Source: Paludibacter sp. (lineage in GTDB: Bacteria; Bacteroidota; Bacteroidia; Bacteroidales; Paludibacteraceae). Taken from it: DNA of 64,000 bases. Location: positions 1-64,000 of the forward strand of contig JAAFGX010000006.1 of assembly GCA_010365115.1 (NCBI GenBank), read 5' to 3'. Below, in pieces: positions 1-64,000 of the stretch. The first letter of the stretch is position 1. Every line of letters starts with the position of its first letter. Made by a program: the position numbers and the translations under genes. A model generated the notes under the pieces. It was given only the letters and a program-made list of their open reading frames with translations. It searched no databases and was not told the origin of the DNA.

Positions 1-160
1 TCACACCGGCCTCTTCCACAGAATTATAGGAAACCCCAATACTGCGAAACAATTCCCAGCGGGCAGCTTCATAATATTTTACATAATTGGCATGGTGCAT
101 GGTTCCCATTTTATCCGTATCCGGATACGTCACTCTGAATTTATATTCGTGTGTTATCAT
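1..160 (-). CDS. acyl-CoA thioesterase, YbgC/4-hydroxybenzoyl-CoA thioesterase type (3' end outside window)
   Basis: The first 53 codons are present; the rest lies left of the window. The start ATG is at 160. The visible protein opens MITHEYKFRVTYPDTDKMG and continues with an H-H-A-N-Y-V-K-Y-Y-E-A-A-R run, the hotdog-fold signature in which the Asp of the YPDTD segment is the catalytic residue in this family. Family members hydrolyse short acyl-CoA thioesters in the cytoplasm. A C-rich/G-rich palindrome (177-188) separates it from the NifX-like gene upstream on the same strand. Substrate cannot be assigned from this fragment. Confidence 0.85.
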   Translation of the reverse strand, partial: MITHEYKFRVTYPDTDKMGTMHHANYVKYYEAARWELFRSIGVSYNSVEEAGV

Positions 161-191
161 ATTTATATCTTTTATTCCCCTTTAGGGGTTA

Positions 192-581
192 TTAGTGGTT
201 GCAAACATGACCTTCATCACCATCATGACTTGCATGAGCTGCACAACTGGAACCACCATCGTTAATGTTACCTGCCAGATATTCACTTACAATTTCATCG
301 TCATTGCCTTTACAATTCCGAATTACTTCTATATTCTGCGATGCCAGTTTATTGATTGCTCCTTCACCAATTCCTCCGGCAAGCATAATGCTAACGCCCA
401 TTTCAGCCAAATCATAGGCTATATTGGACTTACAACCACAACCTTGTGGCGATTCAAGACGTTCTTTTGTTAGGATTACATTCTGATCTGAAATTGTGTA
501 AATTGTGTAAAATTCGCAATGTCCGAAATGATCGTCAATGTGATTGTTTTCTTTAGTTGGTACTGCAATTTTCATATACAT
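192..581 (-). CDS. NifX/NifB-type FeMo-cofactor domain protein
   Basis: The 129-aa product matches the dinitrogenase iron-molybdenum cofactor domain family: N-terminal MKIAVPT, then an HIDDHFGHCEFY segment, and a central AGGIGEGAINKL motif. The C-terminus is Cys/His rich (C at the SSCAAHASHDGDEGHVCNH tail), a likely metal-binding extension. No nif genes are visible, so a role in nitrogen fixation is not implied; small members of this family occur in many anaerobes next to DUF134 regulators and MBL-fold hydrolases, as here. It is the last gene of the operon starting at 2008, with 3 nt separating it from the small glycine-rich gene. The second Met (575) is an alternative start and leaves the conserved MKIAVPT at the N-terminus. 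Confidence 0.85.
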   Translation of the reverse strand: MYMKIAVPTKENNHIDDHFGHCEFYTIYTISDQNVILTKERLESPQGCGCKSNIAYDLAEMGVSIMLAGGIGEGAINKLASQNIEVIRNCKGNDDEIVSEYLAGNINDGGSSCAAHASHDGDEGHVCNH

Positions 582-584
582 TTT

Positions 585-749
585 TTATTTGATTTTTGTT
601 AGTACTAATCCTGCTTTGCGACGCTTTCCCATTCCTTGTCCAAGATGAAATTTTTGAATGGTCAAATCTTTATTTCTAAAGCATTTTCCTAAACCTCTGC
701 CTGCTTCAGAACCTTTATCATCTGGTCCTTTACCATTTAATTGTGCCAT
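585..749 (-). CDS. small glycine-rich protein, DUF5320-like (54 aa)
   Basis: A short reading frame (ATG at 749, TAA at 585-587) encodes 54 residues beginning MAQLNGKGPDDKGSEAGRGL, followed by GKCFRNKD and a basic GMGKRRKAG segment. The G-x-G-P and GRGLG-x-C pattern resembles the small glycine-rich DUF5320-type proteins commonly encoded beside NifX-like and DUF134 genes. It lies 20 nt after the MBL-fold gene and 3 nt before the NifX-like gene, so it is almost surely co-transcribed. Function is unknown; a single Cys is the only obvious ligand residue. Confidence 0.75.
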   Translation of the reverse strand: MAQLNGKGPDDKGSEAGRGLGKCFRNKDLTIQKFHLGQGMGKRRKAGLVLTKIK

Positions 750-769
750 AATATCATATTTTAGTTACT

Positions 770-1597
770 TTAAATATTGAAAGTATAGCCAGTATAAAAC
801 CAGTTTAATTTCTTATCCAATTTTTGTTTTATCATACTATACACTTTATCGCCGGTACAGTGTCCTGTATAAAAATGAGTTTCAGGAAAATCGGTTGTCA
901 ATCGCTCTACAATTTCATTTATTTCCTTTTCCGTTTCATATTGCCCTTCATTACTATCCAATAAATGAAAGCCTCCAATTAATGCTGAAATAGGTTTATT
1001 TACAGTCTTCTTCACTGAATCAAGGATATTCAAAATGCCGCAATGGGCACAACCGGTATAAACAATTAAGTGTTCTGCTCCGAAACATATTATCAGTTCA
1101 TGATTAAAATCATCGTAAACTAATTCATTGCCTTCTATTTTCATCAATGTTTTATTCGCTTTCGGCATTGGAAAACTGCAGCAAAGGCAAGGGAAAACAT
1201 GTATATCAGTTTCGAAAACAGTATCGGAGTCAACAAATACAAACCGATGTTTGAAAGGACGAATATCAAGTTCTGAACTGATATCTCTCAACCCTTTTCG
1301 AACAGAGAAAAACTGTTGTGAGAGGGCGTTTTTCGAAATGATTATTTTTGCTTTAGAGTTTTGGTTGAGAAATGCCATTAAACCGCCAATGTGATCGGAA
1401 TGACCATGTGAAACAAACACATAATCAATATCTTCAATATCCACTTCCATTTTAGCTGCATTTTGAATAAAATTATCTGATGCACCTGTATCTAGCAAAC
1501 ATTTATATTTTTCAGTTTCAACATAAATACACAATCCGTGTTCTTTTTCAAGTGCATTGAGTAAAATTCTATTATCAGATAGTACTTTTAATCTCAT
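770..1597 (-). CDS. MBL-fold metallo-hydrolase
   Basis: The 275-aa protein carries the metallo-beta-lactamase metal motif SHGHSDHIGG (His64, His66, Asp68, His69), with later ligands in the YTGCAHCG and IGGFHLL segments and a TGHCTGD segment near the C-terminus. This pattern fits the subgroup annotated as dihydropterin-aminobenzene-phosphate synthase-like hydrolases; the real substrate is unknown. There is no signal peptide, so it is cytoplasmic. It begins 3 nt downstream of the DUF134 gene and shares its operon. The Cys-rich FPCLCCSFP segment mid-protein is unusual and might bind metal or respond to redox state, which is inference. Confidence 0.85.
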   Translation of the reverse strand: MRLKVLSDNRILLNALEKEHGLCIYVETEKYKCLLDTGASDNFIQNAAKMEVDIEDIDYVFVSHGHSDHIGGLMAFLNQNSKAKIIISKNALSQQFFSVRKGLRDISSELDIRPFKHRFVFVDSDTVFETDIHVFPCLCCSFPMPKANKTLMKIEGNELVYDDFNHELIICFGAEHLIVYTGCAHCGILNILDSVKKTVNKPISALIGGFHLLDSNEGQYETEKEINEIVERLTTDFPETHFYTGHCTGDKVYSMIKQKLDKKLNWFYTGYTFNI

Positions 1598-1600
1598 CTT

Positions 1601-2008
1601 TTATTTATTTAGTGGAATCAATTCGTCGGAACTATAATTTTTACACTCTTTGCATCGTATATGATTTTCTATCCCATCAATCAACTTATAACATTTTCTG
1701 CAGCGAAACCAGGTACTTTCAAATTGTACATTTCCGCCTTTAATCAAAATCATTTTACCCTCCATTAATGCTTTTGCAATTGTTCTGCGTGCATTTTCAT
1801 ATATACGTGTCAGCGTTGGACGAGAAACTTTCATTCTTTCGGAAGCTTGTTCCTGATTCAATCCTTCATAATCCAATAAACGTATTGTTTCAAATTCGTC
1901 ATACTGTAAAATTACTGATTCTAAAGCACTTCTGGGAATTCCGAAAGGCTTAAAACCCTGCATGAGAGGAGGCGAAACCATTTTACGAAATTGCTTTGGA
2001 CGTGGCAT
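1601..2008 (-). CDS. DUF134 family transcriptional regulator
   Basis: The 135-aa product begins MPRPKQFRKM, typical of DUF134, and has the usual motif order: VILQYDEFETIRLLDYEGLNQEQAS followed by KVSRPTLTRIYENARRTIA, a sigma-70-region-4-like helix-turn-helix. The C-terminus has two CxxC pairs (CRKC and CKEC), a likely zinc ribbon. As first gene of the operon it is the natural regulator of the MBL hydrolase, the small glycine-rich protein and the NifX-like protein. A perfect palindrome sits over its own promoter (2045-2056), which suggests autoregulation. Confidence 0.88.
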   Translation of the reverse strand: MPRPKQFRKMVSPPLMQGFKPFGIPRSALESVILQYDEFETIRLLDYEGLNQEQASERMKVSRPTLTRIYENARRTIAKALMEGKMILIKGGNVQFESTWFRCRKCYKLIDGIENHIRCKECKNYSSDELIPLNK

Positions 2009-2025
2009 ATTTTATATTTTTGATG

Positions 2026-2033
2026 CAAAGATA
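2026..2033 (-). promoter_or_regulatory. Bacteroidota -7 box for the DUF134 operon
   Basis: Reading on the minus strand the sequence is TATCTTTG, an exact match to the Bacteroidota -7 consensus TAnnTTTG, 17 nt before the ATG of the DUF134 gene. No clear -33 TTTG is seen; the palindrome at 2045-2056 occupies that position. Confidence 0.65.
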
Positions 2034-2044
2034 ATAAATATAAC

Positions 2045-2056
2045 GAACATATGTTC
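2045..2056. promoter_or_regulatory. putative operator palindrome GAACATATGTTC
   Basis: A perfect 12-bp palindrome lies 11 bp upstream of the -7 box of the DUF134 operon, where a -33 element would normally be. A bound dimeric regulator, possibly DUF134 itself, would block or replace the normal promoter contact. Binding is inferred. Confidence 0.5.
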
Positions 2057-2087
2057 ACTACTATTATAAATATATATAAAATAATTA

Positions 2088-2510
2088 ATTGGTATAAGGC
2101 GCTTAGAGCGCAGGGACTCCATTATTCAAAACCGAAAAAAGCTTGTTTGATTATTTCTAGATTGTATAAAAAAGTTTAAGGTCGGTCTGGTGTAATAAGT
2201 CTACTAAGGTGAAAATTTAAAAATAAGGTTTTTAAATAAAAAGCACTAATCGATAGATATTCTGATGTTTATATTATCTTAAAACCTTGTTTTTTATTAA
2301 ACCTTAGTAAAAGTCCGATATGTCACCACCCCCAACCTTATTACCTTATTAAAAAAAAACAGCATTCTGTAATCTATTCTAATCCAATTATACGACCCTT
2401 CTTAAACGTTATAAATCGAATATATCCCTAAATATTAGTATCAGGAATGAATATAAGTCAATAAAAATGCTGGTTTCAGAGTGCACTCTAAACGCCTATA
2501 TCAATAAATT
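2088..2510. repeat. intergenic element bounded by imperfect inverted repeats
   Basis: The left end reads ATTGGTATAAGGCGCTTAGAG and the right end (about 2483-2504), reverse-complemented, reads TTGATATAGGCGTTTAGAG, an imperfect terminal inverted repeat. Inside are nested inverted repeats, including ACTAAGGT near 2202 against ACCTTAGT near 2321. The same termini bound the element at 21002-21305. There is no open reading frame inside. It looks like a non-autonomous mobile or structured element; transposase unknown. Confidence 0.55.
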
Positions 2511-2677
2511 AATATAGTAATTGAAAAGAGAAATTACCACAAAATTTATTTTATTCTCATTAAATAGTATGACTACAATGTTGGTAACTTTTAAAAATTG
2601 AAAAGAAAAAAATCATTTCAAAAATTGAGTATATAAAGACTCAAGAACAAAAATTTCAGACTCATCAAAATTTAAAA

Positions 2678-2704
2678 GAGCTGTCCGGTAAATCCGAACA
2701 GCTC
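2678..2704 (-). terminator. terminator of the secreted esterase gene
   Basis: GAGCTGTCCGG pairs with CCGAACAGCTC (one G-T pair), leaving a 5-nt loop, and on the minus strand the stem is followed by TTTTAAATTTT. It lies 27 nt after the esterase stop codon. Confidence 0.75.
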
Positions 2705-2730
2705 GCTTAATAGATTGCAAAAGATATATT

Positions 2731-3555
2731 TTATTTACTTGTCTCCTTTTCGAAGCTTCTATTAAAGTACAACAATTGATAATTGATAGAATTTGTCCAA
2801 TATTCCCAGTTATGGATTCCTGGACGTTCTATAAAATCGTGATCGATATTAAGGGCGATTAACCTGCGATGCAATGCTGCATTTATCTGATAAAAAAAGT
2901 CGGAAACACCGCAATCGATAATAAGATTTAATTCTTTATTTTTCAAACTGCTCACCATATTTACTACCGAACGATTGTTCCATTCATCAGGATGGGCTTC
3001 ATAACTTCCAATGCGCTTCGCCAAATCATACTTTTTAGTTGATGTTCTTAAGTCTACCCCACCGCTCATACTTCCAGCATTTGCAAATAAATCTTTGTTG
3101 CGAATGGCAATGTATAAAGCTCCATGACCACCCATGCTCAAACCGGTTATGGCCCGCGCTGTACGGTTGGCGATAGTGGAGTAATGACCGTCAATATAAG
3201 CGAGCAAGTCTTTTGTTATGTAACTTTCGTACTGAAAAGTAGAATCGATAGGACTGTCGAAAAACCATGAACTGTTACCTCCATCAGGACACACTATGAT
3301 CATTTGATGTTCGGTAGAAAGATTTTTAATAAATGGAACAGTGTTCACCCATTTTGCAAAATTATCGCTGTAACCATGAAGCAAATACACAACCGGATAA
3401 TGTTTGTTTTTTGAGTAATTCTCAGGAACAATAACAACCGTTTTAATTTCCTTATTCATTTTGGTGGAATGAACAGAAATTGTATCAACCTGAACACGGG
3501 CAAAAATGAAAGGAGAAATTAAAAGGGCGAAACACAGATAAAACAATCGCTTCAT
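2731..3555 (-). CDS. secreted esterase of the esterase D/feruloyl esterase (PF00756) family
   Basis: The 274-aa product has an N-terminal signal peptide (MKRLFYLCFALLISPFIFA), the HGYSDN oxyanion-loop region, and nucleophile elbow GLSMGGHG with Ser140. An Asp in the DCGVSD segment and His248 in the IHNWEYW segment complete the triad. Family members cleave ester bonds of plant polysaccharides or small esters; the substrate here is unknown. The frame extends upstream to a TTG at 3609, but that codon overlaps the -7 box at 3607-3614, so the ATG at 3555, which opens the signal peptide, is chosen. Confidence 0.88.
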   Translation of the reverse strand: MKRLFYLCFALLISPFIFARVQVDTISVHSTKMNKEIKTVVIVPENYSKNKHYPVVYLLHGYSDNFAKWVNTVPFIKNLSTEHQMIIVCPDGGNSSWFFDSPIDSTFQYESYITKDLLAYIDGHYSTIANRTARAITGLSMGGHGALYIAIRNKDLFANAGSMSGGVDLRTSTKKYDLAKRIGSYEAHPDEWNNRSVVNMVSSLKNKELNLIIDCGVSDFFYQINAALHRRLIALNIDHDFIERPGIHNWEYWTNSINYQLLYFNRSFEKETSK

Positions 3556-3606
3556 AAAAAAATTCTTTTGAGTCATTAAATTTACTATCCTTATATAAAT
3601 CAAGCA

Positions 3607-3614
3607 CAAAAGTA
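3607..3614 (-). promoter_or_regulatory. -7 box for the esterase gene
   Basis: Minus-strand TACTTTTG matches TAnnTTTG and lies 51 nt upstream of the chosen ATG at 3555. It excludes the longer upstream reading of the frame. Confidence 0.55.
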
Positions 3615-3705
3615 ATATTTATTATGTAAGAATATTCTGATTGCATGTATTCATTTCTATTTTTTAAGTTATACCGATTGCATATTCGATTAAAAAAAGA
3701 CTAAG

Positions 3706-4257
3706 TCAAACCTGGCAGATGGTTTTTAATGAATTACCGATAAGATGTAGTAACTCCTTTGTTTGAAGTGAGTCCAATTGTTTTGCTTCTGTCAACTCTG
3801 CAAATTTGAAAGGGATGTACTTTACACCCTGAATCATACAAAATGTTTTATCGGCTGAGTAAGCAATTTCTAATTTGGCATTGTATTTTGAAGATTTTTG
3901 TAAGTTATTCAAATTTTCAAACCGTCCCGAATCTATGATATTTTTGAGCTGACGAAAATCTTTTTTATCAAAAAATATTTCGTAAAAATATATTTTTGTC
4001 CCTGAATGTAAATGTTTGAAGTACGTTTTATCAACTATTCCGGATAAAAAACCCCATAGAATCAAAGCAATACTCAACAGTATCAACAAAGAAAATAATA
4101 TGCTTTTATGAGTTTGCCACATATGTGATGTAAAATCGAGAATACTTACACCTGCAATAAAAAGTAAATAAGCTCCAATTGGTATATGTATGTGTTTTTT
4201 GACGATTGACCGATCCATCGTCTCCAAAATCTGTTTGATTGATGCATTACGTTCCAT
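3706..4257 (-). CDS. hypothetical membrane protein, paralogue of the upstream gene
   Basis: The 183-aa protein starts MERNASIKQILETMDRSIVKK and has two hydrophobic helices at about residues 28-48 and 56-76, followed by a soluble C-terminal region with a KYIPFKFAELTEAKQL motif. The upstream gene (4334-4870) has the same layout and similar motifs, so the two are a tandem duplication. The family is not recognised. The chosen ATG at 4257 aligns with the start of the paralogue; an ATG-led extension to 4284 exists but does not align. Confidence 0.7.
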   Translation of the reverse strand: MERNASIKQILETMDRSIVKKHIHIPIGAYLLFIAGVSILDFTSHMWQTHKSILFSLLILLSIALILWGFLSGIVDKTYFKHLHSGTKIYFYEIFFDKKDFRQLKNIIDSGRFENLNNLQKSSKYNAKLEIAYSADKTFCMIQGVKYIPFKFAELTEAKQLDSLQTKELLHLIGNSLKTICQV

Positions 4258-4333
4258 AATGTTCTGTTTTAATAGGGTGTCCAAATAAGCTTTTAATATT
4301 GACTTATTCAGACACCACTGATTATAAATGATT

Positions 4334-4870
4334 TTAATACTTTGTTGTTTTGATATTTTCTAAAAATTCCTTCGCCTCTTTATCTTTATGCATCTGAACA
4401 GTAGTGATTTTCACAAATTCGTAAGGCACATACGAAATTACCTGCGAAAAACAAAGAGAGCCATCTTTTGTGGTCATATATCTCAATTTCAAGCTGTCCT
4501 GATTTGAAAGTTTTAGATTTTTAAGTTCGTTGTAGTTACGACTATTCATGATTTTCACCAATTTATCACGTTCTTTTGCATCGACTAGTACTTCTAAAGT
4601 TTTAAGTTTCTGCTTTGTTTGCGAATTGAAATAATATTTTTTTCGAAACAATAAACTTAGAATTCCCCAGATAAATAATCCAAAGGCAAGTATAAGAAAC
4701 ATTGGCGGGAAAACACTCCCTGTGTCAAAATTGAAGAAAAAATTTAATTGGAGAAAAACAAAACCTGCGATTAATATTGAAATTGATTCTACAGGAGATT
4801 TAACTTGTTTTTTTATTGTAGCAATATCCATTTTATCCAGAACTTGCTCTATTGATTCTATATTTTCCAT
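4334..4870 (-). CDS. hypothetical membrane protein, paralogue of the downstream gene
   Basis: The 178-aa protein begins MENIESIEQVLDKMDIATIKK, has two transmembrane helices around residues 28-47 and 55-75, and a C-terminal domain containing VISYVPYEFVKITTV, parallel to the downstream paralogue. No catalytic motif was seen. Start at 4870 is preferred over the frame-opening ATG at 4921 because it aligns with the paralogue. Likely a two-gene transcription unit with 3706-4257. Function unknown. Confidence 0.7.
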   Translation of the reverse strand: MENIESIEQVLDKMDIATIKKQVKSPVESISILIAGFVFLQLNFFFNFDTGSVFPPMFLILAFGLFIWGILSLLFRKKYYFNSQTKQKLKTLEVLVDAKERDKLVKIMNSRNYNELKNLKLSNQDSLKLRYMTTKDGSLCFSQVISYVPYEFVKITTVQMHKDKEAKEFLENIKTTKY

Positions 4871-5075
4871 TTTAATGTAATTGATTAGATTGCAAACACA
4901 TAAGTAATTAATAATGCACAATTAATAATTAAATATAAAACTGGCAATCAGTCACATACTGACTTAACAATAAGACTTTTTACATGCCAATAAAGTGTTT
5001 TACAATACGGAATTGTAAATAATTAAAATATTACAGTAATAAATTCTCGTCAGAAATAGACGAAAACGAGGAAAA

Positions 5076-5450
5076 TCAAATCAGTAATTTCCGGAGTTGG
5101 AAAAGATAATAACCGCTCTTTTGTAATAAAGCACGATGAGATGAATAAAAATGAAACGAAGAAATGTAATTTTGATGCGTTAATTGTGTTGAGCGTATAA
5201 TTCTAAACAAATAGAATTGAGAATTTTGAAATGAGAAAGTTGTTTGCAAACCAACTTCAACTTTTACATTTTCGTTAGCAACTGACTGAAAGGGCAATTC
5301 GGCTGCTGATAAATAAAACTGATCGGTGATGCGAACATCATAATTACCCGAGTTTTCTTTAGAAAAATCAGGTGTTGAATATGTACTTATTGTAACGAAT
5401 GCTACAAAAAGTGATAAACAAACTAAACTATATGATAATAAGCGTTTCAC
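5076..5450 (-). CDS. small exported hypothetical protein
   Basis: A 124-aa product with a GTG start, a hydrophobic signal-like N-terminus (MKRLLSYSLVCLSLFVAFV) and a Ser/Tyr/Phe-rich remainder ending in LLQKSGYYLFQLRKLLI. No family is recognised. A -7 box (5455-5462, minus strand) ends only five bases before the GTG and there is no downstream in-frame Met, so either the mRNA is leaderless or the box is not used. It is divergent from ppnP. Confidence 0.5.
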   Translation of the reverse strand: MKRLLSYSLVCLSLFVAFVTISTYSTPDFSKENSGNYDVRITDQFYLSAAELPFQSVANENVKVEVGLQTTFSFQNSQFYLFRIIRSTQLTHQNYISSFHFYSSHRALLQKSGYYLFQLRKLLI

Positions 5451-5454
5451 GCTG

Positions 5455-5462
5455 CAAATGTA
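5455..5462 (-). promoter_or_regulatory. -7 box immediately upstream of the small exported protein gene
   Basis: Minus-strand TACATTTG fits TAnnTTTG. Its distance to the GTG at 5450 would give a transcript with essentially no 5' leader. Confidence 0.4.
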
Positions 5463-5520
5463 ATACGTTTTATAGAAAAATATTCTTTACTTATGAATTA
5501 TTTTTTTATCAGAATGAATA

Positions 5521-5552
5521 TTTGTTTTACAAAGGAAATACAATTACTTTTG
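5521..5552 (+). promoter_or_regulatory. ppnP promoter (-33 TTTG, -7 TACTTTTG)
   Basis: TTTG at 5521-5524 and TACTTTTG at 5545-5552 are separated by 20 bp, the spacing expected for Bacteroidota sigma factor ABfr-type promoters. The box is 53 nt upstream of the ppnP ATG. Confidence 0.7.
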
Positions 5553-5605
5553 TCGAAATAAATACTTTGAATAAAAATAAATATCAAACAATAAATCAAC
5601 AACTT

Positions 5606-5887
5606 ATGTTTAAAACAAATCAGTATTTCGATGGAAAAGTGGTTTCTATTGGATTGGAATCGGTAGAAGGAACAGCCACAGTAGGAGTAATGGCAGCAGG
5701 CGAATACGAATTCGGAACTGGATCTATTGAAGTGATGACTATTATTTCCGGTCAACTCACTATTCAACAACCCGGCGAAACGGAATGGAAAACGTATAAA
5801 AAATTCGAAAGCTTTGTGGTTGCAAAGGATGTAAAGTTCAAAGTGAAATGTACTGAGAACACACCGTATTTGTGTTTGTATAAGTAA
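5606..5887 (+). CDS. ppnP: pyrimidine/purine nucleoside phosphorylase
   Basis: The 93-aa product (MFKTNQYFDGKVVSIGLE...) matches the small cupin PpnP (formerly YaiE/DUF1255), about 94 aa in E. coli. Family landmarks are the GVMAAGEYEFGT core, the GxLTIQQPGETEW strand and the VAKDVKFKVKC end. It catalyses phosphorolysis of several nucleosides to base and ribose-1-phosphate in the cytosol. The frame is open upstream to 5399, but ATG 5606 gives the family length and lies downstream of the promoter at 5521-5552. Confidence 0.93.
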   Translation: MFKTNQYFDGKVVSIGLESVEGTATVGVMAAGEYEFGTGSIEVMTIISGQLTIQQPGETEWKTYKKFESFVVAKDVKFKVKCTENTPYLCLYK

Positions 5888-5921
5888 TATGAAATTCTGA
5901 ATATCAGTTTTCCAAAAAAAC

Positions 5922-5957
5922 AAAAGCAGAATATCTTTAGAAAGACATTCTGCTTTT
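5922..5957. terminator. bidirectional terminator between ppnP and the porin gene
   Basis: AAAAGCAGAAT and ATTCTGCTTTT form a perfect 11-bp stem with A-tract and T-tract on either side, serving two convergent genes. Confidence 0.8.
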
Positions 5958-5980
5958 ACTTATTGAATTGATTTTTTTAC

Positions 5981-6643
5981 TTAAAATCTATAACCCAATG
6001 ACAGACCGAAGCCCGTATTGTTTGTTATTGATTTGTCGTTGGTCGATCCTTCAGGATTGATATTCAGCATTCCGAATTGCGATTCCAACTGAAGAAAAAT
6101 ACCACTTGCCATTTCGTAACCAAAAAAGATATTGGCACCTGCATCAAATGCTTTGTAAGAATAAGCTAATTCTAAAGGGTTATCAACGCTGTTCTGAAAC
6201 ATAACGTTTTTTGTTACACCTATATTTCCGATAGCATCTTTCATTTTACCACTAATTCCATAAGCAACATAAGGTCCAAAGCCAAGCATCACAAATCCAT
6301 TTCCCAAGGCAGCTTTGTAAACCATATTCAAAGGTAATTCAATGTAATTGAGTGTTGTTGAGCTTTTATCTGAAATGATTGTGTTTTTTGCTCCTTTTGT
6401 AGCATACATTAATCCTGGTTGAAAATAAAACTCAGGTGCAATGGCTATTTGTACATTTACTCCAGCATGATATCCCAACAACATATCATTGTTAAGTTTG
6501 TCACCGCTATAAGCTATTCCATTTAGATTCTGGAAATTTACTCCACCTAAAATTGCAAAAGATATTTTTGATTGTTCTTGTGCAATCGTAAATGATGCTG
6601 AGAGTAAGACAATCAATAAGATAGAAAATTTTTTGTTTTTCAT
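5981..6643 (-). CDS. outer membrane beta-barrel protein, porin family
   Basis: The 220-aa product has a signal peptide (MKNKKFSILLIVLLSASFTIA) and a C-terminal barrel ending GLSLGYRF with terminal Phe, the usual sorting signal. Phrases such as GVNVQIAIAPEFYFQPGLMYATKGA and YIELPLNMVYK are typical of the PF13568-type porin family in Bacteroidota. Ligand unknown. The start at 6643 is chosen at the signal peptide; the frame is open to 6730 but that overlaps the OmpA gene upstream, 59 nt away and on the same strand. Confidence 0.85.
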   Translation of the reverse strand: MKNKKFSILLIVLLSASFTIAQEQSKISFAILGGVNFQNLNGIAYSGDKLNNDMLLGYHAGVNVQIAIAPEFYFQPGLMYATKGAKNTIISDKSSTTLNYIELPLNMVYKAALGNGFVMLGFGPYVAYGISGKMKDAIGNIGVTKNVMFQNSVDNPLELAYSYKAFDAGANIFFGYEMASGIFLQLESQFGMLNINPEGSTNDKSITNNTGFGLSLGYRF

Positions 6644-6701
6644 ATTCTTGTTTTTTTTTAATTTACTGCTAATAATTAGTTTATTATTTATCGAAATTGA
6701 T

Positions 6702-7373
6702 TTATTGACCAGCTTCTTTTTGAGCTTCATTTTTCATCTTTTCATTGGCTGTAATCAAAAACTCAACACGGCGATTCTGTGACCTTCCATTTTCTGTGTT
6801 ATTATTATATTTTGGTACACTTTCACCAAATCCTTTTGTTCTGATTCTGCTTCTTGCAATACCATTACTAAATAGGTAAGCTGAAACTTCCTGAGCCCTT
6901 GATTCCGATAAGTTTTGATTGTACGACACACTACCTTTACTGTCGGTATGACCTTGTATTTCAATATCGGTATCAGGATATACATTCAAGACTTTAACCA
7001 GTTTGTCGAGATTTGTTTTTGCTTCCTGAGAGAGGCTTTTACTATCAAATCCAAACAGCACATTACTACTGAATTCCACAACGATACCTTCACCTACACG
7101 TTCTACTTTAGCATCAGGAACGGTATTTTTTATTTCCTGAGCTTGTTTGTCCATTTTATTTCCAATAACTGCACCTGTTGCACCACCAACAGCCGCACCA
7201 ATAATTGCACCCAGTCCGGTATTGCCCGCTGCCTTACCAATAACAGCACCCATTGCTCCGCCAGCTACAGTTCCTATTGCACCACCTTTTTGGGTTTTAT
7301 TTAAAGATGCACAACTTGAGATTAGTAAAACTGAACATAAAACCATGATCATTTTAAATCGATTTCTTTTCAT
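6702..7373 (-). CDS. OmpA-family lipoprotein with glycine-zipper segment
   Basis: The 223-aa precursor has a lipoprotein signal with lipobox LLISSC, a glycine-zipper membrane segment (residues about 30-72, repeated G-x-x-x-G), and a C-terminal OmpA peptidoglycan-binding domain with the motif IEIQGHTDSKGS and the NQNLSESRAQEVSAYLF and NRRVEF signatures. It probably tethers the outer membrane to the cell wall. It precedes the porin gene in the same orientation and may be co-transcribed with it. Confidence 0.9.
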   Translation of the reverse strand: MKRNRFKMIMVLCSVLLISSCASLNKTQKGGAIGTVAGGAMGAVIGKAAGNTGLGAIIGAAVGGATGAVIGNKMDKQAQEIKNTVPDAKVERVGEGIVVEFSSNVLFGFDSKSLSQEAKTNLDKLVKVLNVYPDTDIEIQGHTDSKGSVSYNQNLSESRAQEVSAYLFSNGIARSRIRTKGFGESVPKYNNNTENGRSQNRRVEFLITANEKMKNEAQKEAGQ

Positions 7374-7702
7374 AATTGTTGTTTTAATAATTAATATTGA
7401 TTTCTTAAATGAATTTTACTTGTCCAAATTTATAAACCAATAAGATTTAAACTATCAGATCAGTTACTCTTCATTATTATTTTGATGCAAAGTTCGGTTA
7501 TCATTATCATTAAACTATTACATAACTTTTTATAAATATTACATAATTCACTCTTAATGAACATACGAAAAAGTTATAAGAAAATTTCAGCAAATGAAAT
7601 TATAGAATGGACAAGGCAATAAATGCTTGTCACGAATAGGACTACATTAATCAAGTTAGGAATTCGGAAAATTAAAATTGGGAAATAAAATTCTAAAGAT
7701 AT
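7374..7702. other. AT-rich intergenic leader of the OmpA gene
   Basis: No coding potential is seen. A near-match to the -7 box (minus-strand GAACTTTG near 7490) may drive the OmpA gene. Confidence 0.3.
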
Positions 7703-7722
7703 ATGTATAAGATCAATCGTCC

Positions 7723-7910
7723 CTTAACCTATAGCGATTGCAGAAATAATTCAGTCCAATGTCAACCCTGCCTGCGGCAGGCAAGTGCGTCAAATGGAAC
7801 ATCCCGTGTAACGGGATTGTACTGTTTATTTCTCCCGTTTGACGGGATCTCCGATATGCTACGATATGCCTTCCGCAAGCGGAATCTCGAAATACTCGAT
7901 CGGCATTATA
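7723..7910. repeat. composite palindromic repeat, copy A
   Basis: The block contains four hairpins in order: CCTGCCTGCGGCAGGCAAG (7768), CCCGTGTAACGGG (7804), CCCGTTTGACGGG (7834) and CCTTCCGCAAGCGGAA (7869), then GATCGGCATTA. The same hairpins occur in reverse orientation at 10143-10272. A 77-codon frame across it is an accident of the palindromes. Confidence 0.6.
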
Positions 7911-8093
7911 TCAAAGTTGACTTTGGGCTGAAATAAAAATTCATTTGGTATTAGTTTCAATCCGTAAAATGGAACAACACATCTGTCAGTCGCTTATCTG
8001 AAAAATATTGTATGCAACCCAAATAGGCAACAAACGCTCTGACGATGTTCCATAGCAAACTCTTGAATGTGCAACATTAGAAATCTGAGTGGC

Positions 8094-8192
8094 TAATGTA
8101 AGCGAAGATTTTCGCCACCATGCCGATTTTATGGTGGCTTTGAACAACAACGTAGGAGTTGCAGAAGTGGTGGAACGGTTTATCATGAATTA
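8094..8192 (+). pseudogene. possible gene remnant
   Basis: A plus-strand frame ending in TAA at 8190-8192 reads EDFRHHADFMVALNNN then VGVAEVVERFIMN, which looks like the C-terminus of a real protein, but it is closed upstream by a stop within about 35 codons and has no start. It may be the tail of a decayed gene. The family is not recognised. Confidence 0.25.
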
Positions 8193-8230
8193 ATTCATAA
8201 TTTAATAAGTCAGCATAGTAATTCATTAAC

Positions 8231-8274
8231 AAAAAAGCTTATTCCAACTAAGGAACAAGCTTTTCTTTTTTAAA
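8231..8274 (-). terminator. trpS terminator
   Basis: AAAAGCTTATTCC and GGAACAAGCTTTT form a long stem around AACTAA; on the minus strand the stem is followed by TTTTTT. It lies downstream of trpS. Confidence 0.8.
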
Positions 8275-8346
8275 TTGAGATTGCAAATCTTAAATACTAT
8301 ATACTTCTTTTTACTACCGAATACCAACTACTTTCTACCGACTTTT

Positions 8347-9342
8347 TCAAAATCGTTTAAATCCAATAATTTCACGCACTTCACGTATCGTTTTAGCAGC
8401 GCTTTCCTGGGCTTTTTCTTTTCCGATGCGTGCAACCTTCGAAACATATGCTTCATCGGCCGAGATAGCCTTAATTTTCTCTCTCATGGGTTCTGTAAAA
8501 GAGATCATATCCACAGCCAATTGTTTTTTCATATCTCCGTACCGAATTTGGCAGGTATTATACATTTCGTCGAAGAAATTGAATGTTTCAGGAGTTGAAA
8601 CCACTTTCATTAATTGGAATATATTCTGAATTGCTTCCGGTTTTGGTTGGTTAGGTTCTGTTGGTCCACTATCGGTCACTGCTTTCATCACTTTTTTGCG
8701 AATAGCCTCCGGTTCGTCAACAAAATAAATGGCATTACCTTCCCCTTCCGATTTTCCCATTTTTCCTGTCCCATTCAATCCTGGAATTTTTACCAGTTCG
8801 TTTCCAAAATTGAAAGCTTGCGGTTCTGGGAAGTATTCTACATTATACATACGATTAAAACGATTTCCAAACGTACGGGTCATTTCTAAATGCTGTTCCT
8901 GATCTTTTCCTACCGGAACTTTGGTAGCACGATGAATCAGAATATCGGCAGCCATCAAAGTAGGATAAGTAAGTAGACCAGCATTCACATTTTCGGGTTG
9001 TTGACGAATTTTATCTTTAAACGAAGTGCAACGCTCTAATTCTCCCATATAAGCGTTCATATTAAGGTAAAGATAAAGTTCAGCAGTTTCAGGAACATCA
9101 CTCTGAACATATAAAGTTGCTTTTTCGGGATCAAGTCCGGCTGCCAGGTATTCTACCAAAATCTGACGAACATTTCCATGCAAATCTCCCGGAGTAGGAT
9201 GCGTGGTCAATGAATGGTAATCGGCAATAAAAAAGTAGCAATTATGCTCGTTTTGCATGCTGATAAAATTGCGCAATGCGCCAAAATAATTACCTAAGTG
9301 AAGGTTTCCGGTTGGCCGTATGCCGCTTACTACTGTTTCCAT
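8347..9342 (-). CDS. trpS: tryptophan--tRNA ligase
   Basis: The 331-aa product has the class I synthetase HIGH variant in PTGNLHLGNYFGALRN and the KMSKS variant KMGKSEG, with the usual family length. It charges tRNA-Trp in the cytosol. Other landmarks are DYHSLTTHPTP, the LTYPTLMAADIL helix and VGKDQEQHLEMTR. It is flanked upstream by two C-rich palindromic repeats (9358-9456) and downstream by a strong terminator, so it is probably transcribed alone or with the Lrp gene. Confidence 0.97.
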   Translation of the reverse strand: METVVSGIRPTGNLHLGNYFGALRNFISMQNEHNCYFFIADYHSLTTHPTPGDLHGNVRQILVEYLAAGLDPEKATLYVQSDVPETAELYLYLNMNAYMGELERCTSFKDKIRQQPENVNAGLLTYPTLMAADILIHRATKVPVGKDQEQHLEMTRTFGNRFNRMYNVEYFPEPQAFNFGNELVKIPGLNGTGKMGKSEGEGNAIYFVDEPEAIRKKVMKAVTDSGPTEPNQPKPEAIQNIFQLMKVVSTPETFNFFDEMYNTCQIRYGDMKKQLAVDMISFTEPMREKIKAISADEAYVSKVARIGKEKAQESAAKTIREVREIIGFKRF

Positions 9343-9357
9343 ATATGAATTAAACTT

Positions 9358-9456
9358 GCCCCCTAGCCCCCTAAAGGGGGAAAGCAGACAGTTGAGTTTC
9401 TCTGTTATGAATAATTATATTTAGTAAAAATTACCCCTTTAAGGGGCTAGGGGGCA
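9358..9456. repeat. inverted pair of C-rich/G-rich palindromic repeats
   Basis: Copies at about 9358-9381 (GCCCCCTAGCCCCCTAAAGG) and 9433-9456 (CCCCTTTAAGGGGCTAGGGG) face each other between the Lrp and trpS genes. They belong to the same family as copies at 177, 13533, 13594, 15515, 42351, 42472, 44358, 44448, 44873, 44951, 49160, 52355 and 52432. Confidence 0.8.
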
Positions 9457-9459
9457 ACA

Positions 9460-9915
9460 TCATTCTATCGGCACCGATCTTCTAATCCGTTGATCCAACG
9501 AAGTAAGTGTTTCGGTGGTTGCCACACCCGGAATTTCCTGAATGCGCGAGTTGAGCAATTCCATTAAATGCTCATCATTTTTGGCATACAATTTAATCAG
9601 AATGGTATAATTTCCAAGCGTATATTGCGATTCAACAATTTCAGGAATTTTTTCCAATTCAAGCACCACTTGCTTATACATGGAGCCTCGTTCAAGCGTA
9701 ATGCCAATATAAACACACATTTGAAATCCCAACATTTTTGGATTCACATTGTAACCTGAACCTGTGATTACATTTATATCAATTAAGCGCTGAACGCGTT
9801 GATGAATTGCTGCACGGGAAACTCCACATTCTTCGGCAACATCTTTAAAAGGCATGCGGGCATTCTGAGTTATGATGCGTAAAATCTTACGATCTAGTTG
9901 ATCTATTTTTTCCAT
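9460..9915 (-). CDS. Lrp/AsnC-family transcriptional regulator
   Basis: The 151-aa protein has the N-terminal winged helix (KIDQLDRKILRIITQNARM, then ECGVSRAAIHQRVQRL as recognition helix) and a C-terminal RAM/AsnC ligand domain with GNYTILIKLYAKNDEHLMELL. The family binds amino acids and controls amino acid metabolism. Its target cannot be read here; it lies beside trpS in the same orientation, separated by the repeat pair. Confidence 0.92.
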   Translation of the reverse strand: MEKIDQLDRKILRIITQNARMPFKDVAEECGVSRAAIHQRVQRLIDINVITGSGYNVNPKMLGFQMCVYIGITLERGSMYKQVVLELEKIPEIVESQYTLGNYTILIKLYAKNDEHLMELLNSRIQEIPGVATTETLTSLDQRIRRSVPIE

Positions 9916-10062
9916 GATTCAAAGGGTAACAAATATTTTGATACTAAAAAATGATTTAAAACGTATACTCAATAAACTGACAAATAAGCTTTTTCTATTA
10001 CAAGAATAATTATAAGTAATTGAAAATGACTTTCACATAGTTAGCCTTGTAACTCTTAACTA

Positions 10063-10272
10063 ATCCCGATAGCTATCGGGATGTAATACCAACTGTACAT
10101 TTAAAACAGTCCAATCTGTTTTAAATGTCTACTGTTGTTAATGCCGATTGCAAATTCCGCTTGCGGAAGGCTTATGGAACATCCCGTTTACGGGGCAAAC
10201 AAATTGGACAATAAGACGAACTTGCCTGCGGCAGGCAGGGTCGAAAATGGACTATATTGTTTGTGCAATCGG
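10063..10272. repeat. palindrome plus composite palindromic repeat, copy B
   Basis: A palindrome ATCCCGATAGCTATCGGGAT at 10063-10082 precedes a block (10143-10272) bounded by GCCGATTGCA and TGCAATCGGT that holds hairpins TTCCGCTTGCGGAAGG (10155), a CCCGT/ACGGG hairpin (about 10183) and CTTGCCTGCGGCAGGCAGG (10221). Read in reverse it matches the order of hairpins in copy A (7723-7910). Confidence 0.6.
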
Positions 10273-10403
10273 TATAACTACTTATATTGTCATTAAGGCA
10301 GCAAAATTATATAAAATAAATGATAAAGTAAAAATTACATCTATAAAAAATTGAAATTAATAGATAAATGATATACTTATGATATTTTACCCTTTCATTT
10401 TGA

Positions 10404-10442
10404 CAAAAAAAGCCGAAGTGATACTCACTCCGGCTTTTTTTT
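10404..10442 (-). terminator. terminator of the FKBP gene cluster
   Basis: AGCCGAAGTGA pairs with TCACTCCGGCT (single mismatch) and is flanked by AAAAAAA and TTTTTTTTT. It closes the minus-strand FKBP cluster. Confidence 0.85.
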
Positions 10443-10457
10443 TAATTTGTAACAAAA

Positions 10458-11396
10458 CTATTGTTGTTGTTGTTGTTGCATTTGTTGTTGCATTTGTTGC
10501 ATTTGCTCTGCGCTCATTTGAGGAGCTGGAGCATCTTTTTCAATAGAAAGTAGTTCTACATCAAAAATAAGCATTGAAAAGGGTTTGATAGCACCACGAT
10601 CAGCATTACCATAAGCCAGGTCCTGAGGAACATACACTTTATATTTTGATCCTACCGGCATTAATTTCAATACTTCGGTCCATCCTTTGATTACACCATT
10701 TACAGGGAAAACAGCTGGTTCCTTTCGATCAACAGAGCTATCAAATACAGTTCCATCGATCAACGTTCCATGATAATGAACTTTCACGTTGCTTGTTTCT
10801 GTTGGAATCGGACCGTTTCCTTTTTTAATGATTTCATATTGTAGTCCGCTTGGAGTAGTAATTACTCCCGGTTTCTTTGCATTTTCGGCAAGGAACATTT
10901 CTCCGGCTGTTTTATTAGGACCAAAAGAAGCTTCCATCTTTTTTGCCTGAAGATTCTGCATGGTGGTTTGTAAGTAAGTTTGAGCTTCTGTAGCTGTCAT
11001 CTGTACTTTTGAACCTCTTAATCCGTTTACCAATCCTTGTTTAATAAGATCAATATCAACTTTCAAGGTTGAGTCACCCATTAACCCTGATTTTTTTTGA
11101 TCTTTCAAAGAACTTCCAATTTTTATTCCTAAATCAACAAGTTCAGCATTGTCTTTATCTACTGTGCCCTTCATGCCTTCTTTTATACCTTCTAATAAAG
11201 ATTTGATAGCTTTGTCAGTTGAGTCACCTTTCAGATAATAGCTTTTAATTCCATCGCCATTGGCTAAACCAAAAGCATAATTCAAACTATCAATTTGTGT
11301 TTTTAAAGTCGGCAATTTTGCTTTGTTACTTTCGCACGAAGAAAACGCAAATGCGGCCACTAATGCCACCGCGATGAATATATTCAGTTTTTTCAT
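10458..11396 (-). CDS. FKBP-type peptidyl-prolyl isomerase lipoprotein
   Basis: The 312-aa precursor has a lipobox (FAFSSC), an N-terminal FKBP-associated helical dimerisation domain (about 30-160), and a C-terminal FKBP domain with VKVHYHGTLIDGTVFDSS and the VYVPQDLAYGNADRG stretch. It should catalyse proline cis-trans isomerisation on proteins in the periplasm. The end is a Gln-rich tail (MQQMQQQMQQQQQQ), absent from its neighbours and encoded by a slippage-prone trinucleotide run. It is the last of four related tandem genes. Confidence 0.92.
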   Translation of the reverse strand: MKKLNIFIAVALVAAFAFSSCESNKAKLPTLKTQIDSLNYAFGLANGDGIKSYYLKGDSTDKAIKSLLEGIKEGMKGTVDKDNAELVDLGIKIGSSLKDQKKSGLMGDSTLKVDIDLIKQGLVNGLRGSKVQMTATEAQTYLQTTMQNLQAKKMEASFGPNKTAGEMFLAENAKKPGVITTPSGLQYEIIKKGNGPIPTETSNVKVHYHGTLIDGTVFDSSVDRKEPAVFPVNGVIKGWTEVLKLMPVGSKYKVYVPQDLAYGNADRGAIKPFSMLIFDVELLSIEKDAPAPQMSAEQMQQMQQQMQQQQQQ

Positions 11397-11426
11397 TTTT
11401 CTGTATATTATTAATTTGTTGAATTG

Positions 11427-11945
11427 TTATTTTACTTCAGGTTGTTGTGCTTCTGGTGCTGCTTCAAGTGAAGGAGGAGCTTGTTGTCCCATTTTTTCTG
11501 CCTGAATTTTAGCCATTGCTTTTTGAATGTACTCTTGTGCTTCCTGAGCAGTCATACCTTCTTTAAATCCATTCAACGCATTTACTAATCCTTGTTTCAC
11601 CAGTTTGTCATCAAAAACAAGTGTAGAATCTCCCATCAAACCTTTTGCTTTTTGTTGTTTAAAAGAGCTTCCGATTTCAAGACCCAGTTTGTACATTTCA
11701 TCTTTATCAGCACCCGATTTGTAAGCTTTATCAAGAGCATTCATCAAGGCAATAATTGGTTTCTCTGATGAATCTTTTTGCATGTAATAGTTTTTAATAC
11801 CATCACCGTTGGCCAAGCCCAATGCATAATTCAAACTGTCAGTTTGTGTTTTTAAATCTGCTGTTTTCGCTTCGTATTTATTACACGAAGTAAGCATTAA
11901 TATGGCAACCAAGGCTACCAATGATAAAATCGATTGTTTTTTCAT
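11427..11945 (-). CDS. FKBP N-terminal-domain lipoprotein lacking the catalytic domain
   Basis: The 172-aa lipoprotein (lipobox LMLTSC) is closely similar to residues 1-160 of the downstream FKBP lipoprotein: both share LKTQTDSLNYALGLANGDGIK-like and KGLMGDSTL segments. It ends after the helical domain in a Pro/Glu/Gln-rich tail (PPSLEAAPEAQQPEVK), so the isomerase domain is gone. It lies 30 nt upstream of the full-length paralogue. It may act as a heterodimer partner or chaperone subunit. No frameshift remnant of an FKBP domain is seen in the gap, so this is an intact short protein. Confidence 0.85.
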   Translation of the reverse strand: MKKQSILSLVALVAILMLTSCNKYEAKTADLKTQTDSLNYALGLANGDGIKNYYMQKDSSEKPIIALMNALDKAYKSGADKDEMYKLGLEIGSSFKQQKAKGLMGDSTLVFDDKLVKQGLVNALNGFKEGMTAQEAQEYIQKAMAKIQAEKMGQQAPPSLEAAPEAQQPEVK

Positions 11946-11981
11946 TTTGATTTATAATTTTTAAATATTACTTTATTTTAC

Positions 11982-12809
11982 TTACTTTTTCTTTGTGCTT
12001 TTTGATGATGCAGCAACTTTTCCGGTTTTTTTAACTGAGGGAACAGGTTTAACTTCTAGAACCGGCGCCGTTTCTATAAGTGGCTTAATGTCAAGTAGTT
12101 CTATTTCAAAAATCAATGTAGCAAAAGGAGGTATCACACCACCTGCCCCTTTTTCACCGTATCCTATTTCAGAAGGAACAAAGAATTTATATTTTGAACC
12201 TACCGACATCAACTGAACACCTTCTGTCCATCCCGGAATAACCTGATTCAATGGGAATACAATGGGTTCGCCACGATCCACTGAACTGTCGAATTTTGTT
12301 CCATCCAACAAAAATCCCTGATAATGTACTTTTACACTGTCGGTGGCTATTGGTTTTGGTCCTTCGGCTGGAACTAACACCTGATATTGCAATCCGCTTT
12401 CAGTAGTTGTTACGCCATCTTTGTTTTTATTTTCAGATAAAAATTTTGCACCTGCTGATTTTTTTTCATCTGCTTCTTTTGTTTGAGCTGCAGAAATATA
12501 ATTACGGAAATACTCAGTTGCAAATTCAGCTGTCATTAATGCAGAATCACCTTTCATTGCAGTAGTAAAACCTTTTATCAATAAATCGACATTTGATTTT
12601 CCGCCCGGAATGGCTTTAATGTTTTTAGCAAAGTCTGCTCCAACATTCATTCCCAGTGCATAACTCATTGAGTCAACCTCATTGTTAAACACTTTAACAC
12701 AACAAGCCGATACCGGCGCATCTTTCGATTTTTTTGTCTTTTTATCTTTAGCATCTGCTGACGCAAATACCAAAGCAATAGCTGCTAGAATTAATACTGT
12801 TTTTTTCAT
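11982..12809 (-). CDS. exported FKBP-type peptidyl-prolyl isomerase
   Basis: The 275-aa precursor has a cleavable signal (MKKTVLILAAIALVFASADA) with no lipobox, a helical FKBP N-domain with SMSYALGMNVGADFAKN, an FKBP domain (VKVHYQGFLLDGTKFDSS, FFVPSEIGYGEKGAGG) and a Lys-rich C-terminal tail. It is predicted periplasmic. Two Cys (SACCVK) just after the signal could be oxidised or metal-bound. It lies 36 nt upstream of the truncated paralogue. Confidence 0.92.
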   Translation of the reverse strand: MKKTVLILAAIALVFASADAKDKKTKKSKDAPVSACCVKVFNNEVDSMSYALGMNVGADFAKNIKAIPGGKSNVDLLIKGFTTAMKGDSALMTAEFATEYFRNYISAAQTKEADEKKSAGAKFLSENKNKDGVTTTESGLQYQVLVPAEGPKPIATDSVKVHYQGFLLDGTKFDSSVDRGEPIVFPLNQVIPGWTEGVQLMSVGSKYKFFVPSEIGYGEKGAGGVIPPFATLIFEIELLDIKPLIETAPVLEVKPVPSVKKTGKVAASSKSTKKK

Positions 12810-12847
12810 TTTTTTAATTGATTAATATTTTAAGATTTCTTACTCGG

Positions 12848-12936
12848 GATGGTGGAATTCCGATTCCGCCATTTTCGATTAACATAATAATTTCATTTAC
12901 TAATGATGTAGCAGAATCGGAAATCCGCCATCTCTA
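12848..12936. repeat. inverted repeat between two FKBP genes
   Basis: GATGGTGGAATTCCGATTC (from 12848) pairs with a segment near 12918-12936 whose reverse complement is GATGGCGGATTTCCGATTC, giving a long imperfect stem. It may attenuate transcription between the cytoplasmic and exported FKBP genes; it may equally be a mobile palindrome. Confidence 0.5.
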
Positions 12937-12940
12937 TCGA

Positions 12941-13525
12941 CTAAACTATTTCAAGTAATTCTACTTCAAAAATGAGTGCAGAATGTGGGGCGATAGCTTG
13001 TCCGGCTCCTTGAGCACCATAAGCCAGTTCCGATGGAATAAACAATTTCCATTTAGAACCGATTGGCATCAACTGCAAAGCTTCCACCCAACCGCTTATA
13101 ACTTGTGTAACGCCGAACGAAGCAGGTTCACCACGATTAACAGAACTATCGAAAACGGTTCCATCAATCAATGATCCATGATAATGCACTTTTACTGTAT
13201 CTGATGCTTTTGGAGTTTCTCCTTCGCCTTTTGTCATTATTTCGTATTGCAATCCGCTGGCAAGTGTCAACACTTCTGCACGTTTTGCATTTTCTGTCAA
13301 AAATGCTTTTCCTTCTCCTTCTGCTTTCTCACTAACTTTTGCTTGGAGTGTCTGAAAAAAATCATTGATTACCGACTGAGCTTCTTCATAACTCATTTCA
13401 GGCTTGTTTTGTTCCATTACATCCTGAATTCCTTTGGCAAGTTTTACATAATCTAATGTTGCAACGCCGCTTCCCATCAAATTGTTACCTAAACTTAAAC
13501 CCAATGCATAACTTACTTTTTCCAT
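12941..13525 (-). CDS. cytoplasmic FKBP-type peptidyl-prolyl isomerase
   Basis: The 194-aa protein starts MEKVSYALGLSLGNNLMGSG with no signal peptide, and contains the helical N-domain followed by an FKBP domain (VKVHYHGSLIDGTVFDSS, LFIPSELAYGAQGAG). It is the first gene of the FKBP cluster and the only one predicted cytoplasmic. Two palindromic repeats (13533-13616) sit between its start and the -7 box at 13630-13637, in what would be the transcript leader. Confidence 0.93.
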   Translation of the reverse strand: MEKVSYALGLSLGNNLMGSGVATLDYVKLAKGIQDVMEQNKPEMSYEEAQSVINDFFQTLQAKVSEKAEGEGKAFLTENAKRAEVLTLASGLQYEIMTKGEGETPKASDTVKVHYHGSLIDGTVFDSSVNRGEPASFGVTQVISGWVEALQLMPIGSKWKLFIPSELAYGAQGAGQAIAPHSALIFEVELLEIV

Positions 13526-13532
13526 AATAAAA

Positions 13533-13616
13533 TAACCCCTAACCCCTAAAAGGGAACTTAATTAGTATTAATTGTATTTTTTACGTTTTGAAATTCCCCT
13601 TTAGGGGTTAGGGGTT
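13533..13616. repeat. inverted pair of C-rich/G-rich palindromic repeats in the FKBP leader
   Basis: CCCCTAACCCCTAAAAGGG at about 13536 and CCCCTTTAGGGGTTAGGGG at about 13596 face each other across 40 bp, so the leader RNA could fold into a long stem around the start region of the FKBP gene. Confidence 0.75.
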
Positions 13617-13629
13617 TCAAAAAACGCTG

Positions 13630-13637
13630 CAAAGATA
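13630..13637 (-). promoter_or_regulatory. -7 box for the FKBP cluster
   Basis: Minus-strand TATCTTTG matches TAnnTTTG; it is 104 nt upstream of the first FKBP start, with the palindromic repeat pair in between. Confidence 0.5.
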
Positions 13638-13675
13638 GCTGATTTGTTGGACAATAGGGTGTTAATAATTCAAAA

Positions 13676-15460
13676 TTATCTAGATGAAACTACAATTGGG
13701 AGTTTTTGTTGCCTCCTATTGCTATTTTCAGGATTAAACATTTCAAAATAAAGAACATAAATACCTACATTTACATTCTTTCCGCTATCCGTTTTTCCAT
13801 CCCAAACTAAAAAACCTTCGCTCGAAAGCAATATGTTGGTGGCTAAGTGATATATTTTTACTCCCGATGCATTTAATATCAATGCATTAGCTATATATCC
13901 GTTCGAATCCGTTTTATATTTTATAAAACACACATCATCAATTCCATCATTATCCGGCGAAAAGGCTTCGGGTTCTATCCACACTAATTTTTCAACATTT
14001 GCCTCAGAATCAATTTCTCGATACTGCGAATTTTGATATCCAGGCGTTCCGTAGTATACATCCGAAGCAGCCGAATGCCACGATTCAGCACTTTGAGTAG
14101 GGAGTTCAGGGTTTATTCGTTCCAATGCCACTCCTTTTGGGTTTTTCACCAATGCATGATGCCATTTTACATTGTAAGTTAATTCATCATAAATGGTATC
14201 TTTAGCAGAATTTGTCAAAACCAACGTGCTTGCTTCATTGTTGAGTGTTGACCAACTAGTAGAAAGAATATTACTTTCTGCAGGGCAATGGTGATATTTT
14301 CTGATAGAATCAGCATCCGAACTAAGCGCCAAATAACCGTTGGGGATTAACAATGTTTGTGGTGGAATTTTGTTTCCGGTGTTCAACGATCCATCTGTTT
14401 TTCGGGTAGTAAAAATAAGTCCAGATACATCCAATAATTTATCCGACCGATTAAAAATCTCAATATATTCCAATGAATTAGTAGGATTTTCAAACATTAC
14501 TTCGTTAAATACCAAATCATCCAGACCGATGGGTTCTGGAATTCCAATGGTCCTTTGGGTTTCTAGCAAAGTATTACCTGCCAAATCTTTCAATCCTGAA
14601 ATTTCCAACTTATAAATTTTACCGGTTTCAAAATTTGAACCGAAAGTTAATGTAATGGATTTTTTGTCAGAAGAGATAATTTGCGAAGTAGGACTTCCTG
14701 TTTCGTGATTGACAGCATACGCACCCTCCGAAAAATCCATCATTTCCGAAAAACCGAGCACAAGTTTATTGGGAAGTTCCAAATTCAGATTTGTCCATTC
14801 TGGAGCTTCCTTATCTATTGCTTTACTTCCGGTTACCACTATATTATCGAAATAATAAGCTGAACCTGTAGTAGAGGTGTTAGAAAACAACAATCCGAAA
14901 TATAAACTTTGTTTTACTGCATTATTCTGAACCGTACCTTCCGTAACAAATTCGCTTTCTGTTGCCATTTTGCTATATAAACAGAAGTTACCAAGCAAAT
15001 CACGCGTAACCTTTATTCTCAATTCTACCGTGCTGCCATCGGTTCTTTTATCGGTTCCGTCAATAATTTTAGTCTTTTTTGTTCCTTCCTGCACGAACAA
15101 AGAAACTTCATCGTTAGTTCCACCTATCTGAACGTAATACCCATTACAGCCAGTTGCAATATCGTTTTTATCCGAGGCAATATAAATAGAAGCGTAATTG
15201 GAGGAGGAAGTAGAATAAGTGATTTTTACCCAACACTCCCAAACCGCATCTTCGAAAGATTCGGAAGCTGTAAACAAGAAAGAAGTAGAAGTTGCTATAG
15301 CCTTCGACTGCAGTTGAAGGGCATTATTCACAGTAAAATTGGAGGTTGTGCCTGTCCAAAAAGGGTTATTTATAAAGTTTCCATCCAAAAAACTTTCATT
15401 CACCTGCCCGAAACAAAAAAAAGGCAGTATTATCATAAAAAATAGACCTAAATTCTTCAT
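13676..15460 (-). CDS. lamin-tail-domain secreted surface protein
   Basis: The 594-aa precursor has a signal peptide (MKNLGLFFMIILPFFCFG), an N-terminal jelly-roll-like region with FLDGNFINNPFWTG, an Ig-like segment near 215-305, a lamin-tail domain (about 310-440: DLVFNEVMFENPTNSLEYIE onward), and a C-terminal FlgD/gliding-type module with AFSPDNDGIDD and VGIYVLYFE. This architecture is common in Bacteroidota cell-surface proteins of unknown function. No catalytic residues were noticed. It is followed directly by the FKBP region on the same strand. Confidence 0.82.
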   Translation of the reverse strand: MKNLGLFFMIILPFFCFGQVNESFLDGNFINNPFWTGTTSNFTVNNALQLQSKAIATSTSFLFTASESFEDAVWECWVKITYSTSSSNYASIYIASDKNDIATGCNGYYVQIGGTNDEVSLFVQEGTKKTKIIDGTDKRTDGSTVELRIKVTRDLLGNFCLYSKMATESEFVTEGTVQNNAVKQSLYFGLLFSNTSTTGSAYYFDNIVVTGSKAIDKEAPEWTNLNLELPNKLVLGFSEMMDFSEGAYAVNHETGSPTSQIISSDKKSITLTFGSNFETGKIYKLEISGLKDLAGNTLLETQRTIGIPEPIGLDDLVFNEVMFENPTNSLEYIEIFNRSDKLLDVSGLIFTTRKTDGSLNTGNKIPPQTLLIPNGYLALSSDADSIRKYHHCPAESNILSTSWSTLNNEASTLVLTNSAKDTIYDELTYNVKWHHALVKNPKGVALERINPELPTQSAESWHSAASDVYYGTPGYQNSQYREIDSEANVEKLVWIEPEAFSPDNDGIDDVCFIKYKTDSNGYIANALILNASGVKIYHLATNILLSSEGFLVWDGKTDSGKNVNVGIYVLYFEMFNPENSNRRQQKLPIVVSSR

Positions 15461-15511
15461 AGTGTGCGACTGTTCTATTAAAATGAATTACTTTTGCAAA
15501 AATTTAAAAGA

Positions 15512-15662
15512 AAAGACCCCTAACCCCAAAAGAGGAATTTAGCAGGTTTAGTCTTTTGAAGTACAAATATATAAATAATTTTACAAATAGTTTAACAACG
15601 TAATTATTTTGTAAAAATACATTTCAAATCACTCTTATCTCTCTTTTAGGGGATGGGAGTCT
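15512..15662. repeat. palindromic repeat copies upstream of asd
   Basis: One copy at about 15515-15538 (ACCCCTAACCCCAAAAGAGG) and a degenerate one at 15645-15660 (CTCTTTTAGGGGATGGGAG) flank the divergent promoter region of the lamin-tail gene and asd. Confidence 0.6.
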
Positions 15663-15677
15663 TAATTTATTATCACA

Positions 15678-16688
15678 ATGAGAGTAGCAATTGTAGGTAC
15701 CAGTGGTGCCGTAGGCCAGGAATTTTTGCGTGTGTTGGCCGAACGCAATTTCCCATTGACAGAACTGAGTCTTTTCGGTTCGTCGCGCAGTGCGGGTAGT
15801 GTTTATGATTTCAAAGGTGAAAAGCTCACCGTGAAAGAACTGAAACATGGCGACGATTTTAAAGGAATCGATATTGTATTTACATCTGCAGGTGCAAGCA
15901 TCTCGAAAGAATATGCCGAAGATATCACTAAATTCGGAGCAGTTATGATCGACAACTCTTCTGCATTCCGCATGGACACTGATATTCCATTAGTAGTACC
16001 GGAAGTTAACCCAACTGATGCAAAAGATCGTCCACGGGGTATTATTGCCAACCCGAACTGTACCACCATTCAAATGGTAGTTGCTTTGAAAGCTATCGAA
16101 AACCTTTCGCATATCAAACGTGTTCACGTATCTACTTATCAGGCAGCTTCGGGAGCAGGTGCAGCGGCTATGGACGAACTTGAACTACAATACAAACAAG
16201 TGCTTGCTGGCGAAGAGGCCACAGTAAGTAAATTTGCATACCAATTAGCATATAACCTCATTCCGCAGATTGATGTATTTACCGACAACGGTTACACCAA
16301 AGAAGAAATGAAAATGTACCACGAAACGCGCAAAATAATGCACTCCGATGTGGAAGTAAGTGCAATGTGTGTACGTGTGCCAGCCTTGCGTGCTCACTCA
16401 GAAAGTGTATGGGTGGAAACGGAAGCTCCTGTAAGCGTGGAAGCTGCTCGTGCTGCTTTCGAAAGTGCTCCTGGTATAGTAATGATTGACAATCCTGCCG
16501 AAAAGAAATACCCGATGCCATTGTTCCTTTCAGGAAAAGATCCTGTTCACGTAGGACGACTCCGCAAAGACATTTCTAATCCAAACGGTCTGACATTCTG
16601 GTGTGTTAGCGATCAGATTAAAAAGGGTGCTGCATTGAATGCTGTTCAGATAGCTGAATATCTAATTGCTGAAGGTGATATAAAATAA
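15678..16688 (+). CDS. asd: aspartate-semialdehyde dehydrogenase
   Basis: The 336-aa enzyme has the nucleotide-binding start [16 protein letters not shown], the catalytic Cys128 in ANPNCTT, and His240 in [15 protein letters not shown]. It reduces aspartyl-4-phosphate to aspartate semialdehyde with NADPH, feeding lysine/diaminopimelate, threonine and methionine synthesis. Length is normal. It is monocistronic, ended by the terminator at 16724-16765. Confidence 0.97.
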
Positions 16689-16723
16689 ATCAAAAACGTA
16701 CGGATAAATTTTGAACGTTTTCT

Positions 16724-16765
16724 AAAAAAAGGTCTGCACTTGATTAAAGTGTAGACCTTTTAAAT
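16724..16765 (+). terminator. asd terminator
   Basis: GGTCTGCACTT pairs with AAAGTGTAGACC around GATT (one G-T pair), preceded by A7 and followed by TTTT. Confidence 0.8.
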
Positions 16766-18817
16766 TTGTGATTTTGATTTATGTATTTCATTTCCAGTTC
16801 CTTAATTTTCAGGATAAGCCGTTGAAAAATAATTAACTTGATTTGCAAAATCTCATAGTAGCATTGGGAATTAATTTCCGATCACATTAAACAGCGAGAG
16901 GGTACCCTTGCGGACACCCTCTCTGAACATAAAGTATTTCTGTAAAATATTCGAATACTGAATATACCACACTGAGTCTGATTTGGATATGTTTACTAAG
17001 TTAGATTTTATCATACTTAATTGCCGCCCGCCTTCCGTTTCGAAGTCATTTTCCCGTCCGTTTTACCGGTCTGTCGGAAAGTTCCCGCAATGGATAGTAG
17101 CTGACAGCCACATCGGTCTTTTCATCGTTTTTACTTTAGCAATTTCAGGCTTTTTGCAAGAAGAATATTTTATAAAACTTCCTATCCATAATCACCGATT
17201 AGCTTGGGACTGTGTTTCAGATGATTTCTCATCGAGTTTTCTGTCCTGAGCTTTTGCAAAGTTTGTGTTTCTGTACAGTTCCTTTTACAGACTTGCACTT
17301 CATCCACTCCAATGTAAAGAACTCAAAATCAACAGTCATTAGTAATTGAAAAATTTGTATATACAGTTTCATTGTTTTGCAATGCAACTATCTTCGGATT
17401 AAAGCTAAACTTTCCCTCTCCGACCTTTATGGGTTTCCGCAATTTTACTCGCTTCGATTGGCGGAAATGATGGTGACTTTTCAGTCTCCTTCATCATTCC
17501 GACTTTCCCATGAAAGTTTTTTTTTATCATATGCTTTTACAGTTTCGCTGCTGCGCATAGTATCTATGCGCTTTTACTGGCTGTTAATTGTCCGTTACAA
17601 CCGTATTGTTCCTTCGTCTCCCCGCCCCGTGAAGGGTTAGGTGAATCAGGTTCATCCGCTGTCCGGTTTCAATTTCTGCATTCCGATGGGTTGATCTGTT
17701 TCGATTATTCTATAGTACCTTCTTCATATTGCTACAAATACGTACTTCTACAAATCGCTTCTACTCCTGACCGATTTACTCTGCGGGTACGTTGACCTAC
17801 AAAATTTCGTTCAGTTACAAACTCATTTCCATACCTAAACATTGAATTCCCTGACTTTTAATTTTTTTGTACTGCATCATCCGGAACTTTAAGTCACAAT
17901 TTTTAAGAACAGGACTGCTCTTTGCTTTTGCGGCCGGAAATGAATATTGGTAACGAATTACTTGTATTGAATTCCCTTTTCCCCGACTACCCGGCTTTCC
18001 TGTCTACGGGAGACAGGATGCGTTTTATGCAAAACGCTCCATAATTATATTTATATAGTCAAATACATTGGTACCAACAGATCGGTAAAAACCTTAAAGC
18101 CATATAAGTTGTTATTCATCGCATTGCATGTTTACACATACAATATAGGAGATAACATTTCTTCGCAGCCAGTTCGTTATTCACACAAAATATCAGTTGC
18201 TTTTGCATTCTGGTTCAATATTTAACTATTGATTTTTTTGGTGTATCAGTATTTCAAAGATCGTTCTACATAGTATTTTATGTTTTGAGTCGAAACTCAT
18301 GCTGCAAATATAATACATGCGATATACGATATGCAAGTTTTTTTACCTGTAGTTACGAACAACTTTTCAACAGCAGTTATGAACATGCTAATGTATTGAT
18401 TATCTGATACACAAAAATCATTTTGTTGATAACTATTGTTTTGTTGATTTTAATTTTTGATAAATTACGGCATGAAAAGAGTCAGTTCATCGTTCTAACT
18501 TGAGCAAATACTTATGTAACATATTGTATTTGATATTATTTTCCCCTGAAAAACAAAGAATCGATTATAATTTGTCAGACAGGATTATTGGGCAATTACA
18601 ATTTGACTTTAAGAAAGTTAGAAAACAACAATCGGAGGAATACTTTATAATTTGTGATTCTTTCTAATATCTTTTACCTAAATTTACCTGCATTTTAAAA
18701 ATAACAATTAATTGGCAGAATTGAATGTCTTCTTGTCCAGCCAGTATATATTTAATTGCCACCCTTCTATTTAATTGTTAATTGTGCTTATTAATTATTA
18801 ACTACTTACTTAAATGT
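16766..18817. other. 2-kb region without an intact gene
   Basis: Both strands lack a convincing reading frame; the longest frames (88 and 87 codons at 16983 and 17377) have no start context or family resemblance. Between about 17000 and 18000 the base composition is less AT-rich than the flanking spacers, as coding DNA is, and there are hairpins: GAGAGGGT/ACCCTCTC (16896-16923), CCTGTCT/AGACAGG (17999-18017), and GCGTTTTATGCAAAACGC (about 18021). It may be a decayed gene or a structured RNA or mobile element remnant. I could not identify it. Confidence 0.35.
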
Positions 18818-20992
18818 ATGCAACTCCTGAAAAAAACCTATATTAAAAAATACCTGAAATACGTTGTTATTGTCTTATCTTCTCTCATTTTTTTATTTGT
18901 GCTGTTCTTTTTTTCAGTGTACACAGGCATCTTTGGACCCTTACCCGATAAAGCAACATTGGCCGCAATAAAGAATGAAGAAGCTTCACAAGTAATTTCT
19001 TCTGACAGCATTATTATTGGAAAGTATTTTGCCGAGAACCGCACCAATATTTCTTGGAATGAAGTACCCAATCATCTTAAGAATGCTTTAATTGCGACTG
19101 AAGACAAACGGTTTTTTACCCACAAAGGCTACGACCTTCAAAGTTATTTTCGGGTTTTCTTTAAAAGTATTCTTTGGGGTAACAGCAAAGGAGGCGGTGG
19201 AAGTACATTGACACAACAACTGATTAAAAATTTATACGGTCGAAATGATTTCAGTGTCCTAAGTATGCCGGTAAACAAAGTGAAGGAAATTATTATTGCC
19301 GCACGTATTGAGGATGTGTTCACCAAAGAGGAAATCTTATTACTGTATCTGAACTCCGTGCCCTTTGGAGAAGATCTTTACGGGGTGGAAACTGCTTCGC
19401 ATCGGTATTTCAACAAGCCTGCCCGCAAATTAAAGGTGGAAGAATCGGCAGTTTTAGTGGGTTTGTTAAAAGCGAATACGTATTTTAATCCTCGTCTTAA
19501 TCCCGAAAAATCACTTGAACGCAGAAATATGGTGTTAAGTTTAATGGAGCAAGAACAGTATTTGTCAGTTGCTGAAGCCGACAGTCTGCGTAAATTGCCA
19601 CTCAACCTCAACTACGAAAACATTAATCTAGAAGCTCCTGCCGGTTACTTTGTATATCAGGTTAAGAAAAAAACACAGGAAATTCTGGAGGATATCAAAA
19701 GCAAAGATGGTAGTGAATATAACCTGGAAAAGGACGGACTCAAAATATACACTACCCTGAATATGCAGGTTCAGAAAATGACCACGGAAGGCATACGCAA
19801 CCATTTGCCTGGAATGCAAAAAGTGCTGGATAATCAACTTCAAAGCCGTAATTTTAAAAAAAATTGGTATAGCAAACAAAAAAAACAGCCCAAAGCCACT
19901 CCTAAAGATTTTGAAAAAAGAGAAATTGAGGTGTTTGATTGGAAAGGGACAGAAACAAAAAGAATGAGTAAAACAGACAGCTTATGGCATTATTATAAAA
20001 TGTTGAATGCTGCCGTGCTTATTACCAATCCCAAAGACGGATCCGTAATAAGCTGGATAGGAGGCAATGATTACAGGAGACTTCCTTTTGATATGGTGCT
20101 TTCTCACCGGCAAATTGCTTCAGCTTTTAAACCTATTCTATATGCTACGGCACTTGAAGGCAATTTTAACCCTTGCACCTATCTAGAAAATGTTCAAAAA
20201 GTATATCCTGAATACGAAAACTGGGAGCCTCAAAATTTTGATCACAAATTCACGAAAGACAGCACTGTGGCTTTGTGGTATGCATTGGTCAACTCGATGA
20301 ACCTGGCAACTGTTGATCTGTACTTCAAAGTTGGACGGGAAAACCTCATCAATACATGCAACAAACTACATTTTCCGCGTACCAAGAATGATGCGCCTTC
20401 AATTGCATTAGGAACGCTCGATTTATCCCTTTTTGAAATTGTACGCGCTTATGGCTCTTTCGCCAATAAGGGTCTTATTACAGAACCGGTAATGATCAAT
20501 AAGATAACCGATGCCAAAGGGACTATATTGTATAAAAGAAAAGCTGCAGAATTCGAAGAAGTATTCAGCCGGGAAACCAGTGAAATGATAACAGCCATTT
20601 TACAAAAAGCCATCAATCAGGGAACGGGAACCCGTATCCGAAACCAATATGGAATCAGAGCTGATCTGGCTGGAAAAACGGGTACTGCCCAAAACTATTC
20701 AAATGCATGGTTTATTGCCTATACGCCCAATTTAGTTGTGGGTACATGGGTTGGCGCCAGCTCACCGGAAGTTCATTTTTACAACGGTATTGGATCGGGA
20801 TCTTCACTTGCATTACCCATTTCTGCAAATGTGCTTCGGGGCATTGAAAATAATTCGGTATTGAGAAAACAGTTCCTCACTCCTTTTTCAATACCAGCAT
20901 CTGTTTATAATGATCTGAATTGTGAACCGTACCACGAAACTGGGGTCAAAGGATTTTTCAAACGCTTATTTCACCGTAAAACCAAACGCTGA
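18818..20992 (+). CDS. class A penicillin-binding protein (transglycosylase/transpeptidase)
   Basis: The 724-aa protein has one N-terminal membrane helix (about 16-38), a GT51 glycosyltransferase domain with catalytic Glu95 in ATEDKRFF, the GGSTLTQQLIKNL motif and a TKEEILLLYLN segment, and a transpeptidase domain with SAFK (Ser435, Lys438), the SMN triad and KTGTAQ. It polymerises and cross-links peptidoglycan at the cytoplasmic membrane. The C-terminus is short and basic. The frame opens at a TTG at 18782; the ATG at 18818 places the basic MQLLKKTYIKKYLK before the membrane helix and is preferred. Confidence 0.93.
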   Translation: MQLLKKTYIKKYLKYVVIVLSSLIFLFVLFFFSVYTGIFGPLPDKATLAAIKNEEASQVISSDSIIIGKYFAENRTNISWNEVPNHLKNALIATEDKRFFTHKGYDLQSYFRVFFKSILWGNSKGGGGSTLTQQLIKNLYGRNDFSVLSMPVNKVKEIIIAARIEDVFTKEEILLLYLNSVPFGEDLYGVETASHRYFNKPARKLKVEESAVLVGLLKANTYFNPRLNPEKSLERRNMVLSLMEQEQYLSVAEADSLRKLPLNLNYENINLEAPAGYFVYQVKKKTQEILEDIKSKDGSEYNLEKDGLKIYTTLNMQVQKMTTEGIRNHLPGMQKVLDNQLQSRNFKKNWYSKQKKQPKATPKDFEKREIEVFDWKGTETKRMSKTDSLWHYYKMLNAAVLITNPKDGSVISWIGGNDYRRLPFDMVLSHRQIASAFKPILYATALEGNFNPCTYLENVQKVYPEYENWEPQNFDHKFTKDSTVALWYALVNSMNLATVDLYFKVGRENLINTCNKLHFPRTKNDAPSIALGTLDLSLFEIVRAYGSFANKGLITEPVMINKITDAKGTILYKRKAAEFEEVFSRETSEMITAILQKAINQGTGTRIRNQYGIRADLAGKTGTAQNYSNAWFIAYTPNLVVGTWVGASSPEVHFYNGIGSGSSLALPISANVLRGIENNSVLRKQFLTPFSIPASVYNDLNCEPYHETGVKGFFKRLFHRKTKR

Positions 20993-21001
20993 AATAAAAA
21001 G

Positions 21002-21305
21002 ATTGGTATAGGCGCTTAGACCGTCCAAATTTTAAATTATTTGCCTCCTGCTTTAGCTGGAGGTTGACTGGATAAAATAATTAAAGTTTTAGCCAAATTG
21101 TATTTGATTAATAAGGACTTATATCTATAAATGTTTTGGCTAAAGCCCCTTAATTATTTATTTTCATCCTCCAGCTAAAGCTGGAGGCAATTGAAATATT
21201 GAAGGTTTAATTCAAAGGATTTGCAGAATTGAACCACAAATGTGATTTTCATAATACACTTTATAACAATTATATAAACAGTGCTATCTAAGCGCCTATA
21301 CCAAT
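21002..21305. mobile_element. 304-bp MITE-like element with perfect 19-bp terminal inverted repeats
   Basis: ATTGGTATAGGCGCTTAGA (21002-21020) and its exact reverse complement (21287-21305) bound a 304-bp non-coding block. Inside are nested inverted repeats: a CCTCC/GGAGG stem around AGCTAAAGCT (about 21167-21190) with a partner near 21044-21063, and TTTAGCCAAA (about 21091) against TTTTGGCTAAA (about 21132). No target-site duplication is evident (flanks G and T). It directly follows the penicillin-binding protein gene. Related termini occur at 2088-2510. Confidence 0.6.
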
Positions 21306-21353
21306 TAAAACATTTACAACTAAGGGATTTAATACACTGAGATGCTCTTAAAA

Positions 21354-21389
21354 AAAATAGCTCACTAGAATTACCTTGTGAGCTATTTT
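21354..21389 (-). terminator. terminator of the OmpA/TSP3 gene
   Basis: AAAATAGCTCAC and GTGAGCTATTTT form a perfect 12-bp stem with a 12-nt loop downstream of the minus-strand gene. Confidence 0.8.
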
Positions 21390-21419
21390 AATTTTTTATC
21401 GTTTGCACATCCCGAACTT

Positions 21420-23111
21420 TTATTCTTCAAAAGTTACTACAAATTCCACACGTCTGTTCTTGGCTTTACCAGCGGATGTTTTATTACTGGCTACCGGTTT
21501 ATTATACCCATATCCTTGTGAAGTAATTCTATTCTCAGTTACACCATTTTCAATAAGATAGGTACGAACTGCAGCAGCACGACTTTGTGACAACCCAATG
21601 TTATAATCATATCCCCCAACATTATCGGTATGACCCTGTACTTCGATCAGATATGTTGGATTAAGAATAAGAACATTTGCAATTTGGTTTAATAAAGGAA
21701 ACGAGAATGGTTTAATATTGGCTTTCCCAGATTCGAATTGAATTCCCTGTAATGCTTTTTTAAATAATGTTTTTGCTTCTTCTTTGACCTCTGGGCAACC
21801 ATCGTTCTTTAATAAGCCTGCTGTTTTCGGACATTTATCCAGATAATCAGCTACACCATCACCATCAGTATCAAGCGGACAACCATTAGCATCCACTAAT
21901 ATGTTTTTAGGTGTGTTAGAACATTTATCAAATTCATCGGCAATGCCATCGCCATCAGCATCAAACTTAAGAACACAACCTGTTGCATCTACTTTCGAAC
22001 CAGCGGGAGTGTCCGGACATTTATCCAGATAATCGGCTACACCATCACCATCAGTATCAAGAGAACAGCCGGCTGCGTCGACTTTCACTCCAGCAGGTGT
22101 ATTTGGGCATTTATCCAGATAATCGGCAACACCATCACCATCTAAATCCCTTGGACAACCTTGTTCATCAACATTCACACCTTTAGGCGTATTCGGACAT
22201 TTATCCAAATAATCGAAAATACCATCTTTATCTACATCGGTTGGACAACCTTTTGAATCAACATTGGCCCCAGCAGGAGTGTCAGCACATTGATCTAAAT
22301 AATCAGCTACACCATCTCCATCGGTATCAACCGGACAACCAGATTTGTCAACGACAACATTTACTGGTGTTTCAGGACAGATATCATATTTATCGGCGAT
22401 TCCATCGTTGTCTGAATCTTTGGCTTTACCAAAACTAAATACAAAACTGAATATATGTTCACCATAAGCATCATAACCTTTTCTGTAAGCAGGATGAGCA
22501 GGAGTGTTAAAAACTATATTTTCAACGCCACCACTTCTGTTTTGATCATGAACATCGCTGTTTGTATAATTATAAACATACTGATATTGAATTCCGAAAT
22601 TATCATTAATTTGATATTTTAAACCAATGCCGACAGGAACAACTAAGTCTATTCCATCAGTAATTATGAGAGGATCAAGACTTGGATTTGTTCCTGATTT
22701 ATCTATCCTTGAATCAATTGTATAACCAGCTATTCCAACTCCTAAACTAATAAATGGAGACCATTTTGAATTTTCTTTAAAAATATAACCATTGTTAAGT
22801 TTATAGCGACCAAATAATGATCCATCTATTTTTATTCCTTCAAATAAATTTACATTACTCTGAAAAAAACCATAACTTCCGTACATTCCTTGTAGACCAA
22901 TATCGAAAGAAGGTGATAAATAAAAGGCTAAAGACAAACCTCCAGCTGGATACATTGCTTGAGAAAAGTTAAATAGGCCATTTCCATAATCCCCGATGTA
23001 TTCGGTTCTCGCAACATTTAAGCCTAAAGCAATCTTATTGTTTGCCGTTTGAGTACTTGCAAATTGCGTAGCAATTAACAATGCCATTAGAAATAAATTT
23101 CGTTTTTTCAT
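21420..23111 (-). CDS. OmpA-family outer membrane protein with TSP3-type calcium repeats
   Basis: The 563-aa precursor has a signal peptide (MKKRNLFLMALLIATQFAST), an eight-strand-like barrel (to about residue 230), then seven to eight thrombospondin type 3 repeats of the D-x-D-x-D-G-(V/I)-A-D-x-x-D-x-C pattern, each with conserved Cys and calcium-binding Asp residues, and a C-terminal OmpA domain (IEVQGHTDNVGG, SRAAAVRTYL, KNRRVEF). It links outer membrane and peptidoglycan. ATG 23111 is chosen because it starts the signal peptide; the frame is open to 23153. Confidence 0.92.
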   Translation of the reverse strand: MKKRNLFLMALLIATQFASTQTANNKIALGLNVARTEYIGDYGNGLFNFSQAMYPAGGLSLAFYLSPSFDIGLQGMYGSYGFFQSNVNLFEGIKIDGSLFGRYKLNNGYIFKENSKWSPFISLGVGIAGYTIDSRIDKSGTNPSLDPLIITDGIDLVVPVGIGLKYQINDNFGIQYQYVYNYTNSDVHDQNRSGGVENIVFNTPAHPAYRKGYDAYGEHIFSFVFSFGKAKDSDNDGIADKYDICPETPVNVVVDKSGCPVDTDGDGVADYLDQCADTPAGANVDSKGCPTDVDKDGIFDYLDKCPNTPKGVNVDEQGCPRDLDGDGVADYLDKCPNTPAGVKVDAAGCSLDTDGDGVADYLDKCPDTPAGSKVDATGCVLKFDADGDGIADEFDKCSNTPKNILVDANGCPLDTDGDGVADYLDKCPKTAGLLKNDGCPEVKEEAKTLFKKALQGIQFESGKANIKPFSFPLLNQIANVLILNPTYLIEVQGHTDNVGGYDYNIGLSQSRAAAVRTYLIENGVTENRITSQGYGYNKPVASNKTSAGKAKNRRVEFVVTFEE

Positions 23112-23604
23112 AACATTAATTTTTATTGGTGAATGTATATTTATATAATGCAAAGGTCACCACAATAAAAAATATATATGTTACATAATTTTAAGGAAAA
23201 GTTGCATATTTCACACTTTAAGGAATTAATATGTGCCCCTTAAATCACCGAAGGAGGACTAGAAGACGAAGTTTATATATTTTAGAGAAAATCGAGACTA
23301 ACAAATGAAAATTTCAAATAGTTCTGATTTACGAATTTGTATTTAAAATTCTTTTTTCAAAAAGTTTGTTAGTTAGGAGCTTATAAGAATGGTGATAATA
23401 GTCTTAAAATTAAATGAAAAAAGTGTTTCATTTAATCATTTGTGTAATTCGAAGTTTGTTTCTTGAGTTGCGGGGCTTAAGGATATGTAGAGTTAGGAAT
23501 TCAAACTAACAATTAATTCATCAAAATGAAAACGTAAATGAGGTTGATAAAGATGTTAACTGAAATTATTCAGAAGTGTTAGAATTTGTAACTACATTCA
23601 TCCA
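23112..23604. other. AT-rich intergenic region
   Basis: About 490 bp upstream of the OmpA/TSP3 gene and downstream of the NlpC/P60 gene hold no reading frame and no clear hairpin. A weak -7-like GACCTTTG reads on the minus strand near 23150. Confidence 0.4.
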
Positions 23605-24117
23605 TTATTTTACACGCCCGCAGCAAACTAAGCTTTTACGAAAAAAATCTTCTTCCATATCACTTATCATTACGCCTCTGGAAGTGGAAGTATGTAAAAA
23701 TTTATGATCCTTGAGATATATACCCACATGGTTAATGTTCTTTTTAGTTTTTCTACTGCTACCACTATTAAAAAAAACAAGATCTCCCTCTCTCAGTCGG
23801 CTCTTTGATATCGTCCTGCAGTTTTTTTTTAGAATATCCGCTGAGTTTCGCTCAATTTTTCTACCATATACATTTTTATAAATGACATACACTAAACCGG
23901 AACAATCGATTCCATTTGGCGACAAACCACCATTCAAATGGCGCACATGCAACCACGAGGCGGCTTCATTGTACAGTGCAAAATTATCATTGTGTTCTTT
24001 TTGTAAACCCAACCTGTCATATACTTGCTGAATTTGCCTTTTTTGCAGCTGACGAGTAGAGTTGCAACCTACAAACACCAACGCTAGCACCCAAATATAT
24101 AAATAATAAGTTTTCAT
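23605..24117 (-). CDS. NlpC/P60-family cell wall endopeptidase lipoprotein
   Basis: The 170-aa precursor has a lipoprotein signal (lipobox VFVGC, Cys18) and a C-terminal NlpC/P60 domain with nucleophile Cys72 in GIDCSGLVY, His130 in NHVGIYL and His142 in FLHTS. The family cleaves D-Glu to diaminopimelate bonds in peptide stems. The start at 24117 opens the signal peptide. The rhomboid gene lies 75 nt upstream on the same strand. Confidence 0.92.
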   Translation of the reverse strand: MKTYYLYIWVLALVFVGCNSTRQLQKRQIQQVYDRLGLQKEHNDNFALYNEAASWLHVRHLNGGLSPNGIDCSGLVYVIYKNVYGRKIERNSADILKKNCRTISKSRLREGDLVFFNSGSSRKTKKNINHVGIYLKDHKFLHTSTSRGVMISDMEEDFFRKSLVCCGRVK

Positions 24118-24192
24118 TCTGTGTATGATATTAAATCGATAGAATGGGAGAAAATGCAATCCGAGTTATTCTGAGTAACAATTATTTGCGCA

Positions 24193-24849
24193 TCAGTATC
24201 CGAAATGAATCAAATCCTTGATAGAAGTCAGTTGAATACTCTCAATGAAATAGGAGAACACGTTGATGTCAGCAAAAATATTAAATACTACGAACATGAA
24301 TATTATTCCGAATAAACCACCCGCTATATGCGCAGAATGATTGACATTGCCGTACTGTTTTTTATCCAGATAAATGGAAGTTAGCACAAAAATGATCCCA
24401 AAAATAAATGCCGGCAGAAAAATCGGTATAAATATTATGCCCATGAAATTCATTGGATATATGAGGATATAGGCAAAAACAAGGGCTGAAACTGCTCCTG
24501 ATGCACCAAGACTTCTGTACCTGTAATTGTTTCTTTCTTTTAACCACGTAGGCAGAATGGAGAAAATCAAACCAAACAGGTACAGCAAAATATACAAAAA
24601 AATGCCAGCTCCCTCACCAAAAACTGCTTTAAACACCTTTTCTATTTCTGTACCAAAAAGATACAGGGCAAACATATTGAAAAAAAGATGCGATAAATCG
24701 GCATGTAAAAACCCGTAGGTTATAAAACGGTACGCTTGTTTGTTTTTTATCGCTTGCGGATAGAAAATATATTTTTCAACAAGGGTGCTGTTATTAAACC
24801 CAATATATGAAATAATGGACGTGATAGCTATAATGATAATGGTTATCAT
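24193..24849 (-). CDS. rhomboid-family intramembrane serine protease
   Basis: The 218-aa protein has six hydrophobic helices, the catalytic Ser117 in LGASGAVSAL and His174 in HSAHIAGGLFG, plus the HADLSHLFFNM loop that is typical of rhomboids. It cleaves membrane proteins within the bilayer. ATG 24849 places the first helix (MITIIIIAITSIISY) at the N-terminus; ATG 24903 would add an 18-residue soluble lead. Confidence 0.92.
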   Translation of the reverse strand: MITIIIIAITSIISYIGFNNSTLVEKYIFYPQAIKNKQAYRFITYGFLHADLSHLFFNMFALYLFGTEIEKVFKAVFGEGAGIFLYILLYLFGLIFSILPTWLKERNNYRYRSLGASGAVSALVFAYILIYPMNFMGIIFIPIFLPAFIFGIIFVLTSIYLDKKQYGNVNHSAHIAGGLFGIIFMFVVFNIFADINVFSYFIESIQLTSIKDLIHFGY

Positions 24850-24920
24850 AGTTGTTTTATTAGTTGTTTTATTCAGTGTACATTTTTGAAATGAAAAAGT
24901 CATTTTGTGAAGTTACTTTG

Positions 24921-24928
24921 CAAATATA
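24921..24928 (-). promoter_or_regulatory. -7 box for the rhomboid gene
   Basis: Minus-strand TATATTTG fits TAnnTTTG, 71 nt upstream of ATG 24849. It would leave an 11-nt leader if the ATG at 24903 were used. Confidence 0.5.
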
Positions 24929-25117
24929 CTCTTTTAAATTAAAAAAACCTCGTTCATAGTTTTGTGTAGATCCTCTCAGCTCTGCTGGATAGTTTATTGA
25001 CAATTAAAAATCGGCGGCTTGCAAAATCAGTGCCAACAGAGTATAAAGCCAAAGGAAATTGAAAGTATTTAATGATATGTTTTGATTTTTTAGGGTCGAA
25101 GGTTGCTAACGAGGGAA

Positions 25118-25168
25118 AAGCGACTTCCTAGCCGCTTGATGGCTATTCAAGCGACTGGGAAGTCGCTT
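25118..25168. repeat. stem-loop with internal hairpin
   Basis: AAGCGACTTCC (25118) and GGAAGTCGCTT (25158) form an 11-bp perfect stem enclosing AGCCGCTTGATGGCT-type sequence. The rest of the 24929-25301 spacer holds no reading frame. It is not followed by a T-run, so it is more likely a dispersed palindrome than a terminator. Confidence 0.55.
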
Positions 25169-25301
25169 GTTCAACACTTAAAACAAGATCAATAAAACAC
25201 ATCATTAAGAATTACGAACTACTAAAAGTATAAGTTCATCAAACTTTTTATTTGCTGACATGTTGTAGTGTTAAGGATTAATCTTTTAAAACTATTCTAA
25301 A

Positions 25302-26705
25302 ATGAAAATCAGCAAACTTTTCTTTGTTTTACTTACAGTTTCTACGCTCTTTTTAATTTACTCTTTCGTGATGGAAAAGCAACAAACCGCAACTGCAAAA
25401 AGCACAAGAGAATTGTATCTGCAATATTGTGCCACTTGCCACGGCGAAAATCTGGATCGATTTGCGGCTCGCCAATGGGTATATGGAAATTCTTTAAAGG
25501 ATGTCTCGTCCACTATAAAAAACGGACGACCTCCTATTGGAATGCCTGGTTATGCTAAAGTTATGAACGATGAACAGATAGCTGCTATGGCAAATTATAT
25601 GATAGCTGAAGTGGCAAAAGTGCCTGCAAACGAACCTTCGCCCTTTCAGGTCAAGGATGTTGTAAAGTCAGCCGGTTTTTCATTTGTTTTGAAAGAAGTA
25701 GCGGGCGAGAACCTATCCATACCTTGGGGGTTGGCATTTTTGCCCAATGGCGATATGCTGGTTACCGAGAAGTCAGGGAAATTATATCAGGTTTCGAAAG
25801 GTGTAATGACCAATATAGAAGGGCTTCCAAAAATTACGGTCAAAGGACAAGGTGGTTTAATGGAAGTGCTTGTTCACCCAAAATTTAATACAAATCAGTT
25901 GATTTATATTTCGTATGCCGACGGTGAATCATCTAATCAGGTGAATACATCGATAGCTAAAGCAGAACTTAGAAACGGTAAGCTACTAAATCTGAAAAAA
26001 ATTGTTCATGCATTGCCAAATTCCAATTCGGGAGTACATTTTGGTTGCCGTATGTTTTTCGATAAAAACGGATATTTGTTCTTTTCCATTGGCGAACGAG
26101 GCACAAAAATGAATGCACAGGATCTGACAAATTATTGCGGAAAAATTCATAGAATTTTTGATGATGGAATGATACCTGCTGACAATCCATTCGTGAAAAC
26201 TCCCGGAGCTATTGCAAGTATCTGGAGTTATGGCCATAGAAATCCGCAAGGTCTTTGGTACGATAAGAAGGCAGATGTGATTTGGGAAAACGAACATGGA
26301 CCCAAAGGTGGCGACGAATTAAATATTATAAAAAAAGGAAAAAATTACGGTTGGCCGGTCATCACTTTTGGAGTGGATTACGATGGCACCATTATTTCGC
26401 CCGACACTGCCAAAGTAGGTATGGAACAACCTGTTTTCTATTGGATTCCTTCCATCGGACCAAGTTCGTTGACTAGAGTTACCAGTCCCATTTATAAGGG
26501 TTGGCAAGGTGATTTTTTGAGTGGCTCGTTAAGCTTTGACTGCCTCGACCGATTGATAATGAAAGGCAACAAAGTGGTTGGTCGCGAAAAACTGTTGCCT
26601 AAAATAGGACGTGTACGCAATGTGGTGGAGGCACCGGATGGTTATATTTATGTAGCTGTAGAAAAATCGGGGAAGGTTTATAAAATAGTTCCATCAATTA
26701 ATTGA
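25302..26705 (+). CDS. cytochrome c-fused PQQ-type sugar dehydrogenase
   Basis: The 467-aa protein has an N-terminal signal or anchor, a class I cytochrome c domain with heme motif CATCH (Cys43, Cys46, His47) and candidate axial Met in IGMPGYAKVM, then a glucose/sorbosone dehydrogenase beta-propeller (SIPWGLAFLPNGDMLVTE, GERGTKMNAQDL, SYGHRNPQGLW). The family oxidises aldoses in the periplasm with PQQ and the fused heme would accept electrons. No PQQ biosynthesis genes are seen here. It ends 6 nt before the TonB receptor gene, suggesting cofactor or substrate import. Confidence 0.9.
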   Translation: MKISKLFFVLLTVSTLFLIYSFVMEKQQTATAKSTRELYLQYCATCHGENLDRFAARQWVYGNSLKDVSSTIKNGRPPIGMPGYAKVMNDEQIAAMANYMIAEVAKVPANEPSPFQVKDVVKSAGFSFVLKEVAGENLSIPWGLAFLPNGDMLVTEKSGKLYQVSKGVMTNIEGLPKITVKGQGGLMEVLVHPKFNTNQLIYISYADGESSNQVNTSIAKAELRNGKLLNLKKIVHALPNSNSGVHFGCRMFFDKNGYLFFSIGERGTKMNAQDLTNYCGKIHRIFDDGMIPADNPFVKTPGAIASIWSYGHRNPQGLWYDKKADVIWENEHGPKGGDELNIIKKGKNYGWPVITFGVDYDGTIISPDTAKVGMEQPVFYWIPSIGPSSLTRVTSPIYKGWQGDFLSGSLSFDCLDRLIMKGNKVVGREKLLPKIGRVRNVVEAPDGYIYVAVEKSGKVYKIVPSIN

Positions 26706-26711
26706 TAAAAA

Positions 26712-28772
26712 GTGAATGTCCGAACATCAATAATTCTACTTTCCATACTTGGTTTTTCGATGGTTGCGCCTGTATATGCATCTCAACCGGCGATTGCAGA
26801 TTCGTTGCTTAACGATAGTGCTAACATCAAAATGATTGATTTGGAAGAACTTGTCGTGACCTCTTTTCGATACAACAAAAACGTGAGAAATATTTCCGCG
26901 CCATTTCAGATAATCGGAAAAAGTAAAATTGAGAATAACGATATTGGCGAACTTTCGGCGGTTTTAAATTCCGTTCCCGGTTTGCAAATGCAATCGGGAA
27001 CTTTTCAAACCACAAAAATCACAATTAGGGGAATTGGTTCACGCAGTCCATACAGCACCAACCGAACACGGGCATTTTTGGATGATATTCCATTAACTAC
27101 GGGTGATGGAAGCACAGTTATTGATGATATTGAACTGACTTTTATCGATAAAATCGAGATTACAAAGGGACCACATTCAGCTTGGTATGGTTCGGGGATG
27201 GGTGGTTCGTTGCGCTTTGTGAGTTTAATGGAATCACCCCAACCTTTTGTGGCGGAAGCAACTATCAGTTCAGGTACTTTTGGCTTAGAAAAATACAGTG
27301 GAAACGTTCGAATTTCCAAGCCAGCGGGATATTTGAATGTGGGCTTAGCAAGGATTCAGGGTGATGGTTATCGTCAAAACAGTAATTTCTCGCGGAATTC
27401 AGTTTTTATATCGGGTCAAAACAGGAAGCGCAACAAGTTGAATTATTTGGTTGCGTATAGCGGAGTAAATTCTCAAACACCAAGTTCTATCGATGAGCAG
27501 AACTATATAAATACGCCTTCATTGGCAGCTGCAAATTGGCTAAACGTAAAAGGGCGCAAAGATTACAAACGGTTTTTAGGTGGTGCCAGAGTAGAATCGC
27601 CGATTGGTCAACGGTTTAAAAATTTTGCAACTTTGTCAGGGAGTATTTATGACCAATATGAACTTCGACCGTTCAACATATTGGACGACAAGGCAATGTC
27701 ATTCAATTTTCAGGAAAATATAATGTACACTCATCCTTTGTATTCTGTTTCTGGAGGATTTGAATGGTTGCACGAGAACTACTATTGGCGTATTTTAGAA
27801 AATAATTCGTTACTTGAAAAACAAAAATCCAACGAAAATCGCAATCAGTTCAATTCCTTCCTTAGCTTTGAAACGAAACTTCTCTCAACGCTTCTTTTAT
27901 CGGTATCAGCCAATATTAACTCAACCCGTTATGTTGTTTCCGATTTGTTTTCGGCTGATAGTATTGATTATTCTGGCAATTATTTCAACAAATTCATTTT
28001 CTCTCCCAAAATAGGATTAAACTACCGGCACAATTCGGATGTCAGTTTTTACGCATCTGTTGGCCACGGTTTTTCGAATCCAACGGTGGAAGAGAGTCTC
28101 ACTTCACAAGGATTTTTGAATACTAAATTAAGGCCAGAACAGGGTTGGACAATTGATATTGGAGCTAGAGGAGCGGCATTTGCTAATTTACTTTCCTACG
28201 AAGTATCGGCATATTATATCTGGTTGAACGATTTGTTGGTGACCAAACGTATTTCGGAAGAAGTGTTTTATGGCGAAAATGCCGGAATAAGTACGCTCAA
28301 AGGTGTTGAATTGCAACTAAAGTACAAACCAACTTCGTATTTTCAAACGGTGGTTTCCTTCAATAAATCGGATAATCGGTTCAAAGAGTTTGTAAGTGAT
28401 AATGTAAATTACAAGAACAATCAACTTCCAGGAATTCCTACAATGACTGCGAACATCGACCTACAAACTGTTTTGTTTAAAAAATTGCAATTGAATACAA
28501 TTTATACCTATAATGGAAGTCGATTTTTGAACGATGAAAACAGTAAACAAACCAATGCCTGGCAAACCGTAAATTTTCGAGCCGGTTATACATTTCAAAT
28601 TTTTAATGTATATCAAATTCAGCTCATTGCCGCTATAAATAACATTTTCGATGAAAAGTATGCTTCCATGATTCTGATAAATGCTCCGTCTTTCTCAGGA
28701 AGACCGCCACGGTATTATTATCCTGCTTTACCCCGCAATTTTTTATTTACAATTAAAATGAAGTTGAAATAA
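26712..28772 (+). CDS. TonB-dependent outer membrane receptor
   Basis: The 686-aa protein has a GTG start and signal peptide (MNVRTSIILLSILGFSMV), a plug domain with the MIDLEELVVTSFRYNKN TonB-box-like stretch, TKITIRGIGSRSPYSTNR and IEITKGPHSAWYGSGMGGSLRF, and a 22-strand barrel ending in FTIKMKLK. It follows the sugar dehydrogenase by 6 nt, so the two are one operon; PQQ is a plausible ligand because PQQ is imported by TonB receptors in other bacteria, but this is inference. An ATG is not available before residue 17. Confidence 0.88.
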   Translation: MNVRTSIILLSILGFSMVAPVYASQPAIADSLLNDSANIKMIDLEELVVTSFRYNKNVRNISAPFQIIGKSKIENNDIGELSAVLNSVPGLQMQSGTFQTTKITIRGIGSRSPYSTNRTRAFLDDIPLTTGDGSTVIDDIELTFIDKIEITKGPHSAWYGSGMGGSLRFVSLMESPQPFVAEATISSGTFGLEKYSGNVRISKPAGYLNVGLARIQGDGYRQNSNFSRNSVFISGQNRKRNKLNYLVAYSGVNSQTPSSIDEQNYINTPSLAAANWLNVKGRKDYKRFLGGARVESPIGQRFKNFATLSGSIYDQYELRPFNILDDKAMSFNFQENIMYTHPLYSVSGGFEWLHENYYWRILENNSLLEKQKSNENRNQFNSFLSFETKLLSTLLLSVSANINSTRYVVSDLFSADSIDYSGNYFNKFIFSPKIGLNYRHNSDVSFYASVGHGFSNPTVEESLTSQGFLNTKLRPEQGWTIDIGARGAAFANLLSYEVSAYYIWLNDLLVTKRISEEVFYGENAGISTLKGVELQLKYKPTSYFQTVVSFNKSDNRFKEFVSDNVNYKNNQLPGIPTMTANIDLQTVLFKKLQLNTIYTYNGSRFLNDENSKQTNAWQTVNFRAGYTFQIFNVYQIQLIAAINNIFDEKYASMILINAPSFSGRPPRYYYPALPRNFLFTIKMKLK

Positions 28773-29158
28773 GAAGAAAGGAGTTTTGGCTTTTAAAATA
28801 CGTTGTTCCATAAATTCACTCTGCTATACAACAAGAAACTACATTCGATGCTCCTTTAATGCCTCGTTCTTTTAAAGATGAATCAAAACTAGCCAAGTTT
28901 CCGAGTTTAAATGTAACCGAAGAAGGTGTTCGCCCAATCAAATTGGCAAATTCAATAATTAACGGATTCCGATGATGCATCTTTCCGAAAGGTATTTTGC
29001 TTTAAAGATTTATCGCTAATATTAGTTCTTCACGGGACCAAAGTTTTTGACTTTCTTTCATTTACAAGTATTTATAAGTTAATTTGATTAATATAAAAAA
29101 AATTAATCTACTTAAAACAATATATACTTTAAGGTTTAAATATCCACTCTTCGAAGAA
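28773..29158. other. spacer with a gene fragment
   Basis: The spacer between the TonB receptor and the methyltransferase/kinase operon has a plus-strand frame (28826-28975) reading FDAPLMPRSFKDESKLAKF then PSLNVTEEGVRPIKLANS, which looks like a real protein end but has no start. It may mark the edge of an insertion. No terminator hairpin was recognised. Confidence 0.3.
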
Positions 29159-29764
29159 CTAGAACAATCTAATATCTTTATCTCCATGAACATCAAGTGA
29201 CTCTCTATTTTGGACAAGAATTCCTGCAGCTTGAGGATCTGTTTGATATAATTTATCAATATAATCAGAATGTAATTGAATCATTTGGTCAATGCTATCA
29301 CCAACAGTATTTCCTTCATATAATGACATTAGTCCTTTTGTTGCGCATTTACAGAATTCATCCAAGTATTCCATAACTACCCATGCAGAATCCTTATATC
29401 CCCAATAAGATCTTACACCATTTTTATAAAGTTCTAGACCTAAACTTACTGATGTCTTGCATGAAAAAGTATAAATAAATGCATTCTCAAAAATATCATG
29501 ATTAATGATTTCTGAAACATAATCTTCTTTTGTAGAAGAGTTATAGAGACATGTCTCGTCTCCATGTGAGTAAGCTATGAAAATTAAATCACCATTAAAT
29601 TTTGATACTTCGGTATTTATAAAACTGGAAGTCAATTCTTCTGTTTCAATATTTGAGTAATCTATTTTAGCCTTTATAGACATACTTCTAGTTTCATCAC
29701 CACACATCTGAAAAAATGAACTCAGATCATTTCCTTTATTATCAAAAGCTATAATTGTGTGCAT
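29159..29764 (-). CDS. CHAT/caspase-like cysteine peptidase
   Basis: The 201-aa protein has the clan CD dyad layout: a strand ending DLIFIAYSHG (His67) and a second ending AFIYTFSC (Cys102), with a GVRSYWGYKDSAW segment and a final NRESLDVHGDKDIRL like other CHAT ends. No signal peptide or membrane helix. CHAT/caspase-type peptidases serve as effectors in several bacterial defence systems. It is the last gene of a four-gene operon, 4 nt after the receiver gene. Its compact size and lack of fused sensor suggest control by the phosphorelay genes upstream. Activity is inferred; the residues are seen. Confidence 0.65.
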   Translation of the reverse strand: MHTIIAFDNKGNDLSSFFQMCGDETRSMSIKAKIDYSNIETEELTSSFINTEVSKFNGDLIFIAYSHGDETCLYNSSTKEDYVSEIINHDIFENAFIYTFSCKTSVSLGLELYKNGVRSYWGYKDSAWVVMEYLDEFCKCATKGLMSLYEGNTVGDSIDQMIQLHSDYIDKLYQTDPQAAGILVQNRESLDVHGDKDIRLF

Positions 29765-29768
29765 GAAT

Positions 29769-30389
29769 CTATTCGTTATCGAGTTGCTTTTTTTGTCTTG
29801 TCAATAAATCAATTGCTAATAAAAGGATATTTCTTTCCATTTTTTTTCCAAAGTCACTACTTTGTCTTATTTCTGATAAAACATCATATAAGGTATACGT
29901 TTCTCCTGTTGAAGTACTAAGATATGGTTTTTTGATTTCGCTGTCAGGCTTATTTAAAATCCATTCTTCCAACATACAATCAACTCTAACATCTAAACTA
30001 TGTATAGCTTTTTTGACTAATTTTACTTTTTCTTCAAGGGAAATCGTCTTATCTGCAAATGCCATCGCATCCTTGTTAATGTAAGTCATTAAATCCTTTT
30101 GAGGTATTGACTCAACCATTTTTGCAGTTACAATAATTATATAGACGAGGGAGGATTTTTCTCTGATTTTAGATAGTATTTCGGTACCATTCATTTCGCC
30201 TCTACCTAAATCGTAATCTAGAAGGACAATAATTTTACTGTTTAAATTATCTAAAACATAGTGCAAGCCTTCATTTGCTTTTCTTCTTAATATGATATCA
30301 GCATCTTTGAAGCTTAGTTTGAGATGTACAATAAGTGGAGATGACTCCAAGATATTATCATCAATAATTAGAATCTTTAATTTTCCCAT
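29769..30389 (-). CDS. CheY-like response regulator with C-terminal helical extension
   Basis: The 206-aa protein has a receiver domain (about 1-130) with acidic pocket Asp10/Asp11, phospho-acceptor Asp58 in IVLLDYDLG, Thr88 in IIVTAK and Lys106 in INKD. Residues 135-206 form an extra region with STGETYTLYDVLSEIRQSS and KKMERNILLLAIDLLTR, mostly helical. It is not a DNA-binding output domain of a known type, so the output may be protein-protein, possibly with the adjacent peptidase. It follows the kinase gene by 3 nt. Confidence 0.85.
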   Translation of the reverse strand: MGKLKILIIDDNILESSPLIVHLKLSFKDADIILRRKANEGLHYVLDNLNSKIIVLLDYDLGRGEMNGTEILSKIREKSSLVYIIIVTAKMVESIPQKDLMTYINKDAMAFADKTISLEEKVKLVKKAIHSLDVRVDCMLEEWILNKPDSEIKKPYLSTSTGETYTLYDVLSEIRQSSDFGKKMERNILLLAIDLLTRQKKQLDNE

Positions 30390-30392
30390 AAG

Positions 30393-32498
30393 TTATTTTT
30401 TAAATGGAAGTGTTATCTTAAATGTCGCACCAGTTGGAAGAAATTCATTTTCAATAACCTCAACTTTTCCTTTTAATGCTTCAATTCTTGTTTTTACTAT
30501 GTATAATCCAAGTCCCGATCCTCCTTGTTCTGCAGTTGAAGTGTGATAAAGTTCAAAAACTTTCTCTTTGTTTTCCTCTTCAATTCCTACACCATTATCA
30601 GAAAAGAATAATAAAAATTGATTATTTTCTATGTAACCCGAGCATTTGATTATTTTAATCTCATTACCCACAAGTGCCTTCACTGAGTTGTCAATCAAAT
30701 TTTGAAAAATGTCAGAAAAAAATTGTTTGTTAGCATTAATAATAAAATTGTCCTTTATTTCAATTATTGATTTTATCTTTTCATTTTCAAAACGAAGATT
30801 ATAATCATAAAATAATCCTTCAATTAGTTTTTTTACATCCAAGTCTTCAAAAGGGATATTAGACCCGGCATAACTTAACATATAGCTAATTACTTTATTA
30901 AGAGTCATCATGTCTTCGTATATCTCACGAGAATATAATTTGAAGAACTCTTCTAGGCTTGGATCTGGATAATATATTTTGAAAAATTCTGCTTTGTCTT
31001 TTATTCTACCTAGCGAAGTTCTAACAGCATGTGACATATTTGCAGCATAGTCTTGCAAAGACATAAGACTCAAATATATGTTTTCTTTTCTGAGAAATTC
31101 TTTCTCTGCTTTTTTTTGCTCTGCAATTCCTTTACTAACAGTGCTACTTACCTGTTTAGCCTGCTCTTTAAGAGGTTTTAATGGAGCTTCTAAAGCTGGA
31201 TTTTGTTTGGTAATTTCATCGATTGCCATTACAAACGAATTGACATCATTCTTTGCCAATTTTAATTCATCTGCAACAGTAGCTTTATTTTTGATCCTTT
31301 CGTATTTCTTTAACTCGGTAAAAACATCTAATTGTTCAATAATAAATTCTTTTAGTTGTTTATATTGATTATTTTCTACAAAGTCTTGTCTATTAGTAGC
31401 ATCAATTATATTAGGATTTCCATCTTTAGTAATCTCGACAATACCAATTATTTCTCTTGTACTTACTCTGTTAAATATATCTCGCCATAACCTTTTATCT
31501 ATTCCTAATATATCTCTTTTTTTATCTTGATGAGATTCAAATTCAGCAAATGGTGTCGTTATTATACCATCACGATAAATCTTTATTCCATCAATTCGAG
31601 TATCATCATTCTTAAATTTTGCTCTGTAAGCTCTTTTGGCAGCCTCATTAAAGAAATACATCTTCATATTTATACCACCAAAATTTTTTAATGGTATATT
31701 TTTAGTTTTCAAGATACCGTTATCTTTATCAAAATACAATGTTTCTTGTAACATTGAAGGAGCGTTAAATGAAATTGAAACGTTATGAGATGAAAATTGA
31801 ATAACATCTACAGAAACTAATTTTCTGGTATATGCATCATACTCATTTGATGAAATATAAATATCGAACGGTGGATTTAATGGATAGAATGGTGAAACAA
31901 TTTTAGTCAACTCCTTGTATAATCTTTCAATATCTCTAGTTGTCCAAATTTCTCTAATTTCAGAAATTTCAAGTATTGTTCCATGAAAGTTAACCGACGA
32001 ATTTTCATATGAATAAGTGTTTTCAATGTCTGTAAATAGAGTTAGTTGACCGTTATTGGATTTTGTATTATATAGCTCCCAATTTATTTCTACATTTAAA
32101 AGCTGAGAATTACCTTTCTGTTTTGTTTTAATATTGACTTTATCACCTAGCTTGTCTACAGCGAATCTTCCTATTCCTTTTTCTCCAACATATCGTCTGT
32201 TAAATGGAGCTTCTGAATATAAAGTATTTCTTTTGCTAGCGGTTCCAATAACCATCCATTTATCTCTAATATCAGAGAAAGCCATACCACATCCATTATC
32301 TCTAATAATTATTTTACTTTTAGGATTTATTGAACTAATATTCTCGAAGACTATATCTACACTTGTTGAGTTTGCATCATAACAATTTTTTACTAACTCG
32401 AAAAGAGCTGTTATTCTGTCAGTAATAAGATCTCGTCCTATTAATCTAAATGTACTGACATCGAATCTCCATTTTAATATATTAGATTCTTTATTCAT
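30393..32498 (-). CDS. dual-GHKL protein: MORC/Hsp90-like ATPase fused to a histidine kinase
   Basis: The 701-aa protein has two GHKL ATPase modules. The N-terminal one (about 15-150) has N-box ELVKNCYDA (Glu34, Asn38), IRDNGCGM (Asp67) and GEKGIGRFAVDKLG, followed by an S5-like transducer with GIKIYRDGI and DATNRQDFVEN, as in paraMORC/Hsp90-type proteins. A coiled-coil stretch (395-475) leads to a histidine-kinase core: H-box NMSHAVRTSLGRI (His490), N-box QNLIDNS (Asn600), SDNGVGI and GGSGLGLY. ATG 32498 overlaps the methyltransferase stop by 8 nt, indicating coupled translation; the longer frame to 32543 is rejected. No membrane helix: a soluble sensor. Confidence 0.85.
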   Translation of the reverse strand: MNKESNILKWRFDVSTFRLIGRDLITDRITALFELVKNCYDANSTSVDIVFENISSINPKSKIIIRDNGCGMAFSDIRDKWMVIGTASKRNTLYSEAPFNRRYVGEKGIGRFAVDKLGDKVNIKTKQKGNSQLLNVEINWELYNTKSNNGQLTLFTDIENTYSYENSSVNFHGTILEISEIREIWTTRDIERLYKELTKIVSPFYPLNPPFDIYISSNEYDAYTRKLVSVDVIQFSSHNVSISFNAPSMLQETLYFDKDNGILKTKNIPLKNFGGINMKMYFFNEAAKRAYRAKFKNDDTRIDGIKIYRDGIITTPFAEFESHQDKKRDILGIDKRLWRDIFNRVSTREIIGIVEITKDGNPNIIDATNRQDFVENNQYKQLKEFIIEQLDVFTELKKYERIKNKATVADELKLAKNDVNSFVMAIDEITKQNPALEAPLKPLKEQAKQVSSTVSKGIAEQKKAEKEFLRKENIYLSLMSLQDYAANMSHAVRTSLGRIKDKAEFFKIYYPDPSLEEFFKLYSREIYEDMMTLNKVISYMLSYAGSNIPFEDLDVKKLIEGLFYDYNLRFENEKIKSIIEIKDNFIINANKQFFSDIFQNLIDNSVKALVGNEIKIIKCSGYIENNQFLLFFSDNGVGIEEENKEKVFELYHTSTAEQGGSGLGLYIVKTRIEALKGKVEVIENEFLPTGATFKITLPFKK

Positions 32499-33567
32499 CC
32501 AAGTTTTGTATATGTATTTTAATGCTTTCGGCAATTGCCTCACCTAAACCAACAGGTACAGCGTTACCTATATGTCTTGCAATTTTTGCAGACGAAAAAG
32601 GTACATCTGGATTAATGAATTCATAGTTTTCAGGAAAAGATTGAAATATTGCAGCCTCTCTTAGTGAAATTGCTCTGTTTTGTTGAGGATGACCAAATCT
32701 TCCATTTCCTAATCCAATGCAATAGGTTGTCATAGTTGGAGAAACATCATCCCATTTCATTCTTCCATAAACACTTCCAAAAGACTTACCACCAATTTTC
32801 TTATGACATTCTAATAATAAAGATTCATCCCAATCCTTCCAACTGCCACCTTCTTTAGTTGCTTTAATCCTTTTCTCATTCAACTCACTTAATTTTCGAG
32901 CATAATGCAATCTGTCTATTTTGCTAATATCACCACCATTTATAGGTTCTAAATGTCCAATTGCTTTTCTAACAGTATTGTAGTTTGAGGTATTATGAGT
33001 TGGTTTAATTAGTTCAATTTCACCATGTTTTGATGCTAGTAATATTAATCGTTTACGGCGTTGAGGTACGCCATAGTCTTGTGCATTAACTATTTTGTGA
33101 CTTACTAAATATCCATTTCTCTCTAAATTTGAAACAAAATCATTAAATACCTGTCCGTTGTTGAATGATTTTAGTAATGGGACATTTTCCATTGAAACAA
33201 TCTCGGGTTGAGTTTCTTCAATGAGTCTTCCAAAAGAATATAGTAATTTCCACTTTTCATCTTTAGATTGTTCTTCTTTATTGTTGTTATTCTTATGATT
33301 ATATATTGAAAATGGTTGGCATGGAGCGCATCCAACAAGAATCTGCCTTTTCCCTTCTGGAAACAATCCTTTTAATTCTTTCATTTCTAAATTAACAATA
33401 TCCTTATAAATAAATTTTGAGTTATTGTTTTTTTCAAATGAATACTTACATGATTGATCAAAGTCAATACCTGCTGCAACATCAAATCCATTTTTAGTTA
33501 AACCATGTGTTAATCCTCCAATTCCACAGAATAAATCAACTACAGCAAAATCATTTATTGAAAGCAT
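32491..33567 (-). CDS. C5 cytosine-specific DNA methyltransferase
   Basis: The 358-aa protein has the ordered motifs of C5 MTases: I (DLFCGIGGLTHGL, residues 11-23), IV with catalytic Cys83 in GCAPCQPFS, VI ENV (Glu127), VIII QRRKRLIL, a target-recognition region in between, and IX/X (SLREAAIFQSFP, GNAVPVGLGEA). It methylates cytosine in a specific DNA site that cannot be read from sequence. No restriction endonuclease lies beside it; instead the operon continues with kinase, receiver and peptidase genes. It is the first gene, with a promoter at 33596-33626. Confidence 0.95.
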   Translation of the reverse strand: MLSINDFAVVDLFCGIGGLTHGLTKNGFDVAAGIDFDQSCKYSFEKNNNSKFIYKDIVNLEMKELKGLFPEGKRQILVGCAPCQPFSIYNHKNNNNKEEQSKDEKWKLLYSFGRLIEETQPEIVSMENVPLLKSFNNGQVFNDFVSNLERNGYLVSHKIVNAQDYGVPQRRKRLILLASKHGEIELIKPTHNTSNYNTVRKAIGHLEPINGGDISKIDRLHYARKLSELNEKRIKATKEGGSWKDWDESLLLECHKKIGGKSFGSVYGRMKWDDVSPTMTTYCIGLGNGRFGHPQQNRAISLREAAIFQSFPENYEFINPDVPFSSAKIARHIGNAVPVGLGEAIAESIKIHIQNLDE

Positions 33568-33595
33568 ATTAACCCAATTTTAATATTATTATTTG

Positions 33596-33626
33596 CAAAA
33601 GTACATATCTTATTCGATATATACAA
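33596..33626 (-). promoter_or_regulatory. promoter of the methyltransferase-kinase-receiver-peptidase operon
   Basis: Minus-strand TACTTTTG (33603 to 33596) matches the -7 consensus, with TTG at 33626-33624 about 20 bp upstream. The leader to the ATG at 33567 is about 25 nt. Confidence 0.6.
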
Positions 33627-33913
33627 GATAATCTATTCAGTGAATACTTCTGAACACTCTAGGTTAATAAACAGCGAACTTATAACACTACTCAATGTTG
33701 AACAACGGTTTAATTCTAAGTCCTTTTTAATCCTTACATCCATGGCTTTTTATTATTTTTCAAAATTGATAAATTTGTTGACTTTAAGTCGTGGGCTTTA
33801 AGTAACATTGAAAAGTACATTGAAAAGTACATTGAGAAATTTTTCTGGCATTACAAAACATTTACGCTCTGGTAATAGTTATTACTCAATAAGAATTTAA
33901 AAAACAATTCTCT
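33604..33913. other. spacer with short direct repeats
   Basis: The spacer between the operon and the next gene has no reading frame. Near 33804-33840 the unit ACATTGAAAAGT occurs twice in tandem followed by a partial third ACATTGAGAA. No function is assigned. Confidence 0.4.
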
Positions 33914-34447
33914 ATGAAAAAACGGATAACAACTCTTTTCCTAACCATTTTCATTGTTGCTTACAGCTATGGCGAAAACCCTCGCTTGGCTTACCACCTG
34001 AGTAATCCGCTGGGCATGTATCAAAAAACAGGGGTCAAACTGGAATTCAGGCAAAACCAAACGGGACTTCTATTTTTTGTAAATCAATATTACGGGAATT
34101 TACCCGATTACCCGGGAACACAATTGGGTATGGAAGGAAGACTTTATCTGATTCCTGCCCTAAATAAACGTAGTGAGTTTTTCTTTTATGGGAAATTGCT
34201 GGGTGGATATCAACAAGAGCGTGAAGCGTATGGTGATAGTTTCTTTGCGCATGCTTATGTGCCAGGCGGAATGTATTACGGATTAGGTGGTGGTATAGGA
34301 AAGCATATCAATTTCAATCATTTTTTTATCGAATTTAACGGTGGTTTAAAAGGTATTTTGTCAACGGCAAAACAAGAGCTTCCCTTTTATCTTGCTGGTC
34401 CTGGCAGTATAATTGACCTGCATTTTAATCTGGGATTTCAGTTGTAA
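33914..34447 (+). CDS. hypothetical exported outer membrane protein
   Basis: The 177-aa precursor has a signal peptide (MKKRITTLFLTIFIVAYSYG) and alternating aromatic strands (FFFYGKLLGGYQ, YYGLGGGIGKHI, IDLHFNLGFQL) like a small beta-barrel, with a C-terminal aromatic/hydrophobic end. No family is recognised. It is monocistronic and followed by an inverted repeat CACCTAACA/TGTTAGGTG (34513-34541) that lacks a T-run. Confidence 0.65.
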   Translation: MKKRITTLFLTIFIVAYSYGENPRLAYHLSNPLGMYQKTGVKLEFRQNQTGLLFFVNQYYGNLPDYPGTQLGMEGRLYLIPALNKRSEFFFYGKLLGGYQQEREAYGDSFFAHAYVPGGMYYGLGGGIGKHINFNHFFIEFNGGLKGILSTAKQELPFYLAGPGSIIDLHFNLGFQL

Positions 34448-34512
34448 TCGGTCAGTTTGCGGGAAAATTTAAATGGTTAATTCCCTTACATTTCCCTTTT
34501 CAATGAGTTAAA

Positions 34513-34541
34513 CACCTAACAGATTTAGAATTTGTTAGGTG
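34513..34541. repeat. hairpin downstream of the hypothetical outer membrane gene
   Basis: CACCTAACA pairs with TGTTAGGTG around an 11-nt loop. It lacks a clear T-tract, so it may be a weak terminator or a dispersed palindrome. Confidence 0.45.
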
Positions 34542-34624
34542 GATGTACAAAATATTGTTTTAATTAAGTGTTGCCTACAAATCGATTAATGAAAAATGTA
34601 AAACCAATCCGTCAGTTTTAGCTA

Positions 34625-36652
34625 TCATCCAAATATCTCTCTCAATTCCTTATTACTCAGTTTACCAATCCAATTTTCGCCCGTAGCCACGGTCATATCG
34701 GCAAGATGTTTCTTTTGTTGAATCATTTCGTCAATACGTTCTTCGAAAGTATTTTTGGTTATCATCCGATGCACCATCACGTTTTTCTTTTGCCCGATAC
34801 GATAAGCACGGTCGGTGGCTTGGTTTTCTACTGCCGGATTCCACCACAGATCGTAATGGATGACATGTGAAGCAGCTGTCAGGTTCAAGCCTGTTCCAGC
34901 TGCTTTGAGTGAGAGGATAAAGATTTTGTCGGCACGGTTGTGCTGGAAACGTTCCACCATTTCCTGTCGTTGCTTTACATTGCAACCACCATGATAAAAC
35001 ATAGGTCGTTCGCCATATCTTTCTGTGATAAATCGCTCTAACAAATCACCCATTTCGCGGAATTGTGTAAAAATCAATACCTTTTCACCACTGTCCATTA
35101 TGCTGTCCAAGAGTTCAAAAAGCAGTTCCATCTTCCCTGAAAGCGATGAGTCAAAATTGCCGTTTTTCAAGAAATTAGTTGGGTGATTACATATTTGCTT
35201 CAACGCCAATATCATTTGAAGCACTAATCCTTGGCGTTTAAACAATGAATTGGAATCGCTAAAGCCTTCAATTTCTTCCATAGCTGCCTTCATGGTTTTT
35301 TCGTACAATGCAGCTTGTTGTTTGGTGAGCAGGGCAAACTGGTTTTGCTCCACCTTATCAGGTAAATCGGAAATAATTGACTTGTCGGACTTCATACGAC
35401 GCATCATAAACGGCGACGTTACTTTGCGGAATTTAGCCACGGCCTGCTCGTCGTTGAATACTTGAATCGGATCAGCAAAATCGTCCTTGAAAGTCTTTAC
35501 ATTGCCCATGTAACCCTTGTTGGCAAAGTCCATAATCGACCAGAATTCTGTCAATCGGTTTTCCACTGGCGTACCACTCATAGCAATGCGAATATTAGCT
35601 GGAATACTTTTAATGGCTTTTGCCTGTGCTGTGTCGTGATTCTTAATATTTTGGGCTTCATCAATAATCATCACCTGCCATTTATGCTTTTTTAGCAACT
35701 CGGTATCACTGCGCAAAACACCATAGGTTGTCAGCATAACATCAGCATTAAACAGTTTAATATTACGTGTAGTGCCGTGAAAAATATGCGACGAAACAGA
35801 AGGTGCAAACTTCTGAATCTCCGATTGCCAGTTGGTAAGCAAACCCGTAGGCACTACCACCAGCGCTTTGTGTTTGTCGTTAATGGCATTTTCTTCTTTG
35901 AATTTGAGCAAGATAGAAATCACTTGCAGCGTCTTTCCCAATCCCATATCGTCGGCAAGTATGCTTCCAAAGCCAATGCGACTGTTGCGGTACATCCACG
36001 AGAAACCACGATGTTGGTACGGTCGAAGTTGTGCATTCAAGCCTTCTGGTAGCGGTATATCTGTTGTTGAAGTAAGTTCGGCAATTAAATCCCGCACCTC
36101 GTTAGTAAGCAAAACGGGCGCACCATCGTACTCTTCCGACAATGCTGTTTGCAACATTTGGTACGAATTCAACGGTTTTTCGGTACTAAAATGCTTGTGC
36201 AGCTTTTCTAATTCCTGCTCACTCACATAGATATAATTTTCTTTGAAACGGAACAAACCGGAAGCATTTTTCATCAACTTTTTAAACTCCTCAGGGCTAA
36301 TGAGTGTGTCACCAATAGCCACTTGCCAATCGAACGATAACAAATCGTCTAAACGCACAAAACCTTGTCCTGCCTGACGTTTCAACTTTACAGACGCTTT
36401 GGGACGAAGAAGTTCCTGAAGCGATTTAGGAAGCAGGATTTTTATATCCAACAACCGTACAGCCGGCAATACTTCCATCAGAAAAGGAGAAAAATCTTTG
36501 ATATCGAAACGTATGGGATGATTTCCGCCCAAGTTAATATGCGTATCCAATCCGCGTATGAAAGGCGACAACAACGATAGGGATTGTAATATTTTGTAAC
36601 GTTGCTTGTCGAATTGTTTTTCTTTCAGAATTTTGGAAATGGAAATAGGCAA
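34625..36652 (-). CDS. SNF2-family helicase, C-terminal part of a split SWIM-SNF2 gene
   Basis: The 675-residue frame encodes a bacterial SNF2-associated region (about 1-190) and a full SNF2 ATPase: Walker A LADDMGLGKTL, Walker B variant IIDEAQNIK, SGTPVENRLTEFWSIMDF, and C-terminal helicase lobe with FTQFREMG and QATDRAYRIGQ. It begins at a TTG (36652) and there is no ATG until about residue 59. The frame is the same as that of the upstream SWIM frame, separated by one TAA at 36686-36688, so it was probably one protein. Expression as a separate protein is uncertain. Confidence 0.8.
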   Translation of the reverse strand: MPISISKILKEKQFDKQRYKILQSLSLLSPFIRGLDTHINLGGNHPIRFDIKDFSPFLMEVLPAVRLLDIKILLPKSLQELLRPKASVKLKRQAGQGFVRLDDLLSFDWQVAIGDTLISPEEFKKLMKNASGLFRFKENYIYVSEQELEKLHKHFSTEKPLNSYQMLQTALSEEYDGAPVLLTNEVRDLIAELTSTTDIPLPEGLNAQLRPYQHRGFSWMYRNSRIGFGSILADDMGLGKTLQVISILLKFKEENAINDKHKALVVVPTGLLTNWQSEIQKFAPSVSSHIFHGTTRNIKLFNADVMLTTYGVLRSDTELLKKHKWQVMIIDEAQNIKNHDTAQAKAIKSIPANIRIAMSGTPVENRLTEFWSIMDFANKGYMGNVKTFKDDFADPIQVFNDEQAVAKFRKVTSPFMMRRMKSDKSIISDLPDKVEQNQFALLTKQQAALYEKTMKAAMEEIEGFSDSNSLFKRQGLVLQMILALKQICNHPTNFLKNGNFDSSLSGKMELLFELLDSIMDSGEKVLIFTQFREMGDLLERFITERYGERPMFYHGGCNVKQRQEMVERFQHNRADKIFILSLKAAGTGLNLTAASHVIHYDLWWNPAVENQATDRAYRIGQKKNVMVHRMITKNTFEERIDEMIQQKKHLADMTVATGENWIGKLSNKELREIFG

Positions 36653-36685
36653 TTGTTCTGGATTAGAGGTATCTTCAATGCTAAC

Positions 36686-38128
36686 TTACACATCAAATTC
36701 CTGATGATCAAGTTCGGTTACAGTGATTACTGGTTTGAAGTTTTCTGTTGTCAGATGATACCTGTCCAACCAAACCTTCATGCCACCACTTAACGCATTT
36801 TCACCAACACCACTGAACGGGTAAGATTTGTTTTTAAAGAAAATATCCTCGAATAAATCACCATTGCTCGGTCGTGATAAATGCTTTACGAAACTGGAAA
36901 TAAAAATAGATAGCAATTCGGAGCATTGATTTTCGAGCGGCGATAGTCGTTCTACTTTCCGTATTATTTTAGGAGAAAGGAGTAATTCGGGCGGAAGAAT
37001 TTTCTCTAATTTCCCAACTAACAGGCGCACATTGGTATCAATCATAGCTGGTAACCACCGCACCAGATACTCTTTATTGGCAAGCTGAACAATCTGTGGA
37101 ACCACATTGCCATTGGCTACCAAGTGTAACGAAGCATAAAGCAGCTTATGTATAGCAGCTACCGACGGTTGATAGTCGAGTAAACGGTCGGGGTTTAGCT
37201 GAAAAATAGCAGGAATAAGCTCTTCAATTCGCTTTATCGAATGATTCTCTCCTCCCACTTCAAATGCATTATTCGTATTAACGGAAATGGATACTGTTGT
37301 GTGGGAATTTATCTCAATAGACTTAGACTTAGTAGGAAAAACAACATCGAAACTCATTTTTTTGCTGATTAACCGTTTGGCCTCTTTGGCATTCCGTAAG
37401 AATTGCAAAGCAAATTTCTCACGAAAATTTCCATTGGAATAAAACGGCGGTGCATCGGGCAGTAACTGAACCAACGGTTCAGCTATGTGTTGAAGTTGAG
37501 AGAAATCGACCCTCTCGTATGCACTTTCTTCATTGAATTCAACTGTTCCAACTTTAGCTTCTTTTAGCAGACTTTCAAGCGTGGGAATCTCAGTTTTCTT
37601 TTGGTCGGCAATAAAAATTCCTCTCTTTTTCAATTCATCCAGCAAGTTCACTTTATGAATTTCAAAGACAAGGAAGGGATTATTATCGATTTCACGGCTC
37701 ACCATATATATAACCGCTGCCAAATGCTTACAAGGCACTGCCCAATCGGGACAAGAGCATTGCATCTTGAAATCAGTCCATTGGCGTGGAAAAACCTTTA
37801 ATCCAGCAGTTTCGGCAATGGTGAGTATTGCAGGATCAAGTTCGCGGTTCAATAACTTTGAAATCAATGCCGGACGCTCAATAATTCCTTTCATCAGTAC
37901 TTCCACCTGTTCTTCGAAAAACGGTGGAACAATCAAATTCACTTTGTATGGCGAAGGACGGCTGCCCGCCACTTTAGCTAGAATCTGGTTTTCTTTGATT
38001 TTAACTTCTTTCACATGACCGCTCCGTGCATAGGAAGCACCTCGGGGCAATCGATTATCATAATCTACATTTTCCAACGAACGCAACCAATGTTCGCCCC
38101 ACCATGTTTTTCCAAATTGAGAAGCCAT
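36686..38128 (-). CDS. SWIM zinc-finger protein, N-terminal part of a split SWIM-SNF2 gene
   Basis: The 480-aa frame starts MASQFGKTWWGEHWL and has the SWIM CxCx6CxH finger (Cys124, Cys126, Cys133, His135) followed by SNF2-associated helical sequence ending TELDHQEFDV. After the TAA the frame continues VSIEDTSNPEQLPISISKI into the helicase without a shift. SWIM-SNF2 proteins of this class are usually a single chain of about 1,100-1,200 residues, which is what readthrough would give (1,166). DNA-binding and remodelling role inferred from family. Confidence 0.82.
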   Translation of the reverse strand: MASQFGKTWWGEHWLRSLENVDYDNRLPRGASYARSGHVKEVKIKENQILAKVAGSRPSPYKVNLIVPPFFEEQVEVLMKGIIERPALISKLLNRELDPAILTIAETAGLKVFPRQWTDFKMQCSCPDWAVPCKHLAAVIYMVSREIDNNPFLVFEIHKVNLLDELKKRGIFIADQKKTEIPTLESLLKEAKVGTVEFNEESAYERVDFSQLQHIAEPLVQLLPDAPPFYSNGNFREKFALQFLRNAKEAKRLISKKMSFDVVFPTKSKSIEINSHTTVSISVNTNNAFEVGGENHSIKRIEELIPAIFQLNPDRLLDYQPSVAAIHKLLYASLHLVANGNVVPQIVQLANKEYLVRWLPAMIDTNVRLLVGKLEKILPPELLLSPKIIRKVERLSPLENQCSELLSIFISSFVKHLSRPSNGDLFEDIFFKNKSYPFSGVGENALSGGMKVWLDRYHLTTENFKPVITVTELDHQEFDV

Positions 38129-38194
38129 ATCTTTTTAATTTTTATTTTTTCGCTAATTGGCGAAATACATTTAACGTTTTACTATTATAAATTA

Positions 38195-38983
38195 TTAAAT
38201 AACAACGCCTTGTGGTAAATTGACTTTATCAACAGACCAAAAATCCCATTTATAAAGTAGTGTCATCGTACCATTGCCTAAAAACTGAAATGAATTATTA
38301 GATCCTTCTACTTGTCCTGTAAATTCGCAATCAAATTGAACTTTTGCCTTTTCTACATCAAATTCCAGTTCTGAAATTTCAAACTTGCATAACAAAAAAG
38401 AACTAAAAGCTTCTCTAAAGTGTATATGCCAATCCATTTTTTCTGCTTCACTGGTCATAAAAGTAGTATAAAAATCGCTCTCTTTATTTAGGTATGATTG
38501 CATGAAATCGTAAGAATGATTCCGAATATCATATTCATGATTAGGGTGAAATTCTTCATAAGTGTAGCAAGACATCATTCCCGGAATATGAACATCATCT
38601 TTCTCTTCCAGAAAAAGTTCTTCTGTTATAAACCGATACAACTTTCTGTCATCTACATCACAAAGTGTAACTAAGCTAATTTGATGTTCGTTCATATAAT
38701 TCTTAAGTCTGTCTAATTCTTCGGTAACTTCAGTATCATTCAACTCTTCCAATTTTCGATAAATAGGATTTCCCAAAAAATCATAAACAGTTATTCGTTT
38801 GGCATTTTTCCATGCATCTTCGTATGCCATAATATTATCCAGAAACTGACTTTCAATTTCAGGTGGCAAATCGATGTCCTCGGACATACTTCCAAAATAA
38901 GCTCCGTGTTCATCGGTAAGCTTCTTTTTCTTTTCTTCATTTGCTCGTTGTAGAGGATTTAGCTCTTCATTTGAATTTTCCAT
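38195..38983 (-). CDS. hypothetical protein
   Basis: The 262-aa soluble acidic protein has a Lys/Glu-rich N-terminus (LQRANEEKKKKLTDEHG) and a central region rich in aromatic and acidic residues (SCYTYEEFHPNHEYDIRNHS). No signal peptide, membrane helix or known motif was found. It lies 45 nt downstream of the SEC-C gene remnant on the same strand, so the two may have formed an operon. Confidence 0.6.
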   Translation of the reverse strand: MENSNEELNPLQRANEEKKKKLTDEHGAYFGSMSEDIDLPPEIESQFLDNIMAYEDAWKNAKRITVYDFLGNPIYRKLEELNDTEVTEELDRLKNYMNEHQISLVTLCDVDDRKLYRFITEELFLEEKDDVHIPGMMSCYTYEEFHPNHEYDIRNHSYDFMQSYLNKESDFYTTFMTSEAEKMDWHIHFREAFSSFLLCKFEISELEFDVEKAKVQFDCEFTGQVEGSNNSFQFLGNGTMTLLYKWDFWSVDKVNLPQGVVI

Positions 38984-39028
38984 AGGATGATGCGTTATTA
39001 AATATTAGGTTTCTATAGTCTTGGCAAT

Positions 39029-39842
39029 TTAATTATTTTCACAGCATTTCTTGTATTTTTTTCCACTTCCACACGGGCAAGGGTCGTTCCTTCCAATCTT
39101 AGTGTTTACTATTGGTTGGGGGTTAAAATTTCGCAAGCTGTAGGTAACTTAATGTCGTGTGTAAATTGTGGCGCATCAATACTCAACTGGACGACAGCTT
39201 TGTCTATTACTTTGGGAGTGCGTATCTCAACCCATTCCTCGTCTTGACGTTTCATACTTTTGTCAAGATTAACAACTTGATTTGTCGGTCAAAATCAAAA
39301 ATATTCAATCCAAGCCGAAATTCTTTATTCAATTTTTCAATAATGTTTAGTCGCAATTGGGCTTGTTCTGTATTTTTAATACCAATAAAATAATAAAATG
39401 CAGTAGTGTAAAATCCACTTACTTCGCCATAATGAAACTCAGTTCGCTCAGGATACAATAATTTTAATTCCATCGCATCTCCTAGAATTTCAGGCACTTT
39501 CTCGAATTCATTTTCGTGAATCGCAATATTCGCCTGAGTGACTCTGCCATAAAGATATTCGGGGTGTAAGCTAACAATCCGACGGTTGATTTCGGTTGCC
39601 ATAAAATGATTTCCCTGCATTTCGTAAAGCGACGACAAGAAGTTTTTGAATTGGGGAACTGATGGATATTTCTTTATCAAATCGTTGAGCTCTTTTAAAG
39701 CACTATTTTTCTTTTTTTGAACTTTTATCGACATTTCTTCCAGTTTTTCCTGTATTTCTGGAGTAACTCCATACAGTTTGTTGATTACGTCGGTTGAAGA
39801 ACTAACCTTGTAGCCCGAAATGATTAATTTATTGGTATTCAT
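39029..39842 (-). pseudogene. TPR/SEC-C motif protein gene broken by two frameshifts
   Basis: The intact first part (39252-39842) encodes MNTNKLIISGYKVSSS with TPR-like helices (PSVPQFKNFLSSLYEMQGNH). It stops after ILTKV. In the next frame the protein continues NLDKSMKRQDEEWVEIRTPK to CEIL, and after another shift in a C5 run it reads [20 protein letters not shown] then [11 protein letters not shown] and stops at 39029. That end is a classic SEC-C zinc motif ([13 protein letters not shown]). Both shifts have the same sense, consistent with one lost base each. They may be real decay or sequencing errors in homopolymers. Confidence 0.8.
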
Positions 39843-40474
39843 TATTTTATTGATTGGTAAAATATAAAAACTTATTGTCAACTATTTATGTATTTGATTA
39901 TCTGTAATATATAACTAACATCGCGTTAGAATTGAGCAGCATTACTAATAAAATTAACCCTTTCCATTCAAATAAGATTTGATGGTAGGTGTTTGCTATA
40001 ATATTTTTAAATGTGCAACGGATTAATACCCATTAATACAAGATGCACTAGATTAAAATTCATTGCCTCAATATGTTACGTCCAGACAGAACTTGTTTAA
40101 TTGCTCAACAACAGATGCCTTAGGTATGATGCATTTTATTGTGCTGGGTTTTAAACCAACGATAAATATATAAAAACTAAATTTCATGCAAATATAATAA
40201 AAATCAATCGGAGAAATTACATCTATCATAAAAAACAGCATAGATCGATATTTCTTAATAGTTAAATATTAGATTCTTAATAGTCTTCAAATAAATAAAT
40301 AAAATAGAAAAATAGAATATGAATTTAATCAATGAAAATATCCTCACAATTTTATAACTTTGCAACCCAAAACATTAGGTATTAATTGAATGTTATCATG
40401 ATGTTTTCAGGTAGAATTCATGCGTCCGAATGGCAATTATGAATATTCAATTAAAAATTACGAACTAAAATATA
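39843..40474. other. AT-rich intergenic region upstream of mnmG
   Basis: No reading frame of note is present in about 630 bp. A -7 box TAACTTTG at 40355-40362 points toward mnmG, 112 nt away. A minus-strand TATATTTG lies at 40189-40196. Confidence 0.45.
40355..40362 (+). promoter_or_regulatory. -7 box for mnmG
   Basis: TAACTTTG fits TAnnTTTG; the leader to the mnmG ATG is about 110 nt. Confidence 0.5.
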
Positions 40475-42349
40475 ATGGATTTTAAATACGACGTTATCGT
40501 TATAGGTGCTGGTCATGCCGGAAACGAAGCAGCCTGCGCAGCAGCCAACATGGGTTCCAAAACATTGCTCATTACCATGGACATGAATAAAATTGGTCAA
40601 ATGAGCTGTAACCCTGCAGTGGGTGGAATTGCAAAAGGGCAAATAGTGCGTGAAATCGATGCACTTGGTGGTCAAATGGGAATAATTACCGACCGCAGCG
40701 CCATACAATTCCGCATGCTCAACCGGTCGAAAGGTCCAGCCATGTGGAGTCCACGTTCCCAAAGTGATCGTCACGAATTTATACAACAATGGATTCGTAC
40801 CGTTTCCAACACCGATAATTTATTTATTTGGCAAGATACTGTAAATGAATTGGTGATCGAAAACGGTGTTGTAACCGGATTAAAGTCGGCCCTTGGAATT
40901 CACTTTCGTGCAAAATCAGTCATACTCACCGCAGGAACTTTCCTTGGAGGACTGATGCATTTCGGAAAAAATCAATTAGTTGGTGGGCGCATTTCAGAAC
41001 CTGCATCCTTCGGAATTACAGAACAGCTCAAATCCATCGGCTTTTCTACCGACAGAATGAAAACAGGAACTCCCTGCCGAATTGACGGAAGAAGTATAAA
41101 TTTCTCCAAAATGACCGAACAAGAAGGAGAAAAAGATTTCCACAAATTCTCATTCTTGGAAGAAGTAACTCGCGAATTGAAACAGGAAAGTTGCTGGATA
41201 ACGAATACCAACGAAACTACGCACAATGAAATTAGAAAAGGTTTAGAATTTTCTCCTCTATTCAACGGACAAATTCAAAGTATTGGACCGCGGTATTGTC
41301 CCAGCATAGAAACCAAAATTGTTACCTTTGCCGATAAACTTTCACACCAGTTATTTCTCGAACCCGAAGGAGTCAATTCACAAGAATATTATTTAAATGG
41401 TTTTTCGTCGTCTCTCCCACTCGAAGTTCAGATTGCTGCTATCCATACAATTCAAGGTTTGGAAAACGCTCAGCTCTTCCGTCCGGGTTATGCCATTGAA
41501 TATGATTTCTTCGATCCAACACAGCTTAAACACACGCTGGAAACGAAACTAATCAAGAATCTATTTTTTGCCGGACAGGTAAACGGAACCACCGGTTATG
41601 AAGAAGCTGGTGGTCAGGGATTGATTGCAGGCATCAACGCACACATTAATTGTGTTGGCGGAAAAGAATTTACCCTTGCCCGCAACGAAGCATACATTGG
41701 TGTTCTCATCGACGATTTAGTTACCAAAGGTGTAGACGAACCTTACCGAATGTTTACTTCCCGGGCCGAATATCGAATGCTTCTTCGACAAGACGATGCC
41801 GATATGCGATTAACAGAAAAAGGATATGTCCTTGGCTTAGCAACAAAAAATCGCTTCGATCAACTTAACACCAAAAAAGTAGCACAGGCAAAACTAACCG
41901 ATTTCATCAAAACATATTCTATAAAACCAGCGCAAATAAATGAATTTTTAGCAGCAAACAATTCATCGGAACTTAAACACGGCTGCAAACTGAGCGATTT
42001 GGTACTTCGACCACAACTGGGAATAGAAATGTTGGCAGATGCACTACCCGCTTTGAAAGAAAAATTAGAAGAAATTAGTTCCCGCAAAGAAGAAATAGTG
42101 GAAGCAACGGAAGTCTTATTGAAATACGAAGGTTACATCGAAAGGGAGAAACTGATTGCAGAAAAACTGCAACGATTGGAACACATCAACATCCGTGGAC
42201 GGATTGACTACTCTTCAATCCACTCCTTATCCACCGAAGCGCGCCAGAAACTAACCAAGATAGACCCTGAAAACATTGGTCAGGCAAGCCGTATTCCGGG
42301 CATTTCGCCTAGTGATGTGAATATATTGTTGGTGATGTTGGGGCGATAA
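40475..42349 (+). CDS. mnmG: tRNA uridine-5-carboxymethylaminomethyl modification FAD enzyme
   Basis: The 624-aa protein has the dinucleotide-binding motif IGAGHAGNEAA, the MSCNPAVGGIAKGQIVREIDALGG block, GTFLGGLMHFG and FFAGQVNGTTGYEEAGGQGL. It acts with MnmE to modify the wobble uridine of several tRNAs. Length is typical. It ends 2 nt before a palindromic repeat and about 40 nt before two parS-like sites. Confidence 0.97.
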   Translation: MDFKYDVIVIGAGHAGNEAACAAANMGSKTLLITMDMNKIGQMSCNPAVGGIAKGQIVREIDALGGQMGIITDRSAIQFRMLNRSKGPAMWSPRSQSDRHEFIQQWIRTVSNTDNLFIWQDTVNELVIENGVVTGLKSALGIHFRAKSVILTAGTFLGGLMHFGKNQLVGGRISEPASFGITEQLKSIGFSTDRMKTGTPCRIDGRSINFSKMTEQEGEKDFHKFSFLEEVTRELKQESCWITNTNETTHNEIRKGLEFSPLFNGQIQSIGPRYCPSIETKIVTFADKLSHQLFLEPEGVNSQEYYLNGFSSSLPLEVQIAAIHTIQGLENAQLFRPGYAIEYDFFDPTQLKHTLETKLIKNLFFAGQVNGTTGYEEAGGQGLIAGINAHINCVGGKEFTLARNEAYIGVLIDDLVTKGVDEPYRMFTSRAEYRMLLRQDDADMRLTEKGYVLGLATKNRFDQLNTKKVAQAKLTDFIKTYSIKPAQINEFLAANNSSELKHGCKLSDLVLRPQLGIEMLADALPALKEKLEEISSRKEEIVEATEVLLKYEGYIEREKLIAEKLQRLEHINIRGRIDYSSIHSLSTEARQKLTKIDPENIGQASRIPGISPSDVNILLVMLGR

Positions 42350-42350
42350 A

Positions 42351-42375
42351 TAACCCCTAACCCCTAAAGGGGAAC
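42351..42375. repeat. C-rich/G-rich palindromic repeat after mnmG
   Basis: TAACCCCTAACCCCTAAAGG leading to GGAAC; same family as the copy facing it at 42472-42494. Confidence 0.8.
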
Positions 42376-42386
42376 AAGATATGAAA

Positions 42387-42402
42387 TGTTCCACGTGAAA
42401 CA
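42387..42402. promoter_or_regulatory. parS-like site 1
   Basis: TGTTCCACGTGAAACA differs from the classical ParB-binding parS 16-mer TGTTTCACGTGAAACA at one position. parS sites cluster near the chromosomal origin in most bacteria, and mnmG (gidA) is a frequent origin neighbour. Confidence 0.75.
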
Positions 42403-42432
42403 ATTCGAATTGCAATCACAAAAAAAACATAA

Positions 42433-42448
42433 AGTTCCACGTGGAACA
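42433..42448. promoter_or_regulatory. parS-like site 2
   Basis: AGTTCCACGTGGAACA contains the fully palindromic core GTTCCACGTGGAAC, a known parS form. It lies 46 bp from site 1, in the same intergenic gap. Confidence 0.75.
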
Positions 42449-42471
42449 AAATAATCTAACTAAATATTATT

Positions 42472-42494
42472 CCCCTTAAGGGGCTAGGGGTCAT
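42472..42494. repeat. C-rich/G-rich palindromic repeat abutting uvrC
   Basis: CCCCTTAAGGGGCTAGGGG followed by TCAT ends just 1-2 nt before the uvrC ATG, so the repeat forms part of the ribosome-binding region. Confidence 0.8.
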
Positions 42495-42495
42495 C

Positions 42496-44313
42496 ATGAA
42501 AACTTCAGACACTTTAAAAGAACAAGTAAATTCACTGCCGGATAAACCGGGGGTTTACCAGTATTTTAATGCCAATGAAGAAATCATCTATGTAGGGAAA
42601 GCCAAGAATTTAAAGAAAAGGGTTACCTCCTATTTCAACAAAATACACGAACACGGCAAAACAAATGTTCTTGTAAAAAATATTGTTACTTTAAAATATA
42701 TCATTGTTGAGTCCGAAGAAGACGCATTACTTTTAGAGAATAACCTGATAAAAGAATATCAACCCCGCTACAATGTGTTGTTGAAAGATGGGAAAACTTA
42801 TCCAAGTATATGCATAACTAACGAACCATTTCCACGCATTTTTAAAACTAGGAATATATATAAAAACGGTGGCACCTATTTTGGTCCATATAGTTCCAAT
42901 TACACCATCAATTCTCTACTTGAAATTATACATAACCTCTTCCCTATTCGTACTTGCAAACTGCCTTTGACAAAAGAAAATATTCAGGCTGGCAAATTTA
43001 AAGTTTGCTTACAATACCATATTCATAAATGCAATGGTCCATGCGAAGGAAAAGAAACCGAATCGGAATACAAAATAAACATTGAACAAATACGCCAGAT
43101 AATTCAGGGAGATGCCAACGAGATAAGCAAAGTTTTGCTAGAACAAATGAAAATTTTAGCAGCGCAATACAAATTTGAAGAGGCGCACCAAATTAAGTTG
43201 AAATATGATTTGATAGAAAATTATAAATCAAAATCGATAATTGCAAACTCAGTAGTTGAAAATACAGATGTGTTTGCCTACGATGAAAATGATAATTCTG
43301 CTTATGTAAATATCTTGCGTATTTCAAAGGGTTGCGTTATTCAAGGCTACACCATAGAGTACAAGAAAAGGTTAGATGAACCGAAAGAAGAATTGTTAGC
43401 AATGGCTATTGTTGAATTACGCGAACGATTCCAGAGCAACTCGAAGGAAATTATAGTTCCATTTAAGATTGATTGTGAATTTAAAAATGTATCAGTTGTC
43501 ATACCACAGCGGGGTGATAGAAAGAAACTACTCGATTTATCCTTGCAAAACGTACGACAATACAAACTGGATAAGCTGAAACAATCAGAAAAATTGAATC
43601 CGGATCAACGTAGTATTCAACTGCTTAAAAGTATTCAAGACGTTTTACACATGGAAAAAACACCGATGACTATTGAATGTTTCGATAATTCAAACATTTC
43701 GGGAACTGATGCGGTTGCAGCTTGCGTAGTTTTCAAAAAAGGGAAACCATCTAAAAAAGACTACCGAAAATATAATATTAAAACTGTTGTTGGACCTGAT
43801 GATTATGCTTCTATGAAAGAAGTTGTGCGCAGAAGATACACACGAATGTTAAATGAAGAAACGCCTTTACCCGATTTAATAATTGCTGACGGTGGAATCG
43901 GACAAATGGAAGTTATACGCCAGGTGATTGAAGACGAACTTAAGTTGAGGATTCCAATAGCCGGACTTGCAAAAGACAGCAAACATCATACCCGCGAATT
44001 ACTCTTTGGTTTTCCGCCAAAAGAAATTGGTTTAAAAATTAATGATCCACTTTTTAAATTGCTTGCCTCAATGCAGGACGAAGTTCATCGATTTGCCATC
44101 ACTTTCCATCGCGACAAAAGAAGCAAAACTCAAATCGCATCGGAACTTGATACGATACCCGGAATTGGAGAAAAAACTAAAAATGAACTAATAAAGCAAT
44201 TTAAAAGCGTAAAACGAATTAGAAGCGCTAATTTAGTGGAACTTTCTGAAACAATAGGAAATAACAGAGCATCAATAGTTTACAACTATTTCAACAGTGA
44301 TTTGAAGCCCTGA
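42496..44313 (+). CDS. uvrC: excinuclease ABC subunit C
   Basis: The 605-aa protein has an N-terminal GIY-YIG nuclease domain (KPGVYQYFNANEEIIYVGKA), a Cys-rich segment (CLQYHIHKCNGPCEG), a UVR helix (QYKFEEAHQIKLKYD), a central RNase H-like endonuclease domain (IECFDNSNISGTDAV, IADGGIGQMEV) and C-terminal helix-hairpin-helix repeats (IPGIGEKTKNELIKQF). It makes both incisions in nucleotide excision repair with UvrB. The start directly follows a palindromic repeat. Confidence 0.96.
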   Translation: MKTSDTLKEQVNSLPDKPGVYQYFNANEEIIYVGKAKNLKKRVTSYFNKIHEHGKTNVLVKNIVTLKYIIVESEEDALLLENNLIKEYQPRYNVLLKDGKTYPSICITNEPFPRIFKTRNIYKNGGTYFGPYSSNYTINSLLEIIHNLFPIRTCKLPLTKENIQAGKFKVCLQYHIHKCNGPCEGKETESEYKINIEQIRQIIQGDANEISKVLLEQMKILAAQYKFEEAHQIKLKYDLIENYKSKSIIANSVVENTDVFAYDENDNSAYVNILRISKGCVIQGYTIEYKKRLDEPKEELLAMAIVELRERFQSNSKEIIVPFKIDCEFKNVSVVIPQRGDRKKLLDLSLQNVRQYKLDKLKQSEKLNPDQRSIQLLKSIQDVLHMEKTPMTIECFDNSNISGTDAVAACVVFKKGKPSKKDYRKYNIKTVVGPDDYASMKEVVRRRYTRMLNEETPLPDLIIADGGIGQMEVIRQVIEDELKLRIPIAGLAKDSKHHTRELLFGFPPKEIGLKINDPLFKLLASMQDEVHRFAITFHRDKRSKTQIASELDTIPGIGEKTKNELIKQFKSVKRIRSANLVELSETIGNNRASIVYNYFNSDLKP

Positions 44314-44408
44314 GAATTGGATAATTAGAAATAGCTGTATCTTTGCAGGCAAATACAGCCCCCTAAATCCCCCAAGGGGAACTTGTTAATTAGTTAAATT
44401 ATATTTAG

Positions 44409-44894
44409 ATGATAAATGACAATACAAAAGATAGTAATCTTTTAAGTCCACCTTCGGGGGATTTAGGTGGCTTCACTCTGGAAACAATAAACATTGCTGC
44501 ACAAAAATTTATCGACCAAATGGGTGATAGTACAGTTTTTGCATTTAACGGAAAAATGGGTGCAGGAAAAACAACTTTCATAAAAGCCATTTGCGAAACT
44601 ATGGGTGTGAAGGAAACTGTTAACTCACCAACTTTTTCTATAGTTAACGAATATGAAGCTGCCAACGGGCGTATCATTTATCATTTCGACTGCTACCGGA
44701 TTAACAAAATTCAGGAAGCACTTGATTTGGGCGCAGAGGAATATTTATACAGTGGTAACTTGTGCTTTATCGAATGGTCGGAAAATATAGCTCCTATCCT
44801 ACCCGATTCTTTGGTAAATGTAAATATTGAAGAAAGAGAGAATGGAAAAAGAGTAATAAATATAACCCTTAAATCCCCAGAAGGGGGACTTTAA
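44409..44894 (+). CDS. tsaE: tRNA threonylcarbamoyladenosine biosynthesis ATPase
   Basis: The 161-aa protein has the P-loop [14 protein letters not shown], the [13 protein letters not shown] block and [10 protein letters not shown], as in TsaE, which drives t6A formation with TsaB and TsaD. Both ends are unusual: residues about 11-22 ([13 protein letters not shown]) and the final LKSPEGGL are encoded by copies of the palindromic repeat at 44448-44475 and 44873-44892. The core begins at [13 protein letters not shown]. The protein is thus a normal TsaE carrying repeat-derived tags. Confidence 0.93.
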
Positions 44895-44921
44895 GAGGTT
44901 AGACTAAAATAATTATGAATT

Positions 44922-45170
44922 ATGAAAAAAACGAAAGTAACTAAAAAGTCCCACTTCGGGGGATTTAGGGGGCTGAATTCAGTGCTGGAACAAGTAAAAG
45001 CCTCGCGAAAGCAAAGCCGTGAGGAAGAAATTACGGCACATGGGAAAGCGATTAATTATCGCAAGGTGATGGCAAGCAAAATGCAATTTAACCGCAAAAA
45101 AAATAAGGCAGACGATGAGGTTCTGCCTTATTTTTTTTATAAGGGTCCAGCGGTTGGGTGTTGCGGTTGA
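44922..45170 (+). CDS. small basic hypothetical protein running into its own terminator
   Basis: The 82-codon frame begins MKKTKVTKKSHFGGFRGLN, where SHFGGFRG comes from a palindromic repeat at 44951-44977, then continues with a basic helical segment (VLEQVKASRKQSREEEITAHG) to KMQFNRKK. After an A8 run the frame goes on through the terminator at 45101-45138 as NKADDEVLPYFF. One extra A would give a TAA directly after the lysines, so the natural end is probably at about residue 60. No family is recognised. Confidence 0.5.
   Translation: MKKTKVTKKSHFGGFRGLNSVLEQVKASRKQSREEEITAHGKAINYRKVMASKMQFNRKKNKADDEVLPYFFYKGPAVGCCG
45101..45138 (+). terminator. terminator after the tsaE/small-ORF unit
   Basis: AATAAGGCAG and CTGCCTTATT form a perfect 10-bp stem followed by T7. 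It lies within the downstream part of the 82-codon frame. Confidence 0.8.
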
Positions 45171-45268
45171 GTGTTGCGGTTTTCAACCGAAATTCATTAA
45201 TCAGCGGTTACAAACCGCTGCACCCATTAATCAGCGGTTATAAACCGCTGCACCCAACCGCTGCACCC
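45140..45268. repeat. REP hairpin cluster, left of the transposase
   Basis: Two complete units TCAGCGGTTACAAACCGCTG plus CACCC (45201-45225; second at 45231-45255, with T for C) and partial units GCGGTTGGGTGTTGCGGTT and AACCGCTGCACCC. Each complete unit is a hairpin AGCGGTTnnAAACCGCT. They lie at the 3' end of the transposase gene. Confidence 0.85.
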
Positions 45269-45924
45269 ATCCCTTCTATGCACCACGTCCCCTTCCATTC
45301 CCACCAATTTTTTACCAAACCAGCCGCTACCGGATTATTAATTGTATAATTGATAGCGTTATACAAATGTTTATCATCACGGATAGTAGTATCGAAACTC
45401 TCTTTTTGCCAAAGTGCACCAGTACGGTTTTCGAGTTTATTGATTTTGTTTGCCGATGTTCGTTTCACCGATTGCATAATGTCTTGCAAATAAACAGGTT
45501 TGTCGTTTTCGTCCTTTTCGTATAATCGGAAAACCCAATGAACGTGGTTAGACATAATGCAAAAGGCATAGTTTTCGAGTCGCTTTCCTTCCCAGTAGGT
45601 AAGTGCTTCTTTCACAACGGCTAAATTGGCTTCTTTAGCCAGATTTACAATAGAATGCTCTTGCAAGTGAAGTAAATCACCAAAGGCTTTTATATATTTT
45701 TTTCGAGCCAAGTGATAATCGAGTTTAAGTTGGGCAATAAACTTGTCATCGGCTTTTGCTTTTTTAGCTAAATCAATTTCTGTAAGCAAATTAGCAATCT
45801 GAATGGTATAGCGTTCTAACGCTTTTGGCGGTATGGCATCTTTCAGACACCACGTAACAAAATACGCTTGCCCGGACTGTTGAAAATGAGGTAATTGATG
45901 GCGGTAATGTTCTTTTTTGTCCAT
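45238..45924 (-). CDS. REP-associated tyrosine transposase (RAYT, IS200-like Y1)
   Basis: The 228-aa protein has the HUH motif in IMSNHVHWVF (His127, His129), a GALWQKESFDTTIR block and the catalytic Tyr region NAINYTINNPVAAGLV (Tyr193). It belongs to the single-domain Y1 transposases that cut single-stranded DNA at REP hairpins. REP units flank it on both sides. The last residues (GMGAAVGCSGL) and the upstream frame extension are read from REP DNA, so ATG 45924 (MDKKEHYRHQL) is used as start. Confidence 0.92.
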   Translation of the reverse strand: MDKKEHYRHQLPHFQQSGQAYFVTWCLKDAIPPKALERYTIQIANLLTEIDLAKKAKADDKFIAQLKLDYHLARKKYIKAFGDLLHLQEHSIVNLAKEANLAVVKEALTYWEGKRLENYAFCIMSNHVHWVFRLYEKDENDKPVYLQDIMQSVKRTSANKINKLENRTGALWQKESFDTTIRDDKHLYNAINYTINNPVAAGLVKNWWEWKGTWCIEGMGAAVGCSGL

Positions 45925-46066
45925 AAAGGGTGTAGCGGTTTCCAACTGCTGATTACATTAATGTAAATTTTAAAAGCAAAATTAATAATTTTTAGTAATT
46001 TGCACAAGGGTGTTGCGATTTTTAATAGCAATTATTTTAATCAGCAGTTGAAAACCGCTGCACCCT
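45925..46066. repeat. REP hairpins, right of the transposase
   Basis: GTGTAGCGGTTTCCAACTGCTGA at about 45930-45952 and TCAGCAGTTGAAAACCGCTG plus CACCC (46041-46065), with a weaker copy GGTGTTGCGATTTTTAATAG near 46007. Confidence 0.75.
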
Positions 46067-46137
46067 ATCCACTCGCATGTAAAAAAAACATCAAAATAAC
46101 TATTGGTCATTACAATAATACAATTTATTGTTTCACA

Positions 46138-46169
46138 TTTGGTAATTAAAGCAATAGTATGTATTTTTG
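46138..46169 (+). promoter_or_regulatory. promoter of the YafQ toxin-antitoxin operon
   Basis: TTTG (46138-46141) and TATTTTTG (46162-46169) with 20 bp spacing. The antitoxin ATG is 27 nt downstream. Confidence 0.7.
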
Positions 46170-46195
46170 TTGTTGTAATTTAATTGAACCACAAT

Positions 46196-46402
46196 ATGGA
46201 AACATTAATAATTCACTACGAAAAATCGAATAGGGCTGCTCGCAAATTGATAGATGCGGTAATAGCATCGGGAGTAATAAAAGTAGATAAAAAAAAGAAA
46301 ACAGGATTACAATTAGCGTTGGACGAAGCTAATAGAGGCAAAACATATTCAATTCAAAATCCTAAAAATGCAGTGGCAGAAATACTAGGCAAAGATGTAT
46401 AA
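46196..46402 (+). CDS. antitoxin of a YafQ-type toxin-antitoxin pair
   Basis: The 68-aa protein (METLIIHYEKSNRAARKLID) contains a KKKKTGLQLALDEANRGKTY region and overlaps the toxin start by 8 nt. Size, order and overlap fit a type II antitoxin; the N-terminal part should form the dimer or DNA-binding domain and the C-terminal part should wrap the toxin. The TTG at 46184 is an upstream possibility; ATG 46196 is preferred. Confidence 0.8.
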   Translation: METLIIHYEKSNRAARKLIDAVIASGVIKVDKKKKTGLQLALDEANRGKTYSIQNPKNAVAEILGKDV

Positions 46403-46667
46403 TTTACGTTACAGTGGTATTTTCAGAAAACAACTTCGGTTAATGGATAAACGTGGTAAAAATCTAACGAAAATAAATCATGTTATTGAATGCCTCGCCG
46501 AAAATGGAACGTTACCTGCATCGTATAAACCACATAAATTAAAAGGAGAGTATAGCGGTTGCTGGGAAGCGCATATAGAACCAGATTGGCTTATTGTATG
46601 GCAAATTAATGAGAATGAACTCATTATATTGCTCATTGCAACAGGTACACACTCCGATTTATTTTGA
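46395..46667 (+). CDS. YafQ-family mRNA interferase toxin
   Basis: The 90-aa protein matches the RelE/YafQ fold: MYNLRYSGIFRKQLRLMDKRG, then YKPHKLKGEYSGCWEAHIEP, DWLIVWQI, and the final THSDLF. The His residues near the end and in HKLKG/AHIEP are the likely catalytic acids and bases; family members cut mRNA in the ribosome A-site. It overlaps the antitoxin gene and lies between the REP transposase and two tRNA-like genes. Confidence 0.88.
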   Translation: MYNLRYSGIFRKQLRLMDKRGKNLTKINHVIECLAENGTLPASYKPHKLKGEYSGCWEAHIEPDWLIVWQINENELIILLIATGTHSDLF

Positions 46668-46682
46668 GTTCAAAATTTAACA

Positions 46683-46776
46683 CACGGGTATAGTGTAAGG
46701 GTTTAGCACAATGGCTTTCGGTGCCATTCTGGGGCTTCCAACCCCTCAGAACCAGTTCGAGTCTGGTTACCCGTGC
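46683..46776 (+). tRNA. class II-like tRNA with anticodon TCG (unusual)
   Basis: The sequence folds as a tRNA: acceptor ACGGGTA/TACCCGT (extendable by C/G to 8 bp), T8-A9, D stem GTG/CAC with GG in the loop, anticodon stem ATGGC/GCCAT with loop TTTCGGT, a long variable arm with GGGG/CCCC stem, and T arm ACCAG-TTCGAGT-CTGGT. The anticodon is TCG (Arg, CGA), but a long variable arm is normal only for Ser, Leu, Tyr and Sec tRNAs. The base after the 7-bp acceptor is G. It may be an active tRNA of odd identity or a tRNA mimic. Confidence 0.5.
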
Positions 46777-46783
46777 TCGATTT

Positions 46784-46873
46784 CCGTTTGTAGTGTAAAG
46801 GCAGCACACAAGTCTCCGGGGCTTGACTGGGGCTTCCAACCCCTCAGTTCCGGTTCGATTCCGGACAAACGTG
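46784..46873 (+). tRNA. class II-like tRNA with anticodon CCG (unusual)
   Basis: Ten bases after the previous one, a second cloverleaf: acceptor CCGTTTG/CAAACGT with a C-T mismatch at the end, T8-A9, D stem GTG/CAC, anticodon stem CAAGT/GCTTG with loop CTCCGGG (anticodon CCG, Arg CGG), the same long variable arm as its neighbour (CTGGGGCTTCCAACCCCTCA) and T arm TCCGG-TTCGATT-CCGGA. The two share D arm and variable arm but differ in anticodon, acceptor and T stems, suggesting compensated divergence under selection. Confidence 0.5.
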
Positions 46874-46894
46874 CTGAAGAGTGATGGTGTTGCA

Positions 46895-47122
46895 CAAGGG
46901 TGCAGCGGTTTTCAACCGTTGATTGTGTAGGTTGCATAAAGTGTTGCAGTTTTCAACTGCAATTCTTTAATCAGCGGTTGGAAACCGCTGCACCCTTGTA
47001 ATCCTTTGCACGTTCGGGTCGTGCGATTTGTAATCGCACATTATTATTAATTGCGGTTGAAAAACGCAACACCCTTTATAATCAGCGGTTGAAAACCGCT
47101 GCACCCTTGCAACCGCTGCACC
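46895..47122. repeat. REP hairpin cluster beside the M13 peptidase gene
   Basis: Full units TCAGCGGTTGGAAACCGCTG plus CACCC (46971-46995) and ATCAGCGGTTGAAAACCGCT plus GCACCC (about 47081-47106), degenerate units near 46907, 46943 and 47051, and a different palindrome GTGCGATTTGTAATCGCAC near 47020. Same family as the REPs around the transposase. Confidence 0.8.
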
Positions 47123-47123
47123 C

Positions 47124-47153
47124 TTACCTTACCTTACCTTACCTTACCTTACC
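47124..47153. repeat. (TTACC)6 pentanucleotide array at the M13 peptidase stop codon
   Basis: Six perfect TTACC units run from 47124 to 47153 and include the stop codon (47149-47151) of the minus-strand peptidase gene. Slippage could change the very end of the protein only if units are lost; normally it alters just the 3' flank. Confidence 0.9.
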
Positions 47154-49215
47154 AAATACTTACTCTTTTTTCTTGAGCTAAATACATTTTATCACTCACT
47201 TTTATTCCAAAAGCATCATACCAGTTTTGTATATGAGGTAAAGCACCATTTACACGCCATTTTCCTAACGAATGGGGATCCGCTTTAGTGCGTTGAAGTA
47301 TTTCTTCGGGACGAATGTTTCCAGCCCATACATTGGCATAAGCAAGGAAGAAACGTTGTTCTGGTTTAAAGCCATCCTTAACTGCCAAAGGAGAGGCTTT
47401 AGTTGCGTTTTTGAATGCTTGAAATGATACTTGCAAACCTCCATGATCGGCTATGTTTTCACCCAAGGTAAATTTACCATTCCCGTTGACTCCCGGAGCC
47501 ACAACAATTTGATCAAAATAATCAGCCATTACGTTAGCACGACTATTAAAATTCTTTTTATCCGAAGCAGTCCACCAGTTTTTCAGATTACCATCTTTAT
47601 CATACTGACAACCTTGATCATCAAATCCGTGAGTCATTTCATGTCCAATAACCACACCAATTGCACCGTAATTAAATGCATCATCGGCATTCATATCAAA
47701 GAAAGGATATTGTAGAATTCCGGCTGGGAAGCAAATTTCGTTGGTGGAAGGATCGTAATAAGCATTGACTGTTTGCGGCGTCATTTGCCATTTGGTTTTA
47801 TCTACCTTTTTACCGGCTTTTGCAAAATTATATTCGTTTTCAAATTTATTGGCTTTCATGATATTGGCATAATACGAATCTTTTGTAATATCCAATTTAG
47901 AATAGTCTCTCCATTTATCAGGATAACCTATTTTTACATAAAATGCTTTTAGTTTTTCATTAGCTTTAATTTTAGTTGAATCACCCATCCATGACAAAGC
48001 ATTAATTCTTTCACTAAGCGATTCCTGAAGGTTGGCAACCAGCTTTAACATGCGCTCTTTTGCTTCTACAGGAAAATATTTCTTGACGTACATTTGTCCA
48101 ACGGCTTCACCCAACGCCTCATCCACAGTGCTTACAGCGCGCTTCCAGCGCGGAGACTGTTCTTCCTTTCCAGACATTGTTTTGCCATAGAAATCAAAAT
48201 TTTGAGCATAAATTGAATCGCTAAGATAGGTTGCCGATTCGTCAATTAATTTCCATTGCAAATAAGCAATTTGTGCAGGAATAGGCTCTGAAGTCAGTAT
48301 TTTTCCAACTTCAACTAACGATTCTTTTTGAGAAGCATTAATGTCTTTTATGTCTTTTAGACCTAAGGCAGTCAGGTATTCGTTCCAGTTTACCGCCGGT
48401 ACCAGTTTTTGTAAATCAACAACAGTCATTTTGTTGTAATTTGCATGAGGGTCACGAAGTTTTACTTTGTCGAAAGCAGCCTTAGCCAAACGGGTTTCTA
48501 TGGTCATTACCGATTCCATGTTCTTTTGGGCATCGGCAGGTTCAAAACCAACCAATTGGAACATTTTTACAACATGTGATTTGTATTTTTCGCGGATTTC
48601 CTTAGTATGTGCATCGTTTTCTATGTAATAATCACGTTGACCCAAACTAATCCCACTCTGGTAAGTCTGAACCATTTCCATAGAACTGTTCATTGGGTCG
48701 GCTCCTACATAAATGCTGAAATAAGGATCTAAACCTGATAACAATAATTCAGGTGTAAGTTTCAAAATGTCGGTAACATTTTTAATTTCAGCAATCTTTT
48801 TAAGTTCATTCTGAATTGGCTCAAAGCCATCAGCATTCAGTTTTGTACTATCCATTGCCAGATTGAAAAAATCAGCAATTTTCTGTTCAACAGTTCCATT
48901 CTGAGCTGGTTTCGAGGCAATTTCTTCAATTAATCCTTTTAATTGTTCGCGATTATTTTCTGCCAGTTTATCAAAACTGCCGAAACGGGAATATTCTCCA
49001 GTGAGCGGGTTATTTTTCATCCATCCGCCACAGGCATATTGATAAAAATCTACATTGGGCGATACCGTGGTATCCAGATTAGCCAATTGAATACCAGCAC
49101 TCAGGTTGGCATCTTTTTTAGAATTGCAGGCAGTAGTCATAAGCATAAGTGCAAATAAAATGACCCCTAACCCCTGAAGGGGAAAAGAGGAAAGTGAATA
49201 ATTTTTTTTGTTCAT
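47149..49215 (-). CDS. M13-family zinc metallopeptidase lipoprotein
   Basis: The 688-aa precursor has a lipoprotein signal ending TTAC, the zinc motif in VIGHEMTHGFDD (HExxH), the third-ligand motif GENIADHGG, an NAYYDPSTNEICFPAGILQ block and the CxxW-like C-terminal VSIW. The family degrades peptides; here it should face the periplasm or outside. The signal peptide contains SFPLQGLGVI, encoded by a palindromic repeat at 49160-49186, which forms part of its hydrophobic core. ATG 49215 is preferred; the frame is open to 49245. Confidence 0.93.
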   Translation of the reverse strand: MNKKNYSLSSFPLQGLGVILFALMLMTTACNSKKDANLSAGIQLANLDTTVSPNVDFYQYACGGWMKNNPLTGEYSRFGSFDKLAENNREQLKGLIEEIASKPAQNGTVEQKIADFFNLAMDSTKLNADGFEPIQNELKKIAEIKNVTDILKLTPELLLSGLDPYFSIYVGADPMNSSMEMVQTYQSGISLGQRDYYIENDAHTKEIREKYKSHVVKMFQLVGFEPADAQKNMESVMTIETRLAKAAFDKVKLRDPHANYNKMTVVDLQKLVPAVNWNEYLTALGLKDIKDINASQKESLVEVGKILTSEPIPAQIAYLQWKLIDESATYLSDSIYAQNFDFYGKTMSGKEEQSPRWKRAVSTVDEALGEAVGQMYVKKYFPVEAKERMLKLVANLQESLSERINALSWMGDSTKIKANEKLKAFYVKIGYPDKWRDYSKLDITKDSYYANIMKANKFENEYNFAKAGKKVDKTKWQMTPQTVNAYYDPSTNEICFPAGILQYPFFDMNADDAFNYGAIGVVIGHEMTHGFDDQGCQYDKDGNLKNWWTASDKKNFNSRANVMADYFDQIVVAPGVNGNGKFTLGENIADHGGLQVSFQAFKNATKASPLAVKDGFKPEQRFFLAYANVWAGNIRPEEILQRTKADPHSLGKWRVNGALPHIQNWYDAFGIKVSDKMYLAQEKRVSIW

Positions 49216-49331
49216 GATTAAATAATTTTTAGAAACCCTAACCACAAAACGTGAATAAGATTTACTGTGTAGTTAATTTCAATATATAACATATTTAAGA
49301 CTAAATAGTTGTTGCCAATTCTTATTACCAT

Positions 49332-50354
49332 TTAAGGGATAAGGGGTTGTTTGACCGAATCAATAATAGCGAAAAGTTCATTCAGCGTATCAGCCCGAAG
49401 CATGGCGATGCGCGTTTCCTTAAAATTAGGAATACCCTTAAAAACAGGAGTTGAAGCCAAGTGTCGACGACTGTGAATAATACCTTTCAAACGCTGATTG
49501 GAAACATTTTCTAGAGTTGTTTGTTCATTCAGGTCAAGCCATTTGACTGAAGCTATAATATGTTCTTTTAAAATGGCTTTTTGTTCTTCAAAAGTGAGCA
49601 ATTGACTTTTTTCGCCAGTAGCGAAGTATTGTTTCATTTCTCCAAATATCCACGGACGACCAATAGCTGCACGACCCACCATTACGGCATCAACACCGTA
49701 ACGGTCAAAACATTCAGCAGCTCGCTCCGGAGTGGTTACATCTCCATTTCCAATAATAGGAATGTGCATTCGTTGATTATTTTTTACTTCGCCTATCAAT
49801 GTCCAATCCGCATCTCCTTTGTACATTTGCGAACGGGTACGACCATGAATGGCCAATGCTGCAACTCCACAATCCTGTATTCGCTCTGCTAGTTCAACAA
49901 TTACTTTGCTGTCCTCATCCCAGCCCAAACGAGTTTTTACCGTTACAGGAAGATGTACCGATTTTACAACCGCCGAAGTAATTTCGAGCAATTTTGGAAT
50001 GTCTCTGAGTAGCCCCGCTCCTGCCCCTTTGCCGGCAACTTTCTTCACCGGGCAACCGAAATTCAAATCGATAAATTCAGGATTGGCTTCGGAGGCAATA
50101 ATTGCTGCTTCAGCCATTGCATCAGCTTCACGACCGTACAATTGAATAGCCACAGGACGTTCCTCATTGTAAATAGTCAGTTTTTGTTCGGTGCGCTTCA
50201 CACTTCGTATCAATGCATCTGCCGAAATAAATTCGGTGTAAACCATATCCACCCCAAAACGTTTACACAATAACCGGAATGCCGGATCGGTTACGTCCTC
50301 CATAGGAGCCAAAAATAATGGTTTATCAGGAAATTCTATGTTTGAAATCTTCAT
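49332..50354 (-). CDS. dusB: tRNA-dihydrouridine synthase B
   Basis: The 340-aa flavoenzyme has LAPMEDVTDPAFRLLC, catalytic Cys101 in LNFGCPVKKV, VTVKTRLGWD and HGRTRSQMYKGDADW, plus GRAAIGRPWIF. It reduces uridines in tRNA D-loops. Length is normal. A degenerate palindromic repeat lies just at its 3' end (about 49333). Confidence 0.95.
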   Translation of the reverse strand: MKISNIEFPDKPLFLAPMEDVTDPAFRLLCKRFGVDMVYTEFISADALIRSVKRTEQKLTIYNEERPVAIQLYGREADAMAEAAIIASEANPEFIDLNFGCPVKKVAGKGAGAGLLRDIPKLLEITSAVVKSVHLPVTVKTRLGWDEDSKVIVELAERIQDCGVAALAIHGRTRSQMYKGDADWTLIGEVKNNQRMHIPIIGNGDVTTPERAAECFDRYGVDAVMVGRAAIGRPWIFGEMKQYFATGEKSQLLTFEEQKAILKEHIIASVKWLDLNEQTTLENVSNQRLKGIIHSRRHLASTPVFKGIPNFKETRIAMLRADTLNELFAIIDSVKQPLIP

Positions 50355-50456
50355 TTTTATGCAAAATTGGATTGCAAAGGTAAATATTTAATTGATACAG
50401 AACAATAAAGTATTTGTCAAGGGAACTTTAAACTCCAAATTGTAAAGAATAATAAC

Positions 50457-50464
50457 TATTTTTG
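50457..50464 (+). promoter_or_regulatory. -7 box for the YitT gene
   Basis: TATTTTTG fits TAnnTTTG, 26 nt before the ATG at 50490. Confidence 0.55.
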
Positions 50465-50489
50465 TAAAAACAATAAAACCAACTTTTTC

Positions 50490-51410
50490 ATGAAACAAAT
50501 GGCTCACTCGTTAACAAAAAACACCTCCAAAAATAAAAAAACTACATTAAATAGAACGTTGAATTTACTTCACGACAGTATTTTTATAGCTTTAGGTATC
50601 GTTTCTGCTGGTTTTGGTTTGAAAGGCTTTTTATTGCCCAATTCGTTTATAGATGGTGGTGTAACGGGAATTTCTCTTATCCTCACCGAAGTGACTAAAA
50701 TCTCCTTCCCTATCCTATTAGTGGCTATTAATTTGCCATTTATTTTGGTTGCATTTTCAACCGTTAATAAACAGTTTGCATTCAGAAGCTTTCTTGCCAT
50801 TGTATTATTGGCATTAACTGTTCATTTTATTCCATTTCCTATTATCACACACGATAAACTTTTGATTGCAGTATTTGGTGGTTTTTTTTTAGGATTGGGT
50901 ATTGGTTTAGCTATGAGAGGTGGTTCGGTAATTGATGGCACAGAGGTTTTAGCAGTTTACTTAGGACGTAAGACCTCATTGACAATTGGAGATGTGATAT
51001 TAATATTTAACGTCATGATTTTCATGGTTTCAGCTTATGTCTTTTCGGTAGAAATCGCTCTATATGCTATACTTACTTATTTAGCAGCTTCAAAAACAGT
51101 AGATTTTGTAGTCTCGGGGATTGAAGAATATGTTGGTGTAACTATTATTTCTGATAAAAACGAAGAAATAAGACTGGCAATTATTGAAAAACTAGGCAGA
51201 GGTTGCACACTTTATTATGGGAAAAAAGGATATGCTAAAAGAGGCGAAACTCTCAAAAAAACGGATATTGTGTACACATTGATTACTCGTTTAGAAATTT
51301 CAAAATTGAAGTCCGAAATAGACAATATTGATAAAGACGCTTTTATAGTTATGCACAGCATTAAAGATGTAAAAGGAGGAATGATTAAAAAAAGACCTAT
51401 GCAACAATAA
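50490..51410 (+). CDS. YitT/DUF2179 family membrane protein
   Basis: The 306-aa protein has five to six membrane helices with the family motifs GFGLKGFLLPNSFIDGGVTGIS and RGGSVIDGTEVLAVYLGRKT, and a C-terminal soluble DUF2179 domain (YVGVTIISDKNEEIRLAIIE ... GRGCTLYYGKKGYAKRGETL). Function in the family is unclear. A basic N-terminus (TKNTSKNKKTTLNR) precedes the first helix. Confidence 0.9.
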   Translation: MKQMAHSLTKNTSKNKKTTLNRTLNLLHDSIFIALGIVSAGFGLKGFLLPNSFIDGGVTGISLILTEVTKISFPILLVAINLPFILVAFSTVNKQFAFRSFLAIVLLALTVHFIPFPIITHDKLLIAVFGGFFLGLGIGLAMRGGSVIDGTEVLAVYLGRKTSLTIGDVILIFNVMIFMVSAYVFSVEIALYAILTYLAASKTVDFVVSGIEEYVGVTIISDKNEEIRLAIIEKLGRGCTLYYGKKGYAKRGETLKKTDIVYTLITRLEISKLKSEIDNIDKDAFIVMHSIKDVKGGMIKKRPMQQ

Positions 51411-51452
51411 ATTCTCTTTAAAATGGTGATTTAGCATAGTGATTTATTTACT

Positions 51453-51460
51453 TACCTTTG
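51453..51460 (+). promoter_or_regulatory. -7 box for the following outer membrane gene
   Basis: TACCTTTG, 26 nt upstream of the ATG at 51487; a TTTA at about 51430 is a poor -33 match. Confidence 0.55.
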
Positions 51461-51486
51461 CAAATGAGTTATATTGAAAATTTTAG

Positions 51487-52383
51487 ATGAAAAAATACAT
51501 TCTTATATTAATACTATTCAGCACATTACAAAGCATTTTCGCTCAAGTAAAATATTCCCCTGCGTGGTTTGGACCAAATGCCAATCCTGTTCCTGAGTTT
51601 ACAGATGCCCGCATTCCAGCAAAAACCACCATCAGCTTAATGGGTGATTATTATTTTGGATTTGGTGATCAAACAAAAAACGGCTATTTCAAAATTGAAA
51701 TCCCTCTCCTATCCGAACGGGTATCCCTAAAAGTTTGGACAAGCCTATTCGAAAATTATAAAGTAACCGATCTGGTTAGTTCACAACGCAATATGGCTAG
51801 TGGAAATACATCCGGCAAAGCATCAGGTGATTTTTATGTTCAGACCAGAATGCTGATATTAAAAGAGAAAAAATATGCTCCCAATATTATTTTAAACAGT
51901 ACGTTGAAATCTGCTTCGGGAACAAATTTCAATGAAAGACGTTATTTTGACACTCCCGGATATTATTTTGATGTGGAAATAGGAAAATCAATTTATACTA
52001 AAAGTAATTTTATCAGTGAAATTCGTGGGGTGGCCAATCTTGGTTTTCTGTGTTGGGAAACCACCAACAGTACTCAAAACGATGCACCTATTTATGGTGG
52101 AAAAATAATTGTTGGAAATAAAAACTGGAAACTGGAAAACACGCTTTCGGGTTATTGGGGGTGGATGCATACCAACCGACATTATTCAGCTGATTATGGT
52201 GATGCGCCTCTGGTATATGCAGCAAAATTTTCAGTTATGAAAGGTTATATGGATTATTTTGCTCAATATCAATATGGGATAAAAGATTTTCCATATCATC
52301 AAATCAGGGTTGGAATAAGTTTTCCGGTGGAGATATTTACACCTAAATATACGGCCCCTAAATCCCCCAAGGGGGACTTTTGA
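51487..52383 (+). CDS. hypothetical exported outer membrane barrel protein
   Basis: The 298-aa precursor has a signal peptide (MKKYILILILFSTLQSIFAQ), a conserved-looking start KYSPAWFGPNANPVPEFTDA, and alternating strands ending GISFPVEIFTPKY. The final TAPKSPKGDF is encoded by a palindromic repeat (52355-52382) that overran the original stop. A barrel of unknown role; the family is not recognised with certainty. Confidence 0.7.
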   Translation: MKKYILILILFSTLQSIFAQVKYSPAWFGPNANPVPEFTDARIPAKTTISLMGDYYFGFGDQTKNGYFKIEIPLLSERVSLKVWTSLFENYKVTDLVSSQRNMASGNTSGKASGDFYVQTRMLILKEKKYAPNIILNSTLKSASGTNFNERRYFDTPGYYFDVEIGKSIYTKSNFISEIRGVANLGFLCWETTNSTQNDAPIYGGKIIVGNKNWKLENTLSGYWGWMHTNRHYSADYGDAPLVYAAKFSVMKGYMDYFAQYQYGIKDFPYHQIRVGISFPVEIFTPKYTAPKSPKGDF

Positions 52384-52411
52384 TTTGTGCAAATTTGAAA
52401 ATGATAATGAG

Positions 52412-53689
52412 ATGAATGATAAAGTCTTTAAAGCCCCCTTCGGGGGTTTGGGGGCCGAAATAATGGCTCCAGCCGGTTCGTGGGAAAGCCTTTCGGCAGC
52501 TATTAAAGCGGGCGCCGATTCGGTGTATTTTGGTATAGAAAAACTAAATATGCGTAGCAAATCAAGTAGTAATTTTACGACTGAAGATTTGCGTGAAATT
52601 GTGCGGATTTGCAAAGAAAATAACGTAAAAAGCTACCTGACTGTTAATACCATTTTGTACGATGGCGATTTGAATTTAATGCGTGAAATAATTGACGTGG
52701 CAAAGGAATCGAATGTTTCTGCTATTATTGCTGCTGATGTTGCCGCATTAATGTATGCAAATTCGATAGGAGTTGAGATTCATCTTTCTACACAATTAAA
52801 TATTTCCAATGTAGAAGCGTTGAAGTTTTATGCGCAATTTGCGGATGTTGTGGTGTTGGCTCGTGAATTAAATATGCAACAAGTAGCCGAAATTTATCAA
52901 GCTATTATCAAAGACAATATTCGTGGCAAAAATGGTGAACTCATTCGTATTGAAATGTTTTGCCACGGTGCTTTGTGTATGGCTGTTTCGGGGAAATGTT
53001 ACTTAAGTTTGCACGAGAAAAATGTGTCGGCCAACCGTGGTGCGTGTAATCAGATTTGCCGCCGTGGTTATACGGTAAAAGACAAGGATTCAGAAATTGA
53101 ACTGGAAATTGACAACGAATACATTATGTCACCGAAAGACCTTAAAACCATCGGTTTTGTGGATGAAATGTTGAGGGCAGGAGTGCGTGTTTTTAAAATT
53201 GAGGGTCGTGCACGTGGAGCAGAATATGTAAAAACGGTAGTGTCGTGTTACAAAGAAGCCATTGAATCGTGCCTCAACGGGACGTTTTCCGAGGCGAAAG
53301 TAGCCGAGTGGGATACACGCCTCAGTAAAGTATTTAATCGTGGATTTTGGAACGGCTATTACCTCGGACAGCGGCTTGGGGAGTGGAGCAGCAACTACGG
53401 TTCCGAAGCTACACACAAAAAGATTTATGTAGGCAAATGTACCAACTTCTTTCAAAAACTTGGAGTAGCAGAGTTTTTACTGGAAGCGCAATATCTGGAA
53501 GTAGGTGACGAAATTTTGATTACCGGCGAAACAACCGGCGCGTACGAGGATGTGGTAAAGGAAATACGTGTAAAACTTGAACCTACAGATAAAGTTGAAA
53601 AAGGAACGTATTTTTCAATGAAAACCAATGAGTTGATACGGAGAAATGATAAGTTATTTAAGATAGTGAAGCAATTAGCTAAAGAATAA
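52412..53689 (+). CDS. U32-family peptidase/tRNA-hydroxylase-type protein
   Basis: The 425-aa protein contains the U32 core: EIMAPAGSWESLSAAIKAGA, DSVYFGIEKLNMRS, the FCHGALCMAVSGKCYLS motif with iron-sulfur-type Cys, and RVFKIEGRARGAEYVKTV. Homologues (TrhP/RlhA type) hydroxylate RNA uridines or cytidines using prephenate. Residues 5-13 (FKAPFGGLGA) derive from a palindromic repeat at 52432-52460, so the original start probably lay at or near AEIMAPAG. The frame also opens from a TTG at 52385; ATG 52412 is preferred. Confidence 0.9.
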   Translation: MNDKVFKAPFGGLGAEIMAPAGSWESLSAAIKAGADSVYFGIEKLNMRSKSSSNFTTEDLREIVRICKENNVKSYLTVNTILYDGDLNLMREIIDVAKESNVSAIIAADVAALMYANSIGVEIHLSTQLNISNVEALKFYAQFADVVVLARELNMQQVAEIYQAIIKDNIRGKNGELIRIEMFCHGALCMAVSGKCYLSLHEKNVSANRGACNQICRRGYTVKDKDSEIELEIDNEYIMSPKDLKTIGFVDEMLRAGVRVFKIEGRARGAEYVKTVVSCYKEAIESCLNGTFSEAKVAEWDTRLSKVFNRGFWNGYYLGQRLGEWSSNYGSEATHKKIYVGKCTNFFQKLGVAEFLLEAQYLEVGDEILITGETTGAYEDVVKEIRVKLEPTDKVEKGTYFSMKTNELIRRNDKLFKIVKQLAKE

Positions 53690-53692
53690 GTT

Positions 53693-53767
53693 ATGGAAGA
53701 TAGAGATGTAATTATTGAAGGACTTGAAAAACAAATCAAAAGCTTATTGCATAAAAAAGTCCTTTGA
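53693..53767 (+). pseudogene. 24-codon reading frame, possibly a truncated coiled-coil gene
   Basis: ATG 53693 follows the U32 stop by 3 nt and encodes MEDRDVIIEGLEKQIKSLLH and four more residues before TGA. The charged heptad-like sequence resembles the start of small coiled-coil proteins, but nothing follows. It may be a remnant. Confidence 0.3.
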
Positions 53768-53859
53768 TAAGATCTATAGACGGAAAAAATATTATTAATT
53801 ACAACATCCTCAATATTATAATTATAAATATTTACATCCGTATTAATCTATCGAAAAGA

Positions 53860-55068
53860 TCAACCCAATTTTCCAGCTATAAAACCGGTTGTCCAGGCAG
53901 CTTGTAAATTATAACCACCCGTAATCGCATCAATGTCAAGCACTTCTCCGGCAAAGTATAAGTTTTTACACACTTTACTTTCCAATGTAACCATATTTAT
54001 ACTTTGAAGTGATACACCTCCACAAGTAACAAATTCTTCTTTAAATGCTGCCCTGCCTCTTATTGTATATTCATCATTACACAAAATATTCATCAATCGG
54101 TTCATGTTCTTTTTGGTAAGATCAGCCCAATTTTTAGTTACAGGTATTTCACATTTATCTAAAAAAAACAACCATAACCGAGAAGAAATATCATACGGTC
54201 TGTTATTGGTTACTAATTTTTTGGGATTCTCTTCCGCTATTTGAATTAAATCATTGAGAACAATATCATTATTGGCATTATTAGCCCAATTTACTTGTAT
54301 TTTTCCTTCATATCTATTTTCTTTTAACCATCTTGCTCCAAAAGATGAAAGTTTTAAAATGGCAGGACCACTCATTCCCCAATGTGTGATAAGCAAAGGT
54401 CCTTCACCTTTGAATTTAGTTCCCTGAAAACTTACAATTATATTTTCGACCACTACGCCCATTAATTTTGTAACTGGATTATCTGGTATTTTAAAACTAA
54501 ATAAAGAAGGAACCGGAGGATTAATTACATGACCTAAATCGGCCAACCAATCTAATCCTTTCATTTGAGGTGAACCTCCAGTGCTTACAATAATCTTATC
54601 AAAAATTCTATATTCTGAATTTTCAAACTGTACTTCCCATTTATCATCGTTTGATTTTAAAGCAACTATCCCGTTCCCTCTTTCAATAGAAATTTTTAGG
54701 CGGTGTGATTCTCTTAAAAAACAGTCAATAATTGTTTGAGCATCTTGTGAAACGGGAAACACACAATTATCTTCTTGTATTACATACTCCACACCACGAG
54801 ACTTAAACCACTCCATTGTATGCGTTGTATTAAAAATATGAAAGAGCTTTTTCAATTCTTTTCCACCCCTTGGGTAGGCTTTACAAAGTTCTGGTATGGA
54901 AGTACATCTATTAGTGAAGTTACATCGACCACCGCCCGAAATTTTTACTTTGGAAAGCAAATATTTGGTTTTTTCGTAAATTGTAACATTGGCATTAGGG
55001 TAGTTTTCTTTTACAGCTATGGCTGAAAAAAATCCTGCAGCTCCTCCACCAATTACAGCAACATTCAT
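53860..55068 (-). CDS. HI0933-like FAD-dependent oxidoreductase
   Basis: The 402-aa flavoprotein has VIGGGAAGFFSAI, SGGGRCNFTN, a GGSPQMKGLDW motif and the C-terminal FAGEVLDIDAITGGYNLQAAW signature of the BaiN/RdsA group. It is cytosolic; substrate unknown. It is monocistronic between the U32 and recombinase-like genes. Confidence 0.92.
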   Translation of the reverse strand: MNVAVIGGGAAGFFSAIAVKENYPNANVTIYEKTKYLLSKVKISGGGRCNFTNRCTSIPELCKAYPRGGKELKKLFHIFNTTHTMEWFKSRGVEYVIQEDNCVFPVSQDAQTIIDCFLRESHRLKISIERGNGIVALKSNDDKWEVQFENSEYRIFDKIIVSTGGSPQMKGLDWLADLGHVINPPVPSLFSFKIPDNPVTKLMGVVVENIIVSFQGTKFKGEGPLLITHWGMSGPAILKLSSFGARWLKENRYEGKIQVNWANNANNDIVLNDLIQIAEENPKKLVTNNRPYDISSRLWLFFLDKCEIPVTKNWADLTKKNMNRLMNILCNDEYTIRGRAAFKEEFVTCGGVSLQSINMVTLESKVCKNLYFAGEVLDIDAITGGYNLQAAWTTGFIAGKLG

Positions 55069-55211
55069 ATTATCAATATATTAAAAATCATTTATAAATA
55101 AAAACCTACATATAAAAAAATATTTATGTAGGTATATAATTGTTGCAGTACTTACTTAAATTCAAAATTTTATAAGTTTTCTATGAAAGATACTCTGTAG
55201 ATAAAATGAGT

Positions 55212-56927
55212 TTACTTACTTTTTCTGATAATTAAATAATTAAAAGGATTGCTCATAAAATCTATAAAACTCATACGTATGAGTTTTCCCAAATTTTTAG
55301 TTTTTATGCCGCGCGATTTGAGTACAAGTAAAAAGGTAATCGAAAAACTTACTATAAAATTTACAAAACCTATAATAAATACACTTACTATGGCTAATGA
55401 TATGGTGGATAAACTATACGAATTATTTATTATACTATAACCCAAATTGGAGGAACTAAAAGCAATGTGCCTGATATCAATTTTAAATTGAAAAATATAC
55501 GTCAATAAAAATGCTGTACCCAGAAAAAATCCAAGACTGATATTTCCTGCATGTACGCCAAGACTATTTTCGATAAAAGTAGTAAATTTTTTTAATTTTT
55601 TTTCTGATAAAAGTTTAGGTATAAAATTATTATGCTCAATACGATAGGCCAGATTCGAAGCTTTAACTTTATTATCAAAATAACCTGAAATAAAACCTGA
55701 AAAGGACAAAAATACACCTGCTATTGCTGCATAATAAATGGCTCCACCCGAGAATGGAAAAACTTGATTGATAAGATAAATAGACTTTTCAGTATAAATT
55801 GGATTGCGTATAAAGCCTAATGTTAGAATATAAGCTATTAAGCAAGAAAGCGAAAAAGCCATCAAAAAATTGCCCATTAATGATATAAATTGACTACGAA
55901 TAATTTTACGGAGTAAAAGTATAATATCCTGAAAAGCATCAAATTTTAAATCATCGTCTTTATCTATATGTTTTGCAATTGTGGAAGCTGTCATGGCTGG
56001 TTGCTTTGTTGCAATAATACCTCCAAAAAAGTAAACTATAACAAAACATAGGGCATAATTTATACTAAAAACTAATGCCTGTGGTAAGGGTGATGTAACA
56101 TAATTATCGATAATAATTTTGAAAAGTGCGAAAATTGAAATAAAAGCTCCACCCAACAAACCTTTTTTAAAAAAAACAATATATTCTTTATAATTTTCAG
56201 CTAAGTATTTTTCCCCTTTTTGAGCTGTATGTTCTACTATTTCAATAGCCATTAAATCAGCATGTTCGCTATAAAATTTGCGAAGACTGTTTTTTGTTTT
56301 ATTATAATCAATGTACTCAATGATAAGTTGTTCCCATTTTTCCGCTGAATTAATATTATATTTTAATTCAATTAATTTCTTAGTTCTGTTAATATAATTC
56401 AGGAGCCGACGAGTAACCACCGTTAAATGAAGCGAAGTACCTATTATATTTTTATTCTTCCGTAAGTTTTTTATGGTATTACATATCTCTTCAAGGTTTT
56501 CAAGTAAATCTTGTTTATGAATAATACTCTCCTCCGAAAGATGACTAACCTGATGCAGTAACTTTTTATAAAAGCTGGAATCTATATTTAATTTTTCGAA
56601 AATAGTCTGAAATTTATGATCGAAACCATACGATATTATTTTGGAGGATAAGGATGTAATAGCTTTATCTAAATCATTTTTTATAGTTGCCTTAGTTGCA
56701 GGGTTGGAAAGTAATTCGTCTACCGTTTTTTTATAAACTGTACTGTAATTTTGTGTTGAATACGATCTTAAATAAAATTCAAAAGTATCCTCTTCAGGAA
56801 TTTCTGGTATAATTTTTCTAAATATTCTACTATAAATACCGGAGATAAATCCGTAATTCTCCATCAAAGAATACTTAGTAAAAAAAGAATAAAATTTATG
56901 TACACAAATTATATCATTATTTCCCAT
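55212..56927 (-). CDS. site-specific-recombinase-like membrane protein (PF10136)
   Basis: The 571-aa protein has an N-terminal helical domain (about 1-250) and at least six membrane helices, with the family landmark GGIIATKQPAMTASTIAKHI and a HTAQKGEKYLAENYKEY segment. The name comes from old annotations; there is no evidence of recombinase chemistry, and a transport or signalling role is possible. A second ATG at 56864 (MENYGFISG) is an equally good start. It follows nadA by 35 nt on the same strand. Confidence 0.75.
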   Translation of the reverse strand: MGNNDIICVHKFYSFFTKYSLMENYGFISGIYSRIFRKIIPEIPEEDTFEFYLRSYSTQNYSTVYKKTVDELLSNPATKATIKNDLDKAITSLSSKIISYGFDHKFQTIFEKLNIDSSFYKKLLHQVSHLSEESIIHKQDLLENLEEICNTIKNLRKNKNIIGTSLHLTVVTRRLLNYINRTKKLIELKYNINSAEKWEQLIIEYIDYNKTKNSLRKFYSEHADLMAIEIVEHTAQKGEKYLAENYKEYIVFFKKGLLGGAFISIFALFKIIIDNYVTSPLPQALVFSINYALCFVIVYFFGGIIATKQPAMTASTIAKHIDKDDDLKFDAFQDIILLLRKIIRSQFISLMGNFLMAFSLSCLIAYILTLGFIRNPIYTEKSIYLINQVFPFSGGAIYYAAIAGVFLSFSGFISGYFDNKVKASNLAYRIEHNNFIPKLLSEKKLKKFTTFIENSLGVHAGNISLGFFLGTAFLLTYIFQFKIDIRHIAFSSSNLGYSIINNSYSLSTISLAIVSVFIIGFVNFIVSFSITFLLVLKSRGIKTKNLGKLIRMSFIDFMSNPFNYLIIRKSK

Positions 56928-56962
56928 ACTTTCAAAAGATAGTATTTATTTATAATTATAAT

Positions 56963-57892
56963 TCAGCTCATTTCCAACATTCTCAAAATAGGTTTCACTG
57001 CTTTCAATCTTACTTCTTCATCAATCAAAATTTCGGGACTTTCATTTAGCAAGCATTGATAGAGTTTTTCCATGGTGTTCAGACGCATAAAATTACATTC
57101 ATTGCAGGCGCAGGTGCTGTCATTTGGTGGGACAGGAATAAATTCTTTTTCAGGATTTTGTTTTTTCATTTCGTGTAAAATACCGCTTTCGGTGGCTACC
57201 AAAAATGATGTTGCATCGGAACTTGTTGCATAATTTAGTAATGCCTGAGTACTTCCAATAAAATCGGCCATCAGCAATACTGTTTTTTTACATTCCGGGT
57301 GTGCTAAAATTAGCGATCCGGGATGTTCGGATTTTAATTTCACCAACTTTTCAACAGAGAATTGTTCGTGTACATGGCATGCACCGTCCCATAATAACAT
57401 ACTTCGACTGGTGACACTGTTGATATAATTTCCCAGGTTTCTGTCCGGACCAAAAATTAATTTCGCATCTTTGGGGAATTGATCCACAATTTTTTTGGCA
57501 TTGGTCGATGTCACCACCACGTCGGTAAGCGCTTTTACGGCTGCTGTGGTGTTTACGTACGAAATCACCGTATGGTCGGGATGGCTCCTTGTAAATACCT
57601 CAAATTCGTCCGCAGGACAACTGTCGGCCAATGAGCAACCGGCATTGAGGTCGGGAATGAGCACTTTTTTGGTTGGAGAAAGAATTTTTGCTGTTTCGCC
57701 CATAAAATGAACACCGCAAAGCACAATAATATCGGCATCGGTTTTGGCAGCTTGTTGTGCCAGAGCTAAACTGTCACCAACTACATCGGCAATGTCCTGA
57801 ATATCGCCCATTTGGTAGTAGTGAGCCATAATCACAGCATTTTTTTCTTTTTTCAGCCGATTTATTTCTGTTATGAGTTCTGAATTATTCAT
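56963..57892 (-). CDS. nadA: quinolinate synthase
   Basis: The 309-aa enzyme has MAHYYQMGDIQDIADVVGDS, CGVHFMGETAKIL, HPECKKTVLLMADFIGST and a CNECNFMRLNTMEKL end with Cys ligands for the [4Fe-4S] cluster. It condenses iminoaspartate with dihydroxyacetone phosphate in NAD synthesis. ATG 57892 gives the family N-terminus; the frame is open to 57925. nadB and nadC are not in the window. Confidence 0.95.
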   Translation of the reverse strand: MNNSELITEINRLKKEKNAVIMAHYYQMGDIQDIADVVGDSLALAQQAAKTDADIIVLCGVHFMGETAKILSPTKKVLIPDLNAGCSLADSCPADEFEVFTRSHPDHTVISYVNTTAAVKALTDVVVTSTNAKKIVDQFPKDAKLIFGPDRNLGNYINSVTSRSMLLWDGACHVHEQFSVEKLVKLKSEHPGSLILAHPECKKTVLLMADFIGSTQALLNYATSSDATSFLVATESGILHEMKKQNPEKEFIPVPPNDSTCACNECNFMRLNTMEKLYQCLLNESPEILIDEEVRLKAVKPILRMLEMS

Positions 57893-58543
57893 ATTTTGAA
57901 AGTTTGAAGTTTTCAAACAAAACATTAATATTATTCTTTTAAATTTTTAAAAAAACTTTATGAAGATAATAATAGGGTGTTAGTTTGGTTGATAAAAATA
58001 TTAGGAAAAGCTTGTATATTCTGTTATTAAAAAATTACTTCATACTATCAACAAAATTAAAAGAAGTATTACTTTAAAAATAAGAAAATTACACACTTTA
58101 TCAACATCCTGTTAATAACTGCAAAGTTAGAAAGTTTTTGCCAACCCGAATGCTGAAAACTGCAAAAAACTGGTTAAAAAAAAGCTATAAAAAAAGTGCT
58201 AACTAATTTGGTAGAATAAAAAGTATGAATATGCAAAAGTGCTTTTCAAATTACCAAATAAAGTTTCAATATTTTTTTCAATGGTTATTCATAAGTTTTC
58301 AACAGGTTGTTGATAGCTTATGAGAAGTCTTATTATTCAAATTAATTTTCATAGAATGGAATTTGAAAACAAATTTCAACATTCATTAATTTTATAAAAA
58401 TAAAATTATATCTTTGCTTTCAAATAAGTAACAATTTATTGAAAAGCAATATACTTACAGTTACCTTGGATAGAAATATAAAAAATCCTTTTTTTGTGCA
58501 TTCTGCTTTATATTAAATTTTTACAAATTTAAAATATATCAAT
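57893..58543. other. AT-rich intergenic region with DnaA-box-like motifs
   Basis: About 650 bp hold no gene. Five motifs near the DnaA box form occur: TTATCAACC (57987-57996, reverse), CTATCAACA (58045), TTATCAACA (58098), TTTTCAACA (58296) and CTATCAACA (58308, reverse). They differ from the canonical TTATCCACA at the sixth base. A -7 box TATCTTTG lies at 58409-58416, 127 nt before the next gene. The motifs may be chance in such AT-rich DNA. Confidence 0.35.
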
Positions 58544-59212
58544 ATGAATCAAATTATTGTTATAACTGGAATAGTTATTTTTATAGTAAGTGTAATTGCC
58601 TTAATCGATATCGCATATTTCTACCTCAAAGGCTTGTTTGAAAATAATTATGAAATATTCAGACATGTTATAAGTGGTATTGGAGCAGCAATATTAGCCC
58701 CCATTATTTTTAAGAGTGCATTCCCGGAAAATATTGAAATTAACAATAATGATTTTTTTGTACTTACCGGATTTTGCTTTGTTGCCGGGTATTTCTCTGA
58801 TAGAATTATAAACACTGTTGGAATAAAAATATTGAACGCATTAAAAAATACCAAAAGCAAAGTTGATCAAACAATAAATAAAGCAGAAAAAAATCATAAA
58901 GTCACTGCTTCCTCAACCGAAAATAAAAATAATTTAGGATCAATTGTTGTTGAAAAAGATTCAGTCAATCAAAATAGTAATATGGAATTGAAAATACAAG
59001 AAGAAAAAATTATTAACTCGTTTTCAGAAAAAAACAAAATAAGAACTACCCGCGAAATTGCAACAGAATTAAAAGCCAATTCAATTGTTGTAAATTCTAT
59101 TTTAGAAGAACTTCACGGGCAAGGAAAATTAAAAAAATTAACTTGTTTAAACGGTAATGAACATTGGTCACTGACTCAATTGGGAACATCCACTATAGTA
59201 AAAGAAAACTAA
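58544..59212 (+). CDS. membrane-anchored winged-helix protein
   Basis: The 222-aa protein has three hydrophobic segments (about 4-26, 44-58 and 70-86) and the phrase FFVLTGFCFVAGYFSDRIINTV, resembling the membrane module of YEATS-associated helix proteins. A low-complexity linker (about 105-145) leads to a C-terminal winged helix (KIINSFSEKNKIRTTREIAT, ELKANSIVVNSILEELHGQG). It could bind DNA or RNA at the membrane, or read a protein signal. The family assignment is tentative. It is monocistronic. Confidence 0.6.
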   Translation: MNQIIVITGIVIFIVSVIALIDIAYFYLKGLFENNYEIFRHVISGIGAAILAPIIFKSAFPENIEINNNDFFVLTGFCFVAGYFSDRIINTVGIKILNALKNTKSKVDQTINKAEKNHKVTASSTENKNNLGSIVVEKDSVNQNSNMELKIQEEKIINSFSEKNKIRTTREIATELKANSIVVNSILEELHGQGKLKKLTCLNGNEHWSLTQLGTSTIVKEN

Positions 59213-59283
59213 ATCTGGAAGATTTATAAAAAGTAAAATAAGCCATACCGGAATTTGGAAAACGGCTTAACTAGTTGATAATT

Positions 59284-60153
59284 TTAAGGCACTATTTCCC
59301 TAAATTCATGTCCAACTTTCCCATCAGAGATTTTAAGTTTTAAAAAACTAGCATTACTAAAATTATCAACTAATGCATCCAGTGTCAGGTAAGTAGTGTA
59401 TCCAAACTGATTTACTGCACGTAGATGATCGTGACCCATAATTACCATATTTATTTGATAATCTGCAAATAAACCCAATAAAACTTCCAATTCGCCAACC
59501 AACGGATTGGTGGAACCGGTGCGTCGGTCGCGAAAGAAATTGACATGCGAAAAAACAATACAATTCTTATAATTGTCCCGTTCCGTTTCAAGTAGGTTTT
59601 TTAGCCAGGCTATTTGTTTGTTGCCTAATGTGCCACTACCGGAATCCAAACAAATGTAAAGATCTTTTACCGTGGGGGTTTGTACCGAAAAGTAATAGGT
59701 TGATGAGCCAAAATACTCGTAAAAGGTTTTCCAGCCGTCGAAATATAAATCGTGATTTCCCGTCATCAGAAAATACGGAACTTCATTAAAATCAGGCAAT
59801 TCGTTTTTCAATACCAAATAATCTTCCTTTTTTCCGGTTACGATATCGCCTACCAACACAACAGCAAGGTTTTCGGGCAATTTAGCTTCTTCAAGCAGTA
59901 TTTTGAAATTATTTAATCCACCAATATGGCTATCGGCTGCTACCAAAAGTTGATAATTTTCGGAGTCAGTATGAATTGTTTTGAACGGATGCGTTTTGTT
60001 CCATGTGTCCGATTGTTTAAAACGTGTATTTACCCTGTCGGGCGATTGTATAAATCCACTGAAATCTAAATTTCCAGAGCAATTTGAAAGTAGCAATCCA
60101 CATAAAAATACAAAAGCGAATCGGATATTGAAGTATAATTTTAAATGTGCCAT
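59284..60153 (-). CDS. metallophosphoesterase lipoprotein
   Basis: The 289-aa precursor has a lipobox (LLSNC) and the calcineurin-like motifs ADSHIGG, GDIVTGK, TGNHDLY, FSHVNF and MGHDHLRA. It should act on an exposed phosphoester; substrate unknown. The ATG at 60153 overlaps the stop of the upstream gene by 13 nt, so translation is coupled. Confidence 0.88.
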   Translation of the reverse strand: MAHLKLYFNIRFAFVFLCGLLLSNCSGNLDFSGFIQSPDRVNTRFKQSDTWNKTHPFKTIHTDSENYQLLVAADSHIGGLNNFKILLEEAKLPENLAVVLVGDIVTGKKEDYLVLKNELPDFNEVPYFLMTGNHDLYFDGWKTFYEYFGSSTYYFSVQTPTVKDLYICLDSGSGTLGNKQIAWLKNLLETERDNYKNCIVFSHVNFFRDRRTGSTNPLVGELEVLLGLFADYQINMVIMGHDHLRAVNQFGYTTYLTLDALVDNFSNASFLKLKISDGKVGHEFREIVP

Positions 60154-60902
60154 ATAATTCCTCCCCTGCAATAAATTCCATAATAATTGACCCTGATATT
60201 CAGCAATCCGGCCTGCATATATCCTAACTCGCTGTAAAATTGTAATTTAGTGTTGTGATTGTAATTTAGTTTTGCTAAAATCATCGGGTTGGTTTCTTGT
60301 AAAATAAAATACCGGTCGTAATTGGTAACGCTGGCTTCAAAATCAAATTTTGTACTAAACGTGTGATAAAGTGAAAGTTTATACATAAAATTCAGTGGCT
60401 CCAAATAGCTTGTCGTAATGGTATCGGCAAAATTATTACGTGCGATGGCAGCGTTCGAAAAGCTGTAAATGCGAGAATTGAATCCCAGCGAGTAACCCAT
60501 ACGTTTGTTTCGGTAATGGCCAAGCAGACCGAAAGTGGTTTGTCTTAAATCGGTGGAAAAAGGTTTCCAGAGATAGAAAGTACCGATTGTAATTTTCCGT
60601 TTACTAATCTGGAAATCGTTAGATACAGCCAGCGAATAAGCTTCAAAAATGTTTACTCCGGTATTCGAAAACGACAATAAACTACCGGTAGAAACTTTAA
60701 ATGTTTTTAAACGAGCGGAAACCAGTACGGAAAAGTCACCATAAACGCCTTGCGAAATCCCATTGCCCCCAATTTCGGCATAACTATCCACCGAAACTTG
60801 CGAAAAAAGAACATTTTGGTAACTAAGCGGAAAACAAATTATCAATAATAATATGCTTATTTTTAGTGATTTGAAAAGGTAATTTGATTTGTATACTATC
60901 AT
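60141..60902 (-). CDS. hypothetical outer membrane protein
   Basis: The 253-aa precursor has a hydrophobic signal segment (LKISILLLIICFPLSYQ), and alternating strands typical of a barrel (YSLGFNSRIYSFSNAAIA, FDFEASVTNYDRYFIL). No family is recognised. It overlaps the phosphoesterase gene, and follows the aspartyl protease gene by 67 nt, so these are probably one operon. Confidence 0.65.
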   Translation of the reverse strand: MIVYKSNYLFKSLKISILLLIICFPLSYQNVLFSQVSVDSYAEIGGNGISQGVYGDFSVLVSARLKTFKVSTGSLLSFSNTGVNIFEAYSLAVSNDFQISKRKITIGTFYLWKPFSTDLRQTTFGLLGHYRNKRMGYSLGFNSRIYSFSNAAIARNNFADTITTSYLEPLNFMYKLSLYHTFSTKFDFEASVTNYDRYFILQETNPMILAKLNYNHNTKLQFYSELGYMQAGLLNIRVNYYGIYCRGGIIWHI

Positions 60903-60969
60903 TATAAAATGGAAAAATATCGTTTAAATACAGTGATTAACGATGTATCAGGGTGAATTATTTTACGGC

Positions 60970-62175
60970 TTAAATATTACTTTTCATGTCAATTTGCACC
61001 GAAATTTCTTTGTCTTCGCGTTTTACCACTAGTCTAAGCTTTGATTTTGAAGGTGTTTCAAAAATATTTTTAAGTTCGTTGATATTCATCATAAATGCCT
61101 TTTGACCATTCACTTCAACAATCTCATCGCCTTCCAAAACACCTGCCAACTGAGCCGGTGAATTTTCCCAAACTTTCCAAATTTCGGTTTGCGGAAATGC
61201 TGGAAGAATTTGTGTTACCTCAATTCCTGCAATATTGTAACTGAATATTTTATTGAAATTTCCATTAGGCTTAAAGTAAAATTGTTTTTGAGAATAGTCA
61301 ATAAAATAATTAAACCGGCTCAATAACTGACTTCCCACTGTTCCATCGCGGTCCGATTTTTCAACAATATCGGCAATACTTGCAGAATCAGGGAAAGAAA
61401 CAATAGGATTCTTGAGGCAATATTTACCAAAACAAATTTCTGGTAATCGACCCATTATCCCAACAATTTCGCCGTTCAATCCTTGACCTATAGTTGCCCT
61501 CACTCCTATCGTAGGAATTTTTACCGATTCATTTTTATAGGTTTGAAACCAAGCATTCAGTTCTGCGCCAGTATCAATAAGCATATTAACCGTTTTTTTT
61601 GTACTGTCAGCTTCCATAACCGAAAGTTTTACAAACATTTTCTTGCCTTCAATGGTCAACGGAATTTTATCGTAACCTTTTGGATCTGAAAACAGATTAC
61701 TATTGTAAAACCTTACTCTGCGATCGGTGTAATTTATTTCAACAATATAATCCTGAAAAAAATCGACACCAATTAATCCGTTTATTTTGGTTCCGGTGTG
61801 TTTGCTTAAATTAAAAATATCTTCCTTTAAAACCAAAACCGTTTTGGTTTCAAGTTTTAGTTTTCCTATTTTCAGTGTATTGAAATTGCTGGTGTAAGCT
61901 TCCAAACGATTACCACCGCCCAGACCAATCAAATCTTTTACATTCGAATAGTTCAGTGTGATATTATCGCCGGGCATCAATTCAGTAATCAATGTATTTC
62001 GTATACCCGAATCTAAAATCAAATTCAATGGAGATGAATCATTAATTTTCACCTTTATAACCACGTATGTACCAACCATTTCGAAAGGAATTGATTCAAA
62101 TGCCTTTTGCTTTGATTTGGCTGAAATATTTGTCAGGCAAATAGAAAGTATTAAAATTGAAACGATTTTTTTCAT
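60970..62175 (-). CDS. aspartyl protease (retropepsin-like) with C-terminal PDZ domain
   Basis: The 401-aa precursor has a signal peptide, two retropepsin-like halves with motifs LDSG (Asp55) and IDTG (Asp201), and a PDZ domain (about 325-395: GVLEGDEIVEVNGQKAF). Such proteins are exported proteases whose targets are unknown. The first motif is DSG rather than DTG, which still fits aspartyl proteases. It lies 17 nt after the epimerase gene. Confidence 0.88.
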   Translation of the reverse strand: MKKIVSILILSICLTNISAKSKQKAFESIPFEMVGTYVVIKVKINDSSPLNLILDSGIRNTLITELMPGDNITLNYSNVKDLIGLGGGNRLEAYTSNFNTLKIGKLKLETKTVLVLKEDIFNLSKHTGTKINGLIGVDFFQDYIVEINYTDRRVRFYNSNLFSDPKGYDKIPLTIEGKKMFVKLSVMEADSTKKTVNMLIDTGAELNAWFQTYKNESVKIPTIGVRATIGQGLNGEIVGIMGRLPEICFGKYCLKNPIVSFPDSASIADIVEKSDRDGTVGSQLLSRFNYFIDYSQKQFYFKPNGNFNKIFSYNIAGIEVTQILPAFPQTEIWKVWENSPAQLAGVLEGDEIVEVNGQKAFMMNINELKNIFETPSKSKLRLVVKREDKEISVQIDMKSNI

Positions 62176-62192
62176 AAGTTTAAAATGAAAAA

Positions 62193-63170
62193 TCAGATCA
62201 TATTGTGTTTTTTAAACCATTCAATCGCTTCTTTAATTACGGTTTTTAATTCGGTTTCAGGTAAATCTAATTCTGTTTTCGCTTTTATGTTACTGTAGTA
62301 TTCTCGTATTTTCAACTGATTCAGGTTTATGGAACAAATATCGGTTTTAATTCCGGCTTTTCGCCATAAATCTCCCGTTTTTCCAATTACCGACAATAGA
62401 AAATCGGGAATTTCAATCGTATATTGTTTGTAGCCAACTATTTTTTTTTGAAGATTATAAAATTCTTTGAACGAAAGATTTACACCCGATGCCAAGTATC
62501 GTTCCCCATTTTTTCCTTGTGTCAACGCATTACAAACCGCTGCTGCTACATCCTGCACTGCCACAAAATTTTTTCCGCCCTTTGGTGCAAACATCAATCG
62601 CCGTTTGTAACCCATCAACATCAATTTTCCTGAACTTGGTTTGGGATCGAAAGCTCCAATCATAAATGTAGGATTGATAATTACAAAATGCCGGTTCTCT
62701 TTTTTGGATGCATCCACAACCAACTTTTCCGATTCCACCTTGCTTTGTGCATAAAACGATTTGGAAAAAGGAAACTGTATATCAAAACGTTCATCGGCAA
62801 GTTGTTGTTCAGTTCCAAAACCAATTGTATTTGAAGAACTAACATAAACTAGTTTTTCAATATTTAATTCATTTGCAATTTTTAATATTTGAGCTGTACT
62901 ATCAACATTTATTTTGCTATAGTCTTCATAATACATTAATTTAGTATCAGTAACAGCAGCAATATGAATGATTGCATCGCAACCTTCGGCAGCTGTTTTT
63001 AGTTGTTGATAGTTACTGAAATTACCTTCACAGACTTCCACCGAAGATAAATCGAAAAATATATTTTGAGTTTTGCGAACAATAATTTTAACGCTATAGT
63101 AGCGTTTAAGCAATTCCATCACCACATGATGACCCAATAAACCATTTGCACCGGTAACTAAAATCTTCAT
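62193..63170 (-). CDS. NAD-dependent epimerase/dehydratase (extended SDR)
   Basis: The 325-aa protein has the Rossmann motif MKILVTGANGLLGHHV and the catalytic YAQSK, and resembles dihydroflavonol reductase-like members. Substrate not known. Start at 63170 is preferred over the open frame to 63218. It is probably the first gene of an operon with the aspartyl protease. Confidence 0.88.
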   Translation of the reverse strand: MKILVTGANGLLGHHVVMELLKRYYSVKIIVRKTQNIFFDLSSVEVCEGNFSNYQQLKTAAEGCDAIIHIAAVTDTKLMYYEDYSKINVDSTAQILKIANELNIEKLVYVSSSNTIGFGTEQQLADERFDIQFPFSKSFYAQSKVESEKLVVDASKKENRHFVIINPTFMIGAFDPKPSSGKLMLMGYKRRLMFAPKGGKNFVAVQDVAAAVCNALTQGKNGERYLASGVNLSFKEFYNLQKKIVGYKQYTIEIPDFLLSVIGKTGDLWRKAGIKTDICSINLNQLKIREYYSNIKAKTELDLPETELKTVIKEAIEWFKKHNMI

Positions 63171-63197
63171 TTTTACAGCATATATTAAGAAACCGTA

Positions 63198-63205
63198 CAA
63201 AAGTA
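63198..63205 (-). promoter_or_regulatory. -7 box for the epimerase operon
   Basis: Minus-strand TACTTTTG, 27 nt upstream of ATG 63170. Confidence 0.55.
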
Positions 63206-63262
63206 ACAAATCTTTCATGCATTTTATTTAATTTTACAAATAAGAATTGTTACAAAAAACAG

Positions 63263-63270
63263 TATATTTG
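63263..63270 (+). promoter_or_regulatory. -7 box for the SDR gene
   Basis: TATATTTG, 24 nt before the ATG at 63295, divergent from the epimerase promoter. Confidence 0.55.
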
Positions 63271-63294
63271 CAACTTTAAAATTAAGAAAGACGA

Positions 63295-64000
63295 ATGGAA
63301 ACAAAAGTAGTATTGATAACTGGTGCTAGTGCTGGTATTGGGTTTTCGGCAGCAATACAACTCATGAATAAAGGAGTTCGTGTTTATGCAGCTTCGCGCA
63401 GAGGCGGCATTTCACAAAAAGCACCAACTGGAGTGGGAGAGTTGATACATGTAAAAATGGATGTAAACAAAGAAGATGAAATTGCTATAGTTATTGCACA
63501 AATTTTGAAAGAAAATAACCGGTTGGATGCATTGATATGTAATGCAGGAAACGGAATTGCCGGTTCGGTGGAAGATACCTCGGAAGAGGAAATGCGTTAC
63601 CAGTTCGAAACCAATTTTTTCGGTGCGGTGAAAACAATTAATGCTTGTTTGCCCGTTTTCCGTAAGCAAGGTTATGGAAAGATTTTGGCAACTTCTTCAG
63701 TGGCAGCTATTGTTCCAATACCATTTCAAGCGTTTTACTCTGCCGGAAAAGCTGCTTTATTAGTCTTTATGCAAGCTTTATCGATTGAAGTAAAACCCTT
63801 CGGGATTCAATGTTGCTCGGTGTTGCCAGGCGATACCAAAACTGAGTTTACCGCATCCCGAAAATATACCCTTGCGTCCCAATCGCCTAATTCAATTTAT
63901 TCTGCAAAAATGAATACTTCGGTAAAAAGAATGGAACACGATGAGCAAAATGGAATGAATGCCGAAGTTGTAGCAAAGAAAATTGTAAACCAAATAATGA
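63295..64000 (+). CDS. short-chain dehydrogenase/reductase (3' end outside window)
   Basis: The frame runs to the window end (235 codons seen) without a stop. It has the cofactor motif VLITGASAGIGFSAA, CNAGNGIAG, the TSSVAA serine and the catalytic YSAGKAAL. It is a classical SDR; substrate unknown. Start ATG 63295 opens METKVVLITGA. Confidence 0.93.
   Translation, partial: METKVVLITGASAGIGFSAAIQLMNKGVRVYAASRRGGISQKAPTGVGELIHVKMDVNKEDEIAIVIAQILKENNRLDALICNAGNGIAGSVEDTSEEEMRYQFETNFFGAVKTINACLPVFRKQGYGKILATSSVAAIVPIPFQAFYSAGKAALLVFMQALSIEVKPFGIQCCSVLPGDTKTEFTASRKYTLASQSPNSIYSAKMNTSVKRMEHDEQNGMNAEVVAKKIVNQIM

Follow-up and report, generated by a model that had tools for sequence, protein, structure and literature searches.

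What does a soluble two-component relay do between a DNA methyltransferase and a protease? The question is raised by four genes on the minus strand of a 64,000-nucleotide stretch of Paludibacter sp. DNA (contig JAAFGX010000006.1; below, the window). The first gene encodes a C5 cytosine DNA methyltransferase of 358 aa (32491..33567), the second a dual-GHKL sensor kinase of 701 aa counted from ATG 32498 (30393..32498), the third a response regulator of 206 aa with a receiver (residues 1-136) and a C-terminal output domain (137-206) (29769..30389), and the fourth a predicted cysteine peptidase of the caspase/gingipain/CHAT fold, the putative effector, of 201 aa (29159..29764). The kinase ORF opens at GTG 32543 (30393-32543, 716 aa), but its relatives align from about the ATG; kinase residues are given below in the 716-numbering. 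The four ORFs lie where the original prediction had placed them, with the spacing that it gave (an 8-nt overlap with the kinase taken from its ATG, then gaps of 3 and 4 nt), and the residues that it named, kinase His490 (His505 below), Asp58, His67 and Cys102, are correct at the codon level. A possible single promoter (TTG, 20 nt, TACTTTTG; 33596..33626, minus strand) was read by eye against the Bacteroidetes consensus about 30 nt ahead of the methyltransferase ATG.

The arrangement is not restricted to the window. Relatives were gathered by the kinase alone; 96 were confirmed and the best 80 of them examined. The same four genes in the same order and strand are present in 78/80 of these loci, and both exceptions are contig ends: the contig of L019 begins at the kinase, and that of L094 ends inside it. 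This rules out chance adjacency and bears out the expectation that the four families recur as neighbours across genomes. The four-gene cassette is common to many Bacteroidota. Distant kinases without the peptidase were observed in 3/7 places (L012, L014, L015), with another output or none seen.

The methyltransferase of the window matches Pfam DNA_methylase (2.6e-67) and TIGR00675 (7.3e-49). Its PCQ, ENV, Q(x)RxxR and GNAVP motifs, which we take to be those of C5 methyltransferases, are intact, and P82 C83 Q84, E127 N128 V129, Q169 and N335 are kept in 80/80 operons (best 80 of 96).

The kinase contains two ATPase modules, and both have Pfam matches above the cut-off, in agreement with the predicted N-terminal MORC/Hsp90-like ATPase and C-terminal histidine kinase. 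The N-terminal MORC/MutL/Hsp90-like domain (residues 27-160; 32064..32465) matches HATPase_c_3 (1.9e-20, residues 45-154), and the profile of BbrUII/HgiDII restriction enzymes covers residues 27-241 (1.2e-22). Its residues E49, N53, D82, G84 and G86 are present in 80/81 kinases (best 80 of 96 relatives), the exception being the later-starting ORF of L070. The middle region (residues 161-404; 31332..32063) has a mean pairwise identity of 46.6% over 79 operons from the same best 80. We infer an S5-like transducer here from the MutL/MORC layout, the N-terminal BbrUII/HgiDII match, and weak MutL/MORC matches that fall on the ATPase part. The DHp and catalytic domains (residues 495-716; 30396..31061) match HATPase_c (1.6e-22, residues 608-715), and the C-terminal half matches solved histidine kinases (best 2.3e-11). 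The phospho-acceptor His505 (codon CAT, 31029..31031), N619 and D649 are each found in 80/81 kinases (best 80 of 96), the exception being L094 at its contig end. HisKA kinases have an acidic residue after the phospho-acceptor histidine; here this residue is A, I, M, V or L in 80/80 (best 80 of 96) and never acidic.

The regulator of the window matches Response_reg below the Pfam cut-off (5.3e-6). Nevertheless, Asp11, the phospho-acceptor Asp58 (codon GAT, 30216..30218) and T/S88 are each conserved in 80/80 operons (best 80 of 96). Position 114, the site of the canonical lysine, is K in 40/80 and R in 23/80 of the same set. Thus, of the true phosphorelay proposed for this locus, the main residues His505 and Asp58 are kept, whereas the canonical receiver lysine is not conserved. 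Given this variable lysine and the non-acidic residue after His505, the relay chemistry may be unusual. The output domain (70 aa; 29772..29981) has no convincing Pfam family in the eight members scanned. The fold search hardly reached past residue 136 and gives no ground for calling the fold of this domain new.

The peptidase of the window has no Pfam match at E<=1. Its predicted structure has the caspase/gingipain/CHAT fold. In clan CD, His-Gly and Cys each directly follow a core strand. Indeed, in the model His67-Gly68 lies just past the third strand (60-65; His67 codon CAT, 29564..29566), and Cys102 just past the strand 95-100 (codon TGC, 29459..29461). The family is diverse (mean identity 28%), and among the best 80 of 96 loci His67 and Gly68 are present in 80/80 and Cys102 in 79/80, the exception being the 95-aa ORF of L045. 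When 53 of the 80 available members, the window included, were scanned, none of the 17 Pfam families matched at E<=0.1 was CHAT (PF12770) or another clan CD peptidase. A profile of the peptidase alignment produced nothing significant among solved structures (best E 0.065, lectins). A single-sequence match to gingipain R (E 0.0023) has its best stretch (residues 23-123) away from the catalytic residues; a second stretch, of 3.4 bits, puts His67 and Cys102 on gingipain residues 211 and 244, which are presumably catalytic. With the structure-profile search null and the gingipain match weak at the catalytic residues, the evidence for the fold rests on the model. The predicted caspase fold and the conserved pair nonetheless uphold the proposed His67/Cys102 dyad, and we consider the peptidase a putative effector.

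The original prediction had the regulator releasing the peptidase, and natural chimeras support a coupling of the two. In 8/77 operons (from the best 80 of 96; L045 was left out, and so was L077, which is identical to L044) the peptidase and the kinase have clearly different nearest relatives, with a 12-point margin chosen by us. In these eight, the C-terminal domain of the regulator follows the peptidase in 8/8 cases and the receiver follows the kinase in 7/8. For instance, the regulators of L040 and L051 have identities of 13-67% across the receiver and 100% from residue 138 onward. In 57/78 loci from the best 80, the ORF of the regulator runs into that of the peptidase by 1, 4 or 8 nt. Partial correlations point weakly to the output domain, rather than the receiver, as partner of the peptidase (0.33 against 0.22, bootstrap support 0.86; L045, with its 95-aa peptidase ORF, and L022, mistaken for a repeat, were left out, and L045 also from the tree). 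However, the chimera breakpoints may sit in conserved sequence (E141, W143), and the parts under comparison adjoin each other on the DNA, so that position by itself is no proof of function. A candidate peptidase swap between L025 and L026 was rejected, since common descent passed the AU test (p 0.507; clades picked after the identities were seen).

These data bear on the suggestion that the relay regulates methyltransferase or restriction functions, with relay or methylase proteins as what the peptidase degrades. Such control was suggested for the related HEF_HK systems in the available text of PMC8011034, and the genes here overlap. However, the core operon has no restriction gene, and the output domain is co-inherited with the peptidase and not with the methyltransferase (partial rank correlations 0.33 and 0.05). 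We regard this explanation as very improbable.

The distribution of the cassette is patchy. The peptidase profile found members in 3/395 genomes of the class and the regulator profile seven full-length members in 6/393 genomes of the order, the window's own genome included in both; all are in this operon or in a sensor-swapped form. A single-sequence search with the regulator recovered 1/395 genomes of the phylum, the window's own, and the family profile reached further. The peptidase was not found in 47/47 other genomes of the genus by single-sequence search, and the system is present in 2/100 relatives, its own genome included. The GC content of the operon is 30.1%, against 36-38% in the flanks, and homology drops just outside the operon in most locus pairs compared. 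Judging by the GC content, the null search of the other genomes of the genus and these edges, the cassette is probably mobile. Two flanking genes are found in 8/48 and 7/48 genomes of the genus, and both together only in the window's own; as both are themselves scattered, there is no clean empty site in the genus. A phage-borne system was considered and rejected: viral contigs contain 27 weak kinase relatives (19-34% identity, one 45-residue stretch at 40%), and phage records 21 weak matches. Plasmids gave no regulator match, and the kinases found on them at E<=1e-40 were two from Stenotrophomonas (28.5%).

One complete gene of at least 110 aa was considered on each side of the 78 loci (69 downstream, 71 upstream). 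Among the matches listed are extra C5 methyltransferases, Vsr, HNH_2, AbiH, AIPR and integrases (raw counts, with no control set), and also housekeeping genes. The claim that the system has no nuclease is correct for the core operon, as none of the four window proteins matched a nuclease family in Pfam. However, the first complete downstream ORF is HNH_2 in at least 4 and Vsr in at least 4 of 69 loci. Response regulators usually regulate, and the relay might here act on a processing protease that has a host regulator as its substrate, with methylation as a bystander or epigenetic input; the cassette would then be no conflict system. In favour of this, the operon contains no evident substrate, and some loci lie among housekeeping genes. 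On the other hand, patchy presence, low GC content, varied surroundings and effector exchange are unlike a housekeeping regulator, and we consider ordinary regulation improbable.

A C5 methyltransferase accompanies the MORC-type sensor in 79/79 loci with room upstream (from the best 80 of 96). It is not evident that the sensor strictly reads the methylated site, since the methyltransferases of L040 and L051 are 97% identical and the adjoining kinases only 55% identical in the sensor half. In an exploratory scan (L045, L077 and L070 left out) sensor windows track the methyltransferase target region weakly, with a partial correlation of at most 0.27; there was no clear peak, and a sequence-reading region in the sensor was rejected. 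The constant methyltransferase is also what would be expected of a selfish addiction module, in which the relay would monitor methylation of the host's own DNA. Once the cassette was lost, or its methyltransferase inhibited, the sensor would fire and the cell would be killed by the protease, phage defence being secondary. The parts would be identical to those of a defence system, the cassette is mobile and patchy, and restriction-modification systems can act in this way (discussed in the available text of PMC8011034). However, replacement of the output domain together with the peptidase fits an arms race better, as addiction needs no change of effector, and in the sensor-swapped L011, where a Sacsin-type ATPase replaces the MORC-type sensor, no C5 methyltransferase was found in the 11 kb read. 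This makes addiction unlikely, if less so than the two preceding alternatives.

The reading that we prefer, with a rough probability of 0.55, is that of a mobile cassette of the defence type: cytosine methylation labels the DNA of the cell itself, and a caspase-fold protease is armed through a soluble two-component relay. The whole resembles an alarm that tells self from non-self and may set off a suicide protease. Firstly, the methyltransferase, assigned by family, would modify the host genome. Secondly, the N-terminal MORC/MutL-like ATPase of the kinase may bind unmodified or otherwise foreign DNA or notice that modification has been lost, a role that this module presumably also has in restriction enzymes of the BbrUII/HgiDII type. 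Thirdly, the kinase would autophosphorylate on His505 and transfer the phosphate to the receiver, at Asp58, as the conserved residues suggest. The phosphorylated regulator might then free or turn on the peptidase through the output domain, consistent with the natural chimeras. Finally, the peptidase, if the model is right, could cleave at least one protein of the cell or the phage, leading to growth stop or death of the infected cell. At slightly below even odds, these parts form a new class of immune pathway, consisting of a methylation licence, a MORC-type ATPase-histidine kinase sensor, a His-Asp relay and a caspase-fold executioner, with the regulator as an adapter re-paired by recombination at one joint, its receiver belonging to the kinase and its output domain to the peptidase.

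If true, this would bring together self-marking as in restriction-modification, signalling through a two-component system and killing of the caspase type, so far found apart, and a methylation mismatch would be converted to a phosphate signal and then to proteolysis, in place of cutting foreign DNA. Methylase-linked kinase/regulator pairs have no demonstrated output in the available text of PMC8011034, and the peptidase branch offers a testable one. The natural chimeras mark the domain joint where the signalling path can be probed, and His505, Asp58, His67 and Cys102 provide clean loss-of-function controls.

The coupling of a two-component relay with a paraMORC-type ATPase and a C5 methyltransferase had been thought new. 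It is not: two-component-like HEF_HK / Response_reg_2 systems linked to restriction-modification were described by Bellieny-Rabelo et al. in 2021, and in the available text the authors suggested that the relay controls expression or activity of methyltransferase or restriction functions (PMC8011034). As in those systems, a soluble kinase with HATPase_c_3, DHp and HATPase_c is encoded beside a regulator-like gene and a C5 methyltransferase; Vsr or HNH often accompany them (PMC8011034). The words caspase, peptidase, protease, C14, CHAT and gingipain occur 0 times in the main text of that paper, and its regulator query has 600 aa, against 206 aa in the window. The window kinase does not match HEF_HK (PF19191), nor the window regulator Response_reg_2 (PF19192), at E<=1; in a scan of 46 of the 80 available regulators, the window included, 1/46 matched the latter at E<=0.1 (E 0.028). 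Membership in these families was rejected from the profiles and from the lack of an acidic residue after His505.

Type II restriction-modification systems of the BbrUII/HgiDII type share the N-terminal ATPase module with the kinase, and these enzymes have a C5 methyltransferase partner. However, the kinase scores 80 bits against a cut-off of 550 and matches positions 5-209 of 659 alone; its C-terminal part is a histidine kinase, and the core operon has no nuclease. SAVED-CHAT, Borvo CHAT and the caspase-like effector of TIR signalling are caspase-fold effectors triggered by target RNA or nucleotide messengers. Craspase (gRAMP-TPR-CHAT) is fired by target RNA, according to the available text of PMC9729208. 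Unlike in all four, the trigger proposed here is a phosphorylated regulator.

In Detocs, an effector domain such as PNP is fused to the response regulator; the present operon has no third relay protein, and the 70-aa end of its regulator is without a convincing Pfam match. Detocs likewise uses a histidine kinase and a response regulator in phage defence, together with the buffer protein DtcB; the effector of its best-described case is a PNP that cleaves ATP, whereas a methyltransferase, a MORC-type sensor and a separate protease are not mentioned in the available texts (PMC11249213, PMC11728103). CapK-CapS and VapKSC also have a DNA-responsive GHKL kinase (ssDNA for CapK, proposed for VapK), and through phosphotransfer these kinases lift the repression of an immune operon or set a toxin free (PMC13373217). 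The available text of that paper mentions no methyltransferase or protease, unlike this operon, and the signal there is serine phosphorylation of a STAS protein, whereas here it would be a His-Asp relay (PMC13373217).

The four-gene operon is read on the minus strand, from 33567 down to 29159. It encodes, in this order, a C5 DNA methyltransferase (358 aa, 32491-33567), a kinase containing a pair of GHKL ATP-binding domains (30393-32543; 716 aa if started at GTG, 701 if started at ATG), a response regulator (206 aa, 29769-30389) and a peptidase (201 aa, 29159-29764). The genes are tightly packed on one strand, with coordinates and spacing as in the original prediction (an 8-nt overlap, then 3- and 4-nt gaps). 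Directly 5' of the methyltransferase gene there is a candidate promoter that resembles the Bacteroidetes consensus. The GC content of the operon is 30.1%, against 36-38% in the flanks. The fourth protein matched no family in a Pfam scan, and a single-sequence search of 47 other genomes of the genus did not find it; its predicted fold is that of a peptidase. A SWIM/SNF2 helicase-like gene (by eye; 34625-38128, minus strand) is split by one in-frame TAA (36686-36688). In seven other genomes of the genus its first part falls within one uninterrupted frame of 1146-1189 aa, as it does in a second copy within the window's own genome.

Relatives were sought with a three-sequence kinase alignment in one genome per species (84,980 species). 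Ninety-six kinase relatives were confirmed and the best 80 of them examined. These loci were picked by the kinase, neighbours playing no part in the selection, and profiles of the other operon proteins were run on every ORF. The recurrence of the four families, on which the prediction had been made to depend, was observed: 78 of the best 80 loci contain all four genes on one strand in the order methyltransferase-kinase-regulator-peptidase, and in the remaining two the contig begins (L019) or stops (L094) within the kinase gene. The hosts among these best 80 of 96 relatives are mostly Bacteroidota, with one Spirochaetes and one Kapabacteria assembly. The four-gene system is real and unusually tidy, and its gene set and recurrence are established. 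In 57 of the 78 loci the regulator ORF shares 1, 4 or 8 nt with the peptidase ORF. The 95-aa peptidase ORF of locus L045 (9707-9994), with its stop 59 nt short of the contig end, is possibly a broken copy.

Searches with single components gave the same association. The peptidase profile matched 3 of 395 genomes of the class, the window's own included, always in the operon or in a sensor-swapped context; one of the three (G1000) is apparently the contig already counted as L026. The regulator profile found seven full-length members in 6 of 393 genomes of the order, the window's own included, and the peptidase is the next gene in all seven (short, 131 aa, in L013). Other matches scored much lower (E 7e-19 or worse); most stop near the end of the receiver, one reaching position 179. 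A 530-aa protein (L134, 3736-6251), whose N-terminus is related to the receiver (E 7.3e-19), adjoins a 308-aa gene; this may be an alternative output of the relay. The kinase search of 295 genomes of the order yielded seven places in six genomes: two four-gene operons, two sensor-swapped forms in genome G129, and three distant kinases (L012, L014, L015; 26-32% identity) with another output or none seen. The link between kinase and peptidase has its limit at these distant kinases, which are without the peptidase output.

As predicted, the kinase combines an N-terminal GHKL ATPase with a C-terminal histidine kinase: Pfam assigns HATPase_c_3 to residues 45-154 and HATPase_c to residues 608-715 of the 716-aa form, in which the phospho-acceptor, His490 of the prediction, is His505. 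The BbrUII/HgiDII restriction-enzyme profile aligns over its first third with residues 27-241 (1.2e-22, far under the cut-off); the ATPase module of this kind of enzyme is kept, with a histidine kinase in place of the remainder. The active sites are conserved. His505, N619 and D649 are kept in all but one of 81 operons (L094, truncated by the contig end), and the N-terminal ATPase motifs likewise in all but one of 81 (L070, whose ORF starts later). The residue following the phospho-acceptor is acidic in none of 80. The kinase frame of L070 is apparently broken near the N-terminus (1326-1602), possibly a defective copy. The kinase would pass the signal to the receiver, a likely relay, and the output domain would act on the peptidase. 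We infer that the sensor half would recognise foreign or unmodified DNA and that the outcome would be defence, probably abortive.

The sensor can be exchanged. In L011 (4061-8850) the kinase core, regulator and peptidase are shared with the operon, a Sacsin-type ATPase (PF25794, 2e-15) forms the N-terminus, and a C5 methyltransferase was not found in the 11 kb read. This one locus tentatively suggests that the methyltransferase belongs with the MORC-type sensor and not with the peptidase. A second copy in the same genome, G129 (L013, 363-5318), comprises a kinase end, a response regulator and a 131-aa peptidase ORF, followed by a large gene resembling a methyltransferase (NPPY motif, by eye).

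Natural chimeras bear on the regulator. Kinase identity is 75% or more in 101 operon pairs; in 40 of these the peptidase fell more than 20 points below kinase identity, the methyltransferase in none. In 8 of 77 operons the closest relatives of peptidase and kinase lie in different loci, by a margin of at least 12 points; several of the eight are reciprocal, so they represent about four or five events. The regulator C-terminal domain (residues 137-206) follows the peptidase in all eight, and the receiver (1-136) follows the kinase in seven, L091 being practically tied (70 vs 71). The clearest pair, L040/L051, shares 97% identity in the methyltransferase, 46% in the catalytic half of the kinase, 34% in the receiver, 91% in the output domain and 99% in the peptidase. 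Regulator blocks are 13-67% identical over the receiver and 40% in the block ahead of residue 138, where identity rises to 100% and stays there; in the DNA, 98.6% identity sets in within about two codons of this residue. The cassette shared by these two genomes is near-identical at both ends, and its central 2.2 kb, covering the receiver and most of the kinase, is a diverged allele. When kinase clades were tested on the peptidases (tree by a quick method), {L057, L058, L059, L070} (p 2e-49), {window, L018, L019, L020} (p 5.5e-6) and {L076, L096} (p 0.007) were rejected, but not {L025, L026} (p 0.51); the clades had been picked after the identities were known. Partial rank correlations point weakly in the same direction (output domain-peptidase 0.33, receiver-peptidase 0.22, support 0.86). 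The joint between receiver and output domain is suggestive rather than proof, as recombination may occur preferentially in conserved stretches and neighbouring parts are inherited together in any case. Still, the chimeras fit a signal path from kinase to receiver and from output domain to peptidase, and they support the latter link.

Neighbours were scanned with Pfam, one gene per side, taking only complete genes of at least 110 aa. Among the matches listed for 69 downstream genes are ten C5 methyltransferases, four Vsr, four HNH_2, two integrases and one AbiH; among those listed for 71 upstream genes are up to five genes matching the same AAA families, two AIPR, two C5 methyltransferases, two integrases and one YhcG nuclease. 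Housekeeping genes also occur. An HNH-type gene lies directly 3' of the peptidase gene in L043, L067, L076 and L096 (HNH_2 loci assigned by eye). Some cassettes may combine protease and nuclease.

A caspase-like TIR effector has reportedly been published. The regulator and peptidase had no match in PADLOC-DB (2023) at E<=1, and we recognised no description of the four-gene combination among the papers listed by searches of an open full-text collection, which has few subscription papers. Other papers treat Detocs (PMC11249213, PMC11728103), CapK/VapK (PMC13373217), CHAT effectors (PMC10952713), the radiation of paraMORC in restriction systems (PMC2292703) and VcSduA, a GHKL-nuclease fusion that stops phage (PMC12137116); PMC7159879 lists no histidine kinase in its survey of effectors. 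The novelty claimed for a relay joined to a methylase was overstated, as this pairing is already in PMC8011034. That paper describes soluble HATPase_c_3 + HEF_HK + HATPase_c kinases, which it derives from paraMORC ATPases, that adjoin Response_reg_2 proteins and C5 methyltransferase, Vsr and HNH genes. The layout is common to the window operon, but neither its kinase nor its receiver matches the Pfam families HEF_HK and Response_reg_2. A nearer relative of the published kind is L012 (1006-9094), with a C5 methyltransferase, two genes (NurA-like and HerA-like, by eye), a kinase whose HEF_HK match is under threshold (0.0037), a receiver and HNH_2. L014 (5150-8760) and L012 are related kinase/receiver systems with an HNH endonuclease as the next gene. 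Given HNH_2 in L012 and the peptidase in the window, related systems seem, from their gene content, to differ in output: a nuclease there, a peptidase here.
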